The notes beneath the pieces are model-generated. The model ran no database searches. It was not told where the DNA came from and was given only the letters and a program-made list of their open reading frames with translations. From contig NZ_CP026730.1 in NCBI RefSeq assembly GCF_003369795.1, forward strand, positions 930,001-994,000: DNA of 64,000 bases. Direction: 5' to 3'. Positions 1 to 64,000 of this stretch are shown here, piece by piece. The DNA is from Streptomyces sp. CB09001 (GTDB lineage Bacteria > Actinomycetota > Actinomycetes > Streptomycetales > Streptomycetaceae). The position numbers and the translations under genes are program-made. The first letter of the stretch is position 1; every line of letters begins with the position of its first letter.

Positions 1-2436
<2,436 letters not shown>

Positions 2437-2493
2437 GAGGACTCCTCGTGCGCGATCCGGGTCCCCCGGTCAGGCTCCGGATACCCCATGGTA

Positions 2494-2516
2494 GCGATCC
2501 TGCCCTCCAGGATCGC
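2494..2516. repeat. 9-bp inverted repeat in the relA leader
   Basis: GCGATCCTG and its complement CAGGATCGC flank a 5-base CCCTC loop, about 60 bases upstream of the relA start. It could be a hairpin in the relA leader RNA or a dyad protein-binding site. I see no poly-U tract, so it is not an obvious terminator. Its function is unknown. Confidence 0.4.
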
Positions 2517-2553
2517 CTTCTGGCCAATGTGAGGGCTGTCAACCCGTGCAACG

Positions 2554-2592
2554 CCTGGGGCGGGCGCCGGATTCCTCCGGGCCCGCCCCAGG
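2554..2592 (-). terminator. Hairpin downstream of apt
   Basis: A perfect 12-bp GC stem (CCTGGGGCGGGC and its complement) with a 15-base loop lies about 18 bases past the apt stop. It has no T-run, as is usual in Streptomyces. It probably ends the secDF-apt transcript before relA. Confidence 0.6.
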
Positions 2593-2609
2593 GGTGCGGT
2601 TCGCACGGT

Positions 2610-3158
2610 TCAGACCGTGAGCAGTGCCTTCAGCGGTGCCCCGGCCAGGGCGGGCTCCAGACGGGCACGGCCGCCGAGGAAGCCCAGCTCCATCAGGACG
2701 GCGAGGCCCGCGACCTCGGCGCCGGCCCGCCGGATCAGCTCCAGCGAGGCCTCGGCGGTGCCGCCGGTGGCGAGGACGTCGTCGACGACCAGCACGCGGT
2801 CGCCCGCGGTGAGGTCCTCGGCGTGCACCTCGATCTCGGCGGAGCCGTACTCCAGGTCGTAGGCCTGGCTGAGCGTGGCTCCGGGGAGCTTGCCCGCCTT
2901 GCGTACGGGGATGAAGCCGAGGCCCGCCCTCAGGGCCACCGGGGCGCCGAGGATGAAGCCGCGGGCCTCTAGGCCGACGACCTTGGTGGCGCCGGTGTGC
3001 CCGGCGACCTCGGCGAGCGCGTCGGTCAGGGCGGCGAACGCGGCCGGGTCCGCCAGGAGGGGGGTGATGTCCTTGAACACCACGCCCGGCTCCGGGTGGT
3101 CGGCCACGTCACGGATGCGGCTGAGCAGCAGCTCCGTGATGCCGGTCGTCTCGGTCAT
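2610..3158 (-). CDS. apt: Adenine phosphoribosyltransferase
   Basis: This cytoplasmic purine-salvage enzyme converts adenine plus PRPP to AMP and pyrophosphate. The 182-residue length is normal for the family. The type I PRPP-binding motif VLVVDDVLATGGT sits at residues 122-134, and GLEARGFILG near 62-71 is the usual adenine-PRT segment. The ATG at 3158 overlaps the secF stop as ATGA, so translation is probably coupled to secF. The yajC-secD-secF-apt-relA order is conserved in actinobacteria, linking purine salvage to ppGpp metabolism by position only. Confidence 0.95.
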   Translation of the reverse strand: MTETTGITELLLSRIRDVADHPEPGVVFKDITPLLADPAAFAALTDALAEVAGHTGATKVVGLEARGFILGAPVALRAGLGFIPVRKAGKLPGATLSQAYDLEYGSAEIEVHAEDLTAGDRVLVVDDVLATGGTAEASLELIRRAGAEVAGLAVLMELGFLGGRARLEPALAGAPLKALLTV

Positions 3159-4276
3159 CGGCGCTTCCCCGAGGGTCGGCCGCGGCCCCTGCCACGGGAC
3201 GCGGGCTGGTTGCGGGGGCCGACGACCGCGGGTGCGGCGTCGTCCGGCTCGTCGGCGGCGTACGCCTCCTCGTCGGCCGCGGACTCCGGGCTCTCGCCCT
3301 TGGCGGCCGCCTGGGCACGCTTGGCGAGGACCCGCTTCTTGAGGGCCTTCATCTGCGGCTCGGCCTCCTTGAGGTCGGCGACGAGCGGCGTGGCGATGAA
3401 GATCGACGAGTAGGCGCCCGCGGCGAGACCGACGAACAGCGACAGCGAGATGTCGTTGAGCATGCCGGCGCCGAGGACACCGCCGCCGATGAACAGCAGA
3501 CCGCCCACCGGCAGCAGCGCGACCACCGTGGTGTTGATGGAGCGGACCAGGGTGCTGTTGATCGAGCGGTTGGCGATCTCCGCGTAGGTCCAGCGGGTCT
3601 GTTTGGTGATGTCCCGGGTCTGCTCCTTGAGGCTGTCGAAGACGACGACCGTGTCGTAGAGCGAGTAACCGAGGATCGTCAGCAGACCGATCACCGTGCC
3701 TGGGGTGACCTCGAAGCCGACCAGGGCGTAGATGCCCACGGTGATGGTGATGTCGTGGATCAGCGCGACGAAGGCGGCGAGCGCCATCCGCCACTCGAAG
3801 GCGATCGCCAGGTAGATCACCACGAGGACCATGAAGATCCCGAGGCCCTGCCAGGCCTTGTTCGCGATCTGGTCACCCCAGCTGGGGCCGACCAGGTCGG
3901 CGTTGATCTTCTCCGCGGAGACGTCCAGGTTCTTGGAGAGGTCCTCCTTGATCTGGTCCGACTGCTGGGTGTCGGTGCCCGCGATCTGGATGCGGAGGCT
4001 GCCGTCGCCGAGCTTCTGGACGATGGCGTCGTGGCCGGAGGCCTCCTCCGCCCAGGTCTCGGTCTGGGCGACCGAGGCGCTCATGTTCTTCGGGGTGGTG
4101 AAGACCGCGCCGCCCTGGAACTCGATGCCCATGTGCAGGCCGCGCACCGCCAGGCCGACGATGGCCGTGATGGTGATGAGGATCGAGATGCCGTACCAGA
4201 TCTTGCGGTTCTTGACGAAGTCGTAGCCGACCTCGCCGTGGTGCAGTCGGGCGCCGAGTGTGCCGAGCTTCGACAT
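3155..4276 (-). CDS. secF: Protein translocase subunit SecF
   Basis: This membrane protein works with SecD to finish preprotein export by the Sec translocon, using the proton-motive force. It has 373 residues. After a short cytoplasmic start there is a first membrane span (about 31-48), the conserved GIEFQGGAVF motif at the head of the extracytoplasmic domain, then five more predicted spans ending near residue 310. The C-terminal tail is hydrophilic, rich in Ala/Glu then Arg/Gly, and presumably cytoplasmic. The gene starts 3 bases after the secD stop and overlaps apt by 4 bases, so the three genes are one transcript. Confidence 0.96.
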   Translation of the reverse strand: MSKLGTLGARLHHGEVGYDFVKNRKIWYGISILITITAIVGLAVRGLHMGIEFQGGAVFTTPKNMSASVAQTETWAEEASGHDAIVQKLGDGSLRIQIAGTDTQQSDQIKEDLSKNLDVSAEKINADLVGPSWGDQIANKAWQGLGIFMVLVVIYLAIAFEWRMALAAFVALIHDITITVGIYALVGFEVTPGTVIGLLTILGYSLYDTVVVFDSLKEQTRDITKQTRWTYAEIANRSINSTLVRSINTTVVALLPVGGLLFIGGGVLGAGMLNDISLSLFVGLAAGAYSSIFIATPLVADLKEAEPQMKALKKRVLAKRAQAAAKGESPESAADEEAYAADEPDDAAPAVVGPRNQPASRGRGRGRPSGKRR

Positions 4277-4279
4277 CTC

Positions 4280-6097
4280 TCACGCCTCCTTCGGGTCGAC
4301 AGGGCCGGCGGCAGGACGGGACGGACGGCGGGTGCGGCGCAGCGGCGGCTTGGCACCCAGGGCCTTGGGGTCGAGGCCGGACCACTTGTGACCGCTCGCG
4401 AAGAACTTGCGCCGCGCCATCAGCGTCAGCAGCGGCTTGGTGAAGAGGAACACCACCACCACGTCGAGCAGGGTCGTCAGACCGAGCGTGAACGCGAAGC
4501 CCTGCACCTTGCCGACGGTGACGATGAAGAGCACCGCGGCGGCGAGGAAGGACACGAAGTCGGAGACGAGGATGGTGCGCCGGGCGCGCGGCCAGGCCCG
4601 CTCGACGGCGGGACGCAGCGTGCGGCCCTCCCGGATCTCGTCGCGGACGCGTTCGAAGTACACGATGAACGAGTCCGCCGTGATGCCGATGGCGACGATG
4701 GCACCGCACACGGCCGGCAGGTTCAGCGCGAAGCCGATGGTCGGGCCGAGCAGCGCCATGATCACGTACGTGAGGCCGGCCGAGACCAGCAGCGAGCAGA
4801 CGGCGATGAACGACAGCCCGCGGTAGTAGAACAGCAGGTAGAGGACGACCAGGGCGAGACCGATGGCGCCCGCGATCAGACCGGCCTTGAGCTGCTCACC
4901 GCCGAGCGCGGCGGTGACGGTGGTGACGCTGTCCTCCTTGAAGGTCAGCGGCAGCGCGCCGTAGGACAGCATGTTGGCGAGGCTCTGGGCCTCCTCCTGG
5001 TCGAAGCTGCCGGAGATCTCCGCGTTGCCGCCGGTGAGCGCCTGGCTGACGTACGGGTCGGAGACGACCTCGTTGTCCAGGACGATGGCGAACTGGTTCT
5101 GCGGGGACTGGTTCTGCGCCAGCTTGCCGGTGATGTCCGCGAACTTCTTGCTGCCCTTGTCCGTGAACTTCATCGTCACGGTCCAGCCGGCGGCGGTCTG
5201 CGTGTTGTAGACGGCCTCGGCCTCGTCGACCTCGGTGCCGTCGACCGCGGCGGGGCCGAGGATGTACTTCTGCCACTGGCCCTGCGAGTTCTGGCCGCAG
5301 GCCACCGTCGCGTCGCCCGGCTTGGCACCGTCACCGGCCTTGGCGCGGGCGTTCTTGTCGGTGCAGTCCAGGGCCGCGTACTGCTGCTGCAGCTTGGCGG
5401 TGGCGTCGTCGCCGGAGGCGCTGGCGCTCGGGGACGGGGAGGCTCCGTCGGAGCTCGTCGCGGACGGGCTGGGGTCGGCCTTCAGGGCGTCGCTGGCGGC
5501 GCGGCCCTGGGAGGTGGCGCTCGCCGAGGCGGAGTCGGACGGCGTGCCGCCGGCCTTGTCGCCGTCGGTGGCCTTGTCACCGTCGGTGGCCTTGTCACCG
5601 TCGGTGGCCTTGTCGGTCGCCTTGTCGGTCGCCTTGTCCGTGGCGCCGCCGGCCTCGCTCGCCGAGGGGGTGCCGGTCGCGTTGGCGCCGGAGAGTTCGG
5701 TGGCGAGGACCGGGCGGAAGTACAGCTTGGCGGTGGTGCCGACCTGCTGCCGGGCTTCCTTCGAGTTCGTCCCCTTGGGGATGTTGACGATGATGTTCCG
5801 GTCGCCCTGGGTCTGGACCTCGGCCTCGGAAACACCCAGACCATTGACCCGGCGGTTCATGATCTCGACCGCGGTGTCCATGTTGGTCTTGTTGATCGCG
5901 GACTCCTGGCCCGCCTCCGGCACGGCCCGGAGCGTGATGCTCGTACCGCCCGCCAGGTCGATGCCGAGACGCGGAGTCGTGTGCCCGGAGGCGAACATGC
6001 CCCCGGTGAGCGCCACGATGGCGATCAGAATCAGGGCCAGCGAGCGCCCGGGCTTACTCTGAGCGCTCGCATTCTTTCCCTTTTTAGGTGCTACCAC
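4280..6097 (-). CDS. secD: Protein translocase subunit SecD, with a low-complexity repeat insertion
   Basis: SecD is the partner of SecF in late-stage protein export. The start is a GTG at 6097, with GGAG nine bases upstream. It has one N-terminal span (about 21-42), the motif LGIDLAGGTSITL, a large extracytoplasmic domain, and five C-terminal spans (from about residue 400). At 605 residues it is longer than many family members. The excess is a Ser/Ala/Thr/Asp-rich stretch at about residues 138-250 inside the extracytoplasmic P1 region. That stretch contains tandem ATDK and ATDGDK units. Such an insertion should be a flexible, exposed linker, since the flanking conserved sequence reads through intact. 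yajC lies 135 bases upstream. Confidence 0.96.
   Translation of the reverse strand: MVAPKKGKNASAQSKPGRSLALILIAIVALTGGMFASGHTTPRLGIDLAGGTSITLRAVPEAGQESAINKTNMDTAVEIMNRRVNGLGVSEAEVQTQGDRNIIVNIPKGTNSKEARQQVGTTAKLYFRPVLATELSGANATGTPSASEAGGATDKATDKATDKATDGDKATDGDKATDGDKAGGTPSDSASASATSQGRAASDALKADPSPSATSSDGASPSPSASASGDDATAKLQQQYAALDCTDKNARAKAGDGAKPGDATVACGQNSQGQWQKYILGPAAVDGTEVDEAEAVYNTQTAAGWTVTMKFTDKGSKKFADITGKLAQNQSPQNQFAIVLDNEVVSDPYVSQALTGGNAEISGSFDQEEAQSLANMLSYGALPLTFKEDSVTTVTAALGGEQLKAGLIAGAIGLALVVLYLLFYYRGLSFIAVCSLLVSAGLTYVIMALLGPTIGFALNLPAVCGAIVAIGITADSFIVYFERVRDEIREGRTLRPAVERAWPRARRTILVSDFVSFLAAAVLFIVTVGKVQGFAFTLGLTTLLDVVVVFLFTKPLLTLMARRKFFASGHKWSGLDPKALGAKPPLRRTRRPSRPAAGPVDPKEA
5555..5644. 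repeat. In-frame tandem repeats inside secD (3 x 18 bp and 3 x 12 bp)
   Basis: Three 18-bp units (5555-5572, 5573-5590, 5591-5608; the last two identical) encode ATDGDK. Three 12-bp units (5609-5620, 5621-5632, 5633-5644; the first two identical) encode ATDK. All lengths are multiples of three, so copy-number change would keep the frame. The array falls in the extracytoplasmic insertion of SecD. Confidence 0.9.
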
Positions 6098-6232
6098 CTT
6101 TGCGTACTCCCTCTCGGGCCGCTTCGCGCCCAGAAGGCGTCACCGGCGGCCATCACATGGTGTCCGGATCCGTGCGAGCCGCGCGTCACTCGGGGTGCGC
6201 GGGAACCCGTCCCGCGCACCCCGGGGCACGGC

Positions 6233-6742
6233 TTACTTCGCCTCGGAACCGCCGTCGGACTTCTTCGCCTGCTCGTCCGTCTTCGCCTCGGCGGGCGCGG
6301 CGTCGGCCGTCGGCTCGTCGGCCGTCTCGTCGGCGGGCTCGGCCTTCTTGCCGAGGTCGACGGACTTGTCGTCGGAAGCGTCGTCGGCGGGGGCGTCGGT
6401 CTCGGTGAGGGAGGAGGCGTCGTCGGGGACGACGTCCGCGTCGGACTTCAGGTCGTGCTCGATGCCGTGGACGATGCGGTTGTACTCGTCGTCGGTGAGG
6501 ACGGCACCGATGGAGTTCTTGGCGAAGAGCAGCTCGACGCCCGGGCCGGCGTCGAGGAGGACCGTGTCGTCGTTGACCTCCTTGACCGTGGCGTACATGC
6601 CCCCGATGGTGCGGACACCGGTTCCGGGCTGCATCTCGTTCCGCATGTTGGCGGCCTGCTGCTGCTTCTTCTTCGCCGACCGGGTCATCAGGAACATGGC
6701 CCCGATGAGCACGATGAACGGGAGGAGGGTCACGAGACTCAC
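6233..6742 (-). CDS. yajC: Preprotein translocase subunit YajC
   Basis: This small accessory protein of the SecDF-YajC complex has one N-terminal membrane span (about residues 3-20), then a basic stop-transfer stretch (RSAKKKQQQ). A conserved cytoplasmic segment contains VRTIGGMYATVKEV. The start is a GTG at 6742. At 169 residues it is longer than the about 110 of E. coli. The extra part is an acidic Asp/Glu/Ala tail with Lys clusters, common in actinobacterial YajC. It lies upstream of secD in the same direction. Confidence 0.93.
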   Translation of the reverse strand: MSLVTLLPFIVLIGAMFLMTRSAKKKQQQAANMRNEMQPGTGVRTIGGMYATVKEVNDDTVLLDAGPGVELLFAKNSIGAVLTDDEYNRIVHGIEHDLKSDADVVPDDASSLTETDAPADDASDDKSVDLGKKAEPADETADEPTADAAPAEAKTDEQAKKSDGGSEAK

Positions 6743-6917
6743 GGGTCGGTACTTCCTTCACACGACCGCGATGGTGAGCGGCCTGATGGTTGGGGGTGTG
6801 TACGCCACCGACAAGGGTGGCATCGGCGGAGTCTAAGGGAGTCCGCGCGCATGGAACAACGCTCAGCATGGCACCGGGGTTCCTGCTCCGGCGAATGTGC
6901 CCCTCGTGAGCGGGTCG

Positions 6918-7991
6918 TCACGCCCCGAACAAGTCCTGTTGTCCGTTTCCTGAACTCTGCGAACGCGGCGGGGTGAGGCCGAGGTGCGCCCACGCGGCCG
7001 GAGTGGCCACCCGCCCGCGTGGGGTGCGGGCGAGCAGACCCTCCCGTACGAGGAAGGGTTCGGCGACCTCTTCCACTGTCTCACGCTCCTCCCCCACGGC
7101 GACGGCGAGCGTGGACAGGCCGACCGGTCCGCCGCCGAACAGCTTGAGGAGCGCCTCCAGCACCCCCCGGTCGAGGCGGTCCAGGCCCCGGGCGTCGACC
7201 TCGTACACGGCGAGGGCGGCCGCGGCGATCTCCTGGGTGATCAGGCCGTCGGCCTTGACCTGGGCGTAGTCGCGGACCCGGCGCAGCAGGCGGTTGGCGA
7301 TGCGGGGGGTGCCGCGGGAGCGGCCGGCGATCTCGGCGGCGCCGGTGGTGTCGATCTCGACGTCGAGCAGGCCGGCGGAACGGTGGATCACGCGCTCCAG
7401 TTCCGCCGGTCCGTAGAACTCCATGTGGGCGGTGAAGCCGAAGCGGTCGCGCAGCGGCGGCGGCAGCAGCCCGGCGCGCGTGGTGGCGCCGACCAGGGTG
7501 AACGGGGGCAGCTCCAGCGGGATGGCGGTGGCGCCGGGGCCCTTGCCGACGATGACGTCGACGCGGAAGTCCTCCATCGCCATGTAGAGCATCTCCTCGG
7601 CGGGCCGCGACATGCGGTGGATCTCGTCGAGGAAGAGGACCTCGCCCTCCTGGAGGGAGGAGAGGATCGCCGCGAGGTCACCGGCGTGCTGGATGGCGGG
7701 GCCCGAGGTGATGCGGATCGGGGCTTCCATCTCGGCCGCGATGATCATCGAGAGGGTGGTCTTGCCCAGGCCCGGGGCGCCGGAGAGGAGTACGTGGTCG
7801 GCGGTCGCCCCCCGCGCGCGTGCGGCCCGCAGCACCAGGTCGAGCTGCTCGCGGACCTTCTCCTGGCCGATGAACTCGCCCAGGTCCTGTGGGCGCAGGG
7901 CTGCCTCCACGGCCTGGTCCTCGCCGTCGGCGGCAGCGCCCACCAGCCGCTCGGCGGCGGCCTCCGCGTCGGTCGTGTCGTCCCAGTTCAC
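6918..7991 (-). CDS. ruvB: Holliday junction ATP-dependent DNA helicase RuvB
   Basis: RuvB is the AAA+ hexameric motor that drives branch migration of Holliday junctions with RuvA. It has 357 residues, the usual Streptomyces length. Walker [11 protein letters not shown] is at 71-80 and Walker [10 protein letters not shown] at about 119-127. The sensor segment LVGATTRAG and a C-terminal winged-helix domain follow. The GTG at 7991 was chosen because GGAG lies six bases upstream; the frame remains open further upstream but runs into ruvA. It is last in ruvC-ruvA-ruvB. Confidence 0.96.
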
Positions 7992-8038
7992 TTCGTTCTC
8001 CTTGCCGTGGCGCACCGGGTCGGTGGTGGCGGGCGTGG

Positions 8039-8644
8039 TCAGCGGGCGCGGTTCAGCGTCTGCAGGGCGGCCTTGAGCAACTGGCCCACCTGCGGCGCGC
8101 CCCCGGCGGCCTCGGCCTGCGGCGCCACGGCGGAGACGGCTTCGTCGGCCTCGCGGGTCGCGTACCCGAGGCCGATCAGGGCGGCGTGCAGCTGGTCGCG
8201 CCAGCCGCTGCTGACCGGGGCGCCGACGGCGGGGGCGCCGATGGGCTCGCCGAGCCGGTCCTTCAGTTCCAGGAGCAGCTTCTGCGCTCCCTTCTTGCCG
8301 ATGCCGGGAACGGCGGTGAGCGCCTTCTCGTCGCCGGTGGAGACCGCTCTGCGCAGGGCGTCGGGCTGGTGCACGGCGAGCATGGCCTGGGCGAGGCGGG
8401 GGCCGACGCCGCTGGCGGTCTGGAGCAGCTCGAAGATCTGGCGCTCGTCGTCGTCGGCGAAGCCGTAGAGGGTGAGTGAGTCCTCCCGCACGACGAGGGA
8501 GGTGGCGAGCCTGGCCGGCTTGCCGAGCCGGAGCGTGGAGAGGGTGTTGGGCGTGCACTGGACGGCCATGCCGACGCCGCCGACCTCGACCACCGCGGCG
8601 TCGGGTGCGAGGGCGGCGACGGTGCCGCTGACGAAGGCGATCAT
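8039..8644 (-). CDS. ruvA: Holliday junction DNA helicase RuvA
   Basis: RuvA binds four-way junctions as a tetramer and loads RuvB. It has 201 residues. An N-terminal OB fold ([12 protein letters not shown]...) is followed by helix-hairpin-helix motifs ([14 protein letters not shown] and [14 protein letters not shown]) and a C-terminal RuvB-contact domain. The ATG at 8644 overlaps the ruvC stop as ATGA, so the two are translationally coupled. ruvB begins 47 bases downstream. Confidence 0.96.
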
Positions 8645-9207
8645 GCGGGGCGGCCTTTCGACGGGTGGGGGTTCCGGGGGCGGCGCGGGCCCTGTGAGGT
8701 GTGCAGGGCCACGGCCTGCTGGAGGCGGTTCTGCGCGGGGGCGCGCCAGATGTGGCAGATGGCGAGGGCGAGGGCGTCCGCGGCGTCGGCGGGCCTGGGC
8801 GGGGCGGCGAGCCGGAGCAGGCGGGTGACCATGGCGCCGACCTGGGCCTTGTCGGCGCGGCCGCTGCCGGTGACGGCGGCCTTCACCTCGCTCGGCGTGT
8901 GCAGGGCGACGGGGATGCCGCGGCGGGACGCGCACAGGATCGCCACGGCGCTGGCCTGGGCGGTGCCCATGACGGTGCGGACGTTGTGCTGGCTGAAGAC
9001 GCGCTCCACGGCGACGAACTCCGGCCGGTGCTCGTCGAGCCACTGCTCGATGCCCTGCTCGACGGCGACAAGCCGGTGGCCGAGGTCGGCGTCCGCGGGC
9101 GTGCGGACGACGCCGACGCCGATCATGGTGAGCGGCCGGCCCGCGACACCCTCCACGACGCCGATCCCGCAACGGGTCAGCCCCGGGTCCACCCCCAGCA
9201 CGCGCAC
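8641..9207 (-). CDS. ruvC: Crossover junction endodeoxyribonuclease RuvC
   Basis: RuvC is the Holliday-junction resolvase, with a dimeric RNase H-like fold. It has 188 residues from a GTG at 9207. The first catalytic Asp is Asp7 in [14 protein letters not shown], the Glu is in EFVAVERVF, and the last acidic pair is in [13 protein letters not shown]. The order ruvC-ruvA-ruvB is the common actinobacterial one. A terminator-like hairpin ends yebC upstream, so ruvCAB probably has its own promoter in the 109-base gap, where I could not pick a clear -10. Confidence 0.95.
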
Positions 9208-9270
9208 GTACCCGGCCCCTCTCGTCGATCACCTGTTTGTGCAGGCTATCGGGTGCCACTGACAAAGCGA

Positions 9271-9301
9271 CGGGCCGACGGAGTGTGTCCCCGTCGGCCC
9301 G
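9271..9301 (-). terminator. Hairpin downstream of yebC
   Basis: A perfect 11-bp stem (CGGGCCGACGG and its complement) with a 9-base loop lies 15 bases past the yebC stop on the minus strand. It probably ends the pdxS-pdxT-yebC transcript before ruvCAB. Confidence 0.7.
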
Positions 9302-9316
9302 CTGAGCAGGGACGCG

Positions 9317-10069
9317 TTACGCGTCGACCTTCTCCATGATCTCGTCGCTGACGTCGAAGTTGGCGAAGACGTTCTGCACGTCGTCGCTGTCCTCCAGGGC
9401 GTCGATGAGCCGGAAGATCTTCCGCGCGCCGTCCTCGTCCAGCTCGACCTGCATGGTCGGCACGAAGTTGGCGTCGGCCGACTCGTAGTCGATGCCGGCC
9501 TCCTGGAGGGCGGTGCGGACCGCGACGAGGTCGGTGGCCTCGCTGAGCACCTCGAAGGACTCGCCGAGGTCGTTGACCTCCTCGGCCCCCGCGTCCAGGA
9601 CGGCGCCGAGGACGTCGTCCTCGCCCAGCTCGCCCTTGGGCACGATCACGACGCCCTTGCGGTTGAACAGGTACGACACCGAGCCCGGGTCGGCCATGGA
9701 ACCGCCGTTGCGGGTCATGGCGACGCGGACGTCGGAGGCGGCACGGTTGCGGTTGTCGGTGAGGCACTCGATGAGCACGGCGACACCGTTCGGACCGTAG
9801 CCCTCGTACATGATCGTCTCGTAGTCGGCGCCGCCGGCCTCCAGGCCGCCGCCGCGCTTGACCGCGGAGTCGATGTTCTTGTTGGGGACCGACTGCTTCT
9901 TCGCCTTCTGGATGGCGTCGTACAGCGTCGGGTTGCCCTCGATGTCGACGCCGCCCATGCGCGCCGCGACCTCGATGTTCTTGATCAGCTTCGCGAAGAG
10001 CTTGCCGCGCTTGGCGTCGATCACGGCCTTCTTGTGCTTCGTCGTAGCCCATTTAGAGTGGCCGGACAT
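9317..10069 (-). CDS. YebC/PmpR family protein (TACO1 family)
   Basis: The family is described both as a DNA-binding transcriptional regulator and, more recently, as a factor that helps ribosomes through difficult (proline-rich) sequences. The 250-residue protein starts with the signature [14 protein letters not shown] and has the usual three-domain length. The start ATG at 10069 follows AGGAGA. It sits between pdxT and ruvC, as in many bacteria, where yebC neighbours ruvC. The sequence does not decide between the two proposed roles. Confidence 0.93.
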
Positions 10070-10118
10070 CTGCCTGTCTCCTTCGCGTAACCCATCTCCT
10101 GCAACGAACGCAGGAATC

Positions 10119-10727
10119 CTACAAGGACTGAGCGGCCCGGTTCGCGCGCACCATGTCGGCGAAGAGGCGGTGCACGCGGTGGTCGCCGGTCAGTTCGGGG
10201 TGGAAGGACGTGGCCAGCGCGTTGCCCTGGCGGACCGCGACGATGTGACCGTCGTGCTCGGCGAGCACCTCGGCGGCCGCGCCCACGGACTCGACCCAGG
10301 GCGCGCGGATGAAGACGCCCTCCACGGGCTCGCCCTCGACGCCCCGGACGTCGACGGCGGCCTCGAAGGACTCGTTCTGCCGGCCGAAGGCATTGCGGCG
10401 CACGATCATGTCGATGCCGCCGACCGTCTCCTGTCCGGAGCGCGGGTCGAGGATCTTGTCGGCCAGCATGATCATGCCCGCGCAGGTGCCGTAGACGGGC
10501 ATGCCGTCCCGCACGCGCGCGCGGAGGGGGTCCATCACTCCGAAGAGGACGGCGAGCTTGGAGATGGTGGTCGACTCGCCGCCGGGCAGGACCAGGCCGT
10601 CCACCTCGGCGAGTTCCTCGGGGCGCCGCACCGGCCTGGCCACGGCGTCGGCCACGGCCAGGGCGACGAGGTGCTCCCGTACGTCGCCCTGGAGCGCCAG
10701 GACACCGATGACGGGGGTGTCACTCAT
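10119..10727 (-). CDS. pdxT: PLP synthase glutaminase subunit PdxT
   Basis: PdxT hydrolyses glutamine and channels ammonia to PdxS for pyridoxal 5'-phosphate synthesis (the ribose-5-phosphate/glyceraldehyde-3-phosphate route). It has 202 residues. The class I glutamine amidotransferase triad is visible: nucleophile Cys82 in YGTCAGM, and His176 and Glu178 in [14 protein letters not shown] at about 49-53 is the family oxyanion segment. It starts 11 bases after pdxS. Confidence 0.96.
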
Positions 10728-10738
10728 GGCGGGACGCC

Positions 10739-11650
10739 CTACCAGCCGCGGTTGGCGTAGCGCTCGGTCTCGGGGAGGGTGTCGCAGTTGATGCCGACCA
10801 TGGCCTCGCCGAGGTTGCGGGACGCGTCCGCGATGATCTTCGGGTCGTCGTAGAAGGTGGTGGCCTTCACGATGGCGGCGGCGCGCTTGGCCGGGTCGCC
10901 GGACTTGAAGATGCCGGAGCCGACGAAGACGCCCTCGGCGCCGAGCTGACGCATGAGCGCGGCGTCGGCGGGGGTGGCGACACCGCCGGCCGAGAAGAGG
11001 ACGACCGGCAGCTTGCCCAGCTCGGAGACCTCCTTGACCAGCTCGTAGGGGGCGCGCAGCTCCTTGGCGGCGGCGTACAGCTCGTTGTTGTCGTAGCCGC
11101 GCAGCCGGGCGATCTCGTTCTTGATCTGGCGCAGGTGCCGGACGGCCTCTACGACGTTGCCGGTGCCGGCCTCGCCCTTGGAGCGGATCATGGCGGCGCC
11201 CTCGGCGATCCGGCGCAGGGCCTCGCCCAGGTTGGTGGCGCCACAGACGAAGGGGGTGGTGAAGGCGAACTTGTCGCTGTGGTTGACCTCGTCGGCCGGG
11301 GTGAGGACCTCGGACTCGTCGATGTAGTCGACGCCGAGGGACTGCAGGACCTGGGCCTCCACGAAGTGGCCGATGCGGGACTTGGCCATCACCGGGATGG
11401 ACACGGCGCCGATGATGCCCTCGATCATGTCCGGGTCGGACATCCGGGCCACGCCGCCGTCCTTGCGGATGTCGGCGGGGACGCGCTCCAGGGCCATGAC
11501 GGCCACGGCGCCCGCGTCCTCGGCGATCTTCGCCTGCTCCGGCGTGACGACGTCCATGATGACGCCGCCCTTGAGCTGCTCGGCCATGCCGCGCTTCACG
11601 CGGGCGGTGCCGGTCTCGGGTGCCTGGTTTTCGGAGAGCGTGCTGGACAC
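10739..11650 (-). CDS. pdxS: PLP synthase subunit PdxS
   Basis: PdxS is a (beta/alpha)8 enzyme that condenses ribose 5-phosphate, glyceraldehyde 3-phosphate and ammonia into PLP. It has 303 residues, normal for the family. [30 protein letters not shown] and [10 protein letters not shown] (with an active-site Lys) are all present. The GTG at 11650 was chosen because GAGG lies about six bases upstream and the following residues (SSTLSENQ...) lead directly into the family sequence. It forms an operon with pdxT. Confidence 0.97.
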
Positions 11651-11760
11651 GGGTACCTCGCTGGGGAGAAGGGGGTTGTGCAGCAACGAGGAAACGTGAG
11701 GTGAGCAGGCCACAGCAAGGGCCAATGAGAAGGCGGTGGATCGTTTTCGCCCCCCGGGTG

Positions 11761-12303
11761 CTAGGCCGCCCGTTCCACCAGGGCGGCCGGCGGCTCGTCG
11801 TCCATCTCGAAGGCCAGCGGGAAGGGCGCGTGCCCGGCGAGGCGGAACCAGCGGACCTTGCGGTGCTCGCGCAGCCTGCGGGCGGCGCCCACCGCGTCGT
11901 TGTGGAAGCGCCGGGCCATCGGAACCCGCCGTACGGCCTCGGCCAGTTCGTGGGCCGCCGCCTCTCCCCCGGGCGCCTCGCGCACCACGTCCACCTGGGG
12001 TGCCTCGGCGAAGACGGCGCGCAGGGCCTGGCTCAGTTCGCTCTCGGAGACCTCCCGCAGCTCCTCCTCGGCCTGCCGGGCGGCGTGTGCGGCCTCGTAG
12101 AGGACCATGGAGGCGGCCGGGTCGAGCACGCCGGAGGTGGCGAGTTCCTGGGCCACGGACGCCCTGCGCAGCAACTGGGCGTCCAGGGCGGCACGGGCGG
12201 CGTCGATCCGGGCGTGCAGCCGGTCCAGGCGTCCCGCCGTCCAGCTGAGGTACAGGCCGACGGCGACGAGGACGACCAGGATCCAGATGAGGGTTGCGGT
12301 CAC
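11761..12303 (-). CDS. Membrane-anchored protein, LemA-like, function unknown
   Basis: This 180-residue protein starts at a GTG at 12303. One N-terminal membrane span (about 4-22, [17 protein letters not shown]) is followed by a cytoplasmic helical region rich in Ala, Arg, Glu and Leu. That pattern ([19 protein letters not shown]...) resembles LemA-type proteins, but the rest does not give a firm family match. It lies between the PIM biosynthesis genes and pdxS, in the same direction, and gene order here is conserved in actinobacteria. Upstream is a long GC-rich repeat region, so it is probably not co-transcribed with pimA. Confidence 0.75.
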
Positions 12304-12420
12304 GGGCCGCAACCCTATCGGTGGGCCGGGCGGGTCCGGTGGGCCCCGTGCGCGCCGCCACGCACGAGCCGGCGGCCCGCGCCCGCCGGCGGCGGTATCG
12401 CCCGGCCGCCCCGCGCCCGC

Positions 12421-12790
12421 CGACGGCCCCCGCCCGGTGACTCCCTGCGCCACGGCTGCCGCCGTCCCCCCCTGCCCGCCCGGGGCCCCGCCCGGTCCGC
12501 GGTACCGTCCCCGCCCGCGTCCCCGCCGGTGGCCCCCGCCCGGTGACTCGGTGCACGACGGTGACTCCCTGCGCCACGGCTCCACCGCCCTGCCCGCCTG
12601 CCCGCCCGGGGCCCCGCCCGGCCCGCCGTACCGTCCCCATCCGCGCCCGCCGACGGCCCCCCGCCCGGTGACTCCCTGCACGACGGTAACCCCCTGCGCC
12701 ACGGCTGTCGCCGTGCCCGCCTGCCCGCCCGCCCGGGGCCCCGCCCGGCCCGCGGTACCGTCCCCGCCCCCGCCCGCGCCCGCGCGGGAC
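12421..12790. repeat. Degenerate tandem repeat region between two minus-strand genes (12304-12845)
   Basis: The 542-base gap holds no convincing gene. It contains three degenerate copies of a unit of about 106-125 bases. Each begins near CGCCCGGTGACTC (positions 12431, 12537, 12662). Each then has CTGCGCCACGGCT, a run of TGCCCGCC, a GGGGCCCCGCCCGG block and a GTACCGTCCCC block. A minus-strand promoter for the gene at 12303 may lie at its edge. The open frames through it are Pro/Arg/Gly-rich artefacts of composition. Confidence 0.8.
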
Positions 12791-12845
12791 GGTACCGCCG
12801 CGGCCCGCTCGTATCTGCCGCCGTGTACCCGTGCGCGTCGGTGGG

Positions 12846-14009
12846 TCAGTCCCTCGCCAGGCCGAAGCGGGCTCGCAGGCCCGTCGCCCGGTCGTCGGTC
12901 GCCACCGCCGCCGCTCCCGCGGTGACCGTCTCGTAGACGGACAGGATGTCCGCGCCCACCGTGGACCAGTCGAAGCGCCGTACATGGGTGCTGCCCCGCT
13001 CCCGCAGGGCGGCGCGCCGCTCCGGGTCGGCCAGCAGGCGTACGGCCGCCTCGGCCAGGGCGTCGGCGTCCTCGTTGGGGAAGAGTTCGCCGGCCGCCCC
13101 CTGGTCGAGGACCTGGGCGAAGGCGTCCAGGTCGGAGGCGAGGACGGGGGCGCCGGCCGACATGGCCTCGACGAGGACGATGCCGAAGCTCTCACCGCCG
13201 GTGTTGGGCGCCACGTACAGGTCGACGCTGCGCAGGAAGCGGGCCTTGTCCTCGTCGCTGATCATGCCGAGGAACTCCACGCGGGAGCGCAGCTCCTTCG
13301 GCAGGCTCTCGACGGCCTCCTCCTCGTCACCGCGCCCGGCGACGAGCAGCCGGGTCTGCGGGCGGGCGGCGAGGATCCCGGGCAGCGCCCGCATGAGCAC
13401 CGGCAGGCCCTTGCGGGGCTCGTCGATGCGCCCTATGAAGCCGATCGTGTCGCCCTGCCACTCCGGCTCGGGCTCGGCGCGGGCGAAGAAGTCCACGTCG
13501 ACGCCGTTGGGGATGACCACCGCGTCGCCGCCCAGGTGCTCGACGAGCGTACGGCGGGCGTACTCGCTCACGGCGATCCGGGCGCTGATCTTCTCCAGGG
13601 CGGCCTGGAGGATCGCGTACGCGGCGATCATCGCGCGGGAGCGCGGGTTGGAGGTGTGGAAGGTGGCCACGATGGGGCCCTGCGCCGCCCAGCAGGTCAG
13701 CAGGCCCAGCGAGGGCGAGGTCGGCTCGTGGATGTGGATGACGTCGAAGGCGCCCTCGTGCAGCCAGCGCCGGACCCGGGCCGCCGACAGGAAGCCGAAG
13801 TTGAGCCGGGCCACCGAGCCGTTGTACGGCACCGGCACCGCGCGGCCCGCGGACACGACGTACGGGGGCAGCGGCGTGTCGTCGTCGGCCGGGGCGAGGA
13901 CGGACACCTCGTGGCCGAGGCGGATGAAGTACTCGGCGAGGTCCCGGATGTGGAACTGGACGCCGCCCGGCACGTCCCAGGAGTACGGGCAGACGATGCC
14001 GATCCTCAC
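12846..14009 (-). CDS. pimA: Phosphatidylinositol alpha-mannosyltransferase (PimA-like GT4)
   Basis: It is predicted to transfer mannose from GDP-mannose to phosphatidylinositol, the first step of PIM synthesis, on the cytoplasmic face of the membrane. It has 387 residues. The N-terminal Rossmann domain opens with [20 protein letters not shown], matching the PimA N-terminus with its GGVQ loop. The C-terminal domain has [13 protein letters not shown] and the GT4 EX7E segment around [13 protein letters not shown]. The GTG at 14009 overlaps the stop of the acyltransferase gene. The neighbours fit the mycobacterial pgsA-acyltransferase-pimA order. Confidence 0.88.
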
Positions 14010-14971
14010 GACGCGTCGCCCGGCCGGCCGCCCGCCCCCGGCGCCTCGTCCGCCACTCCGTCCGCCCCGGGCGCCTTGGCGGGGTCGAGGTCCTTGAGCC
14101 ACAAACGCTGCAGCATGTGCCAGTCCTCCGGGTGGTCGGCGATCCCCGTGGCGAAGGCGTCGGCCAGCGCCTGTGTCATGACAGACGTCTTTTCGGCGCG
14201 GGTGCCTGACTCGGGCACCTCGACCGGCGGATGCACGCGGCCCTGCATCACGGGCGAGTCGTCGTACCAGAGCGTCACCGGCAGCAGCAGCGCGCCCGTC
14301 TGCTGGGCGAGCAGCGCGGGACCGGCCGGCATCCGGGCCGTCTCGCCGAAGAAGCCGACCTCCACGCCGGAGGCGGACAGGTCGCGGTCGGCGACCAGGC
14401 AGACCAGTCCGCCGTCGCGCAGCCGCCGGGCCAGCGTGCCGAAGGCGGTGCCGCCGCTGTGCGGCAGGACCTCCATGCCGAGGCCCTCGCGGTAGGCGAC
14501 GAAACGGTCGTAGAGGGTCTCCGGCTTGAGGCGCTCGGCGACGGTGGTGAACGGGATGCCGAGCTTCGTGGTGACCCAGGCGCCCGCGAGGTCCCAGTTG
14601 GCCAGGTGCGGCAGGGCGAGTATCACGCCCTTGCCGGCGTCCATGCCGTCGGTGAGGTGGTGCAGGTCCTTGGGGGCGAAGCCGCCCTTGATCCGCTCGG
14701 TGCTCCACGCCGGGAGCCGGAACGACTCCATCCAGTAGCGCAGGTACGAGCGCATGCCCGCGCGCGAGAGGGCGGCGAGCCGCTCGGGGCTCGCGCCGGG
14801 CACCACGCGCGCGTAGTTGCTCTCCAGACGGCGCACCCCCGCGCCGCGCCGCTTCCAGGCGACGTCGGCGATGGTGCGGCCGAGACGCACGGCGGCGGGC
14901 TCGGGGAGCTTCTTGACGGTGCCCCAGCCGGCGCCGTACAGGCCGTCGGTCAGCCGGTCCCGAGCGCTCAC
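14006..14971 (-). CDS. Phosphatidylinositol mannoside acyltransferase (PatA/LpxL-HtrB family)
   Basis: It is predicted to acylate phosphatidylinositol mannoside using acyl-CoA, at the membrane. It has 321 residues from a GTG at 14971. The LPLAT signature HLANWD (His and Asp four residues apart) lies in LALPHLANWDLAGAW at about residues 128-142. The next blocks (VEVGFFGETARMPAGPALLA) are typical of the HtrB/PatA group. It overlaps both neighbours by four bases as GTGA, so pgsA-like, this gene and pimA are tightly coupled. Confidence 0.88.
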   Translation of the reverse strand: MSARDRLTDGLYGAGWGTVKKLPEPAAVRLGRTIADVAWKRRGAGVRRLESNYARVVPGASPERLAALSRAGMRSYLRYWMESFRLPAWSTERIKGGFAPKDLHHLTDGMDAGKGVILALPHLANWDLAGAWVTTKLGIPFTTVAERLKPETLYDRFVAYREGLGMEVLPHSGGTAFGTLARRLRDGGLVCLVADRDLSASGVEVGFFGETARMPAGPALLAQQTGALLLPVTLWYDDSPVMQGRVHPPVEVPESGTRAEKTSVMTQALADAFATGIADHPEDWHMLQRLWLKDLDPAKAPGADGVADEAPGAGGRPGDAS

Positions 14972-15693
14972 TTCGCCGCCTCGGTGCCCTGGCTCTCCTG
15001 CGCGGCGGCGTCCGCCTCCGCGGCCTCCCGGCGGACCGTGACGACCCGCTGGACCAGCGTGACCAGGCTGCCGGCGGCGACGATCCACAGGGCGATCGGC
15101 AGCAGGTACTGGATGCCGGGCACGCCGAACTTGTGCAGTCCGGCGAATCCGGCGGCGACCAGCGAGATGACGAGGCGCTCGGCGCGCTCGACCAGTCCGT
15201 TGACGGCGACCGGCAGGCCGATCGCCTCGCCGCGCGCCTTGGTGTACGAGACCACCTGGCCGCTGGCCAGGCAGAAGATCGACACGGCGCACAGGACGTT
15301 GTCGTCACCGCCGCCCGCGTACCACAGGGCGAGGCCGCCGAAGATCGCGCCGTCGGCGACCCGGTCGAGGGTGGAGTCCAGGAACGCGCCCCAGCGGCTG
15401 GAGCGGCCCAGCTGGCGGGCCATGTTGCCGTCGACCAGGTCGGAGAAGACGAAGAGCGTGATCACCACCGTGCCCCAGAAGAACTCGCCCATGGGGTAGA
15501 AGACCAGCGCACCCGCGACCACACCGGCGGTGCCGATCAGCGTGACCGTGTCCGGGCTGACGCCCCGGCGGATGAGAAACGCGGCGAACGGTGTGAGGAC
15601 ACGCGTAAAAAATGCACGCGCGTACTTGTTCAGCATGGCCTTCCCGACGGTCGGTGTGGCGCCGCGGCCCTTGCTGGCCACCGGCTGGCCCAT
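14968..15693 (-). CDS. CDP-alcohol phosphatidyltransferase; phosphatidylinositol phosphate synthase
   Basis: It probably makes phosphatidylinositol phosphate from CDP-diacylglycerol and inositol phosphate. It is a 241-residue integral membrane protein with about six spans. The family motif D-x2-D-G-x2-A-R-x8-G-x3-D-x3-D is perfect: Asp85, Asp88, Gly89, Ala92, Arg93, Gly102, Asp106, Asp110. I chose the ATG at 15693; the frame allows a start 12 codons earlier. It is first in the PIM operon and divergent from the EF-G-like gene. Confidence 0.9.
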   Translation of the reverse strand: MGQPVASKGRGATPTVGKAMLNKYARAFFTRVLTPFAAFLIRRGVSPDTVTLIGTAGVVAGALVFYPMGEFFWGTVVITLFVFSDLVDGNMARQLGRSSRWGAFLDSTLDRVADGAIFGGLALWYAGGGDDNVLCAVSIFCLASGQVVSYTKARGEAIGLPVAVNGLVERAERLVISLVAAGFAGLHKFGVPGIQYLLPIALWIVAAGSLVTLVQRVVTVRREAAEADAAAQESQGTEAAK

Positions 15694-15900
15694 CGTAGTC
15701 ACGCGCGCGCGTGGGCGGTGGCCGGGCACCCTGAGCCCCGGGCGAACGGCAGGTGGGCGCCGGGATCGGGTCCTTCGTATGGACGCGGCGTGACGGGAGT
15801 GGAAAGCTCGAAGGACCGCGGGCGTCGCCGGAGCCGCCAGTGCACGCGGTCCCGCGTGTCCGCGCCCACAGCGACCTCACCGTGCACGGGAGGCAAGGAC

Positions 15901-18099
15901 ATGGGCGACAAGGCACATACCCATCCCGGAGCCGCCGGAAGGGCAACGGCGGCCGACCACCCCACGTCCGTACGGAACGTGGTGCTGGTCGGCCACTCCG
16001 GATCGGGCAAGACGACATTGGTGGAAGCTCTCGCGCTGACGGCGGGAGCGGTGAACCGGGCGGGCCGCGTGGAGGACGGCGGCTGCGTCTCCGACTACGA
16101 CGACATGGAGCACCGACAGCAGCGCTCCGTACAGCTTTCCCTGGTGCCGGTCGAATGGGACGGCATCAAGATCAACCTCTTGGACACTCCCGGGTACGCC
16201 GACTTCGTCGGTGAGCTGAGGGCCGGTCTGCGTGCGGCGGACGCGGCCCTCTTCGTCGTCTCGGCCTCCGACGGGGTGGACGGCTCGACCCGCATGGTCT
16301 GGGAGGAGTGCGCCGCCGTCGGCATGCCGCGCGCCATCGTGATCACGCACCTGGAGGCCGCCCGCGCGGACTTCGAGGAGATGACGCGGATCTGCGCGGA
16401 GGCCTTCGGCGGCGACGACCCCGACGCCGTACTGCCGCTGTATCTCCCGCTGCACGGCCCGCCCGCCCCCGACGGGCACGCGCCCGTGACCGGGCTCGTG
16501 GGTCTGCTGTCGCGGAAGCTGTTCGACTACGCGTCCGGCGAGCGCGTGGCGTCGGAGCCGGGCGAGGCCGAACTGCCGCAGCTCGACGAGGCCCGCTCCA
16601 TGCTGATCGAGGGGATCATCTCGGAGAGCGAGGACGAGACCCTCATGGAGCGTTATCTCGGCGGCGAGCAGGTCGACGTCAAGACGCTCATCGAGGATCT
16701 GGAACGGGCCGTCGCACGCGGGGTGTTCTTCCCGGTGCTGGCCGCCGCGCCCGCCGCCGACGGCGCCCGGCAGGGCCTGGGCACGGTCGAGCTGCTGGAA
16801 CTGATCACGCGCGGCTTCCCGACCCCGCTGGAACGCACGGCACCGCGCGTCACCACGCCCGAGGGCGTCGGCCGCGAGCTGCGGCTGTGCGATCCGGAGG
16901 AGTCGCTCGTCGCGGAGGTCGTCAAGACGTCCTCGGACCCGTACGTCGGCCGGATCTCGATGGTCCGCGTCTTCTCCGGCACCCTGCGCGCCGACGAGAC
17001 GGTGCACGTGTCCGGACACGGCATGACCGACCGGGGCCACGAGGACCACGACGTCGACGAGCGGATCGGCGCCCTGTCGACGCCGTTCGGCAAGCAGCAG
17101 CGGCCGGTCTCGCACGTGATCGCGGGCGATCTCGCCTGCGTGGCCAAGCTGACCCGCGCGGAGACCGGGGACACGCTCTCGGCCAAGGACGACCCGCTGC
17201 TCATGGTCCCCTGGGAGATGCCCGACCCGCTGCTGCCGCTCGCCATCGAGGCGCACAGCAAACCCGACGAGGACAAGCTCTCCCAGGGGCTGGCCCGGCT
17301 GGTCGCCGAGGACCCGACGATGCGCCTGGAACACAACCAGGACACCCACCAGGTGGTCCTGTGGTGCCTGGGCGAGGCCCACGCCGACGTGGCCCTGGAG
17401 CGGCTGCGCAGCCGCTACGGCGTCCAGGTCGACGTCGTACCGCACCGGGTCTCCCTGCGCGAGACCTTCGGCGACCGGGCGGCCGGGCGCGGACGGCACG
17501 TGAAGCAGTCCGGCGGGCACGGCCAGTACGCCATCTGCGAGATCGAGGTCGAGCCGCTGCCGGGCGGCTCGGGCATCGAGTTCGTGGACAAGGTCGTCGG
17601 CGGCGCGGTGCCCCGGCAGTTCATCCCGTCCGTCGAGAAGGGCGTGCGCACCCAGGCGGCCAAGGGCGTCGCCGCGGGCCACCCGCTGATCGACGTGCGG
17701 ATCACGCTGCTCGACGGCAAGGCGCACTCGGTGGACTCCTCCGACGCCGCGTTCCAGACCGCGGGCGCGCTGGCGCTCAGGGAGGCCGCGGCCGAAACGA
17801 GGATCCACCTGCTGGAGCCGGTGGCCGAGGTGAGCGTGCTCGTCGGCGACGACTACGTGGGCGCGGTGATGAGCGACCTGTCCGGACGGCGCGGCAAGGT
17901 GCTGGGCACCGAGCAGACCAGCGGCGGCCGGACCCTGATCAGGGCCGAGGTGCCCGAGATCGAGATCGGCCGCTACGCCGTGGACCTGCGCTCCCTCTCC
18001 CACGGCACCGCCCGCTTCGACCGCCGCTACGCACGGCACGAACCGATGCCGGCCCAGGTCGCGGACCGGCTGCGCGAGGAGGTGCGGGTGGCGTCCTAG
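15901..18099 (+). CDS. EF-G paralogue (EF-G2-like) with degenerate GTPase motifs
   Basis: This 732-residue protein starts at an ATG at 15901, after GGAGG. It has the full EF-G domain plan (G domain, then domains II-V; C-terminal RRYARHEP). The P-loop GHSGSGKT (31-38) is intact. Switch II reads DTPGYADF, with Tyr99 where EF-G has the catalytic His, and the G4 motif NKxD is replaced by THLE (149-152). EF-G2 of mycobacteria is a known paralogue reported to lack ribosome-stimulated GTPase activity. By inference this protein does not support translocation and may have a regulatory role. It stands alone, divergent from the PIM operon. Confidence 0.9.
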   Translation: MGDKAHTHPGAAGRATAADHPTSVRNVVLVGHSGSGKTTLVEALALTAGAVNRAGRVEDGGCVSDYDDMEHRQQRSVQLSLVPVEWDGIKINLLDTPGYADFVGELRAGLRAADAALFVVSASDGVDGSTRMVWEECAAVGMPRAIVITHLEAARADFEEMTRICAEAFGGDDPDAVLPLYLPLHGPPAPDGHAPVTGLVGLLSRKLFDYASGERVASEPGEAELPQLDEARSMLIEGIISESEDETLMERYLGGEQVDVKTLIEDLERAVARGVFFPVLAAAPAADGARQGLGTVELLELITRGFPTPLERTAPRVTTPEGVGRELRLCDPEESLVAEVVKTSSDPYVGRISMVRVFSGTLRADETVHVSGHGMTDRGHEDHDVDERIGALSTPFGKQQRPVSHVIAGDLACVAKLTRAETGDTLSAKDDPLLMVPWEMPDPLLPLAIEAHSKPDEDKLSQGLARLVAEDPTMRLEHNQDTHQVVLWCLGEAHADVALERLRSRYGVQVDVVPHRVSLRETFGDRAAGRGRHVKQSGGHGQYAICEIEVEPLPGGSGIEFVDKVVGGAVPRQFIPSVEKGVRTQAAKGVAAGHPLIDVRITLLDGKAHSVDSSDAAFQTAGALALREAAAETRIHLLEPVAEVSVLVGDDYVGAVMSDLSGRRGKVLGTEQTSGGRTLIRAEVPEIEIGRYAVDLRSLSHGTARFDRRYARHEPMPAQVADRLREEVRVAS

Positions 18100-18342
18100 C
18101 GGTGGCAGGGGCTCCGGTGTGCGGTCCGCCGCACCGGGGCCCGCTCCCCCGCACCGGAGGGCCGCCCGCCCCGGCGTGCGACGGCGCGTCCGGCGGTCAA
18201 CCCGCGCGTGCGGGGGCGCCTTTGGTCGTCCCGTGACGGATGACAGTCCTGGCGGATACGCTGATGACCAGATCAACAGGTGTGCGGGGCAGGGAAGTCG
18301 GGAAGGCCGCAGGAGCGACAGTGGTGGCGATCGGGGGCGGGA

Positions 18343-19998
18343 ATGACCGTTGACGGCGGTTACGCGGACTTCTTCGGACCGCAAGTGCCGCGCACGGACG
18401 ACGGCGGCCAGACGGCCACGTTCGCGCTGGCCTCGGCCGCCTACCGGGACAGCGAGGCCGAGGAGATACTCAAGGCCAACAGCGAGTGGCACAAGTCGGC
18501 GGTGAGCAAACCCCGGATCAAGCTCTTCCGGCCCAACCTGGGCGAGGCGTTCTCCCGGGCGATCATCGACCGGATGCTGGGTCCCAAGCGGGCCCCGCTC
18601 ATCCAGTCCTTCGGCACCCAGCCGCAGGTCGTCGTGGAGCACAGCCTCGCGGCGCACCGCATCCGCAGGGACCGGGACAACTGGCTGAGCGCGGTCATGG
18701 TGCTGTGCGGACTGCTGTTCCTGCCCGGACTGCTGATCTGGCTCCTGGTCTTCCAGATCCGCACAACCGTCGCCCGGCGCGAGGACAAGCGGGCCGGCGC
18801 GCTCGCCACCGCCCTGCTGCTCGCGATGGCGGTCCTGGCCGTGCTCTTCCTGCTCAAGATGCCCTTCAGCGGCTTCTGGGCCTGGTACGCACGCGCCTGT
18901 GTCGTCGCCCCGGTGATCGGCTGGTTCTGGGCCAAGCGGATCTGCGAGCGCACCGCACGGGACCTCCGGGAGCGCTGGAGCGGCCTCCTGTCCGGCGCCG
19001 GTGTGGGCGCCAAGGTGCCCGAGGCGGTGCCGAGCAGCCCCGGCGAGACGGCGGCCGAGGAACTGCGGCAGTCACTGGCCCGGCTCAGCGCCGAGCAGCA
19101 GTCCAACTCCGTCTTCTACGCCGGTCCCAAGGGGATCCTCGGCATGGGCACTCGCTGGGGCAACTGGCAGCTCGCCGAGGAGCTGGTCCCCGTCGACCCG
19201 GACCGGGAGATCAACCCGTTCCGCAGCTGGGACGTCATCAGGGCCATCCACGACCGGCTGCGGATGCTGGAGCGCGGCCCGCTGCACACCGGCGGCTTCA
19301 CCAAGCCGACGGTGCGGCACTGGATCGTGACCCCGATCGGTGAGAACGCCGACTCGGTGTCCCGGCCCGAGGGCACGGACGTCGAGGCGTACCAGATCAA
19401 GCAGCACGCCATACAGGAGATCTGCGACAAGCAGCAGTTCGGCGCGGGCGACCGGCACTACCTGGGCGTCCAGTGGACGCTGTGGGACGGCCAGTTGGTC
19501 ATCTCCATGCTGATCACGGTGACGGTGCTGCACGAGACGCTGCGGATCGAGGTCACCGGACATGCCCTGGGACCGGTGCACGCCCTGTTCACCAGCAAGC
19601 CCGCGGCCAAGGAGAAGCAGGTCCAGAAGTCGGTCAAGTTCTGGGAGACCCGCACGGTGAAGCTCCCGCTGGTCGACACCGACGAGGTGGTGCGGCTGGC
19701 CGCACGGGCACCGCTGACCTGGTATCCCCCGCTGCTGTACTGGCTGGGCGGCAAGCTCACGCTGCCCGAGCCCTTCGGGGTGCGGCACGCCTGGGCGGAC
19801 CGGCCGTGGCGGCACCGCTTCATGGCCGACGACGCGCTGCGCGCGGCCACGCCGGTGCTCCGGGCGGTGCACTCGGCCGCGATCAAGGTGCTGAAGGAGA
19901 ACGGCGTGGACACGGAGAAGTTCGGTGCCCGCGCGGGCGGTCTGAGCGGGGCGGTGCAGGAGGCCGTGCCGAAGAAGGCGGACGTCTACGACGCCTAG
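18343..19998 (+). CDS. Membrane protein of unknown function, 551 residues
   Basis: I do not recognise the family. The ATG at 18343 follows a GGGGGCGGGA purine stretch; GTG starts further upstream are possible (18280 gives 572 residues). The N-terminal about 110 residues are hydrophilic. Three membrane spans follow (about 113-138, 151-172 and 180-196). A long soluble C-terminal region of about 350 residues carries no motif I know. The layout suggests a membrane-anchored cytoplasmic domain. It lies 243 bases after the EF-G-like gene and converges on the HIT gene. Confidence 0.8.
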   Translation: MTVDGGYADFFGPQVPRTDDGGQTATFALASAAYRDSEAEEILKANSEWHKSAVSKPRIKLFRPNLGEAFSRAIIDRMLGPKRAPLIQSFGTQPQVVVEHSLAAHRIRRDRDNWLSAVMVLCGLLFLPGLLIWLLVFQIRTTVARREDKRAGALATALLLAMAVLAVLFLLKMPFSGFWAWYARACVVAPVIGWFWAKRICERTARDLRERWSGLLSGAGVGAKVPEAVPSSPGETAAEELRQSLARLSAEQQSNSVFYAGPKGILGMGTRWGNWQLAEELVPVDPDREINPFRSWDVIRAIHDRLRMLERGPLHTGGFTKPTVRHWIVTPIGENADSVSRPEGTDVEAYQIKQHAIQEICDKQQFGAGDRHYLGVQWTLWDGQLVISMLITVTVLHETLRIEVTGHALGPVHALFTSKPAAKEKQVQKSVKFWETRTVKLPLVDTDEVVRLAARAPLTWYPPLLYWLGGKLTLPEPFGVRHAWADRPWRHRFMADDALRAATPVLRAVHSAAIKVLKENGVDTEKFGARAGGLSGAVQEAVPKKADVYDA

Positions 19999-20034
19999 GC
20001 CTCCGGCGGTCGGGCGGGGCTGTCGGGGTGGGCG

Positions 20035-20112
20035 CTCCCGGGGGCCACACCCCAGAGCCCCGCTTCGGCCTGGACGGCCTCGTCCTCAAACGCCGGACGG
20101 GCTGGAGGGCCA
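20035..20112. repeat. Copy of a Streptomyces dispersed gene-end repeat
   Basis: Read on the minus strand it begins AGCCCGTCCGGCGTTTGAGG, then ACGAGGCCG, CAGGCCGAAGCGGGGC and a GGGGTGTGGCCCCCGGG hairpin-like segment. I know this sequence as a common element at Streptomyces gene ends (from memory, not searched). It supplies the last codons and the TGA stop of the HIT gene and fills most of the gap between convergent genes, so it may serve as a terminator. Confidence 0.6.
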
Positions 20113-20646
20113 GGCGTCTGCCAGCATCTTGCGGGTGTCGCCCAGGAGCTGCGGCAGGACCCTCGTGTGGCCAATGACGGGAAGGAAATTGGTGTCGCCG
20201 CCCCAGCGGGGCACCACATGCTGGTGCAGGTGAGCGGCGATGCCCGCGCCCGCCACCGCCCCCTGGTTCATACCGATGTTGAAGCCGTGGGCGCCCGACG
20301 CGGTGCGCAGGGCCGTCATCGCCTGCTTGGTCAGCTCGGCCAGCTCCGCGGTCTCCACGGTGTTCAGCTCGGTGTAGTCGGCGACGTGGCGGTAGGGCAC
20401 CGTCATCAGGTGGCCGCCGTTGTACGGGTAGAGATTGAGTACCGCGTACACGTGCTCACCGCGCCGGATGATCAGACCGTCCTCGTCGGACTTGGCCGGG
20501 ATCGAGCAGAAGGGGCAGCCGTCGTCGGCACCGGGGCCGCTCGGCTTGCTCTCGCCCTGGATGTAGGCCATCCGGTGGGGCGTCCACAGACGCTGGAACG
20601 CGTCCGGCGTCCCCACCCCCAGCTGCTGCTCCGGCTCACTCGTCAT
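20086..20646 (-). CDS. HIT family hydrolase (diadenosine phosphate/nucleotide hydrolase type)
   Basis: This is a histidine-triad protein of 186 residues. The catalytic HxHxH motif is in AAHLHQHVVPRW, and CPFC plus YPYNGGHLMTVPYRH are typical of the bacterial AP4A-hydrolase/phosphorylase-like branch. The ATG at 20646 fits the family N-terminus. In mycobacteria the same protein sits between thrS and pgsA. Here it follows thrS, but a 90-base gap with a hairpin lies between. The C-terminus (SSPSGV) is encoded by a dispersed repeat and may differ from relatives. Confidence 0.92.
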   Translation of the reverse strand: MTSEPEQQLGVGTPDAFQRLWTPHRMAYIQGESKPSGPGADDGCPFCSIPAKSDEDGLIIRRGEHVYAVLNLYPYNGGHLMTVPYRHVADYTELNTVETAELAELTKQAMTALRTASGAHGFNIGMNQGAVAGAGIAAHLHQHVVPRWGGDTNFLPVIGHTRVLPQLLGDTRKMLADAWPSSPSGV

Positions 20647-20684
20647 ACGTGCAGCATATGGCGTCGGCGTCGGCACACCGAAAG

Positions 20685-20711
20685 GGCCCCCGGGAGCTTC
20701 TCCCGGGGGCC
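20685..20711 (-). terminator. Hairpin downstream of thrS
   Basis: A perfect 11-bp stem (GGCCCCCGGGA and its complement) with a 5-base loop lies about 25 bases after the thrS stop and 38 bases before the HIT start. It could terminate or attenuate thrS transcription before the HIT gene. Confidence 0.65.
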
Positions 20712-20736
20712 GGTCCCCGCGTGTGCGGGGAGCGAG

Positions 20737-22713
20737 TCACACCTGAATCCGGCGCTCCACCACATCGACGAGCTTCGCCAGTGCCTGGTCACGCGGAATG
20801 CCGTTCTCCTGCGAGCCGTCGCGGTAGCGGAACGACACCGTGCCCCCGTGCATGTCCTCGTCGCCGACGATGATCATGAAGGGGACCTTCTGCTTCTGCT
20901 GCGTGCGGATCTTCTTCTGCATCCGGTCCGAGGAGGAGTCCACGTCGACGCGCAAGCCCTTGCGTCGTGCCTCCGCCGCGAACTCCTCCAGGTACTGCAC
21001 GTGCGCGTCCCCCACCGGGATGCCCACCGCCTGCACCGGGGCGAGCCACGGCGGCATCGCGCCCGCGTAGTGCTCCAGGAGCACCGCGAAGAAGCGCTCG
21101 ATGGAGCCGAACAGCGCGCGGTGGATCATGACCGGGCGGGTCTTGGCGCCGTCCGCGGCCGTGTACTCCAGACCGAAGCGCTCCGGCAGGTTGAAGTCGA
21201 GCTGGATGGTCGACATCTGCCAGGTGCGCCCGATGGCGTCCTTGGCCTGGACCGAGATCTTCGGGCCGTAGAACGCGGCGCCGCCCGGGTCCGCCACCAG
21301 CTCCAGGTTCTGCTTCTCGGCAACCTGGCGCAGCGTCTCGGTGGCCTCGTCCCAGGCCTCGTCGGAGCCGACGAACTTCTCCGGGTCCTTGGTGGACAGC
21401 TCCAGGTAGAAGTCGTTCAGGCCGTAGTCGCGCAGCAGGTTCAGGACGAAGGTGAGGGTCTTGTCCAGCTCCTCCGACATCTGCTCGCGGGTGCAGTAGA
21501 TGTGCGCGTCGTCCTGGGTGAAACCGCGGGCCCGGGTCAGGCCGTGCACGACGCCCGACTTCTCGTACCGGTACACGGTGCCGAACTCGAACAGGCGCAG
21601 GGGCAGCTCACGGTAGGAGCGGCCCCGCGCGTCGAAGATCAGGTTGTGCATCGGGCAGTTCATGGGCTTGAGGTAGTAGTCCACGCCCTCGTCGAGCTGC
21701 ATGGGCGGGTACATGCCGTCGGCGTACCAGTCCAGGTGGCCCGAGGTCTCGAAGAGCTTCCCCTTGGTCGCGTGCGGGGTGTAGACGAACTCGTAGCCCT
21801 CCTCCTCGTGGCGGCGGCGCGAGTAGTCCTCCATGACCCGGCGGATGATGCCGCCCTTGGGGTGGAAGACGGCGAGGCCGGAGCCGATCTGCTCCGGGAC
21901 GGAGAACAGGTCCAGCTCGCTGCCCAGCTTGCGGTGGTCGCGCTTCTCGGCCTCGGCGAGGAACTCCAGGTGCGCCTTCAGCTCGTCCTTGGTGGGCCAG
22001 GCGGTGCCGTAGATGCGCTGGAGCATCGGGTTCTTCTCGCTGCCGCGCCAGTAGGCGGCGGCGTTGCGCATCAGCTTGAAGGCCGGGATGTTCCGGGTCG
22101 TGGGCAGGTGGGGACCGCGGCAGAGGTCCTTCCAGCACAGCTCGCCGGTCTTCGCGTCCAGGTTGTCGTAGATCGTCAGCTCGCCGGAGCCGACCTCGAC
22201 GTCCGCGCCGTCGTCGCTGGACGCGGAGCCCTTGAGGCCGATCAGCTCCAGCTTGTACGGCTCGTCGGCGAGCTCCTCGCGGGCGGCCTCGTCGGTGACC
22301 ACGCGGCGGGAGAACCGCTGCCCGCGCTTCTGGATCTCCTGCATCTTCTTCTCGATGGCCTTGAGGTCATCGGGGTGGAAGGGCTTCTCGACGTCGAAGT
22401 CGTAGTAGAAGCCGTCCTTGACGGGCGGGCCGATGCCCAGCTTGGCCTCGGGGAACAGCTCCTGCACGGCCTGGGCCATGACGTGCGCCGTGGAGTGCCG
22501 CAGGATGTTGAGGCCGTCCTCGGAGGTGATCTCGACGGCCTCGACGGTCTCGCCGTCCTTGACCTCGTAGGCGAGGTCCTTGAGGTCGCCGGAGACGCGG
22601 GCGGCGATGATCGAGCGCTCGCCGGCGAAGAGCTCGGCGGCCGTAGTGCCCGTCGTCACCACGCGTTCTTCCCGCTCGGAATCCCGCTGGATGATCACAC
22701 GGACGTCTGACAC
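20737..22713 (-). CDS. thrS: Threonyl-tRNA synthetase
   Basis: It charges tRNA-Thr with threonine. The 658-residue protein has an N-terminal TGS domain (about 1-65), an editing domain ([16 protein letters not shown] with the His-rich site), a class II catalytic core with the zinc-site Cys in NCPMHNLIF, motif 2 around [17 protein letters not shown], motif 3 around [13 protein letters not shown], and a C-terminal anticodon-binding domain. It begins with ATG at 22713. I saw no T-box-like leader in the 92 bases upstream. Confidence 0.97.
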
Positions 22714-22805
22714 CGGTCTCTCCTGACTGAAGGTGGGGCTGCGGCGCCATACCGGAGCGCGCGCATGAGGGCGATCGTACCGACCCCGGCCCGTCCACCG
22801 CGAAA

Positions 22806-24098
22806 TCAGTCTCCGCAGGCCCCTCCGTCGCCGCAGGCCGCTCCGTCGCCGCAGGCCTCCTCGAAGAAGGCCGCGACCTCGACGTGCTCCTGGACGGCCT
22901 TCAGCAGCCGGTCCCGCTCGGCGTCGTCGACCTGGACGGGCGCGATCTCGCAGGCGCCGGTGAGCCGGCGGAACCCGCCCCGGCTCTCCAGCCGCCCCAG
23001 CATCCGCACCGGCAGCCCGACGAGGTGGGCGTGCCCGGCGATCCGGTAGGCCTCCTCGTCCAGCGCGACGCGCACGTGCGGCACCTCGGCCCCGGCCAGT
23101 ACCCGCAGCCGTACGGTGCCCGGGCCGCGGGGTCCGGGCCGACGCATACGGACGACGGTGCCGGTGATCCGCACCGGCACGGAGGGCTCCGCGCGCAGGT
23201 AGCGGGCGGCGGCCTCGCGCAGCGCGGGCAGGTCGCCCGGCGAGAACTCGACGGGTTCGGTGAGGGTGCCGCAGCCCTCGGGCGCGCCCGTGGCAGGCGC
23301 CCAGCCGATGGCTATCCGGGCGCCCTCGGTGCCCCGGACCAGGGCGACCAGGGACTCGGTCAGCTCGTGGCTGACCCCGGCCGCGACGGCCGAGTCGAAG
23401 GCCTCCGCACCACCGGTGGCCCGCCGGTAGTCGACGGCCTCGCGGGCGGCGTACAGGGCCTGGTGCAGGCGTACGGCCAGGGGACGGCCGGTGCCGACCG
23501 GCAGGAACGCCGTGAGGTGGCGGCCACCGGGGGCGGGGCCCACCAGGACGTGCTCCAGGGCGGTCTCGGCGGCGCGCCGGTGCCGGGCGCCGTAGTAGCC
23601 GGCACGCGCGCGGGTGGCGAGCGCCCCGGCGAGGAGCATGCGGCGGGCGGCGGAGCGCAGCTGCTCCTCGGTCGTCCAGGTGGCGGTGGAGCCGGGTCCC
23701 GTCGGCATGTCGCGTTCCCAGCGGATCTCGTCGCTGGGGACGGCGAGGGAGAGCAGGATCTCGCGGGCGGCGGGCGTGCCGCTGCGGGACAGGGCGAGCA
23801 GCGCCTCGCCGAGCAGGTCGTCGCTGTCGGGGAAGGCGCGGCTGACGGGCACCAGGAGGCTGGTGACACCCGCGGCCGGGCCCGGCGGGGTCCAGCGGCC
23901 GTAGCGGCCGGCGGCACCGCCGCGCCGTCGCCAGCCGTGCCGGTGGAGCAGGGCGGTCAGCACGGCCGGGTCGACGGTGCCGGGCTCGGGCGGGGTGCCG
24001 TCACGGGGGCGGTCGTCGGGGGCGTCGGCCGGGTGCGGCCGTACGGACCGGAGGGGCTCGACGGGCCGCGGGGGGCCGCCGGTCGGGCGGTGCGTCAT
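22806..24098 (-). CDS. Uncharacterised 430-residue protein paired with a DUF4365 gene
   Basis: I cannot assign a function. The ATG at 24098 overlaps the upstream gene's stop as ATGA, so the two are coupled. The N-terminus is Pro/Arg-rich. A conserved-looking part begins HRHGWRRR...[10 protein letters not shown] near residue 53. A C-terminal beta-rich stretch (about 295-390, containing [12 protein letters not shown]...[10 protein letters not shown] and [14 protein letters not shown]) looks OB-fold-like. The last 20 residues carry three Cys in ACGDG-type repeats. Actinobacterial proteins of this sort often neighbour nuclease-like genes (recollection). It could be a sensor or binding partner of the downstream nuclease candidate. 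Confidence 0.75.
22809..22862. repeat. Three 18-bp repeats at the 3' end of the 430-residue gene
   Basis: Units at 22809-22826, 22827-22844 and 22845-22862 share CCGCAGGCC and encode ACGD(G) three times just before the stop. Each unit contributes one Cys and one Asp, giving three Cys spaced six to seven residues apart at the C-terminus. Confidence 0.8.
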
Positions 24099-24661
24099 GG
24101 TTTCCCTCCCGTCCCGACCCGCGTCATGATCTCGCACAGCGCCCGGTCGTCGAAGATCCGCGCGGTCGGCATCCGCACGGTGGTGCGCCGCCGGCCCGTG
24201 ACGGGGTGTCCGGCGAGGTTCGTCCAGTAGCAGCAGTGTCTGAGGTCGAGCCGGTCGTGTCCGGCGCGCAGCCACTGGTCCCGGGACCGGGGGACGATCA
24301 TCACGACAAGGATCTTGTGCACCGAGACCGGGGTGCGGGCGAGCTTGGTCAGGTGGTCGTTGTCGAGGGTGAAGGAGAAGGACCGGCCGGGCGGCCCGGG
24401 CGCGATCTGGTAGGTCGCCTTGAGCTGCACCTTGATGGTGACCTCGTCGTCGACGGTGTGCCCCGGGGCGCTGTGGCTGACATGCCAGTCGATGCCGTTG
24501 TCCGGGAGGGGCTGGGAGAGCGAGCAGCCCGCCGCGGCGGCGACCGCGTGGAGGTAGCCGACCTGCAGGGTCTCCATGCAGGCGGTGGTGGCGAGGGAGC
24601 CGCGTGAGGGCGTGGTGCGCTCCGGCAGCAGCCCGCCCCGTTCGGGCTGCGCAATGGCCAT
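24095..24661 (-). CDS. DUF4365-type PD-(D/E)xK nuclease-like protein
   Basis: This 188-residue protein resembles DUF4365, a PD-(D/E)xK nuclease-like family. Visible candidate catalytic residues are Glu30, Asp58 in NGIDWHV, and Gln79/Lys81 in IKVQLKAT, the D...QxK pattern of that fold. The ATG at 24661 has GGAAGG nine bases upstream; an upstream open frame is not needed. It is coupled to the 430-residue gene and divergent from a DnaQ-like exonuclease gene, with 171 bases between them. DUF4365 domains occur in some defence-linked nucleases, but the sequence alone does not prove that role. Confidence 0.75.
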   Translation of the reverse strand: MAIAQPERGGLLPERTTPSRGSLATTACMETLQVGYLHAVAAAAGCSLSQPLPDNGIDWHVSHSAPGHTVDDEVTIKVQLKATYQIAPGPPGRSFSFTLDNDHLTKLARTPVSVHKILVVMIVPRSRDQWLRAGHDRLDLRHCCYWTNLAGHPVTGRRRTTVRMPTARIFDDRALCEIMTRVGTGGKP

Positions 24662-24832
24662 GACCAACAGCCTTCCAGAACTGGTGAATCCCCGTTGCGG
24701 GTCTGTGAACTGCAAAGACCCGTACTCCTGTTGTGTCCTTCCGGCGTACGTCGCAAACAGCCCGGGTATCACCGAACCCGGACAAGGGACGGCGCGTCAG
24801 CTGCCGCGCTCGGACGAGGAGTTGAGTGCCCT

Positions 24833-25558
24833 ATGACGAGCTGGTTCGAGGGGCCGTTGGCCGCCTTCGACACGGAGACGACGGGTGTGGACACCGAGAC
24901 CGACCGGATCGTGTCGGCCGCCCTCGTCGTCCAGGACGCGCCGGGACTGCGCCCGCGGGTGACCCGGTGGCTGGTGAACCCGGGCGTGCCGGTGCCCGAG
25001 TCGGCGACGGCGGTGCACGGGCTGACGCAGGAGTACGTGCAGCGTCACGGGCGGTGGCCGGCGCCGGTGATGTACGAGATGGCGGAGGCACTGACCGAGC
25101 AGGCCCGCGCCGGGCGCCCGCTGGTGGTGATGAACGCGCCGTTCGACCTCACGCTGCTGGACCGGGAGTTGCGCAGGCATCGCGCCTCGTCGCTGGGCCG
25201 CTGGCTGGAGCGGACGTCGCTGCACGTGCTGGACCCGCACGTGCTGGACAAGCACCTGGACCGCTACCGCAAGGGCCGTCGTACGCTCACCGACCTGTGC
25301 GCGCACTACGGCGTGGAGTTGGCGGGCGCGCACGACGCGGCGGCCGACGCCCTGGCGGCGCTGGAGGTCGTACGGGCGGTGGGGCGCCGCTTCCAGTCGC
25401 GCCTCGAGCGCCTCTCCCCCGCCGAGCTGCACACCCTTCAGGCGGTGTGGCACGCCGGGCAGGCGCGCGGACTGCAGGCGTGGTTCGCGCTCAACGGCAC
25501 CGAGGAGGCGGTGGACCCGGCCTGGCCCCTGCGCCCGGATCTGTCGGCGGCGGCGTGA
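24833..25558 (+). CDS. DnaQ-like 3'-5' exonuclease (DEDDh family)
   Basis: This 241-residue protein has the DEDDh exonuclease motifs: Exo I in AAFDTETTGVDTETDRI (residues about 10-26), Exo II around VMNAPFDLTLL, and Exo III in GAHDAAADALAAL with the His and Asp. It lacks polymerase-subunit features, so it is a stand-alone exonuclease rather than the replicative epsilon. The ATG at 24833 follows GAGGAG. It is divergent from the DUF4365 gene and convergent with tRNA-Val(CAC). Confidence 0.9.
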   Translation: MTSWFEGPLAAFDTETTGVDTETDRIVSAALVVQDAPGLRPRVTRWLVNPGVPVPESATAVHGLTQEYVQRHGRWPAPVMYEMAEALTEQARAGRPLVVMNAPFDLTLLDRELRRHRASSLGRWLERTSLHVLDPHVLDKHLDRYRKGRRTLTDLCAHYGVELAGAHDAAADALAALEVVRAVGRRFQSRLERLSPAELHTLQAVWHAGQARGLQAWFALNGTEEAVDPAWPLRPDLSAAA

Positions 25559-25635
25559 CCTTTCCGCTCCGGCCCGGGACGGGGGTGTGGGTGGCGGAGC
25601 CCCCACAACGCGCGGCGAAGCCGCGCAGAAACGAA

Positions 25636-25680
25636 GAGAGCGACGTGGTCCGCGTATTTTTGCGGACACACGTCGCTCTC
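25636..25680 (-). terminator. Terminator downstream of tRNA-Val(CAC)
   Basis: The stem is 12 bp (GAGAGCGACGTG and its complement) plus 6 bp (GTCCGC), interrupted by one bulged base, with an 8-base loop. On the minus strand it is followed by TTCGTTTC. It begins eight bases after the tRNA 3' end and may serve both strands. Confidence 0.75.
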
Positions 25681-25687
25681 GCGAGCG

Positions 25688-25759
25688 TGGGCGATACTGG
25701 GTTCGAACCAGTGACCTCTTCGGTGTGAACGAAGCGCTCTCCCACTGAGCTAATCGCCC
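25688..25759 (-). tRNA. tRNA-Val (CAC), copy 1
   Basis: This 72-base cloverleaf has acceptor GGGCGAT/ATCGCCC, D-arm TTAGCTCAGTGGGAGAGC, anticodon loop TTCACAC in stem CTTCG/CGAAG (anticodon CAC, reading GUG), a T-arm with GGTTCGAACCC, and discriminator A. CCA is not encoded. It is identical to the copy at 33361-33432, and both are on the minus strand. Confidence 0.97.
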
Positions 25760-25798
25760 GGGAACGCACTGAACAATACAGGGCGCCCGGCGATTCCA

Positions 25799-26257
25799 TC
25801 AAACCGCTTGCCGGCAGCCTGCCAGGTACACCGCGAGACCCCGTCGTCCCGCCCGCATCATGAGTCGGTGGTTGGCCCGGAACAGGGGCCGTCCCGGTAC
25901 GGCGAGGCGGCGCAGCAGCGGCTTGCGGACGACGACCTCCTGGTCGTAGCGGACGAGGGTGGCGGAGCCGTGCGGGGCGACCGTCCAGCGTGCCCAGCCC
26001 TCCATGTCACCGCTCATCGCGACCTCCAGCACCCCCGCGGCCGGGTCCCGTCGTCCCTCCCGAACGGTGGCGGTCAGCGCGTACGGGAGCAGGGAGCGGA
26101 ACCGGAGGAGGCCGCTGGTGTCGTCGAGCCGGGTGACCTCGCGGACCTGGGGCCACCAGCGGGGGTAGTCCTCGATGCGTTCCAGGGCCCGGTAGACGTC
26201 CGGGGCGGGCGCGGGCAGCGGCCACAGGCTGCGGAAGCGGTAATGGTTCCAGTCCAC
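25799..26257 (-). CDS. SRPBCC/polyketide-cyclase-like protein
   Basis: This 152-residue protein has the START/SRPBCC pattern of a lipid- or polyketide-binding helix-grip fold. The N-terminus has a typical FRSLWPLPAPAPDVYRALER strand-helix start, with EDYPRWWPQVREV following, and a C-terminal helix has FRANHRLMMRAGRRGL. The start is a GTG at 26257. No catalytic residues can be named, and the substrate is unknown. It lies between the lyase gene and the tRNA, in the same direction as the sugar operon, 39 bases after it. Confidence 0.75.
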   Translation of the reverse strand: MDWNHYRFRSLWPLPAPAPDVYRALERIEDYPRWWPQVREVTRLDDTSGLLRFRSLLPYALTATVREGRRDPAAGVLEVAMSGDMEGWARWTVAPHGSATLVRYDQEVVVRKPLLRRLAVPGRPLFRANHRLMMRAGRRGLAVYLAGCRQAV

Positions 26258-26296
26258 CCGTGCAGTGTGCCCGCGCCGGCGCCCCGTACGGGCCCG

Positions 26297-29035
26297 CTAC
26301 GGCATCCTGTCCCCCAGGAGTGCGAGGTTCTCGATGGCGGCCAGGCCGTAGAGCGCGGTGTCGTTGGTGGACACCCAGCTCGCCTCGGCGCCCGGGACGA
26401 GGGTGAGGGGGCCGCTCAGTTTCTGCGTCGTCCAGGGCGCCGACTCCTTGTAGCCGTCGGAGTCGTAGAACTTCTGCCACGCGCGCGTGGCGAGCTTGTC
26501 GTCGCCGGTCCGTACGGCCGCGTAGGCGTCGAGGCGGGAGTGGCCCTGGAAGAGGATGAGGCTGCCGAAGTTGGCGCCGTAGCGTTCGGCCTGTTCGGAC
26601 TTGTTCGCGTTGAAGTAGCGGCAGTAGTCGTAGTACGCCTCCTCGAACTTCGGCAGGTCGACGAGGTCGATCAGTTCGGCGCACAGTTCGTTCAGGCCGA
26701 AGACGGCGGACAGGTGGGAGACCTCGACCTTCGGGGTGTCGGCGACGGCGAACTTCCCGGTGTCCAGGTCGTAGAGGCCGCTGCCCTGGACGAAGCCGTT
26801 GGGCTGGGCGGCGATGGTCTCCATGGTGGACAGGACGCGGTCCCTGGCCTTCTCCCACTTGGGGCCCTTGCGTTCCCACTCGGTGAGCCAGGCCGAGACC
26901 AGGCCGCTCCAGTCGGTGCCGAAACCGACCGACAGGGCGTTGCGGTCGGGGGTGTAGGGCTCGGTGCGGATCTTGCGGAGCGGGTCGAGGGCGAGGAAGG
27001 TCTCGTCGGAGTCGACGTTGGCGTGCATGAGGTCGCCGACGCGTTCGTCGGCGGTGAGGAAGTAGTAGAAGCGCCGGTAGGTGGTGTTGGCGATGCGCTG
27101 CTGCTTGGCGCTGTCGGCGTAGTGCTGGACGCCGTGCCGGGTGCCGAGCCCGGCCCATTGGCCCAGGTGATAGACGTCCACCTCGCCGGTGTGCCGGGTC
27201 ATGGCCTCGGCGAAGCGGAAGATGTCGGCGCGGCCGGAGCGCAGGTAGGCGTACCAGAGCCAGAGGTCCGGGGAGAGTTCGGAGTTGCCCCAGGCGTAGC
27301 CGCCGATGTCGTACCGCCAGGTGTGCCGGCTGGCGTCGTAGGTGTGCATGATGTCGCCGTAGTCCCAGAAGCCGTACCAACGGCGCTGCTCCACCTGGTC
27401 CTTGTAGTAGGTGAAGAGGAAGTCGAGGTGGTCCTCGATCCTGGCCTTGGCGGGAGTGGAGCGGTCGGGCTCGGAGTAGAGGCCCGGGCCGAAGACCCCG
27501 GCCTTGATGAGCTGCTTGGGCGGGGCGGCCAGTTGCGGGAGTACGCGCACCGCCTGGACCTGTTCGGCGAGTTGCCCGGCGCTCGGGGTGGCGGCGTTGG
27601 CCCAGAAGAGGAGTTCCGAGGTGCGGGCGATGCCGTAGGGGGTGCCGAACTCCGGCTCGTAGTCCTCGTAGGTGATGTTGAGGCCTTCGAGCTGCTCGGG
27701 GAACGTGTCCTGGCCCATGCCGTCGTGGTAGAAGCGCAGGTCCATGGGCTGGGCCTCGGGTGACCAGAGCCAGAGGGTGACCTCGGCCTCGTCGGTCTGG
27801 GCGTCCCGGATGTCGAGCTGGGCGGGGTGTTTCTCCCAGAAGTCCCGCAGGCCGAAGGAGAGGCCGCCGCTCACGCCGCCGACGTAGCCGAAGCCGGAGG
27901 CGCGCCGGCCGCCGCCCGCGCCGATCCAGCCGTGGCCCTTCTTGGTGCGCTTGCGCAGGGTGAAGCCGTCGGCGGACAGCTGGGCGAGGGTGTAGTCGCC
28001 CCATTCGGGGATGTACTTCAGGCGGGTGGTGACCCGCTGGTCCCAGGTGGCGGGGTCGGGCAGCTTCTCGCCGGCGAACTGCGCCGCCTGGACGGCGGCC
28101 CCCGGGTCGCGGCGCAGGCCGGTGATGCCCTTGACGGCCTCGCGGAGCAGGCCGGTGCCCTCACCGCCGATGCGGATGTGGCGGTCGTAGGCCTCGTCGC
28201 GCATCGGGACGGTGAAGCGGACGCCGAGGCCGCGGATGAAGTCGCCGCTCGCCTTTCCGGGCTCCTGCTTCCCGTCGAACGTGATGGTGTGCACCATGCG
28301 GAAGGAGTCGGCTCCCGCGTAGAAGTAGAGGCGGATGGAGAAGGGGAGCCAACCGCGGTGGCCCTTGCGGTGCTTGCCGTCGATGCGGACGACGGCTCGG
28401 ACCGGGCCCTCCTGTTCGACCTTCACCTCGTCGATCGCGCCGTCGAAGCGCTCGTACTTCACGGTGCCCTGGTCGCCGTCCTCGATCTCGGGCTGGCGCA
28501 GCAGGACGAGGCGGCCGTTCTTGGCGATCTCGGTGGAGCCCCGGGTGACCGACTTGATCAGGGCCGATCCGGTCGTGCCGATTCTGGCGGTGACGACGCC
28601 GGTCGATATGTCGATGGTGCCGCCGTGCCGCGTGACGGTGACCTTCTTGGCGGGGGCGGCCGGGGTTCCGGCCGCGAGGGTGAGCTTGCCGTTGCCCGAA
28701 CCGACGGCGTGGGCCGTCCACTTGAGGGAGCCGTCGGGCCAGTGGGCGAGCGGCCAGGACTGTACGGGTACGGCCTTGCCGTCCGCGTCCGTGACGGCGA
28801 ACGGCTGGTCCTCCCGGAAGGTGCCCCTGGGCCAGGGGACGCCGACGGTGGAGCCGGGGGCGGCGCCGAGGCCGCCGTCCTCCAGCCAGGTCAGGGTGAC
28901 GGGGCCGTCGTCGGCGGCCGGGGCGGCGGCGGGCGCGGCCTGTGCGTTCTTCGTGCCCAGTGCCCAGCTGAACTGGGCGGCGGCACCGGCGACGGCGGCC
29001 GCCTTGAGGAGGGACCTGCGGGGAATCGGGGACAT
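26297..29035 (-). CDS. Tat-exported PcRGLX/YetA-like (exo-rhamnogalacturonan-lyase-like) protein
   Basis: This 912-residue secreted protein starts at an ATG at 29035. A Tat signal (RRSLLK at 6-11, hydrophobic stretch, AQAA near 31-34) precedes a mature part. Its opening VTLTWLEDGGLGAAPGSTVG and PLAHWPDGSLKWTAHAVG match the N-terminal domain of YetA/PcRGLX proteins as I remember them. An alpha/alpha-barrel-like central region has many Trp/Tyr. I infer action on plant or microbial polysaccharide, probably rhamnogalacturonan, outside the cell. The linked ABC importer and YesL-like gene support this. Substrate assignment is by family only. Confidence 0.72.
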   Translation of the reverse strand: MSPIPRRSLLKAAAVAGAAAQFSWALGTKNAQAAPAAAPAADDGPVTLTWLEDGGLGAAPGSTVGVPWPRGTFREDQPFAVTDADGKAVPVQSWPLAHWPDGSLKWTAHAVGSGNGKLTLAAGTPAAPAKKVTVTRHGGTIDISTGVVTARIGTTGSALIKSVTRGSTEIAKNGRLVLLRQPEIEDGDQGTVKYERFDGAIDEVKVEQEGPVRAVVRIDGKHRKGHRGWLPFSIRLYFYAGADSFRMVHTITFDGKQEPGKASGDFIRGLGVRFTVPMRDEAYDRHIRIGGEGTGLLREAVKGITGLRRDPGAAVQAAQFAGEKLPDPATWDQRVTTRLKYIPEWGDYTLAQLSADGFTLRKRTKKGHGWIGAGGGRRASGFGYVGGVSGGLSFGLRDFWEKHPAQLDIRDAQTDEAEVTLWLWSPEAQPMDLRFYHDGMGQDTFPEQLEGLNITYEDYEPEFGTPYGIARTSELLFWANAATPSAGQLAEQVQAVRVLPQLAAPPKQLIKAGVFGPGLYSEPDRSTPAKARIEDHLDFLFTYYKDQVEQRRWYGFWDYGDIMHTYDASRHTWRYDIGGYAWGNSELSPDLWLWYAYLRSGRADIFRFAEAMTRHTGEVDVYHLGQWAGLGTRHGVQHYADSAKQQRIANTTYRRFYYFLTADERVGDLMHANVDSDETFLALDPLRKIRTEPYTPDRNALSVGFGTDWSGLVSAWLTEWERKGPKWEKARDRVLSTMETIAAQPNGFVQGSGLYDLDTGKFAVADTPKVEVSHLSAVFGLNELCAELIDLVDLPKFEEAYYDYCRYFNANKSEQAERYGANFGSLILFQGHSRLDAYAAVRTGDDKLATRAWQKFYDSDGYKESAPWTTQKLSGPLTLVPGAEASWVSTNDTALYGLAAIENLALLGDRMP

Positions 29036-29186
29036 GGCCTTTCCTTTCCGTGCGGGGATGGCAGGGGTGTCAAAGGCATGAGGGGTGTCAAGGGCATGAC
29101 AGATAGAGGTACGGCTTGGAGACACCGACCTCGGTACGCAGGGGGGCCGCCGCGGCACGGGGCCACCCCGGGGCGAAGGCGCCGGG

Positions 29187-29786
29187 TCAACGGCGCCGGT
29201 AGCGCTCCTCCACCGCCACGGCCGCCGCGGCGACGGCGCCCAGTACGGCGACGGCCAGCGGTGCGCTGAACCAGGCGGAGCAGACCACGACGGCCAGCCC
29301 GCCGACGAGGAGGAAGGAACCTGCGGGGTCGAGCACGGTGCGCCGGCCCGCCCGGGCGAGCAACGACCGCCAGGAGGCGCCGGGGTGCCAGTCCGCCGCC
29401 GCGCGCAGCCCCGCGACGGCCGCGCCGATCAGGGCGAGGACGCCGACGGCGCCGACCAGCGGGCCACCGGGCAGGCCGTCCCGTACGGCCCGTACGTCGA
29501 TCCACACCACCGCGAGGGCGGCCCAGCCGGCGACCCCGACGAGCCACCCGTGGCGTACCGCCGCCCGGAAGTCGGAGGCGAACTCCCGCCAGCCGCCCCG
29601 CTCGTGGGCCAGCCGGCGCCCGAGGTGCCGCGCGCCGGCCGCGAACGCGGCGGGGTAGGTGACCAGCCCCAGCGCCGCCACCGCGATCCACACTCCGGTG
29701 AGCAGGCACTCGGCGAACAGGGCGAAACCCTGGGCGAACCGGGACTCCCCCGGCTCCGGACGGGCCTTGGCACGCGCTTCGGTCAT
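29187..29786 (-). CDS. YesL-like (DUF624) membrane protein
   Basis: This 199-residue protein has about five membrane spans. The first, ALFAECLLTGVWIAVAALGL, and the pattern through FAAGARHLGRRL resemble YesL, a small membrane protein often found in rhamnogalacturonan or other carbohydrate ABC operons. I chose ATG at 29786 (AGGTGGGA lies about seven bases upstream) over the GTG at 29798. It starts 14 bases after the permease stop, so it is in the sugar-transport operon. The role of YesL is not known. Confidence 0.72.
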   Translation of the reverse strand: MTEARAKARPEPGESRFAQGFALFAECLLTGVWIAVAALGLVTYPAAFAAGARHLGRRLAHERGGWREFASDFRAAVRHGWLVGVAGWAALAVVWIDVRAVRDGLPGGPLVGAVGVLALIGAAVAGLRAAADWHPGASWRSLLARAGRRTVLDPAGSFLLVGGLAVVVCSAWFSAPLAVAVLGAVAAAAVAVEERYRRR

Positions 29787-29799
29787 CGGAAATCCCACC

Positions 29800-30711
29800 T
29801 CAGCCCTTCAGGCCGGACGTCGCCATGCCGTCGATCAGATAGCGCTGGAAGGCCAGGAAGAAGGCGAGGACCGGCAGCAGGGCGACGAGCGACATGGCGA
29901 TCATGCCGCCGTAGTTCGCCAGGCCCTCCTGGTCCACGAACATCTTCAGGCCGAGGGAGATCGTGTACTTGCCGGGCTCGTTGAGGTAGATCAGCGGGCC
30001 CATGAAGTCGTTCCAGGAGTTGATGAAGGTGAAGATCGCGCTGGTGATCAGCGCCGGCCTGCACAGCGGGAGCACGATCGACCAGTAGATGCGGAAGTGC
30101 CCGCAGCCGTCGAGGCGGGCCGCCTCGTCCAGCTCCCGGGGGAGGTTGCGCATGAACTGCACCATCAGGAAGACGAAGAACGCCTCGGTGGCCAGGTACT
30201 TTCCCAGCAGCAGCGGGGTGTACGTGTTGATCATGTCCAGGTTGCGGAAGAGCACGTACTGCGGGATCAGCAGCACGTGGTACGGCAGCAGCAGCGTGCC
30301 GATCATCAGCGTGAACAACAGGTTGCGGCCGGCGAACCTGATCTTGGCGAAGGCGTAGGCCGTCAGCGAGCAGGACACCACGATCCCGATCACGGAACCG
30401 ACGGCGAGGAAGAGCGAGTTGACGAAGAACGTGGAGATCGAGATGTCCGCGATGCCGTCGGCGAGGCTCGTGTAGTTGTCCGTGATCGGGTCGCCGGGGA
30501 AGAGGTCCAGGCTGCCGACGATGTCGCCGCTCTCCTTGAAGGAGCCGCCGATCACCCAGAGCACCGGGTAGAGGATCACGGCGAGGACCGCCAGCGACCC
30601 GAGGTGCCAGGCGAGCGACCCGGGCAGCCCGCGCCGGAGTACGGCCGTCCTGTCGGTCCGGGGCGGTGGGGCCTCGGTGGCCGGTGTGGCGTCGGTGGCC
30701 TGCGCGCTCAT
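29800..30711 (-). CDS. Carbohydrate ABC transporter permease (MalG/LacG-like)
   Basis: This 303-residue integral membrane protein is the second permease of a CUT1-type sugar importer. It has six predicted spans. The conserved EAA loop is in LPRELDEAARLDGCGHFRIY with the G at the correct spacing, before IVLPLCRPAL. The ATG at 30711 overlaps the upstream permease stop as ATGA. No ATPase is encoded here. In Streptomyces a shared ATPase (MsiK) often serves such CUT1 systems, which is an inference here. Confidence 0.92.
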   Translation of the reverse strand: MSAQATDATPATEAPPPRTDRTAVLRRGLPGSLAWHLGSLAVLAVILYPVLWVIGGSFKESGDIVGSLDLFPGDPITDNYTSLADGIADISISTFFVNSLFLAVGSVIGIVVSCSLTAYAFAKIRFAGRNLLFTLMIGTLLLPYHVLLIPQYVLFRNLDMINTYTPLLLGKYLATEAFFVFLMVQFMRNLPRELDEAARLDGCGHFRIYWSIVLPLCRPALITSAIFTFINSWNDFMGPLIYLNEPGKYTISLGLKMFVDQEGLANYGGMIAMSLVALLPVLAFFLAFQRYLIDGMATSGLKG

Positions 30712-31706
30712 CGGCCGCCCTCCTCGTAGTGCACCCAGCGCTTCTGGGACCAGAACAGCACCGCGGTGACCAGGGCGACCGCGACCAGCAGCATCCACGC
30801 CATGGCGGAGGCCAGGCCCATGCGGCTGTTCTCGAAGCCCTGGACGTACAGGTAGCAGGTGTAGACCATCGTGCCGTCCGCGGGACCGCAGGCGTTGCCT
30901 CCGGCGCCGCCGCCGACGATGTAGGCCGAGCTGAAGATCTGGAAGGAGTGGATGGTCTCCAGCAGGACGTTGAAGAAGAGGACCGGGGAGATCATCGGCA
31001 GGGTGATGTTCCAGAACTGCCGCAGCCTCCCCGCGCCGTCCACGTCGGCCGCCTCGTACAGCTCGCGCGGGACCTGCTTCAGACCGGCCAGGAAGATGAC
31101 CATCGGGGCGCCGAACTGCCAGACGGTGAGTGCCACGAGACTGTAGATGATCAGTTCCGGGTCGCCGGTCCAGCCGCCGGCGTCGATGCCGAAGAGCTGC
31201 TGGGTACGGTCGACGACCGCGTCGTCCGAGAAGATCGCCTTCCACACGATGGCGACGGACACGCTCGCGCCGATCAGTGACGGGGCGTAGAAGGCGGCCC
31301 GGTAGAAGGCCTGTCCGCGCCGCTTCTGGGCCAGCAGCAGCGCGACACCGAGCGCCGCGATCAGCTTGATCGGCGTGCCGACGACGACGTACCAGAGCGT
31401 GATCCTGACCGAGTGGCGCCAGCGCGGGTCGCCGAACATCTCGGAGAAGTTGTCCAGGCCGATCCACCTGGGGGCGTCGAACAGGTTGTAGTCGGTGAAC
31501 GCGAAGTAGAGCGAGGCGACCATCGGGCCGGCCGTCAGCAGCAGGAACCCGGCGATCCAGGGGGACATGAACAGGTATCCGGCCAGGTTCTCCCGGCGGC
31601 CCCGCCGCTTCAGCTCGGCGGGGCGCGGAACCTTCACCGGGCCGTGCCGCGGCCCGGGGTCCGCCCGGTCCTCCAGCGCGGGAGCGTGTGTCACGGCGCT
31701 TCCCAT
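30708..31706 (-). CDS. Carbohydrate ABC transporter permease (MalF/LacF-like)
   Basis: This 332-residue membrane protein is the first permease of the same CUT1 importer. A basic cytoplasmic N-terminus (about 1-40) precedes six spans, starting with AGYLFMSPWIAGFLLLTAGP. The EAA loop is in VPRELYEAADVDGAGRLRQF, followed by NITLPMISPV. The ATG at 31706 shares one base with the binding-protein stop (TGATG). It forms an operon with the binding protein upstream and the second permease downstream. Confidence 0.92.
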   Translation of the reverse strand: MGSAVTHAPALEDRADPGPRHGPVKVPRPAELKRRGRRENLAGYLFMSPWIAGFLLLTAGPMVASLYFAFTDYNLFDAPRWIGLDNFSEMFGDPRWRHSVRITLWYVVVGTPIKLIAALGVALLLAQKRRGQAFYRAAFYAPSLIGASVSVAIVWKAIFSDDAVVDRTQQLFGIDAGGWTGDPELIIYSLVALTVWQFGAPMVIFLAGLKQVPRELYEAADVDGAGRLRQFWNITLPMISPVLFFNVLLETIHSFQIFSSAYIVGGGAGGNACGPADGTMVYTCYLYVQGFENSRMGLASAMAWMLLVAVALVTAVLFWSQKRWVHYEEGGR

Positions 31707-33007
31707 CAGCCGGCGAGAGCCGTCTTCGACTCGGTGAAGAACTGCTCGACGGCCTCCTCGACGGACCGCGAGCCCAGCGCCATCTCCTCGGCGATGCGCA
31801 GGAACGCGGCCTCGCAGATGTCGGCCCCGTTCGGGTGCGGGGTGATCTGCTCCAGGACACCGGCCTCGACGAGCGACTCCTCGTAGGCGGCGATGGCCTT
31901 GTTGACCGGGTCGGTGGGCCGGTAGGCGTCGTACTGGGCCTGTGTGGTGGGGACACCGCGGTCGTAGCCCATGATCTTGGCGACCTCGGGGTCGTGGACC
32001 ATGAAGTCGATGAACTGGGCGACTTCCCTGGGGTGCTCGGTGCGCTTGTAGCCGCTGAGCATCAGCGAGCCGAGGTACTGGCCGGTGCGCTTGCCGTCCG
32101 TGGTGGGGATCGGCGCGAGTCCGTACTCGCTCTTGCCCTCGGAGGTGTAGCGGACGGTGAAGTTGTCCCAGGTGAACTCACTGCCGGCGAGTTCCGCGGA
32201 CAGGGCCGACTTGGGCTTGATCTGGGCGACCTTCTTGGCGTCGGCGAACAGGCCGGACTTCACACCCTGCTCCGCCTTGGTCCACCAGGTGGTCAGATCC
32301 GCCTCGGTGAAGCCGAGTCCGTCCTTGGTGAAGAAGGCCTTGCCGTTCTGGCGGAGGTACAGGTCGTAGAGGTACATGACGCCGTACATGCCGCTGTCCC
32401 CGGCCCGGCCGGTCCTGTCGCGGACCTTCGTCATCGCCTCGTCGAAGTCGTCCCACGTCCAGCCCTGTTCGGGCTTGATTCCGGCCCGGGTGTAGACGGG
32501 CTTGTCGATGACCAGCGCCATCGAGTTGGAACCCACGGGCACGCCGAGGAGCTTGCCGTCGATCTCGCCGAACTTCTCCAGGCCCGCGCGGAATCCGTCC
32601 ATGGAGAGGTTTCCCGCATCGACCTGTCCGCTCAGATCGAGCAGGACATTCTTGGCGTCGTATTTACGGAGAAATCCGATGGCAATCTGGAAGACGTCCG
32701 GTGGATTCCCCCCGGAGGCCTGGGTGTTGAACTTCTTCCAGAAGTCCGTGTACGGCTGGAAGTCGGTCTTGACCTTGATCTTCGGATACTTCTTCTCGAA
32801 GAGCGCGATGGTCTTGTTGATGCGTTCCGCCCGGTCCTCGGCGCCCCACCAGGAGTAACGGATCGTCACCGTTCCGTCTCCGGAGCCGCTGCCGCCGCCG
32901 CACGCGGTGGCCGTGGCCCCCAGTCCGGCGACAGCCAGTGAGGCCCCCGCCGCCTTGAGGATCGTGCGCCTTCCGGCCTGCCGCTCCGCATTCCCGCCCT
33001 GCTGCAT
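31706..33007 (-). CDS. Extracellular sugar-binding lipoprotein of the ABC importer
   Basis: This 433-residue solute-binding protein is of the CUT1 (cluster B) type. The N-terminus has twin Arg (RRTILKAAG, 13-21), a hydrophobic stretch and ATAC with Cys36, so it looks like a Tat-exported lipoprotein with a non-canonical lipobox. The mature protein has the SBP pattern (TIRYSWWGAEDRAERINKTI, then KEF-type repeats). The ATG at 33007 has GGGGAGG upstream. It is the first gene of the sugar operon; the promoter and operator lie just upstream. Confidence 0.9.
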   Translation of the reverse strand: MQQGGNAERQAGRRTILKAAGASLAVAGLGATATACGGGSGSGDGTVTIRYSWWGAEDRAERINKTIALFEKKYPKIKVKTDFQPYTDFWKKFNTQASGGNPPDVFQIAIGFLRKYDAKNVLLDLSGQVDAGNLSMDGFRAGLEKFGEIDGKLLGVPVGSNSMALVIDKPVYTRAGIKPEQGWTWDDFDEAMTKVRDRTGRAGDSGMYGVMYLYDLYLRQNGKAFFTKDGLGFTEADLTTWWTKAEQGVKSGLFADAKKVAQIKPKSALSAELAGSEFTWDNFTVRYTSEGKSEYGLAPIPTTDGKRTGQYLGSLMLSGYKRTEHPREVAQFIDFMVHDPEVAKIMGYDRGVPTTQAQYDAYRPTDPVNKAIAAYEESLVEAGVLEQITPHPNGADICEAAFLRIAEEMALGSRSVEEAVEQFFTESKTALAG

Positions 33008-33054
33008 ACGAGCCTCCCCGCGACGTCGCTTCCGCCTCATGAATCGTTTCAAGT

Positions 33055-33062
33055 AAGCGCTT
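33055..33062. promoter_or_regulatory. LacI-type operator at the sugar operon start site
   Basis: The palindrome AAGCGCTT sits in GTAAGCGCTTGC and lies a few bases past the expected transcription start (about 33064). AAGCGCTT cores are typical of LacI-family operators in actinobacteria. A bound repressor here would block initiation. A second dyad-like stretch, TTGAAACGATTCA, lies just downstream. Confidence 0.65.
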
Positions 33063-33070
33063 GCTGGCAC

Positions 33071-33099
33071 AAGGTACGGAGGGCCCACGGGTGCGTCAA
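33071..33099 (-). promoter_or_regulatory. Promoter of the sugar-binding-protein operon
   Basis: On the minus strand, TTGACG (33099-33094) is the -35 and TACCTT (33076-33071) the -10, with 17 bases between them, close to the HrdB-type consensus TTGACA/TANNNT. The operator AAGCGCTT lies just downstream of -10, about 50 bases before the start codon at 33007. Confidence 0.6.
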
Positions 33100-33315
33100 T
33101 GATTCGGACAGGAATTGATGGACGGGGGTCGCGACCGGTCCGGCACTCCGTTCGGGAAACGCCGTCCGGCGCCCGGGAGAACCCACAGGTCGGCGCGGTG
33201 CGACCGACCGGCCGAACAGCCGCGGGGCCGCGGAGAGCCGTGACTCCGAAGGTCACGGTTGGGTGAAGGCGGGCGGATGCGGAATGCCCGGGCACCTGGG
33301 CTCGGCACACACGAA

Positions 33316-33349
33316 GGCGGCCCGGCTCACGATCGTGAGCCGGGCCGCC
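33316..33349 (-). terminator. 15-bp hairpin downstream of tRNA-Val copy 2
   Basis: GGCGGCCCGGCTCAC and its complement flank a GATC tetraloop, ending 12 bases from the tRNA 3' end. It probably terminates the tRNA transcript on the minus strand. Confidence 0.75.
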
Positions 33350-33360
33350 TGATGATCCGG

Positions 33361-33432
33361 TGGGCGATACTGGGTTCGAACCAGTGACCTCTTCGGTGTG
33401 AACGAAGCGCTCTCCCACTGAGCTAATCGCCC
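33361..33432 (-). tRNA. tRNA-Val (CAC), copy 2
   Basis: It is identical over all 72 bases to the copy at 25688-25759 and has the same orientation. The anticodon is CAC, the discriminator A, with no encoded CCA. Identity with copy 1 extends one to two bases beyond the tRNA on each side (33360-33434). Confidence 0.97.
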
Positions 33433-33532
33433 GGACGCAGGGAGAACATTACCCCATGTCAGAGCCACCGGTGACCAGCGGAGGCCACGCCGACGCACCC
33501 GTGCGGGCGGTCGGGCGCACCCCCGCGGGCGG

Positions 33533-33985
33533 TCACTGGTCCTTGATCTTCCACGGCAGCTCGAGGCCGAACTTCCAGAGGTAGATCCCGGCCAGCACGG
33601 CGACGATCACCACGCCGATCGAGGTCAGGATGATGTTCCGGCGCCGCACCTTCGGATCGAGGGCACGCTGCGCCGCCTCGGTGACCTTGCGCTTGGTCCA
33701 GCGCAGCACCAGCTGGGCCCAGACGAACTCGGTCGCCCAGATCGCCATGCCGCCGAAGATCACGACCCAGCCCGGTCCGGGCAGCACCAGCATGGCGACG
33801 CCGGCCAGCACCACCGCGAGGCCGACGACGAAGACGCCGACCTGCCAGCTCAGGTGCAGCGCACGGCGCGCCTTGACGAATTCCGGTGCCCGCGAACCGA
33901 GCGCTCGCTCGGCCGTGGCCTCGTCCGTCCCCGTACGGTCTGCCGCCACGGCCGCCTCGCCGGGCTTGTTACTCCCCGTGTTCAT
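33533..33985 (-). CDS. PGPGW-domain (TIGR02611-like) membrane protein
   Basis: This 150-residue protein starts at an ATG at 33985. A charged N-terminus leads into two adjacent membrane spans around VGVFVVGLAVVLAGVAMLVLP and the family tag LPGPGWVVIFGGMAIWATEF. A third span lies near the C-terminus. The PGPGW motif names the family, but its function is unknown. It is divergent from ssgB, with 191 bases between them. Confidence 0.85.
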   Translation of the reverse strand: MNTGSNKPGEAAVAADRTGTDEATAERALGSRAPEFVKARRALHLSWQVGVFVVGLAVVLAGVAMLVLPGPGWVVIFGGMAIWATEFVWAQLVLRWTKRKVTEAAQRALDPKVRRRNIILTSIGVVIVAVLAGIYLWKFGLELPWKIKDQ

Positions 33986-34176
33986 ACGGCCAAACACTAC
34001 CGGAGCGAAACCTGTCACCGGAATGGGCGCAGGACCCGAACGGTCCGTCGGCCGGAAGAGTTACGTAAACACACGCAAAACACTCAGAGGGGTTTACAAC
34101 GGCACCGTAGGTGGCATGTCGATTTCGCCGACGTGCGAATCCCCGAGCGCACACTGAGCGAAAGGCCCTGGCGCTT

Positions 34177-34590
34177 ATGAACACCACGGTCAGCTGCGAG
34201 CTGCACCTGCGCCTCGTTGTGTCGAGCGAGTCCTCCCTGCCTGTCCCCGCAGGCCTGCGGTACGACACGGCCGACCCCTACGCCGTGCACGCCACCTTCC
34301 ACACCGGAGCCGAGGAGACCGTCGAGTGGGTGTTCGCCCGCGACCTCCTCGCCGAAGGTCTCCACCGTCCCACCGGCACCGGCGACGTCCGAGTCTGGCC
34401 GTCCCGCAGTCACGGCCAGGGCGTCGTGTGCATCGCTCTCAGCTCCCCGGAGGGCGAGGCACTGCTCGAGGCCCCGGCGCGGGCCCTGGAGTCCTTCCTG
34501 AAGCGCACAGACGCCGCCGTGCCCCCCGGCACGGAACACCGGCACTTCGATCTCGATCAGGAGCTCTCGCACATCCTGGCGGAAAGCTAG
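34177..34590 (+). CDS. ssgB: Sporulation-specific cell division regulator SsgB
   Basis: SsgB localises FtsZ at sporulation septa with SsgA. The 137-residue length is exactly right for Streptomyces SsgB. MNTTVSCELHLRLVVSSESS at the N-terminus and the C-terminal acidic tail are recognisable. The ATG at 34177 is about 13 bases after AAAGG. ssgB of S. coelicolor is reported to depend on the stress sigma factor sigma-H. A possible -35-like GTTTAC occurs at 34092-34097, but no convincing -10 is clear. It is divergent from the PGPGW gene. Confidence 0.97.
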   Translation: MNTTVSCELHLRLVVSSESSLPVPAGLRYDTADPYAVHATFHTGAEETVEWVFARDLLAEGLHRPTGTGDVRVWPSRSHGQGVVCIALSSPEGEALLEAPARALESFLKRTDAAVPPGTEHRHFDLDQELSHILAES

Positions 34591-34869
34591 GGCGGGGCCC
34601 CGCGTGAAGCCGCCCGTCGCCGTCGACTCGGGGTGACGGCACGGGCCCGGACAACCGCATACGGCACACACGGCGTCGTCGCCGCGGATCTCCCGCGGGG
34701 GCGACGCCGCCGCGTGCGCGGCGGCGGGGAACGAAGACGGGCCGGCCGCCGTTGTAGAGGCAACCGACGACCGGGACCGGCTCGCGGCCGGTTCGCCCGC
34801 CGCGCGAGCCACTACCATCGGCCAGCATCGGCGGGCGCCCGCCCGACCCCCCAGGCCAGGGAGCGAAAC
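34591..34869. other. Gap between ssgB and the CGNR gene
   Basis: This 279-base gap holds no gene. It contains GC-rich short repeats of CCGCGG/GCGACG type and probably a promoter for the CGNR gene. No terminator with a long stem was identified. Confidence 0.5.
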
Positions 34870-35430
34870 GTGCTGATCACCCACGACACCCGGTGCGCGC
34901 TCGACACCGTGGTGGATCTGGTGAACACCGTGCCGGAGGACGAATCGGCTCCGGACGGGCTGGCGGACGTCCCGGCCCTCCAGGAATTCGTGGGAACGCA
35001 CGAAATCAGCGACGTCGGTGTGCTCACGGAACTCGATCTCTCGGCGGTGCGGAGGATTCGCGCGCGGTTCGCGGCGGTCTTCGCCGCTCCGGACGCCCGG
35101 ACCGCCGCGGGACTGATCAACGACCTCGTCGCGGCCGCCGGCACCACACCCCGGCTGACCGACCACGACGGCTACGACTGGCACGTCCACTATTTCGCGC
35201 CCGGCGCCTCCGTCGCGGACCACCTGACGGCGGACTGCGGGATGGCCCTGGCGTTCTTCGTGGTGGCCGGGGAGCAGGAGCGGCTGCGGCGGTGCGAGGC
35301 CCCCGACTGCCGGCGCGCCTTCGTCGACCTCTCCCGGAACCGCTCGCGGCGGTACTGCGACAGCCGCACCTGCGGAAACCGCTTGCACGTGGCCGCCTAC
35401 CGGGCCCGGCGCAAGGAGGCGGCGGGCTGA
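34870..35430 (+). CDS. CGNR zinc-finger / ABATE-domain regulator
   Basis: This 186-residue protein starts at a GTG at 34870 with GGGAGCG upstream. The N-terminal ABATE domain (DTVVDLVNTVP...) is followed by the C-terminal CGNR zinc finger: RRCEAPDCRRAFVD, then RRYCDSRTCGNRLHVAAYRA. The Cys residues are all present. The family is thought to act as stress-linked transcription regulators. It follows ssgB in the same direction, so a role near development is possible but unproven. Confidence 0.9.
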   Translation: MLITHDTRCALDTVVDLVNTVPEDESAPDGLADVPALQEFVGTHEISDVGVLTELDLSAVRRIRARFAAVFAAPDARTAAGLINDLVAAAGTTPRLTDHDGYDWHVHYFAPGASVADHLTADCGMALAFFVVAGEQERLRRCEAPDCRRAFVDLSRNRSRRYCDSRTCGNRLHVAAYRARRKEAAG

Positions 35431-35510
35431 CACCGCCCTTCGGGGCCGGTGCGGACGCGGGGACGGCGACGCGGCCCCCGGCGGGTGGCGCCGGGGAGCG
35501 CGGGTACGGC

Positions 35511-35690
35511 TCACAGCAACAGCAGATCGTGCAACGAAGCCATGAGCAGCAGACACCCGATCACCGCTAGGAAGATCATGAGCGGTGGCTGGGAAAGGGC
35601 GAAGAGGCAGCCGCGTGGTTCGTCCTGCACCCGCGCGGTTTCGCTCTGTCTCGTGTCCAGCTGGGAATCCAGCTGAGTGGTGTCCGGCAT
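35511..35690 (-). CDS. 59-residue single-span membrane peptide, function unknown
   Basis: This short open frame runs from ATG 35690 to TGA 35511. The first about 35 residues are hydrophilic (MPDTTQLDSQ...), then PPLMIFLAVIGCLLLMASL forms one membrane span, and HDLLLL ends it. GGCGAG lies directly before the ATG, so the ribosome-binding site is weak or the message is leaderless. It converges on the CGNR gene. Support is from the clean hydrophobic segment and high third-position GC. Confidence 0.55.
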   Translation of the reverse strand: MPDTTQLDSQLDTRQSETARVQDEPRGCLFALSQPPLMIFLAVIGCLLLMASLHDLLLL

Positions 35691-35851
35691 CTCGCCGCGA
35701 TGATGACGCAGCGGGTGGGGTTTACGCGATCAACACGCCCGTTATGACCGGCTGTTGGTTGAATGTCGCAATGTCCGGTCGGATCGTGATCATTCCGGAG
35801 CACGGGCTGTCGGGCTCGGACCGCTGTGCCGTTCAGCCCCGGAGGCCGGCC

Positions 35852-35935
35852 GTCACGTCCCGTGCCTCATGTCCCGTGTCTCATGTCCCGTGTCTCATGT
35901 CCCGTGGCTCAGATCCCGTGGCTCAGATCCCGTGC
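35852..35935. repeat. Six 14-bp tandem repeats spanning the end of a minus-strand gene
   Basis: Units (35852, 35866, 35880, 35894, 35908, 35922) follow CTCATGTCCCGTGT with small changes (CTCAGATCCCGTGG in two). The first unit, counted in transcription direction, encodes HGI and the stop of the gene at 35923. The unit is 14 bases, so the array would shift frame if it were translated. Confidence 0.9.
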
Positions 35936-36378
35936 TTCTTGAGGATGGCCTCGATGTCGCTGAAGTCGTCGTCACCGCCCCCGGACGCCTTTGCCGGGCG
36001 GGAGGCGGGCCGGCCGGCGGGCCGGGGGGAGCCCGATCCGAGGGAGGGGGCGGAGGCCTCCGGAGCCACCGCATCGCGCTGTGCCGCGGCCCGGGCCTCC
36101 TTGCGCTCCTTGCGGGTGCCGCCGCGGCGGCGCTCCACCGCGCGTGTGGTCATGAAGAGCACCCAGGCCACGCCCAGCACCCCGAAGCCGGCCCAGGCCA
36201 CCGGGCTGAAGGCCGTGTCGGCCAGCCACTCGACGACCCCGGTCATGACCAGGCCGATCGGGACCAGCGAGTAGGCCGCGATACGGGCAGCGGTCAGGAA
36301 ACGCCTGCGGTACGCGGTGACCGCCGCGATGCCCAGGCCCGCCGCGGACACCGCGGAACAGACGGTCTCGGCAATCAT
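35923..36378 (-). CDS. Small membrane protein with basic/low-complexity tail
   Basis: This 151-residue protein starts at an ATG at 36378 with GGAGG five bases upstream. Three membrane spans (about 5-22, 33-55 and 58-78) precede an Arg/Ala/Pro/Ser-rich tail. The C-terminus DDDFSDIEAILKKHGI is a conserved-looking acidic/helical tag. I do not recognise the family. It is divergent from the DsbA-like gene. Its last codons lie in a 14-bp tandem repeat. Confidence 0.8.
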   Translation of the reverse strand: MIAETVCSAVSAAGLGIAAVTAYRRRFLTAARIAAYSLVPIGLVMTGVVEWLADTAFSPVAWAGFGVLGVAWVLFMTTRAVERRRGGTRKERKEARAAAQRDAVAPEASAPSLGSGSPRPAGRPASRPAKASGGGDDDFSDIEAILKKHGI

Positions 36379-36570
36379 CCGGTCCTCCAGGGCTGGGCTC
36401 GGTCGGGCACGAGTACTTCGTCCCTTCCATCCTGCACCGTCCGCCCGCCGCGGGGCCATGCCGGAGGACCGAGATCAGGGAGATCTCGGGGTCGGCTCCT
36501 CCGCAGGTGCTGGTGGGCGTGGTCACGACGCCGGTTGGGGCGTCGTGCCGCTGGCTGGGAGGATGGGGGC

Positions 36571-37083
36571 ATGAGCGACTCCTCCCCCGCCCGTCCCGCC
36601 GTGCCCGTCCTCGACGTCTGGTGCGAGCTGCAGTGCCCGGACTGCCACACCGCCCTGGACGACCTCCGCGCTCTACGGGCCCGCTACGGCGACCGTCTGG
36701 AGGTGCGGCTGCGGCACTTCCCGCTGGAGAAGCACAAGCACGCCTTCGCCGCCGCGCAGGCCGCCGAGGAGGCCGTCGCCCAGGGCCGGGGCTGGCCGTA
36801 CGCCGAAGCGGTCCTGGACCGGGTCGGGGAGCTGGACCGTGGGGGAGAACCCTTCCTGGTAGAGATCGCCCGGGAACTGGGACTGGACGCCGAGGAGTTC
36901 GACACGGCGCTCATCGACGGCCGGCACATCCTGATCGTCGACGCCGACCAGGCCGAGGGCAAGGCGATCGGCGTGACCGGCACCCCCACGTACGTGATCG
37001 GCGGCGAGCGCCTCGACGGCGGCAAGAGCCAGGAAGGGCTCCGCGAGCGCATCGAGGAGATCGCGGACCGGCTGCTGGCCTAG
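36571..37083 (+). CDS. DsbA/thioredoxin-like oxidoreductase
   Basis: This 170-residue protein starts at an ATG at 36571 after GGGAGGATGG. The active site CPDC (Cys22, Cys25) in WCELQCPDCHTAL and the cis-Pro in GVTGTPTYVIGG are those of the DsbA/FrnE-like thioredoxin fold. No signal peptide is visible, so it is cytoplasmic. The substrate is unknown. It lies convergent with a GNAT gene, 68 bases apart. Confidence 0.88.
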   Translation: MSDSSPARPAVPVLDVWCELQCPDCHTALDDLRALRARYGDRLEVRLRHFPLEKHKHAFAAAQAAEEAVAQGRGWPYAEAVLDRVGELDRGGEPFLVEIARELGLDAEEFDTALIDGRHILIVDADQAEGKAIGVTGTPTYVIGGERLDGGKSQEGLRERIEEIADRLLA

Positions 37084-37151
37084 GCCCTGTCGTCACATTC
37101 CCGGCGTCCGCCCGGAGCGCGGGCTCGGCGGCGTCGGATCGCCGCCCGCCG

Positions 37152-37976
37152 TCACAGCAGCGGCTTGCAGTAGCTGTACCGCGTGGTCTCGTAGCCGAGC
37201 GACTCGTAGAGCCGCTCGGCGGCGGTGTTCCCCGCGAAGACGTTGAGGCCGATCAGGGAGCGGCCGGCGGTGACCGCCTGGGCCTCGGCCAGCAGCATCA
37301 GGGTGCGGCCGTGTCCCCGGCCCCGGTGCGGAGCGTCGGCCTCGACGTCGAAGACGAAGGCCCGGTCCTCGCGCAGTGCCAGCCACAGGGTCCCGACTCG
37401 CTCGCCCTCGTGCTCCAACACGCTGAACCGCATGTTCTCGGTGGCCGGCCCCCGAGGCAGCAGCACTTCGTGATCGCGGCGGGCCTTCGCGTGCGCGTCG
37501 GCCTCGGGCACGCCCCGCTCCATCCAGGTCCGGGCGTAGCGCTCCGACTCGTACGCGTGCCAGGCGGCGAAGTCCTCGGGCGTCATGGGCCGCGCCCGGC
37601 TGCCCGGGGGCAGGGTGGGCGGGGCGTCGCCGAGCGGCTTGGCCATGGCGCGGTTGCGTACGGCGTAACCGAGTGCCTGCGCGAGCCGCGAGCCCGCCTC
37701 GGCGTCGCCGGCGACGCCCGCCTCGATCTGCCGGCAGCCCCAGGCGCGTGCCACCTCCTCCGCGGCGAGCGCGGCCACCGTGCCCCGGCCGCGTCGGCGG
37801 TCCGGCTCGTCGACGCGCAGCTTGTGGATCACGGCCACCGAGTCGCCGAGGGAGGGCGAGGTGCCGAGGTGCAGCACGCCGACGGGACGGCTGTTCACAC
37901 ACACCTGGTAGTGGCGCGAACGGGTCCCGTCGGCTGCGCGCTGGAGCGGCTCGGTCGGCCGCAGGGTCGTGGTCAT
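37152..37976 (-). CDS. Tandem-GNAT acetyltransferase (two domains)
   Basis: This 274-residue protein has two GNAT modules. The first has RRRGRGTVAALAAEEVARAWG (about 63-83) and the second has HRGRGHGRTLMLLAEAQAV and AERLYESLGYETTRY. The ATG at 37976 fits the first domain. Substrate unknown; the double layout resembles MshD-like acetyltransferases, but I cannot claim that identity. Upstream lies pabC, in the same direction. Confidence 0.85.
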   Translation of the reverse strand: MTTTLRPTEPLQRAADGTRSRHYQVCVNSRPVGVLHLGTSPSLGDSVAVIHKLRVDEPDRRRGRGTVAALAAEEVARAWGCRQIEAGVAGDAEAGSRLAQALGYAVRNRAMAKPLGDAPPTLPPGSRARPMTPEDFAAWHAYESERYARTWMERGVPEADAHAKARRDHEVLLPRGPATENMRFSVLEHEGERVGTLWLALREDRAFVFDVEADAPHRGRGHGRTLMLLAEAQAVTAGRSLIGLNVFAGNTAAERLYESLGYETTRYSYCKPLL

Positions 37977-38021
37977 CACGGCAGTTCTACCCGCCGTGGA
38001 CGAGAACGTCAGCCGAATATC

Positions 38022-38057
38022 GCGGCTTCGAGGGCGGCTTCGAGGGCGGCTTCGAGG
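38022..38057. repeat. Three perfect 12-bp repeats upstream of the GNAT gene
   Basis: GCGGCTTCGAGG is repeated three times without change at 38022-38033, 38034-38045 and 38046-38057, between the pabC stop (38078) and the GNAT start (37976). It may affect the leader of the GNAT gene. Function unknown. Confidence 0.9.
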
Positions 38058-38077
38058 ACGCAGGCCGCCGCTCCCCG

Positions 38078-38899
38078 TCACGGATCCAGGTCGTCCCCGG
38101 ACCGCTCCTCGAAGATCCGCATGGCCTTGGCCGTCACCGGGCCCCGGGCCCCGGGCAGTTCACGGTCGTCGACCCGGTGCACGGCCTGTACGTCCCGCAG
38201 CGTCGAGGTCAGGAAGACCTCGTCGGCGCGCTCCAGGACGTCCAGCGGGAGGTCGGTCTCGCGGGCGCCGGTCCATTCGGCGGCCAGGGCGCGGGTGATC
38301 CCGGCGAGGCAGCCGGAGGCGACCGGCGGGGTGTGGATCTCGCCGTCGAGGACGACGAAGACGTTCGACCCGGTGCCCTCGCACAGCCGGCCCACCGTGT
38401 TGCCGAACAGCGCCTCGGAGGCGCCCCGTTCGCGGGCGCGGGCCAGGGCGACGACGTTCTCGGCGTAGGAGGTGGTCTTCAGGCCGGTGAGCGCGCCGCG
38501 TTCGTTGCGGGTCCAGGGCACCGTGATCACGGCGGTGGAGTCGGGGCGGCGGCCGGTCTCGCCGAGGGCGACGACGAGGGTCGGGCCGTACTCGCCGCGG
38601 TCGGAGCCGAGCGGGCCGTGGCCGCCGGTGTAGGTGATGCGCAGCCGGCCCAGCGGCATCGGGTTGGCCTCCAGCACGGCGGCGCAGGCGCGGCGGACCT
38701 CGTCGAGGTCGGGGGCGGGCAGGCCGAGGCCGCGGGCCGAGCGGCTCAGCCGGTCCAGGTGCCGGGTCAGCGCGAACGGCCTGCCGTCCACCGCCTTCAC
38801 GGTCTCGAAGATGCCGTCGCCCACGGTCAGCCCGTGGTCGAGGACGGAGACGCGGGCAGCGCCGATGTCCTGCAGCCCGCCGTCGAGCCAGATCTTCAC
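38078..38899 (-). CDS. pabC: Aminodeoxychorismate lyase (class IV aminotransferase, PabC-like)
   Basis: It likely converts 4-amino-4-deoxychorismate to 4-aminobenzoate and pyruvate, with PLP, for folate synthesis. It has 273 residues from a GTG at 38899. The class IV motifs are visible: VSVLDHGLTVGDGIFETVK at about 17-35, the PLP-lysine region with LKTTSYAENV, and SNVFVVLDGEIHTPP. Class IV also includes branched-chain aminotransferases; its position next to pabB decides the call. It overlaps pabB by four bases. Confidence 0.88.
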   Translation of the reverse strand: MKIWLDGGLQDIGAARVSVLDHGLTVGDGIFETVKAVDGRPFALTRHLDRLSRSARGLGLPAPDLDEVRRACAAVLEANPMPLGRLRITYTGGHGPLGSDRGEYGPTLVVALGETGRRPDSTAVITVPWTRNERGALTGLKTTSYAENVVALARARERGASEALFGNTVGRLCEGTGSNVFVVLDGEIHTPPVASGCLAGITRALAAEWTGARETDLPLDVLERADEVFLTSTLRDVQAVHRVDDRELPGARGPVTAKAMRIFEERSGDDLDP

Positions 38900-39957
38900 G
38901 TCGCCAGCGCCTCTCCCGTCGCGTTCACCTCGTACGCCCCCGACGCTACCGCGAGCAACCGGGCGGCCTTCAGTTCGGTCTCCCGCCACTCGCCCTCCGG
39001 GTCGGAGCCCCAGGTGATGCCGGCGCCGGTGCCGAAACGCAGCCGGGCCTCGCCGTCGGCGGCGCGCTCGATCCAGAAGGTGCGGATGCCGACGGCCAGC
39101 TCGCCCGTGCCCCGGTCGGCGTCGACCCAGCCGACGCCCCCGCAGTACGGGCCGCGGGGCGCGGTCTCCAGCGCGTCGATGATCCGCAGGGCGCTGGACT
39201 TGGGCGCGCCGGTGACGGACCCGGGCGGGAACGCGGCGTCGAGCAGTTCCGGCCAGCCGGCGTCCACGCGCAGCTCGCCGCGCACCGTGGAGACCAGGTG
39301 GACGAGGCCCGGGTGCTTCTCGACGGCGCACAGGTCGGGCACCGTGACCGTGCCGGTGGCGCAGACGCGCCCCAGGTCGTTGCGGACCAGGTCCACGATC
39401 ATGACGTTCTCGGCGTGGTCCTTCTCCAGCAGGTCGGCCTCGGTCCGCCCGGTCCCCTTGATCGGCCCGGACTCGACCGTGCGGCCGTCCCGGCGCAGGA
39501 ACAGCTCGGGCGAGGCGGTGGCGATCTCGACGCCGTGTCCGGGCAGCCGGATCGTCCCGGCGTACGGCGCCGGGTTGCCGCGGGCCAGCAGGGCGGTGAG
39601 GGCGTCCACGTCGGCTCCGGGGGCGACGGGTGCCGAGAGCACCCGGCAGAGGTTGGCCTGGTAGACCTCGCCGGCGGCTATGTGCGCGCGGATGCGCCGT
39701 ACGCCCGTCGTGTACGCGGCGTGGTCGAGCGAGGACGTCCAGTCGCCGACGGCGGGACCCCGCCATGCCCCGGTGGTGGGCGCGGGCACCGGCTCGGTCC
39801 GCACATCCGCGAAGCGGGCACAGGTCAGGCGGCCTTCGAAGTCCGCGCAGACGGCCCAGAACCCCTCGGATTCGAGGGCGGCGGGATCGCTCGTGACGTC
39901 GAGGAGACCGGTGGCGAGGCGGTCGCCGAAGCGGGCGAGTGGCGGGAGGTCGAGCAC
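38896..39957 (-). CDS. pabB: Aminodeoxychorismate synthase component I (PabB)
   Basis: It makes 4-amino-4-deoxychorismate from chorismate and ammonia. The 353-residue protein lacks a glutaminase domain. The chorismate-binding core is clear: SPELFLRRDGRTVESGPIKG, then VDLVRNDLGRV, FPPGSVTGAPKSSALRII and AGITWGSDPEGEWRETE. Start GTG at 39957. The GTGA overlap couples it to pabC. It is divergent from the tRNA cluster. The glutaminase partner is not in the window. Confidence 0.93.
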   Translation of the reverse strand: MLDLPPLARFGDRLATGLLDVTSDPAALESEGFWAVCADFEGRLTCARFADVRTEPVPAPTTGAWRGPAVGDWTSSLDHAAYTTGVRRIRAHIAAGEVYQANLCRVLSAPVAPGADVDALTALLARGNPAPYAGTIRLPGHGVEIATASPELFLRRDGRTVESGPIKGTGRTEADLLEKDHAENVMIVDLVRNDLGRVCATGTVTVPDLCAVEKHPGLVHLVSTVRGELRVDAGWPELLDAAFPPGSVTGAPKSSALRIIDALETAPRGPYCGGVGWVDADRGTGELAVGIRTFWIERAADGEARLRFGTGAGITWGSDPEGEWRETELKAARLLAVASGAYEVNATGEALAT

Positions 39958-40064
39958 ACTGCCGAGTCTAGGCCGGTGACTCCCGAGTGACCCGAACGTG
40001 TCCTTCCGGGTGCCCCGACCAGGTCCGTGACCGGACGCACCGCAGCACGCTGCACAAACGCGTT

Positions 40065-40093
40065 TTTGTGCTGGCCCCGGAATCCGCTAGAGT
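40065..40093 (+). promoter_or_regulatory. Promoter of the tRNA cluster
   Basis: TTTGTG (40065-40070) as -35 and TAGAGT (40088-40093) as -10 with 17 bases between them match the HrdB-type promoter pattern of Streptomyces stable RNA genes. The tRNA-Gly starts at 40135, about 35 bases after the likely start site. Confidence 0.6.
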
Positions 40094-40134
40094 TCATCAC
40101 GTCGCCGGGCCGCGCAAGCGGACCGAACCGACAG

Positions 40135-40207
40135 GCGGACGTAGCTCAGTTGGTAGAGCGCAACCTTGCCAAGGTTGAGGTCGCGAGTTCGAGCCTCGTC
40201 GTCCGCT
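40135..40207 (+). tRNA. tRNA-Gly (GCC)
   Basis: This 73-base cloverleaf has acceptor GCGGACG/CGTCCGC, D-arm TAGCTCAGTTGGTAGAGC, anticodon loop TTGCCAA (GCC), T-arm with GAGTTCGAGCCTC, and discriminator T. No encoded CCA. It is first in the cluster. Confidence 0.97.
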
Positions 40208-40245
40208 CGCAGGAAGAGGAGACCTCCCGGGTCTCCTGCACTCCT

Positions 40246-40316
40246 GGTGGAGTGGCCGAGAGGCGAGGCAACGGCCTGCAAAGCCGTCTACACGGGTTCA
40301 AATCCCGTCTCCACCT
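40246..40316 (+). tRNA. tRNA-Cys (GCA)
   Basis: This 71-base cloverleaf has acceptor GGTGGAG/CTCCACC, anticodon loop CTGCAAA (GCA) in stem ACGGC/GCCGT, and discriminator T. It is the only tRNA here with CCA encoded directly after it (40317-40319). The next tRNA begins two bases later at 40321. Confidence 0.97.
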
Positions 40317-40320
40317 CCAA

Positions 40321-40392
40321 GGACGATTAGCTCAGCGGGAGAGCGCTTCCCTGACACGGAAGAGGTCACTGGTTCAATCCCAGTATCGTCCA
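40321..40392 (+). tRNA. tRNA-Val (GAC), copy 1
   Basis: This 72-base cloverleaf has acceptor GGACGAT/ATCGTCC, anticodon loop CTGACAC (GAC) in stem CTTCC/GGAAG, and T-arm GGTTCAATCCC. The body is the same as the two copies that follow. Confidence 0.97.
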
Positions 40393-40428
40393 CTGATCCG
40401 CAAGGATCACCGATCCGTACGGATCCCC

Positions 40429-40500
40429 GCGCGATTAGCTCAGCGGGAGAGCGCTTCCCTGACACGGAAGAGGTCACTGGTTCAATCCCAGTATCGCGCA
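40429..40500 (+). tRNA. tRNA-Val (GAC), copy 2 with a different acceptor stem
   Basis: The body is identical to copies 1 and 3, but the acceptor is GCGCGAT/ATCGCGC instead of GGACGAT/ATCGTCC. The change is compensated on both strands of the stem, so the stem still pairs. Confidence 0.97.
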
Positions 40501-40528
40501 CGCAGTACTACCGCACCTGGTGTTTCCA

Positions 40529-40600
40529 GGACGATTAGCTCAGCGGGAGAGCGCTTCCCTGACACGGAAGAGGTCACTGGTTCAATCCCAGTATCGTCCA
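40529..40600 (+). tRNA. tRNA-Val (GAC), copy 3
   Basis: The sequence is identical to copy 1, including the acceptor GGACGAT/ATCGTCC. It is the last tRNA of the cluster and is followed by a strong hairpin. Confidence 0.97.
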
Positions 40601-40608
40601 CACAGAAC

Positions 40609-40643
40609 GAAGCCCCCGGCCGCCTCGAGCGGCCGGGGGCTTC
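40609..40643. terminator. 15-bp hairpin ending the tRNA cluster
   Basis: GAAGCCCCCGGCCGC and its complement flank a CTCGA loop, nine bases past the last tRNA. As the following gene ends at 40656 on the other strand, it can serve both directions. Confidence 0.8.
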
Positions 40644-40655
40644 GTCGTGGGCGGG

Positions 40656-40943
40656 TCAGCTCGAGAAGAGCATGCGGCCGAAGCTCTTCTGGCGGTGGTG
40701 GCCGTAGTGGCCGTGACCGCCGCCGTGCGGGGCACCCCAGGCCGGCGCCTGGGCCGCGGGGTACGCCTGCGGCGCGGCGGGCGGGGCCGGCGGAGCGGGC
40801 TGGGACCACTGGGCCTCCAGGCGGGTCAGCGACTCCAGCTCGCCGTAGTCGAGGAAGATGCCGCGGCAACCGCTGCACTGCTCGATCTGAACGCCGTTGC
40901 GGTTGTAGGTGTGCATCGGTGCGTGGCACTTGGGGCACTGCAT
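40656..40943 (-). CDS. Zinc-ribbon protein (TFIIB-like zinc finger)
   Basis: This 95-residue protein starts at an ATG at 40943. A zinc ribbon with four Cys (Cys3, Cys6, Cys23, Cys26) occupies the first about 30 residues, and FLDYGELESL follows. The middle is Pro/Ala-rich, and the tail is His/Gly-rich (HGGGHGHYGHH). Such small proteins are common in Streptomyces and unassigned; the family name is zf-TFIIB. Confidence 0.85.
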   Translation of the reverse strand: MQCPKCHAPMHTYNRNGVQIEQCSGCRGIFLDYGELESLTRLEAQWSQPAPPAPPAAPQAYPAAQAPAWGAPHGGGHGHYGHHRQKSFGRMLFSS

Positions 40944-41044
40944 GCTCGGCTCAACTCCTCGCCGGTCGGTCCTGCTTCGCGTATCGCCAGGACAGACTCC
41001 GTCCCGCCCCGGGTCGGTTGCACCCTACTTCGCGGAACTTCGGC

Positions 41045-41980
41045 TCAACCCCGTGGGTCGGCGGGCCGTACGGACGCCATGCGCGCGCACGCGTCCACGA
41101 GGGAACACTCCACCTCGTCCAGCGCCCGGCCCTCCAGGACCGCCTTGGTGACGGCCCGGGCGGCGGTCTGCGCGGTGAGGGCGCGGGCCGGGACGTCCAG
41201 GGCGGGCCACGGGTCGCCGGCGGCGGGGACGGCCGGGCCGCCGGCGGTGCGGTAGGCGGTCAGGAACCGGTGCCACTCCTCGGGCGGGAGCAGCCCGCAG
41301 GCGTACCAGGCGGCGGGGCGGGCCAGGTCCCAGGCCGGGACGCCGGTTCCGAGGTCGTCGACGTCGATCAGCAGCCAGGGCCCGTCGGGGGCGGGGTGGC
41401 GTATGAGCTGGCCGAGGTGGAGGTCGCCGTGGCAGAGGAGGGCCGGGCCCGGCATGGCGGCCTCGCCGCGCGCCCAGGCGGGGAGCGCGGCCCAGGCCGC
41501 CAGCACGGGCCCGGTGGCGGGGTGGTCGGGGGCGGTGCCGCGCAGGCGTGCCGCGGCCAGGGCCGCTTTCGCGGGGCCGCGCATGGGAGGCAGGGCGGCG
41601 GGGACCGGTGTGCGGTGGAGGCGGGCGAGGAGGGTCGCCGCGGCTTCCCACGGGGCGGCGTCCGGATCCTCCGGCTCCACGGGCGTGCCGTAGGGCCAGT
41701 AGGTGACGAGCCGCCCGTGCACGTCGACGGGGGCCGGGGCGAGCGGGGGCAGCAGCACGCCGGGGAGCAGGGCGGCCGCGGTGACACGGAGGGACAGCTC
41801 GGCGGGGTCGGCGTCCGCGGCGTGGGCCTTGGCGACGGTGCCCGCGTGCCGGACGACGGTGGCGTCGGGGCGGTCGGCGAGAGTGGCCGCGCCGCAGGGG
41901 CAGGCCGCGGTTCGGGCGTGGGCCGTCTCCCTGACGCGGGCCTCGAGGGCGGGGAGGAGGGTGTGGGCGTCCGTGGTCAC
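41045..41980 (-). CDS. Aminoglycoside-phosphotransferase-like kinase (APH family)
   Basis: This 311-residue protein is of the protein-kinase-like APH fold. The catalytic loop LLCHGDLHLGQL and the metal-binding IDVDDLGTG (Asp) are at about 190-215. The N-terminal lobe has VVRHAGTVAKAHAA with the ATP Lys. The start is a GTG at 41980. The family includes antibiotic kinases and many small-molecule kinases, so a substrate cannot be named. Confidence 0.85.
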   Translation of the reverse strand: MTTDAHTLLPALEARVRETAHARTAACPCGAATLADRPDATVVRHAGTVAKAHAADADPAELSLRVTAAALLPGVLLPPLAPAPVDVHGRLVTYWPYGTPVEPEDPDAAPWEAAATLLARLHRTPVPAALPPMRGPAKAALAAARLRGTAPDHPATGPVLAAWAALPAWARGEAAMPGPALLCHGDLHLGQLIRHPAPDGPWLLIDVDDLGTGVPAWDLARPAAWYACGLLPPEEWHRFLTAYRTAGGPAVPAAGDPWPALDVPARALTAQTAARAVTKAVLEGRALDEVECSLVDACARMASVRPADPRG

Positions 41981-42054
41981 GAAGGTGAGGGTACGCAGCA
42001 GGCGGAGTGTGCCGCCGCGCTCCCCGTCCCGGCGCTGCCCGGGGAGGGAAAAGC

Positions 42055-42088
42055 AATGCCGGCGCAGCTCCCCAGCTGCGCCGGCATT
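42055..42088 (-). terminator. Terminator downstream of the 60-residue protein gene
   Basis: A perfect 15-bp stem (AATGCCGGCGCAGCT and its complement) with a 4-base loop lies on the minus strand about 86 bases past the stop of the gene at 42175. The minus strand reads GCTTTT after the hairpin. Confidence 0.75.
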
Positions 42089-42174
42089 TTGCCGTCCGCC
42101 GCACCCCCGTCCCCACGGGGTTTCATGGATGGATGTCCCCGCCCGGACCGCTCTTCCGGGCCTGGGGTCGCCGC

Positions 42175-42357
42175 TCAGCGCCCCAGCACCACACCCACGG
42201 ACGACGCCTGTGTGGCCACTGTCTCCCACCCGTCGAAGACGAGGAGGAGCAGGACCGCCAGGGGCAGGGCCATCAGCGTCGCCACCGCGGGGTGGCGACG
42301 GCCCTGACGGCGGGTTTCCCGTGTGCGGACCAGCGTCCGCGGAACCGTCTGGGCCAT
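42175..42357 (-). CDS. 60-residue single-span membrane protein
   Basis: The ATG at 42357 follows GGAGAGGG. The first about 25 residues are basic (RTLVRTRETRRQGRR), then VATLMALPLAVLLLLVF forms one span. The C-terminal tail GWETVATQASSVGVVLGR lies outside. The family is unknown. A strong hairpin lies downstream, supporting a real transcription unit. Confidence 0.7.
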   Translation of the reverse strand: MAQTVPRTLVRTRETRRQGRRHPAVATLMALPLAVLLLLVFDGWETVATQASSVGVVLGR

Positions 42358-42957
42358 GGTCCCTCTCCTGACCGTTCGTTGAGTCGTTCGCGTTGTCTCG
42401 TTGCAGCGGCGGGTGTCTGACCTCGGGGGACGAGTTCTGCACCCGCCGCTTGACCTCAAATCTATGCGTCGGGCCATCGCCCGACGTCATGCCCTCGTAC
42501 CGATTGCCGGGCCTCCCGGAGGATGAGCCGTGACCGGCCGACTACTCCCCTGGGTGGAGATCGGCTCCCCGGTCTCGGGGTCTTCCCGGACGGGGCGCCC
42601 ACCGTGTCCCGGTATCTCCGGGCTGTCCGGTGACTTCCCTCACTCCGGCCGCCTCCCGGCACACCCCGCCCCGCCCCGGGCAGGGCTCCGCCCGGCGTCG
42701 GGCCGTGGGTGCGCCGCCGCTCCCCGTCTCCCCCGCAGGTCCACGGCCGGTTGCCCTCGCCCGTCCCAATCCCTCGGCCGCCGCGGGCGGTTGGGATCAC
42801 GGGCGGAGGGCGGCCGGCCGGTCCGCGCAGATGCTGACCGCCTCTCAACTCTGGGGCCGGGCACTGACAATCCGTTGTCGCGAGAGGGCGCGGCCTCTGC
42901 GCGCGGGCCGCCGGGGAAACGTAAGCTGTGCCACGTCACAGGGACCGGGCAGCGGGG
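42358..42957. other. Non-coding gap between the 60-residue gene and the kinase
   Basis: This 600-base gap is very GC-rich and shows no gene that I can support. Open frames exist in several frames at once with no Shine-Dalgarno and repetitive Pro/Arg/Gly content. It should hold the two divergent promoters. I found no clear -35/-10 pair for the kinase. Confidence 0.5.
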
Positions 42958-44376
42958 ATGAACATGGCGATGATGCGCCTGAGGCGCGAGGACCCGCGCG
43001 TCGTCGGCTCGTTCAGGCTTCACAGGCGGCTCGGCGCGGGTGGGATGGGCGTGGTCTACCTGGGCTCCGACAAGAAGGGGCAGCGGGTCGCGCTGAAGGT
43101 CATCCGGCCGGACCTGGCGGAGGACCAGGAGTTCCGGTCGAGGTTCGCCCGTGAGGTCTCGGCGGCCCGGCGCATCCGGGGCGGCTGCACCGCCCGGCTG
43201 GTCGCCGCGGACCTGGAGGCGGACCGCCCCTGGTTCGCCACGCAGTACGTGCCCGGCCCCTCCCTGCACGACAAGGTCGTCGACGGCGGGCCGCTCGTCG
43301 CGGCCGACGTCGCGGCCGTGGGTGCCGCGCTGTCCGAGGGCCTGGTCGCCGTCCACGAGGCCGGGGTGGTGCACCGGGACCTGAAGCCGTCCAACATCCT
43401 GCTGTCCCCGAAGGGGCCGCGGATCATCGACTTCGGCATCGCCTGGGCCACCGGTGCCTCCACCCTCACGCACGTCGGCACGGCGGTCGGCTCCCCCGGG
43501 TTCCTCGCGCCGGAGCAGGTGCGCGGGGCCGCGGTCACCCCGGCCACGGACGTGTTCTCGCTCGGTGCCACGCTGGCGTACGCGTCGATGGGCGACTCGC
43601 CCTTCGGGCACGGCAGTTCCGAGGTGATGCTCTACCGCGTGGTGCACGAGGAGGCCCAGCTGCACGGGGTCCCGGACGCGCTCGCGCCGCTGGTGCGGGC
43701 GTGCCTGGCCAAGGACCCCGAAGAACGCCCCAGCACCCTGCAACTGTCACTGCGGCTCAAGGAGATCGCCGCCCGTGAGGCCCAGGGCATGGCCGACGTC
43801 CGGCCGCCCGCGCCGCGCAGCGGTGAGGCGGACGTGCCCACGGGGCGGCTCGCCGACACCTATCCGGAGCGTGCCCAGCGGCGCCCGCAGGGGACTCCCG
43901 CGCCGCGCGGCACGTCGGGGTCGCGGGGATCCGCGCCCCGGGGTTCCGTCCCGTCGCGGGGCGGAGCACCCTCGCGTGGCGGGACGCCCTCGCGCGGTGG
44001 CACACCGTCCCGGGGCGGCGGTACGGGGGCGCGGTCCGGGTCCCGGCCCACGCCGTCCTCCCGCGACACGACCGGCCGGACCCCCTCCCGCAACAACGGC
44101 GGCCGGTCCGCACCACGCAGCGGATCCGGTCGTACGGCGCCCAGCACGACGGGGACCCGCTGGCGGCGGCCCGCCAATCCGCGACTGCTGCGGCAGCGTC
44201 TGTTCGTGTTCGTGGTCGTGACGCTGCTGGTCGCGCTGGGCATCGCCGCCGCACAGGGCTGCCAGGGGCCCGCGCGGGGGCTCGGCGACGAGCGGGGCGG
44301 CGGGGTGCGGGCTACGCAGCAGGAGCGGGTGGACCCGCCGGGCGGCCTCCCGGAGCGGCGGACCCCCGGGCTCTGA
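42958..44376 (+). CDS. Membrane-anchored Ser/Thr protein kinase (PknB type)
   Basis: This 472-residue protein starts at an ATG at 42958 after GGGGATG. The kinase domain (about 15-280) has the glycine loop GAGGMGVVYLG, VALKVIRP with the Lys, HRDLKPSN (catalytic Asp141), DFG (158-160), and APE in the activation segment. A Gly/Ser/Arg/Pro-rich linker (about 300-420) contains repeats of PSRGG. One membrane span (about 425-447) precedes a short extracytoplasmic tail with no sensor domain. Targets are unknown. Confidence 0.92.
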   Translation: MNMAMMRLRREDPRVVGSFRLHRRLGAGGMGVVYLGSDKKGQRVALKVIRPDLAEDQEFRSRFAREVSAARRIRGGCTARLVAADLEADRPWFATQYVPGPSLHDKVVDGGPLVAADVAAVGAALSEGLVAVHEAGVVHRDLKPSNILLSPKGPRIIDFGIAWATGASTLTHVGTAVGSPGFLAPEQVRGAAVTPATDVFSLGATLAYASMGDSPFGHGSSEVMLYRVVHEEAQLHGVPDALAPLVRACLAKDPEERPSTLQLSLRLKEIAAREAQGMADVRPPAPRSGEADVPTGRLADTYPERAQRRPQGTPAPRGTSGSRGSAPRGSVPSRGGAPSRGGTPSRGGTPSRGGGTGARSGSRPTPSSRDTTGRTPSRNNGGRSAPRSGSGRTAPSTTGTRWRRPANPRLLRQRLFVFVVVTLLVALGIAAAQGCQGPARGLGDERGGGVRATQQERVDPPGGLPERRTPGL

Positions 44377-44397
44377 AGGCCGGGACCGGACGGCACA

Positions 44398-45216
44398 TCA
44401 GGCCGAGGGCCGTCCCGCCGTCACCGCGTAGAAGGCGACCGCGGCCGCCGCGCCCACGTTCAGGGAGTCGACGCCGTGGGACATCGGAATGCGGACCCAC
44501 GTGTCGGACGCCGCCAGGGCCCGCCGGGACAGGCCGCTGCCCTCGGCGCCCAGCATGAGCGCCACCCGGTCCATGCGGTGCGGGGCGACCGCGTCGAGGG
44601 GCTCGGCCCGCTCGTCGGGGGTGAGGGCGAGGAGCGTGAAGCCCGCCTCACCGACCGTCGCCAGACCGGCCGGCCAGGCGTCGAGGCGGGCGTACGGCAC
44701 GGTGAAGACGGCGCCCATCGAGACCTTGACGCTGCGCCGGTACAGGGGGTCCGCGCAGTCCGGGGAGAGCAGGACCGCGTCCATGCCGAGCGCGGCGGCG
44801 GAGCGGAAGATCGCCCCGATGTTGGTGTGGTCGTTCACGGACTCCATGACGACGACGCGGCGGGCGGTCGTCAGGAGGCCGGCGGCCGTGTCCAGCGGCT
44901 TGCGCTGCATCGAGGCCAGCGCGCCGCGGTGCACGTGGTAGCCCGTGACGCGTTCGGCGAGCGCCGGGTCCACGACGTACACGGGGGCGGGCGCCTCGTC
45001 GATGACGTCGCGCATGGTGTCGACCCACTTGGCGGACAGCAGCATCGAGCGCATCGTGTAGCCCGCCTCGCCGGCCCGCCGGATGACCTTCTCGCCCTCG
45101 GCGATGAACAGGCCCTCGGCGGGTTCGCGTCGGCGGCGCAGCTCGACGTCGGTCAGGCCGGTGTAGTCGTGCAGGCGCGGGTCGTCGGGGTCGTCGATGG
45201 TGATGAGGTCGGCCAT
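44398..45216 (-). CDS. SpoU/TrmH-family RNA 2'-O-methyltransferase
   Basis: This 272-residue SPOUT enzyme transfers a methyl group from SAM to a ribose 2'-OH. The three SpoU motifs are visible: NIGAIFRSAAALGMDAVLL (motif 1), LMLGAEGSGLSRRAL (motif 2) and IPMSHGVDSLNVGAAAAV (motif 3). An N-terminal RNA-binding domain (L30e-like) occupies about 1-110. The target RNA is not known. The ATG at 45216 is one base after the cysG stop, so it is in the same transcript. Confidence 0.93.
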   Translation of the reverse strand: MADLITIDDPDDPRLHDYTGLTDVELRRRREPAEGLFIAEGEKVIRRAGEAGYTMRSMLLSAKWVDTMRDVIDEAPAPVYVVDPALAERVTGYHVHRGALASMQRKPLDTAAGLLTTARRVVVMESVNDHTNIGAIFRSAAALGMDAVLLSPDCADPLYRRSVKVSMGAVFTVPYARLDAWPAGLATVGEAGFTLLALTPDERAEPLDAVAPHRMDRVALMLGAEGSGLSRRALAASDTWVRIPMSHGVDSLNVGAAAAVAFYAVTAGRPSA

Positions 45217-45217
45217 G

Positions 45218-46450
45218 TCAGACCGTCCCGTACGGACCGACGGCGACGACCTCGCCGACGACGATGACGGCGGGCGGCCTGACCTCCTCGGCGACGGCCA
45301 CCTCGGCGACGGTGGCGAGGGTCGCGTCCACCCGGCGCTGGGCGGCCGTGGTGCCCTCCTGGACGAGGGCGACCGGAGTGGCGGGGGACTTGCCGTGCGC
45401 GATCAGCGTCTCGGCGATCTTGCCGATCTTGTCGACGCCCATGAGGACCACGAGCGTGCCGGTCAGCTTCGCGAGGGACGGCCAGTCGACCAGGGAACGC
45501 TCGTCGTCGGGGGCGACATGCCCGCTGACCACGGTGAACTCGTGGGCGACGCCCCGGTGGGTGACCGGGATGCCGGCCGCGCCGGGGACCGAGATGGTGC
45601 TGGAGATGCCGGGGACCACGGTGCACGCGATGCCCGCCTCGGCCAGCGCCTGCGCCTCCTCCATGCCCCGGCCGAAGACGAACGGGTCGCCGCCCTTCAG
45701 CCGTACGACCGACTTGCCCTGCTTGGCGTGCTCGATCAGCGCGTGGTTGATGGCCTCCTGGGCCATGAAGCGGCCGTAGGGGATCTTGGCCGCGTCGATG
45801 ACCTCGACGTGCGGCGGCAGCTCGGCGAGCAGGTCGCGGGGCCCGAGCCGGTCGGCGATGACGACGTCGGCCTCGGCGAGCAGGCGGCGGCCGCGGACGG
45901 TGATCAGGTCCGGGTCGCCGGGACCGCCGCCGACCAGGGCGACGCCGGGTGTGCGGGTGCGCCGGTGCGGGGCGACGAGGGTGCCGTCGCGCAGGCCTTC
46001 CACCACCGCGTCGCGGATGGCGGCCGTGTGGCGGGGGTCGCGGTGGCGCGCGTCGGTGGTGAGCACGGCGACGGTGACGCCCTCGCTGTGTCCGGTCGCC
46101 GGGGTCCAGGCCGTGGCCCGGTCGGCGTCGTCGGAGCGGACGCACCACACGCGGTGCCGCTCCCCCTCGGCGGAGGCGGCGTCGTTGGCCGCGGTGTCGC
46201 TGGTGGCGATCAGGGCGTACCAGGCCTCGGCGAGGTCCCCGTCCGCGTACGGGCGCTGATCCCAGGTGATCTCGCCCGCGTCCGCCATCGCCTCGACGGA
46301 CGGGGTCGCCTCCGGGGAGACGAGGCGGATGTCGGCACCGGCCGCGATGAGGGCGGGCAGACGGCGCTGGGCGACCTGTCCGCCGCCGAGGACGACCACG
46401 CGACGGCCGGTGAGGCGGAGACCTACGGGGTAGGCGGGGTGTTCGGCCAT
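45218..46450 (-). CDS. cysG: Siroheme synthase-type CysG: uroporphyrinogen-III methyltransferase with N-terminal dehydrogenase domain
   Basis: This 410-residue fusion starts at an ATG at 46450. The N-terminal part (about 1-140) is the Met8p-type precorrin-2 dehydrogenase/ferrochelatase, with VVVLGGGQVAQRRL and the later TSDTAAND segment. The C-terminal part (about 150-410) is a SUMT, with the GxGxGDxD-like VALVGGGPGDPDLITVRG motif and the VVPGISSTISVPGAAGIPVTH motif. It supplies precorrin-2 for siroheme and cobalamin. Nearby cobT and cobL fit this. Confidence 0.93.
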   Translation of the reverse strand: MAEHPAYPVGLRLTGRRVVVLGGGQVAQRRLPALIAAGADIRLVSPEATPSVEAMADAGEITWDQRPYADGDLAEAWYALIATSDTAANDAASAEGERHRVWCVRSDDADRATAWTPATGHSEGVTVAVLTTDARHRDPRHTAAIRDAVVEGLRDGTLVAPHRRTRTPGVALVGGGPGDPDLITVRGRRLLAEADVVIADRLGPRDLLAELPPHVEVIDAAKIPYGRFMAQEAINHALIEHAKQGKSVVRLKGGDPFVFGRGMEEAQALAEAGIACTVVPGISSTISVPGAAGIPVTHRGVAHEFTVVSGHVAPDDERSLVDWPSLAKLTGTLVVLMGVDKIGKIAETLIAHGKSPATPVALVQEGTTAAQRRVDATLATVAEVAVAEEVRPPAVIVVGEVVAVGPYGTV

Positions 46451-46632
46451 GAGGGGACGGCTCCTCTTGCGGCGGTGGCGCTGACGTGCGGATTTTACGG
46501 CGCGGTGGCCGGTGGGGCCCAGGTGGTCCGGTGGTTGGACCCCCGGTCCGACGGTTGGACGGCCGCTCCGGTGACGAGACCCGGCTGCCGGGTGGGGCCG
46601 CGGGCACGGCAGCCCGGCGGGGGCCCGGCACC

Positions 46633-46680
46633 GTGGTCCCGGGCCCCGCGGCATGCGTGGTCCCGGGCCCCGCGGCGTGC
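46633..46680. repeat. Two 24-bp tandem units past the end of the BluB-CobT gene
   Basis: Unit 46633-46656 and unit 46657-46680 differ only by one base. Each contains a CCCGGGCCCCGCGGC core. They lie six bases from the stop of the BluB-CobT gene (46686), in the 235-base gap before cysG. The units contain a GGGCCC palindrome and could form a hairpin. Confidence 0.85.
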
Positions 46681-46685
46681 GGCCG

Positions 46686-50372
<3,687 letters not shown>

Positions 50373-50745
50373 GCGTAACCCCTCGCCCATCGGTTAGTGC
50401 TTCTACGACCAGCTCACCCGGGACGGCGCACCGACCGCCCGTAGTGAAGAACGAGCGGGCGTGCCCAGCGGCACGAACGACCCGCGGGAAAAGACGACAA
50501 AGCCATTGAGTGGCATTGTCGCGGTCGTCCCCCCGCCACGACAGCTTGATCCGCGACGGCCCGCTGTGGACTGCGCCACGTTGCGCGTCCTCCGGTTCTG
50601 CCGTACCACACCCGCCCCCTGAGGAGCGGGTTTTTACGGACATCGACTGACGAACCGTCGGGTGTCCGCATGCGGTACAACAATCCGCCAGCCTACCCCG
50701 CGCGGTATGAACAACGGATCACGGGGCGCGGTCCTCGTCGGGTCC
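50373..50745. other. Leader region between cobL and the BluB-CobT gene
   Basis: This 373-base gap has no gene I can support strongly. On the minus strand a short open frame (GTG near 50573 to TAG at 50403) could encode a small peptide with MPLNGFVVFSRGSF inside. A GCCATTGAGTGGC hairpin-like sequence lies within. I looked for a cobalamin riboswitch B12 box and did not find one. A plus-strand hairpin with a T-run lies at 50610-50635. Confidence 0.45.
50610..50635 (+). terminator. Terminator-like hairpin on the plus strand, antisense to the cob genes
   Basis: ACCCGC/GCGGGT (6 bp) with a 10-base loop is followed by TTTTTA on the plus strand. All genes around it are on the minus strand, so a plus-strand transcript here would be antisense or a small RNA. 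The stem is short, so confidence is low. Confidence 0.35.
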
Positions 50746-51972
50746 TCAGCGGGGTGCTTCGCGCCGCACGATCTCTCCGCTGAGCAGGAACGCGACGCTC
50801 CGCTCCGTCTCCGTCCAGGCCCGGGTGTCGAGTCCGACGGACTGCAGCAGGGCGCAGTCGACGCGGTACCCGTGCTCCGTCAGGTCCCTGCCCACGAGTT
50901 CGGCCGCGTCGCGGGTCGCGGCGTGCGCGACGATGCGCTGCGGGCGTCGGTCGGCGACCGCGGAGACCACGGGCACTCCCCCGCCGCCGACCCGGACGAC
51001 GTCCGGTTCGGGGAGGTCCTCCAGGATGTGGGGGGCGTTGCCGTGCACGGTCTGGAGCTGGACGCCGAAGTGCCGTGCGGTGGCCTCGGTGCGGGCGCAG
51101 GCGTCGGCGTCCCGGTCGACCGCGATGACGGCGGCCCCGGCGCGGGCCGCCTCGGTGGCGAAGGCGCCGCTGCCGCAGCCGATGTCCCACACGAGGTCGC
51201 CGAGGCGGGGCCCGAGGCGGGCGAGTTGGGCGGTGCGGAGCAGGTCGGTCTCGCCCTCGCCCAGTTCACCGCCGTACGCCGCGGCGGGCAGGGACCAGCC
51301 GCGCGGTCCGGTGGCGGGGTCGCGGCCGGTGATCCAGCCGGTGCCGTCGCCCGCGGTGGCCGGGCCGGCGCTGCCGCCGGCCACGATGACGACGTTCGGG
51401 TCGCGCCAGGTGTGGTCGGCGGCCTTGTCGGAGGTGACGACCGTGACGCGTTCGCGGGTGGTGCCGAGTTCCTCGCAGATGACGAAGGTGCGGTGGACGC
51501 CCTCCATCAGCAGACCGAGCTCGGCCGGTCCGGCCCCCGGTGAGGTGAGGACCGCGACCTTGGTGTGGGCGCGGCACACATTTACCGCGCGTCGCAGGGT
51601 GCGGGGATGGGCGACGACCACCTGGGCGTCGTCCCAGGGCATCCCGGCGCGGGCGAAGGCGGCGGCCACCGAGGAGACGGCGGGGACGACCTCCACCTCC
51701 AGGCCGAACTCGGGGGCTCGCAGGGTGCGTACGACGCCGAAGAAGCCGGGGTCGCCGTCGGCCAGCACGACCGTCGTGCCGCGGTGCGCGGCGAGGCGGC
51801 GGGCGGCGAGGGCGACGCTGCCGAGGCGGATGCGTTCGGCTGCGGGCGGTACCTCGGGAAGTGCCAGGTGGTGGGCGGCACCGGCCACCAGGGTGGCGGC
51901 GCCCAGTGCGGAGCGTGCCGCGGCGGTCAGCGGCGAACCGTCCCAGCCGATCACCGTGACCCGGTCGGCCAT
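50746..51972 (-). CDS. cobL: Precorrin-6Y C5,15-methyltransferase (decarboxylating), CbiE-CbiT fusion
   Basis: This 408-residue enzyme adds two methyl groups and removes CO2 in aerobic cobalamin synthesis. The N-terminal CbiE-like domain (about 1-200) has VVLADGDPGFFGVVRTL and VPAVSSVAAAFARAGMPWDD. The C-terminal CbiT domain (about 225-408) has the SAM-binding LVWDIGCGSGAFATEAAR and AVDRD. Fusion of both halves is typical of CobL. The start is an ATG at 51972. It is in the same direction as the BluB-CobT gene but 373 bases away. Confidence 0.94.
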   Translation of the reverse strand: MADRVTVIGWDGSPLTAAARSALGAATLVAGAAHHLALPEVPPAAERIRLGSVALAARRLAAHRGTTVVLADGDPGFFGVVRTLRAPEFGLEVEVVPAVSSVAAAFARAGMPWDDAQVVVAHPRTLRRAVNVCRAHTKVAVLTSPGAGPAELGLLMEGVHRTFVICEELGTTRERVTVVTSDKAADHTWRDPNVVIVAGGSAGPATAGDGTGWITGRDPATGPRGWSLPAAAYGGELGEGETDLLRTAQLARLGPRLGDLVWDIGCGSGAFATEAARAGAAVIAVDRDADACARTEATARHFGVQLQTVHGNAPHILEDLPEPDVVRVGGGGVPVVSAVADRRPQRIVAHAATRDAAELVGRDLTEHGYRVDCALLQSVGLDTRAWTETERSVAFLLSGEIVRREAPR

Positions 51973-52089
51973 CGTCTTCAGTCTCCAGGGTTTTCGCAGG
52001 TCGTGGTCGTGGAAGCGTCGCGGGTGCGCCCCGTGAGGGTACCTGGTGCGGCCTGGTCCGGGGTGGTGGCGCGGGTCGCCCCTCGGGTA

Positions 52090-52728
52090 TCAGTTCCAGT
52101 CGGTGAAGGTGGTGAAACCGTCGGGGTCGGTCAGTTGTCCGGTGGTGCCCTCGAGGTCCTCGGGCAGCAGGCTCCACACGATGAAGTCGGTGCGTACGTC
52201 CGTCCAGACGCCGTCGTCGGTGCGTACGCGCGCTATGCAGGCGCCGCGCAGCACACCCTCGCTGATGCAGCCGATCTTCTGGGCGACCTGCTGGGAGGCG
52301 GTGTTGTCGGCCGCGGTGCGCAGCTCGACGCGTTCGAACTTCTGGTCGCCGAAGAGCCACTGGGCGGTGGCGAGCGCCGCCTCGGACGCGTACCCCTCAC
52401 CCCGGGCCCAGGGGGCGACTATGTAGGAGAGTTCGGTGGAGCGTACGTGCCAGTCGGTCCTGGCCAGCTGGATGACGCCGACCAGTCGCTGGGTGAGGAA
52501 CTCGGTGACGGCGAGGTCGAGTCCCCGGCCCGCGGTGCGCTCGGCGGGGGCGTGGTCGCCGATCCAGGTGGCGGCGTTGTCCTCGGTGAAGGGCTGGGGG
52601 ACGTGGGTCCAGGCGGCGACCTGCTCGTCGTTCATCATCGCGGCCAGTGCGGGGACGTCGTCCTCGTCGAGGGGGCGCAGCACCAACCGCTCCGTGCTGA
52701 TGGAGATGTTGGGGAAGGTGCTCGTCAT
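52090..52728 (-). CDS. GNAT acetyltransferase (RimJ-like)
   Basis: This 212-residue protein starts at an ATG at 52728. It has the RimJ/RimL type GNAT pattern: ISTERLVLRPLDEDD at the N-terminus, then YIVAPWARGEGYASEAALA (acetyl-CoA loop) and VELRTAADNTASQQVAQKIG. The substrate is not known. It lies between cobL and the metNIQ terminator, in the same direction. Confidence 0.87.
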   Translation of the reverse strand: MTSTFPNISISTERLVLRPLDEDDVPALAAMMNDEQVAAWTHVPQPFTEDNAATWIGDHAPAERTAGRGLDLAVTEFLTQRLVGVIQLARTDWHVRSTELSYIVAPWARGEGYASEAALATAQWLFGDQKFERVELRTAADNTASQQVAQKIGCISEGVLRGACIARVRTDDGVWTDVRTDFIVWSLLPEDLEGTTGQLTDPDGFTTFTDWN

Positions 52729-52806
52729 GCGCCGCTCCGTAACCTGTGTAACCGTCAGGGCCTGCTCGAACTGCCCAGCATGCAGCATGAAAGCACTCAA
52801 CCACAC

Positions 52807-52844
52807 CACCGGGTCCGCCCCGTGTGCACGGAGCGGACCCGGTG
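52807..52844 (-). terminator. Terminator of the metNIQ operon
   Basis: A perfect 12-bp stem (CACCGGGTCCGC and its complement) with a 14-base loop lies 56 bases past the metQ stop on the minus strand, before the GNAT gene. Confidence 0.7.
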
Positions 52845-52899
52845 GGTGGCGCGGGGCTGGGCCCCGGAAGGCGAGCCGGAGGGAACCTCGGTCGCGGGT

Positions 52900-53727
52900 T
52901 CAGAAGGAGGGCAGGACCGCGCCGGCGTACTTGTCCTCGATGAACTTCTTCACCTCGGGCGAGTTGAGGAGCTTCGCGAGCTTCTGGACGCGCGGGTCGT
53001 CCTCATTGCCCTCCTTCACGGCGAGGAGGTTGCTGTTCGGGTTGCCCTTGGCGCTCTCCAGGACGAGGGCGTCATGGGTGGGCTTCAGGTCGGCCTCGAT
53101 GGCGTAGTTGCCGTTGACGACCGCCGCGTCCACGTCGTCGAGGGAACGCGGCGTCTGGGCCGCCTCCAGCTCCTTGAACTCCAGCTTCTTCGGGTTCTCG
53201 GTGATGTCCGAGGGGGTCGCCGCGGTGCCGACGCCGTCCTTGAGGGTGATGATCCCGTTGGCGGCGAGCAGCTGCAGCGCGCGGCCCTCGTTGACGGTGT
53301 CGTTGGGGACGGCGACGGTCGCACCGCTCTTCAGGTCGTCGGCCTTCTTCACCTTGTGGGAGTAGAGGCCCAGCGGCTCCAGGTGCACGTCGACGACGGA
53401 CACGATGTGGGTGCCGTTCTTCTTGTTGAACTCGTCGAGGTAGGGCTGGGTCTGGAAGTAGTTGGCCCCCACGGAGCCGTCCTCCGTCGCCGTGTTCGGC
53501 GTGACGTAGTCGGTGAACTCCTTGACCTCGAGGTCGAGACCCGCGTCCTTGGCCAGGTTGTCCTTGACGTAGTCGAGGATCTCGGCGTGCGGGGTGGGGC
53601 TCGCGGCGACGACCAGCGGTCCCGAGGTGTCGGTGGCGGAGTCCTTGTCGGAGCCGCACGCGGTCAGACCGAGGGTGAGGGCTCCGGCGGCGAGGACGGC
53701 GGTGGTGAACTTGGCGGTGTTACGCAC
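52900..53727 (-). CDS. metQ: Methionine ABC transporter binding lipoprotein
   Basis: This 275-residue lipoprotein binds methionine outside the membrane and delivers it to MetNI. The signal peptide ends in a lipobox LTAC (Cys24), in ALTLGLTACGS. The mature part has the NlpA family pattern: SPTPHAEILDYVKD, NYFQTQPYLDEFNK and the conserved SVVDVHLEPLGLYS. The GTG at 53727 follows a clear ribosome-binding site (GAAAGG). It is the last gene of metN-metI-metQ. Confidence 0.94.
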   Translation of the reverse strand: MRNTAKFTTAVLAAGALTLGLTACGSDKDSATDTSGPLVVAASPTPHAEILDYVKDNLAKDAGLDLEVKEFTDYVTPNTATEDGSVGANYFQTQPYLDEFNKKNGTHIVSVVDVHLEPLGLYSHKVKKADDLKSGATVAVPNDTVNEGRALQLLAANGIITLKDGVGTAATPSDITENPKKLEFKELEAAQTPRSLDDVDAAVVNGNYAIEADLKPTHDALVLESAKGNPNSNLLAVKEGNEDDPRVQKLAKLLNSPEVKKFIEDKYAGAVLPSF

Positions 53728-53792
53728 GAAAAGTGCCTTTCCTGAGGTGGTGCGACCCCGCCCGGTACGGCGGGGAGTCTGTGGGGGCGCGG

Positions 53793-54530
53793 TCAGGCGA
53801 CCTTGCCGACGTCGGCCGCGGCGGGCTCCTTGGCCCTGAGCAGCCGGAGCCTGGGGGCGGCTCCGCCGCGTCCGCCGCGGCGGTGCAGGGTGCGGGCCGC
53901 GTAGTCGCCGGCGAACTGGATGAGCGAGATCGCGACGGCGAGGAGCGCGACGGTGATCCACATGAAGTCGGGTTCGAAGCGCTGGTAGCCGTAGCGGACG
54001 GCGAGGTCGCCGAGGCCGCCGCCGCCGACGGTGCCGGCCATGGCGGAGTAGCCGATGAGGGCGATGACCGTGGTGGTGGTGCTGGCGATCAGGGAGGGGA
54101 GCGACTCGGGGACGAGCACCTTGCGGACGATGGTCCAGGTGTTGCCGCCCATGGACTGGACGGCTTCGACGAGCCCTCCGTCGACCTCGCGCACGGCGGT
54201 CTCCACGAGCCGCGCGAAGAACGGGATGCCGCCGATGGCGAGTGGCACGATCGCCGCCTCGCTGCCGATGGTGGTGCCGGTGACCCAGCGGGTGAAGCTC
54301 ATCAGCGCGACCATGAGGATGATGAAGGGCATCGAGCGGCCGATGTTGACGATCTGCCCGATGACCTTGTTGAGCAGGACGTTCTGCAGAAGCCCGCCCC
54401 GGTCGGTGAGGACGAGGAGCACGCCGAGCGGCAGGCCGGCGACGACGGCGATCAAGGTGGACCAGCCGACCATGATCAGGGTCTCCCAGGAGGCCTGCTC
54501 CAGCAGCGGCTGCATCTCGGACCAGGTCAC
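53793..54530 (-). CDS. metI: Methionine ABC transporter permease
   Basis: This 245-residue membrane protein has five to six spans. VGWSTLIAVVAGLPLGVLL and IVNIGRSMPFIILMVALM are the family segments. The EAA loop is around VDGGLVEAVQSMGGNTW. The GTG at 54530 overlaps the metN stop as GTGA. The C-terminal tail is Arg/Ala-rich and cytoplasmic. Confidence 0.94.
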   Translation of the reverse strand: MTWSEMQPLLEQASWETLIMVGWSTLIAVVAGLPLGVLLVLTDRGGLLQNVLLNKVIGQIVNIGRSMPFIILMVALMSFTRWVTGTTIGSEAAIVPLAIGGIPFFARLVETAVREVDGGLVEAVQSMGGNTWTIVRKVLVPESLPSLIASTTTTVIALIGYSAMAGTVGGGGLGDLAVRYGYQRFEPDFMWITVALLAVAISLIQFAGDYAARTLHRRGGRGGAAPRLRLLRAKEPAAADVGKVA

Positions 54531-55591
54531 TTGGCACCTTCCTTCACCAGCGAAGCCGACGGGGCCGGCGTGTCCGGCGTGTCCGGCGTCTCGCTCACCA
54601 CGTCGATCTGCAGGCCCTGTTCGCGCAGGAAGCCGACGGGCACGACGTTGTCCTCGTAGCGGCCGGGCAGTTCGATCCGCATCCGGCCGATCTGGAGACC
54701 GCCGACGGTGTCGATGGCGGCGCCCAAAATCGATATGTCGATGTTGTAGGTGCGGGAGAGCTGGGAGATGACGGGCTGGGTGGCGGCCTCGCCGTGGAAG
54801 GTCACGTCGAGGACGGTGCGGTCGTCACCGGAGGCGTCGCCGCCGACCGGGAAGAGCGCGGCGGCCAGCTCGGAGCCCGGGGTGGCGAGCAGTTCGCCGA
54901 CCGTGCCGGACTCGACGACGCGGCCCCGGTCCATGAGGGCGGCCGAGTCGCAGATGCTCTTGACGACGTCCATCTCGTGCGTGATGAGCAGGACGGTCAG
55001 CCCGAGTTGCCGGTTCAGGTCACGCAGCAGCTGGAGGATGGAGCGGGTGGTCTCCGGGTCGAGGGCGCTGGTGGCCTCGTCGGAGAGCAGCACCTTGGGG
55101 TCGCCGGCCAGGGCGCGGGCGATGCCGACGCGCTGCTTCTGGCCGCCGGAGAGCTGGGCGGGGTAGGCCTTGGCCTTGTCGGCGAGACCGACGAGGTCGA
55201 GCAGCTCCAGCGCCTTGCGGGAACGTTCCTTCCCGGACTTGCCGAGGATCTCCAGCGGCAGTTCGACGTTGTCCTGCACGGTCCGCGAGGAGAGCAGGTT
55301 GAAGTGCTGGAAGACCATGCCGATGCGGCTGCGCGCCTGCCGCAGTTCCCGGCCCGCGCGGGGGCCGCGGCCGGCCAGGGCGGTGAGGTCCTGTCCCGCG
55401 ACGGTGACCGTGCCGGCGGTGGGCCGCTCCAGGAGGTTGACGCAGCGGATGAGCGAGGACTTGCCGGCGCCGGACTGGCCGATGACGCCGTACACCTCGC
55501 CCTCGCGGACGTGCAGGTCGACGCCGTCCAGGGCGGTGACCTCACGGCCGCGTGAACGATAGACCTTGGTGAGGCCCGATGTGGTGATCAC
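54527..55591 (-). CDS. metN: Methionine ABC transporter ATPase
   Basis: This 354-residue ATPase energises methionine uptake. Walker A GQSGAGKSSL is at about 38-47, the signature LSGGQKQR at about 146-153, Walker B VLLSDEATSALD at about 165-176, and the switch His in LITHEMD. The C-terminal C2-type (ACT-like, NIL) domain has VLDVTFHGEAATQPVISQL, which binds methionine in feedback control. I chose the GTG at 55591, giving MITTSGLTK as in other MetN; a GTG at 55606 is also possible. Both have weak ribosome-binding sites. Confidence 0.93.
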   Translation of the reverse strand: MITTSGLTKVYRSRGREVTALDGVDLHVREGEVYGVIGQSGAGKSSLIRCVNLLERPTAGTVTVAGQDLTALAGRGPRAGRELRQARSRIGMVFQHFNLLSSRTVQDNVELPLEILGKSGKERSRKALELLDLVGLADKAKAYPAQLSGGQKQRVGIARALAGDPKVLLSDEATSALDPETTRSILQLLRDLNRQLGLTVLLITHEMDVVKSICDSAALMDRGRVVESGTVGELLATPGSELAAALFPVGGDASGDDRTVLDVTFHGEAATQPVISQLSRTYNIDISILGAAIDTVGGLQIGRMRIELPGRYEDNVVPVGFLREQGLQIDVVSETPDTPDTPAPSASLVKEGAK

Positions 55592-56017
55592 GTGGGTTTC
55601 CGTCACTGTCGAGTGCGCGGCGCGGTGGTGTGCGCCGGGCACGGGGCGTTGTTCTTCGGGTTCTCGGGGCCCTTCGGAACGCGGCACGGTTCTCGCGGTG
55701 GCGGTGCGCCATGGCGGTGGGACCGGGGAGAAACGTGTGCGCGGGGCGTGGCTCAGCCGCGTGCGCGTCGGGCGCGGTCGGGCATGAGGCGGCGCTCGCT
55801 TCGGGGCGCGAGGCTCAGGTGGTGCGGGGGCCCTCTAGAAGGCGCACATTCGGCGGCACATACAACGAGCACCGGGCGTCGTCGTCGCCTCGGTCGCAGG
55901 GGTGCGGTCGCTCGTGGTGCTCATGCCGATCAGTAAAGCAGACGTATACCCGTGCCCGGAGACCGCTGTCCGGATACTGGACAGCGGTGGACGGCGGGCG
56001 GTCGCGTGGGAGGTGGA
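55592..56017. other. Gap upstream of metN, with a 10-bp inverted repeat
   Basis: This 426-base gap holds no gene I can support. It contains the inverted repeat ACCGCTGTCC/GGACAGCGGT with a 7-base loop at 55962-55988, just past the stop of the HAD gene. I searched by eye for a SAM-type riboswitch (S-box or SAM-IV) before metN and did not find one. The promoter of metN is somewhere in it. Confidence 0.5.
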
Positions 56018-56668
56018 TCAGCCCCGGACGGTGATCTCGACTCCGCCCTCGGTGACCAGTGCGGACAAGGCCGAGAGGTCGGTGACGACGAGGTCGGCGT
56101 CGAGTTCGTCGGCCCGGTGGGTTGTGGCCAACGCCACGGTCCGCATGCCGGCGGCCCGGCCGGCCTGGAGCCCGGCGGGGGCGTCCTCGAAGACGACGCA
56201 GTCGGCCGGGTCGACGCCCAGGGCGCGGGCGCCGAGCAGGTAGGGCTCGGGGTCGGGCTTGCCGCGGGTGATGTCGTCGGCGGCGATCAGAGTCTTGGGG
56301 AGGATGCCGACGGCGTCGAGGCGGGCCTCGGCGAGGCGCCGGGTGGCGGAGGTGACGACGGCCCACCGGTCGGCCGGGAGCGCGTCGAGGAAGTCGCGGG
56401 TGCCGGGCAGCAGGTGCACGCCCCCGCCCGGCACGTCCTCGACCTCCAGCTGTTCGATCCGCGCGACGGCCTCGGCGACCCTCGCGGTGGGCAGCAGGTC
56501 GGCGGCTATCTCGGCGGCCGGCCGCCCGTGCAGTTCCACCCGCCGGAACTGCTCGGCGGTGATCCCGTACTCGACGGCCCAGCGCGTCCAGCAGCGGCGC
56601 ACGGATTCGAGGGAGGAGACGAGGGTGCCGTCGTTGTCGAACAGGAGGGCCTGTGCGTGGAGCTTCAT
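56018..56668 (-). CDS. HAD-superfamily sugar-phosphatase-like hydrolase
   Basis: This 216-residue hydrolase has motif I LLFDNDGTLVSS (Asp11, Asp13), motif II VVTSATRR, motif III Lys in ITRGKPDPEPY and motif IV VFEDAPAGLQAG. It fits the sugar-phosphatase branch (GPP/HxfA type). The substrate is unknown. The start is an ATG at 56668 with GGAG upstream. It is divergent from the two small membrane proteins. Confidence 0.92.
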   Translation of the reverse strand: MKLHAQALLFDNDGTLVSSLESVRRCWTRWAVEYGITAEQFRRVELHGRPAAEIAADLLPTARVAEAVARIEQLEVEDVPGGGVHLLPGTRDFLDALPADRWAVVTSATRRLAEARLDAVGILPKTLIAADDITRGKPDPEPYLLGARALGVDPADCVVFEDAPAGLQAGRAAGMRTVALATTHRADELDADLVVTDLSALSALVTEGGVEITVRG

Positions 56669-56728
56669 GCCCCCGACCCTACGGGGCCGGGGACGGCGGG
56701 CCTTTTGGGCCGTAATAGGCTCGCTGCC

Positions 56729-57088
56729 ATGCTTGACGTCCTGACGCTGGTGACCGGCGTCGCCGCACTGCTGCTGGCCGCCTGGTGCGGCTGGGCCGCC
56801 TACCGTGACCAGCCGACGAAGGACTGGCACTTCATCGGCATGGCCGCGGTCTCGGCGCTGGCGCTGATCCAGCTGGTGGTCGGCGTCGTGCAGCTGGCGC
56901 GGGGCGAGGAACCCGAGCAGGGCACGACGATCTTCGTGGCGTATCTGCTGGGCGCCTTCGCCTGTGTGCCGGCGGCGGGGTTCATGTCGCTGGCCGAGCG
57001 CACCCGCTGGGGTTCGGTGACGGTCGCGGCCGGCGGTGTCGTCCTCGCCGTCCTCGAGGTGCGGCTGTTCGACATCTGGGGAGGCTGA
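56729..57088 (+). CDS. Small membrane protein, about 4 spans, function unknown
   Basis: This 119-residue protein starts at an ATG at 56729. It has about four membrane spans: TLVTGVAALLLAAWCGWAAY, then about 33-57, 67-87 and 95-115. The sequence has no recognised motif. It lies one base before the next gene and probably is translated with it. Conserved pairs like this are common in Streptomyces, but I do not know the name. Confidence 0.8.
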   Translation: MLDVLTLVTGVAALLLAAWCGWAAYRDQPTKDWHFIGMAAVSALALIQLVVGVVQLARGEEPEQGTTIFVAYLLGAFACVPAAGFMSLAERTRWGSVTVAAGGVVLAVLEVRLFDIWGG

Positions 57089-57089
57089 C

Positions 57090-57506
57090 GTGGTGGCCAC
57101 GGAGGAGAAGCGGGCCGGGCAGCGGCTGATCGGCGGGCCCGGCATCCTGCTGGTGTGGCTGTACGGCGTGATGGTCGTCGGCGCGGTGTCGCGGTCCGCG
57201 TACCAGATCGCGACCGAGTTCGACCGGGCCCCGCTCGCCTACGCGCTGTCGGCCCTCGCGGGCGTCGTCTACGGGTTCATCACGTACACCCTGGTGCGCG
57301 GCGGCGAGACCGCCCGCAAAGCCGCGCAGGTGTGCTGCGCCGCCGAGTTGGCGGGCGTGCTGACCGTCGGCACCTGGACACTGGTGGAGCCGTCCGCCTT
57401 CGCCGACGCGACCGTGTGGTCGGACTACGGGATGGGGTACCTCTTCATCCCCGTGCTGCTGCCGCTGTCGGCGCTGTACTGGCTGCGCCGGGCCCGCACC
57501 GCGTAG
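57090..57506 (+). CDS. Small membrane protein, about 4 spans, function unknown
   Basis: This 138-residue protein starts with GTG at 57090 (GTG at 57093 is also possible) with GGGGAGG upstream. It has about four spans, from GGPGILLVWLYGVMVVGAVS to FIPVLLPLSALYWLRRA. It is paired with the 119-residue membrane protein one base upstream. It converges on a GNAT gene. No family motif is recognised. Confidence 0.8.
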   Translation: MVATEEKRAGQRLIGGPGILLVWLYGVMVVGAVSRSAYQIATEFDRAPLAYALSALAGVVYGFITYTLVRGGETARKAAQVCCAAELAGVLTVGTWTLVEPSAFADATVWSDYGMGYLFIPVLLPLSALYWLRRARTA

Positions 57507-57556
57507 CGGTCGTCGGGCCCGGCGGTCGTCGGGCGGTCGTCCTCGGGCCGTGCTCC

Positions 57557-58054
57557 TCAGGCCGTGGTCGCGTACGTCCCGGCCGGCTTCTCCAGGACGA
57601 TCATGGGTACGCCGTCGGCACCCTCGGCGGTCCCGACCGTCTCGTAGCCGACCCGGCGGTAGAGCCGCAGGTTGCTCTCGCTGCGGTGCCCGGTGTACAG
57701 CCGGAACCGCTTGGCGCCGCGCTCCTCGACCAGGGTGGACTCGGCGGCCCGCAGCAGCCGGGCCCCGATGCCGTGCCCCTGGAGGCGGGGGTGGACGCAG
57801 AGTTTGCCGATGGACGCGGCCCCGCCCTCGGTCACCCGCCCGCGCACCGAGCCGACGACCTCGTCGCCGAGCCGCGCCACGAAGACGCAGTCGGCGGCGA
57901 CCTCCTCGCGCACGGAGTCCAGGGTCTGGACGAGCGGGTCGATGCGGTAGTTGGCGTACAGCGCCGCCTCGCTCTGGAAGCAGAGGTACTGCAGCCGGAA
58001 GATCTGCTCGGCATCCTGTTCGGTCGCCGCCGAGATGGTCACGCTCATGCCCAT
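57557..58054 (-). CDS. GNAT acetyltransferase
   Basis: This 165-residue protein is of the N-acetyltransferase family. The acetyl-CoA loop is in LCVHPRLQGHGIGARLLRAAE (near 93-113). The later strand NLRLYRRVGYE is typical. The ATG at 58054 has GGGAGG nine bases upstream. The substrate is unknown. Confidence 0.88.
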   Translation of the reverse strand: MGMSVTISAATEQDAEQIFRLQYLCFQSEAALYANYRIDPLVQTLDSVREEVAADCVFVARLGDEVVGSVRGRVTEGGAASIGKLCVHPRLQGHGIGARLLRAAESTLVEERGAKRFRLYTGHRSESNLRLYRRVGYETVGTAEGADGVPMIVLEKPAGTYATTA

Positions 58055-58111
58055 GTGCGCATGCCTCCCGCTCACCTGATCACCTATGGTCCCCCACTCC
58101 TATCCCCGTCC

Positions 58112-58612
58112 TCAGCCGGCCGCAACCTCCGGCGTCAGCAATCGACGCAGACATCCCAGACATCGGGAGCGTTCCGGACCAAGACTGCCCTGTGAGATAC
58201 CCAACTCCCCCGCGATCTCCCGGTATGTGAGGTCCCTGGGTGACAACAGGGCCTCCATCAGCCGGGGGCAGCGCCCGGGCAGCCGGCGCACGGCCTCGCG
58301 CAGGGCGCGGTGCCGGGCCGCGGTGAGCGCGAGCCGCTCCGGTTCGTACGCGTACGCGGCGACACCGGCGGGTTCGGTCCCGTACGGCCGCTCGTGACGG
58401 GCCCTGCGGCGGGTGCGGCGGGCCTCGGTGCGCACGGCGCTGCGCAGCCAGCGGTGCGGGTCGGGGGGCGGGCCGTCGGCCTCCAGGCGTTCCAGCAGGC
58501 GCAGCCAGACGGCCTGTTCCAGGTCGCCCGGCTCGGCGCCGGACGCATATGCCTCGGCCGAGGCCTCGGCGGTGAGCAGGGGGCGCAGGGAGGTGACCAG
58601 GTCGTGCGTCAT
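58112..58612 (-). CDS. ECF-like sigma-70 family factor
   Basis: This 166-residue protein has a sigma region 2-like part (DLEQAVWLRLLERLEADG, then WLRSAVRTEARRTRRRAR) and a region 4 helix-turn-helix (LTYREIAGELGISQGSLGP). That is the ECF layout, though region 2 is short. No anti-sigma gene lies beside it. ATG at 58612. It is 74 bases from the glpQ-like stop. Targets are unknown. Confidence 0.83.
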   Translation of the reverse strand: MTHDLVTSLRPLLTAEASAEAYASGAEPGDLEQAVWLRLLERLEADGPPPDPHRWLRSAVRTEARRTRRRARHERPYGTEPAGVAAYAYEPERLALTAARHRALREAVRRLPGRCPRLMEALLSPRDLTYREIAGELGISQGSLGPERSRCLGCLRRLLTPEVAAG

Positions 58613-58686
58613 ATGCAGGTCGACGCGGCCGCCCGGGCGGCGGGTTGCCCGGGCGGCCGAAGGTCACCCCAACCGGGGGCGGTCGC

Positions 58687-59865
58687 TCAGCCGTTGACGA
58701 AGTCCTCGCGGGCCAGCACACCCGTGTCCGGATTGTCGGTGAAGACGCCGTCGATGCCGGTGGCGAAGTACGTCCGGAAGGCGCCGAAGACGTCGCCGTA
58801 GGCGTCGGGGTCACCGCCCTCGCGGAACTCCGCGGGCAGGAAGGGGTTCTCGTTGCGCATCGTGTAGGGGTGCAGGATCAGGCCCGCGCGGTGCGCGTCG
58901 CGGACGAGCGTCGTCGGCTCGGTGAGGCGGCCGGCGGAGTCCTTCGGGATGATCAGGTCCAGCGTCGGGCCGATGCCCTGGGCGTAGGAGGCGATCTCCT
59001 TCAGGCCCTTGGGGGTGACGAGGTCGGCGGTGGTGCGCGGGTCTCCGGTCTCGACGAAGTCCCAGGGGCGGCTGTTCGCGCCGGACAGGAGGACGGCGAG
59101 GGGGTTGCGGACGAGCTTGTTCATCCGCTGGATGCTGGTGGGCTCGAAGGACTGGATGATGACGGGCGAGTTCTTCCGGTCCTTGCCGTACTTGTGCAGC
59201 AGCCGTGCCAGGCGTTCCTCCGTGCCGAGGCCCAGCTTGCGGAAGTAGGTGGGGTGCTTGAGTTCGGGGTAGATCCAGACCTGCTTGCCGCGCCTGCGGG
59301 TCTGCTCGTTCTGCCAGCGCAGCACCTCCTCGAAGGTGGGGATCTCCCAGCGGCCGTCGTAGAGGGTGTTGTGCGGGCGGTTGGCCGGGATGCGTTCGGT
59401 GGCGCGGAGGGTCTTGAGTTCGGCGAGCGTGAAGTCCTCGGTGAACCAGCCGGTGGTGGAGACCCCGTCGAGCAGTTTGGTGCGCTTGCGGTCGGCGAAC
59501 TCCGGGTGGTCGGCGACGTCCGTGGTGCCGCCGATCTCCGGTTCGTGCCGGCAGACGAGGTGGCCGTCCTTCGTGGGGACCAGGTCGCCGGCCTCGACGA
59601 TGTCGGCGCCGAGGTCGAGGGCCAGCTCGTAGGAGCCGAAGGTGTGCTCGGGGCGGTAGCCGCTGGCGCCGCGGTGGCCGATGACGGTCGGGACGGGCAG
59701 GCTCCCCACCCCGCCGCCGTGTCCGCCGCCGTGCCGGGTGCCCGCGGCTCTCGCCGCGCCGGGCGCGCCCAGTACGGCCCCGCCCGCGCCGAGCACCGCC
59801 GCGCCGAGGAGCGCCCGCCGTCCGGTGCCGCCGCCCGCCCGCTCGTCCGACTCCTGCGTTCCCAT
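58687..59865 (-). CDS. Tat-exported glycerophosphodiester phosphodiesterase
   Basis: This 392-residue secreted enzyme splits glycerophosphodiesters into glycerol-3-phosphate and an alcohol. The Tat-type signal has GRRALLGAAVLGAGG. The catalytic residues are seen: His64 and Arg65 in IGHRGASG, Glu73 in RPEHT, Glu91 and Asp94 in IVEAGDLVPTKDG, and His107 in RHEPE. The start ATG at 59865 has AGGAGGG upstream. It is of the GlpQ type rather than the intracellular UgpQ type. Confidence 0.93.
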   Translation of the reverse strand: MGTQESDERAGGGTGRRALLGAAVLGAGGAVLGAPGAARAAGTRHGGGHGGGVGSLPVPTVIGHRGASGYRPEHTFGSYELALDLGADIVEAGDLVPTKDGHLVCRHEPEIGGTTDVADHPEFADRKRTKLLDGVSTTGWFTEDFTLAELKTLRATERIPANRPHNTLYDGRWEIPTFEEVLRWQNEQTRRRGKQVWIYPELKHPTYFRKLGLGTEERLARLLHKYGKDRKNSPVIIQSFEPTSIQRMNKLVRNPLAVLLSGANSRPWDFVETGDPRTTADLVTPKGLKEIASYAQGIGPTLDLIIPKDSAGRLTEPTTLVRDAHRAGLILHPYTMRNENPFLPAEFREGGDPDAYGDVFGAFRTYFATGIDGVFTDNPDTGVLAREDFVNG

Positions 59866-60237
59866 GGGGCCCTCCTGCCGTTGACCGTCCCGTGCGGGCC
59901 GATCGTAGGGGCGCGTACATGACGAGCGGGAGACCGCGGGCCGAACACGCGGGTGCCGCGGGATGTCGTGTGGGGCGGACGGCTGACGTGGCGTCGGCTT
60001 GGCGGCGGCACCTCGGGGTAGGCGAAGGACGTGGGCCCGGTGGCGTCGCCCGGGCGGCGCGCCTCACGCGGCCCGCGTGCCGTGTGTGCTTCGATCCGGG
60101 CCGTGTCGGTGAACACGCCTCGATACGCGTCAATGCCGCGCCAGACCCGGGTGACCCGAGGTGCGTGATCCCCCGGGCCGCGAGTAATGTCCTCACCTGC
60201 ACAGACTCATACCGCATCCCCGACACCGGAGGACCCG
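59866..60237. other. Divergent intergenic region between the phosphodiesterase and the acyltransferase
   Basis: This 372-base gap holds the two promoters. No -35/-10 pair was clear. An ATG at 60187 in frame with the acyltransferase is not used, in my view, because no ribosome-binding site precedes it. Confidence 0.5.
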
Positions 60238-60909
60238 TTGTCCCGCTTCGTGTTCATCAAGGCAGTGCTCGGTCCGATCATGCGCCTGATGTTCCGCACA
60301 CGGGTGGAGGGTGTGGAGAACATCCCGGGCGACGGTCCGGTGATCCTGGCCGGCAACCACCTCACCTTCATCGATTCGGTGATCATGCCCCTGACCTGCG
60401 ACCGGCAGGTCTTCTTCATCGGCAAGGACGAGTACGTCACCGGCAAGGGCCTCAAGGGCCGGCTGATGGCGTGGTTCTTCACCGGGGTCGGCATGGTCCC
60501 GGTCGACCGGGACGGCGGCCGGGGCGGGGTGGCGGCGCTGATGACCGGTCGCCGCATCCTGGAGGAGGGCCACGTCTTCGGCATCTACCCGGAGGGCACC
60601 CGCTCCCCCGACGGCCGCCTCTACCGCGGCCGCACCGGTATCGCCCGGCTCACCCTGATGACGGGCGCCCCGGTCGTCCCGTTCGCCGTCATCGGCACCG
60701 ACAAGCTCCAGCCGGGCGGCGCCGGTCTGCCGCGGCCGGGCAAGGTCACGGTCCGCTTCGGCGAGGCGATGGAGTTCTCCCGCTACGAGGGCATGGACCG
60801 CGACCGCTACGTCCTGCGGGCGGTGACCGACTCGGTGATGACGGAGGTCATGCGGCTGTCGGGCCAGGAGTACGTGGACATGTACGCGAGCAAGGCGAAG
60901 GCGGCGTAG
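60238..60909 (+). CDS. PlsC-like 1-acylglycerol-3-phosphate acyltransferase
   Basis: This 223-residue protein acylates a lysophospholipid or related molecule. The HX4D catalytic motif is NHLTFID (His41, Asp46). The PEGTRS motif is in IYPEGTRSPDGRLYRG. The membrane-associated N-terminus is hydrophobic. I chose the TTG at 60238 since GGAGG lies five bases upstream. An ATG at 60187 would add 17 residues without a ribosome-binding site. It is convergent with the MFS gene. Confidence 0.9.
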   Translation: MSRFVFIKAVLGPIMRLMFRTRVEGVENIPGDGPVILAGNHLTFIDSVIMPLTCDRQVFFIGKDEYVTGKGLKGRLMAWFFTGVGMVPVDRDGGRGGVAALMTGRRILEEGHVFGIYPEGTRSPDGRLYRGRTGIARLTLMTGAPVVPFAVIGTDKLQPGGAGLPRPGKVTVRFGEAMEFSRYEGMDRDRYVLRAVTDSVMTEVMRLSGQEYVDMYASKAKAA

Positions 60910-60923
60910 TTCCGCACACGGCA

Positions 60924-60966
60924 GGCGACACGGCGGGCCGCTCGGTGAGCGGCCCGCCGTGTCGCC
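60924..60966. terminator. 19-bp perfect hairpin between convergent genes
   Basis: A perfect stem of 19 bp with a CGGTG loop starts 15 bases after the PlsC stop and ends 35 bases before the MFS stop. It can serve both transcripts as a bidirectional terminator. Confidence 0.85.
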
Positions 60967-61001
60967 TTCGCGCGCCTGCGGCCATTGGGTACGCCGTACG
61001 G

Positions 61002-62534
61002 CTAGAAGTGCTCCGCTCCGTCCTCCAGGCGCAGGCCCCGCAGCAGGTACCAGGACGCCGCGGCGGCGGCCAGGAGTACGGTGGCGCCGACGCCCGCCGC
61101 GAGGGTCAGGCCGTCGACGAAGGCCTGCCGGGCGGAGTCGAGGAGCGCCTCCCCGGCGGGGCCGGGGAGTCCGGCGGCGGCCTCCACCGCGCCGCCCAGT
61201 GACTCGTGGGCGGCGGCCGGGGTGCCCGCGGGCCCGGTGAAGTCCCGGTACACACCGGTCACGATGGAGCCGAGCACCGCGATGCCCAGCGCGGCGCCGA
61301 GTTCGTACGCCGTCTCGGAGACCGCGGAGGCGGCACCCGCCTGCTCCCCGGGCACGCTGGAGAGGATCACGTCGGCGGTGACGGTGAAGGCGAAGCCCGC
61401 GCCGAGGCCGACGACCAGCAGGGCCGCGCCGAGCAGCGGATAGCCGGTGTGCTGTCCGACGACGGTGAGCGCGGCGAGCGCGAGACCGACGGCGGCGAGT
61501 CCGCCGGAGACGACGGCACGGACCGAGAAGCGCCGGGCCGCCCGGCCCGCGATCAGACCGGCCACCACCGCGCCGACGGCGGCGGGCAGTTCGGCCAGGC
61601 CCGCCTCGAAGGGCCGCCTGCCCTGGACGAGTTGCAGGTACTGGGAGAGGAAGAACACCAGTCCCGACAGGCCCAGGATGGTCAGCAGGTCGGCCAGGAC
61701 CGCCCCGCTGAAGCCGCGGTTGCGGAACAGCCGCATGTCGAGCAGCGGGACCGGCATCGTCAGCTGGCGGCGGACGAAGCCGTGGAGCGCGGCGGCGCCC
61801 AGCAGGCCCGCGCCGAGCGTGGCCCAGGCGAACCCGTGGGCGGCGGTCTCCTTGACGGCGTACACGACACCGACCATGCCGACCAGGGACAGGGCGACGC
61901 TGGCCAGGTCCCAGGGGCCCGGGTTCGGGTTGCGGGACTCGGGCAGCAGTTTCACACCGACGACGACCAGGACGGCCATCACGGGCAGGTTGATCAGGAA
62001 GACGGAGCCCCACCAGAAGTGCTCCAGCAGGAACCCGCCGACGACAGGGCCGACCGCCGCACCGGCGGAGGCGGCCGCGCCCCAGATGCCGACGGCGAGG
62101 CTGCGTTCGCGCGGGTCGTGGAAGAGGTTGCGGATCAGGGCGAGGGTGGCGGGCATCAGGGTGGCGCCCGCGACGCCGAGCAGGGCCCGGGCGAGGATCA
62201 TGACCTCGGGGGTGTGCGCGTAGGCGTTGAGGACGGATATCGCGCCGAACGCGGTGGCGCCGACGAGCAGGATCCGCTTGCGTCCGATGCGGTCGCCGAG
62301 GCTGCCCATGGAGACGAGCAGGCCGGCGATGACGAAGGAGTAGACGTCGCCGATCCAGAGCAGCTGGGTGCCGGAGGGCGCGAGGTCCTCGCTGATGTAG
62401 GGGGTCGCGAGACCGAGGACGGTCGCGTCGACGGCCACCAGCAGCACGGCCAGTACCAGGACGGACAGCGCCAGCCAGCGGCCGGGGCGCTTCACCGCCC
62501 CGGCCGGGTGGGCCGGCTGCAGGGTGCGGGTCAT
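61002..62534 (-). CDS. MFS drug exporter (DHA2, 14 spans)
   Basis: This 510-residue protein has about 14 spans, the DHA2 layout. After LAVLLVAVDATVLGLATPYI, the motif LGDRIGRKRILLVG (motif A) and GVAGATLMPATLALI (motif C-like) are clear. The start is an ATG at 62534 that overlaps the TetR stop as ATGA, so the two are one transcript. The substrate is not known; the TetR partner probably senses it. Confidence 0.92.
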   Translation of the reverse strand: MTRTLQPAHPAGAVKRPGRWLALSVLVLAVLLVAVDATVLGLATPYISEDLAPSGTQLLWIGDVYSFVIAGLLVSMGSLGDRIGRKRILLVGATAFGAISVLNAYAHTPEVMILARALLGVAGATLMPATLALIRNLFHDPRERSLAVGIWGAAASAGAAVGPVVGGFLLEHFWWGSVFLINLPVMAVLVVVGVKLLPESRNPNPGPWDLASVALSLVGMVGVVYAVKETAAHGFAWATLGAGLLGAAALHGFVRRQLTMPVPLLDMRLFRNRGFSGAVLADLLTILGLSGLVFFLSQYLQLVQGRRPFEAGLAELPAAVGAVVAGLIAGRAARRFSVRAVVSGGLAAVGLALAALTVVGQHTGYPLLGAALLVVGLGAGFAFTVTADVILSSVPGEQAGAASAVSETAYELGAALGIAVLGSIVTGVYRDFTGPAGTPAAAHESLGGAVEAAAGLPGPAGEALLDSARQAFVDGLTLAAGVGATVLLAAAAASWYLLRGLRLEDGAEHF

Positions 62535-63082
62535 GGTTCCTCTCTCCGGAGTGCGCCGCCGAGCAGCAGCTCGACGATCATGTGGGTGAAGTCGTTGCGG
62601 GCCACGCGGCCCTCGGCCACCGCCCAGGCGCCCGAGGCCAGCAGGCCGTACAGCGCTTCGGTGAGCCAGGCGGGCGTGAGGTCGATGCGGAACTCGCCAC
62701 TCTCCTGGCCCCTGCGGAACAGCTCGGTGAGCCCGGCGTCGATGCGGGCCCAGCCCTCGTTCTGCTCCTCGCCCTCGAACAGCTGGTTCTCGGTGTAGAG
62801 GAAGGCGAGCAGACCGGCGGAGCGTTCCATCTCGCGGACCAGCCGGCGCACCGCGTCGGCCGCCGGGCCCTCGTCGGTACGGGCCGCCGCGAGGGCGGCC
62901 TCGCACTCGGCGATGCCGAGCGACTCCAGCGCGCGGACGAGGGCGTCGCGCCCGGCGAAGTGCCGGTGCAGCGTGGCCCGGCTGAGGCCGGCGGCCCTGG
63001 CGACCTCGTCCATGGTCGCGGTGGATTTCCTGGTCAGCAGGGCCGCGGCGCTGCGCAGTACCTGTTCACGATCGACGGCCAT
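62531..63082 (-). CDS. TetR family repressor of the exporter
   Basis: This 183-residue regulator starts at an ATG at 63082. The N-terminal helix-turn-helix is in DEVARAAGLSRATLHRHFAG (about 25-44). The C-terminal part is a ligand-binding helical bundle. It overlaps the MFS gene by four bases. A perfect inverted repeat lies 19 bases upstream, the likely operator for autoregulation. Confidence 0.93.
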   Translation of the reverse strand: MAVDREQVLRSAAALLTRKSTATMDEVARAAGLSRATLHRHFAGRDALVRALESLGIAECEAALAAARTDEGPAADAVRRLVREMERSAGLLAFLYTENQLFEGEEQNEGWARIDAGLTELFRRGQESGEFRIDLTPAWLTEALYGLLASGAWAVAEGRVARNDFTHMIVELLLGGALRREEP

Positions 63083-63100
63083 GAGGCAACGATAACCCAC

Positions 63101-63120
63101 ATGAGACATTCGTGTCTCAT
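63101..63120. promoter_or_regulatory. TetR operator upstream of the tetR-MFS operon
   Basis: ATGAGACA and its complement TGTCTCAT flank a TTCG centre, a perfect 8-bp inverted repeat of 20 bases. It lies just upstream of the tetR start. A related GTGACTCAC stretch follows. This position fits self-repression by the neighbouring TetR. Confidence 0.7.
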
Positions 63121-63175
63121 CTTGGGCATGCGTGACTCACCTCTCGGACGGTCACGGAATCTGCGGGCCGGTGTC

Positions 63176-64000
63176 TCAGTGCCAGGGCAGCCGGCCGCGG
63201 CGCTCCCAGTAGGCGTGCGTGTCCTCGGTGAGGGCGCCGAGGCGGGCCACCTGGTCGTCGTCGAGGTCGACCGCGGCGGCGTGCAGGTTGGAGCCGAGCT
63301 GGTTGACCGTCGCCGCGCCGGACAGCACGACACCGGCCCAGGGCTGCCGCAGGACCAGGGCGAGGGCGACCGCGTCGCAGCCCAGGGCCGTCTCCTCGGC
63401 GACCGCCTTGAGGACGTCGGGGGCATGCGGCTCCGCGAGGCGGCCGTTGGCCATGCCCTCCTTGACGATCACGGTGAGCCCGGCCTCGTGCGCCTCGGCC
63501 AGCGCGGGTCCGGCGGAGGTCTCCAGCGCGTTGTACGTCGACTGGACGGTGCGGAAGAGGGGCTCGCCGTCGACGGTCACGGCGAGCGCGGCGCGGATGG
63601 CGTCGGCCTGGGCGGGGCCGCTGGTGGAGAAGCCGACGGTGCTGCCCTGCGCGGCGGCCTCGGCCAGCCTGGCGTGCAGTTCCTTGTCGGTGAGGGCCGG
63701 GCTGTCCGGGGTGAGCGAGTGGATCTGGTACAGGTCGAGCCGGTCGCCGAGCAGGGCGTCGGTCTCGGCGCGCTGACGGTCGTAGGTGGCGACGCCGTGG
63801 TCCTTGACCTCGTGCTTCTCGGCCTCGGTGGACCAGTCGGCCGTGTAGGTGTAGCCCCACTTGCTGCCGACCACCACGTCGTCGACGTCGGGGCGGTCCC
63901 GGAGCCAGCCGGCCAGGAACTCCTCCGAACGGCCGTAGGAGCGGGCCGCGTCGAAGTAGCGGACGCCCTGCGCGTAGGCGGCGTCCAGGAGGTCGTGGGT
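63176..64000 (-). CDS. Aldo/keto reductase, N-terminus cut by window edge
   Basis: 274 codons lie in the window. The catalytic set is visible: GVRYFDAARSYGRSEEF with the Asp/Tyr, and the Lys in VVVGSKWGYTY. The NADPH-binding loop and later residues (LVLRQPWAGVVLSGAATVNQ) fit the family. The gene enters from beyond position 64000 and ends 94 bases from the tetR start. Substrate unknown. Confidence 0.88.
   Translation of the reverse strand, partial: THDLLDAAYAQGVRYFDAARSYGRSEEFLAGWLRDRPDVDDVVVGSKWGYTYTADWSTEAEKHEVKDHGVATYDRQRAETDALLGDRLDLYQIHSLTPDSPALTDKELHARLAEAAAQGSTVGFSTSGPAQADAIRAALAVTVDGEPLFRTVQSTYNALETSAGPALAEAHEAGLTVIVKEGMANGRLAEPHAPDVLKAVAEETALGCDAVALALVLRQPWAGVVLSGAATVNQLGSNLHAAAVDLDDDQVARLGALTEDTHAYWERRGRLPWH

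Follow-up and report, generated by a model that had tools for sequence, protein, structure and literature searches.

Within the 64,000-nucleotide stretch of Streptomyces sp. CB09001 DNA analysed here (the window), two overlapping genes on the minus strand, hereafter A and B, face an exonuclease gene across a shared intergenic region. The features, in window coordinates, are as follows:

22806-24098, minus strand: gene B (PDC-M02B), 430 aa, with an ATGA overlap with gene A
22929-23189, minus strand: predicted OB fold of gene B, residues 304-390, in a model of low confidence overall and better in this part
24095-24661, minus strand: gene A (PDC-M02A), 188 aa, predicted DUF4365 / DREN-type PD-(D/E)xK nuclease
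24419-24421, minus strand: codon of the predicted catalytic residue K81 of gene A
24425-24427, minus strand: codon of the predicted catalytic residue Q79 of gene A
24488-24490, minus strand: codon of the predicted catalytic residue D58 of gene A
24662-24832, no strand: shared divergent intergenic region, 171 bp, conserved across the genus
24833-25558, plus strand: DEDDh exonuclease (PRK07942 family), 241 aa, a neighbour outside the pair

The stop codon of gene A and the start codon of gene B have the four bases ATGA in common, and the DEDDh exonuclease gene is read in the opposite direction across the 171 bp. Both points had been described correctly in an earlier note on this DNA. Farther out, positions 18280-19998 encode a conserved membrane protein of ~550 aa that lies in fixed synteny beside HIT and thrS and gave no Pfam match over the cut-off, and positions 26300-29041 probably encode a Tat-secreted PcRGLX-like (rhamnogalacturonan lyase-type) protein.

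The product of gene A matches Pfam DUF4365 (PF14280; E 1.4e-20). Its structure was modelled with AlphaFold2 from a shallow alignment (pLDDT 70, pTM 0.68), and the best Foldseek match of this model was SPARDA 9qcc (E 6.7e-6). Comparison of the model with the SPARDA chain gave a VIA Z of 13.6 over 145 residues (rmsd 3.8), residues 3-151 of gene A being the part aligned to the DREN nuclease domain. The fold matches that followed were archaeal Hjc resolvases (Z 9-11.5), I-Ssp6803I (Z 9.1) and RecU (Z 7.8). D58, Q79 and K81 do not vary among 21 orthologues, nor among 11 very distant relatives, which come from actinobacteria, plasmids of alphaproteobacteria, a mycobacterial prophage and a Leptospira phage. 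By motif (D...QxK), these residues correspond to D41, Q60 and K62, the catalytic residues of SPARDA DREN (PMC12205087); the counterpart residues of TmuRE are Q62/K64 (PMC10810196). The Pfam match, the structural match and the three invariant residues support the earlier proposal that the DUF4365 protein is a PD-(D/E)xK-like nuclease. Gene A probably has a DREN-like PD-(D/E)xK fold, together with the catalytic D plus (Q/E)xK of that superfamily, and its product is predicted to cut DNA. The proposed residue set needs one correction: D58, Q79 and K81 are retained in distant relatives, but the invariance of E30 is limited to close orthologues.

Gene B gave no match in Pfam or NCBIfam. The model of its product had a mean pLDDT of 53 and was poor outside the OB fold; there is no usable model for the rest of the protein, and only the C-terminal part can be read. 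Residues 304-390, modelled with moderate confidence, are predicted to adopt the five-stranded OB topology b-b-b-a-b-b, in agreement with the OB-fold-like part noticed earlier. This part matches many OB proteins at Z 8-10, with SilF at Z 10.1 and RecG, RecO, PriB, SSB and RPA at about Z 8. An OB fold alone is no proof of nucleic-acid sensing. The three-Cys tail that had also been pointed out exists in this genome but is absent from all 14 aligned orthologues, in which mostly the first Cys alone recurs; since the tail is not conserved, we ruled it out as a metal site. We also rejected gene B as an APAZ protein: no similarity was found, and hhalign against the source genome's own DUF4365-APAZ remnant returned a probability of 0.1%.

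Although the earlier note could not match these genes to a named system, PADLOC lists a candidate, PDC-M02, whose profiles fit both proteins. Residues 1-188 of gene A align with 1-184 of the 184 positions of PDC-M02A (E 1.7e-91), and residues 29-417 of gene B align with 7-394 of the 396 positions of PDC-M02B (E 1.2e-178); the two genes are adjacent, with the ATGA overlap. The pair is therefore not a new system, being already catalogued in PADLOC. The name marks a catalogued candidate defence pair, and its role in phage defence is only a candidate one; a literature search found no paper naming PDC-M02. Among the ten neighbouring ORFs, PADLOC gave no match beyond one weak generic HIT-domain match.

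To describe the inheritance of the locus, we use 200 genomes of the bacterial family. Gene A was found in 120 and gene B in 126 (these 120 plus six with remnants); gene A was absent from 80. None of the 120 A-bearing genomes lacked gene B, a count over related genomes and not over independent events, and B or pieces of B occurred without A in six of the 200 and at a further locus (L034), where A was lost and B kept. The fetched loci have the order HIT-thrS-B-A / exonuclease throughout. At empty sites thrS lies beside the exonuclease gene (L035, L036, L066-L068, L071, L072, L075-L078). Decayed pieces of the pair were seen at L070 and L037, and an N-truncated B with neither A nor the exonuclease at L073 and L074. 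In two A-bearing loci (L082, L083) B is split into two frames, which may reflect sequencing errors or real damage. A break of gene A at L080 was only apparent; it is an assembly gap of N and was not counted as a break.

A tree of exonuclease plus HIT requires at least seven changes in the presence of A, and well-supported branches make three of these unavoidable. In the tree of A plus B, each of the six genera with more than one sample forms a clade, and the main deep division agrees with that in the exonuclease plus HIT tree. This agrees with the earlier view of a core-genome setting without recent gain. Among three close genomes, dN/dS was 0.13-0.17 for A, 0.24-0.28 for B, 0.11-0.15 for the exonuclease and 0.06-0.12 for HIT, the values of A lying close to those of the exonuclease. 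The source locus is thus an old, vertically inherited core locus that is under purifying selection and yet dispensable, with repeated deletions. One copy of the pair would have settled between thrS and the DnaQ-type exonuclease gene early in Streptomycetaceae and descended vertically since. The thrS gene itself (20737-22713) is mosaic. Its tree, in which some Streptomyces thrS group with other genera, conflicts with those of exonuclease plus HIT and of A plus B, which makes thrS ill suited as a species marker here; the conflict suggests replacement or gene conversion.

Distant copies of the pair lie in other settings. In Streptomyces such copies adjoin DISARM DrmA (L050), Orf5 and DrmD (L051) or a type II methyl-directed REase (L047). 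A further copy (L065) lies in an integrative-type element with a RepSA-like replication-initiator-like gene and an integrase, both named by eye from the sequence. Copies are also found on Phaeobacter and Gluconobacter plasmids. In the M. abscessus prophage prophi102-2 (L109:398-2160) the pair makes up genes 1-2, both annotated as hypothetical, and offers a possible phage-borne test case; in Leptospira phage LE1 the relatives are gp38-gp37. The overlapping A-then-B order is maintained from Streptomyces through the alphaproteobacterial plasmids and the mycobacterial prophage. The phage relatives were reached with a distant gene A as query; scans of viral contigs with five query sequences, and searches of phage and plasmid records with gene B itself, found no relative. 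The genome-contig scan gave two loci only, and the breadth outside actinobacteria is therefore to be read as examples, not counts. Given relatives on plasmids and phages, beside DISARM and in an integrative element, the family resembles mobile defence in its behaviour, and the source copy is its settled branch.

We consider the chances about even that A and B form a PDC-M02 module in which a latent nuclease is gated by its OB-fold partner and which acts in anti-phage or genome defence. Gene B would recognise a nucleic-acid structure that arises in phage infection or replication trouble, and its OB fold suggests single-stranded nucleic acid as the signal. It would hold gene A silent until the signal appears and would then release or assemble it for DNA cutting; as a result, the invader would be cleared, or the infected cell would die or arrest. 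The putative gating is modelled on SPARDA, in which DREN on its own is inactive and activity needs assembly (PMC12205087). The lack of any A-bearing genome without B is in keeping with an effector that is dangerous on its own, although the genomes are related and the numbers not independent. Against a defence role, such systems seldom exist as a lone core copy that is passed on vertically, away from any defence island. A more specific version, which we put forward tentatively, is that the pair is a guide-free relative of SPARDA, with DREN switched on by an OB-fold sensor of single-stranded nucleic acid instead of Argonaute, and that it has become a domesticated core genome-defence locus in Streptomycetaceae.

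Vertical inheritance and strong purifying selection would also suit a domesticated housekeeping pair that serves DNA repair or recombination in Streptomycetaceae, with A as a structure-selective, Holliday-junction-resolvase-like nuclease and B as its SSB/RecO/RecG-like OB-fold loader. After SPARDA, the folds closest to that of A are those of Hjc, I-Ssp6803I and RecU, and the OB matches of B include RecG, RecO, PriB and SSB. However, the pair is missing from the 80 family genomes mentioned above, with clean deletions in several lineages; relatives of the module reside on phages, on plasmids and in defence islands; and the closest fold match of A is a defence effector. On this balance we regard a housekeeping role as rather unlikely. 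The asymmetry between the two genes (A never alone; B or its pieces sometimes so) and their overlap could also be those of a toxin–antitoxin-like pair, in which nuclease toxin A is neutralised by B, the pair persists chiefly through the harm done by losing B, and defence is secondary or absent. Typical antitoxins are small, whereas B is a 430-aa OB-fold protein and the effector gene comes first; moreover, A and B have often been lost together and cleanly, so addiction would be weak at best. We judge this explanation improbable.

The exonuclease gene has an RNase_T match and belongs to NCBIfam PRK07942 (E 2.3e-91); a paralogue with 43% identity lies elsewhere in the source genome. The shared intergenic region contains two further elements:

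24729-24734, no strand: TGTTGT motif, starting 15 bp upstream of the SigB-type site
24744-24769, plus strand: SigB-family-type promoter-like site GCGTAC-N14-GGGTAT, 89-64 bp before the exonuclease start

Streptomyces SigB-family promoters have GNNT at -35 and GGG with A at position five at -10 (PMC8346170), and the GCGTAC-N14-GGGTAT site fits this pattern as a putative promoter. It is conserved through the genus, with a similar form in other genera, and the exonuclease could be part of a stress regulon. Within the genus, most loci that lack the pair still have the site. TGTTGT was found in 23 of 24 pair-bearing regions, is absent from pair-less ones and is kept at L034, where B is present; it may form part of a promoter or operator that serves the pair. 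Since the SigB-type site outlasts the pair and TGTTGT goes with it, each direction seems to be served by signals of its own.

At E<=1e-60 the exonuclease is present in 166 of the 200 family genomes, about 47 of which are without the pair (a figure derived by comparing presence sets across the 200 genomes by hand), and in 119 of the 120 pair-bearing genomes, the exception being G460. At L081 the pair is kept and the exonuclease lost, and none of the copies on plasmids, in the prophage, in Leptospira phage LE1, in the integrative element or in defence islands is accompanied by an exonuclease of this kind. We dropped the exonuclease as a third member: where the pair is missing it still occupies its usual position, it has its own promoter-like site, and it is an independent gene. 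That all three genes form one nucleic-acid-processing system, as the earlier note proposed with constant co-occurrence as its check, is very improbable and as an obligate trio largely refuted by the pair-less exonuclease genomes, by empty sites that retain the exonuclease and, in the genus, mostly its promoter-like site, and by the pairs without it, even though the genes are adjacent in 30/30 genus loci checked, the divergent promoter region is conserved and inter-gene distances correlate (r 0.80-0.90), correlations that stem from shared vertical descent.

The interest of the locus lies in its being a core-genome branch of the PDC-M02 candidate, now with a precise mechanistic hypothesis. The link between PDC-M02A and the solved SPARDA nuclease gives the exact catalytic residues for mutation. 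The function is directly testable, given a core copy in a genus that has been well studied, natural empty sites and an A-less B strain. The locus also shows a defence-type module retained as core genome and not as a mobile gene.

Among known systems, the 24833-25558 gene is a normal member of the PRK07942 DnaQ-type exonucleases. Archaeal Hjc and RecU resolvases and I-Ssp6803I have the PD-(D/E)xK core fold in common with gene A (Z 7.8-11.5), but their match is weaker than that of SPARDA and no sequence similarity to them was found. The source genome itself contains a decayed SPARDA system at C1:5675000-5685500 (L053), with the following features in locus coordinates:

1777-3504, 3486-4946 and 6109-6603, minus strand: decayed SPARDA genes
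4641-5408, plus strand: transposase

There, an insertion splits the DUF4365-APAZ gene and a second transposase truncates the short Argonaute. PADLOC matches are pAgo (6.7e-146) and Aga_REase (2.3e-112 and 3.2e-23), and the locus contains the other two DUF4365 matches of the source genome. With SPARDA, gene A shares the DUF4365/DREN nuclease domain, the predicted fold and the D...QxK pattern. Unlike SPARDA, the A/B pair is without APAZ, gene A being a stand-alone nuclease with an OB-fold partner, and has no adjoining short pAgo, its neighbours being thrS, HIT and the exonuclease; no Argonaute-type PADLOC match was obtained for A, B or the ten neighbouring ORFs. With PDC-M02, the source-genome pair shares both near-full-length profiles, adjacency and gene order; it differs in being a vertically inherited core locus, as opposed to an accessory island gene.
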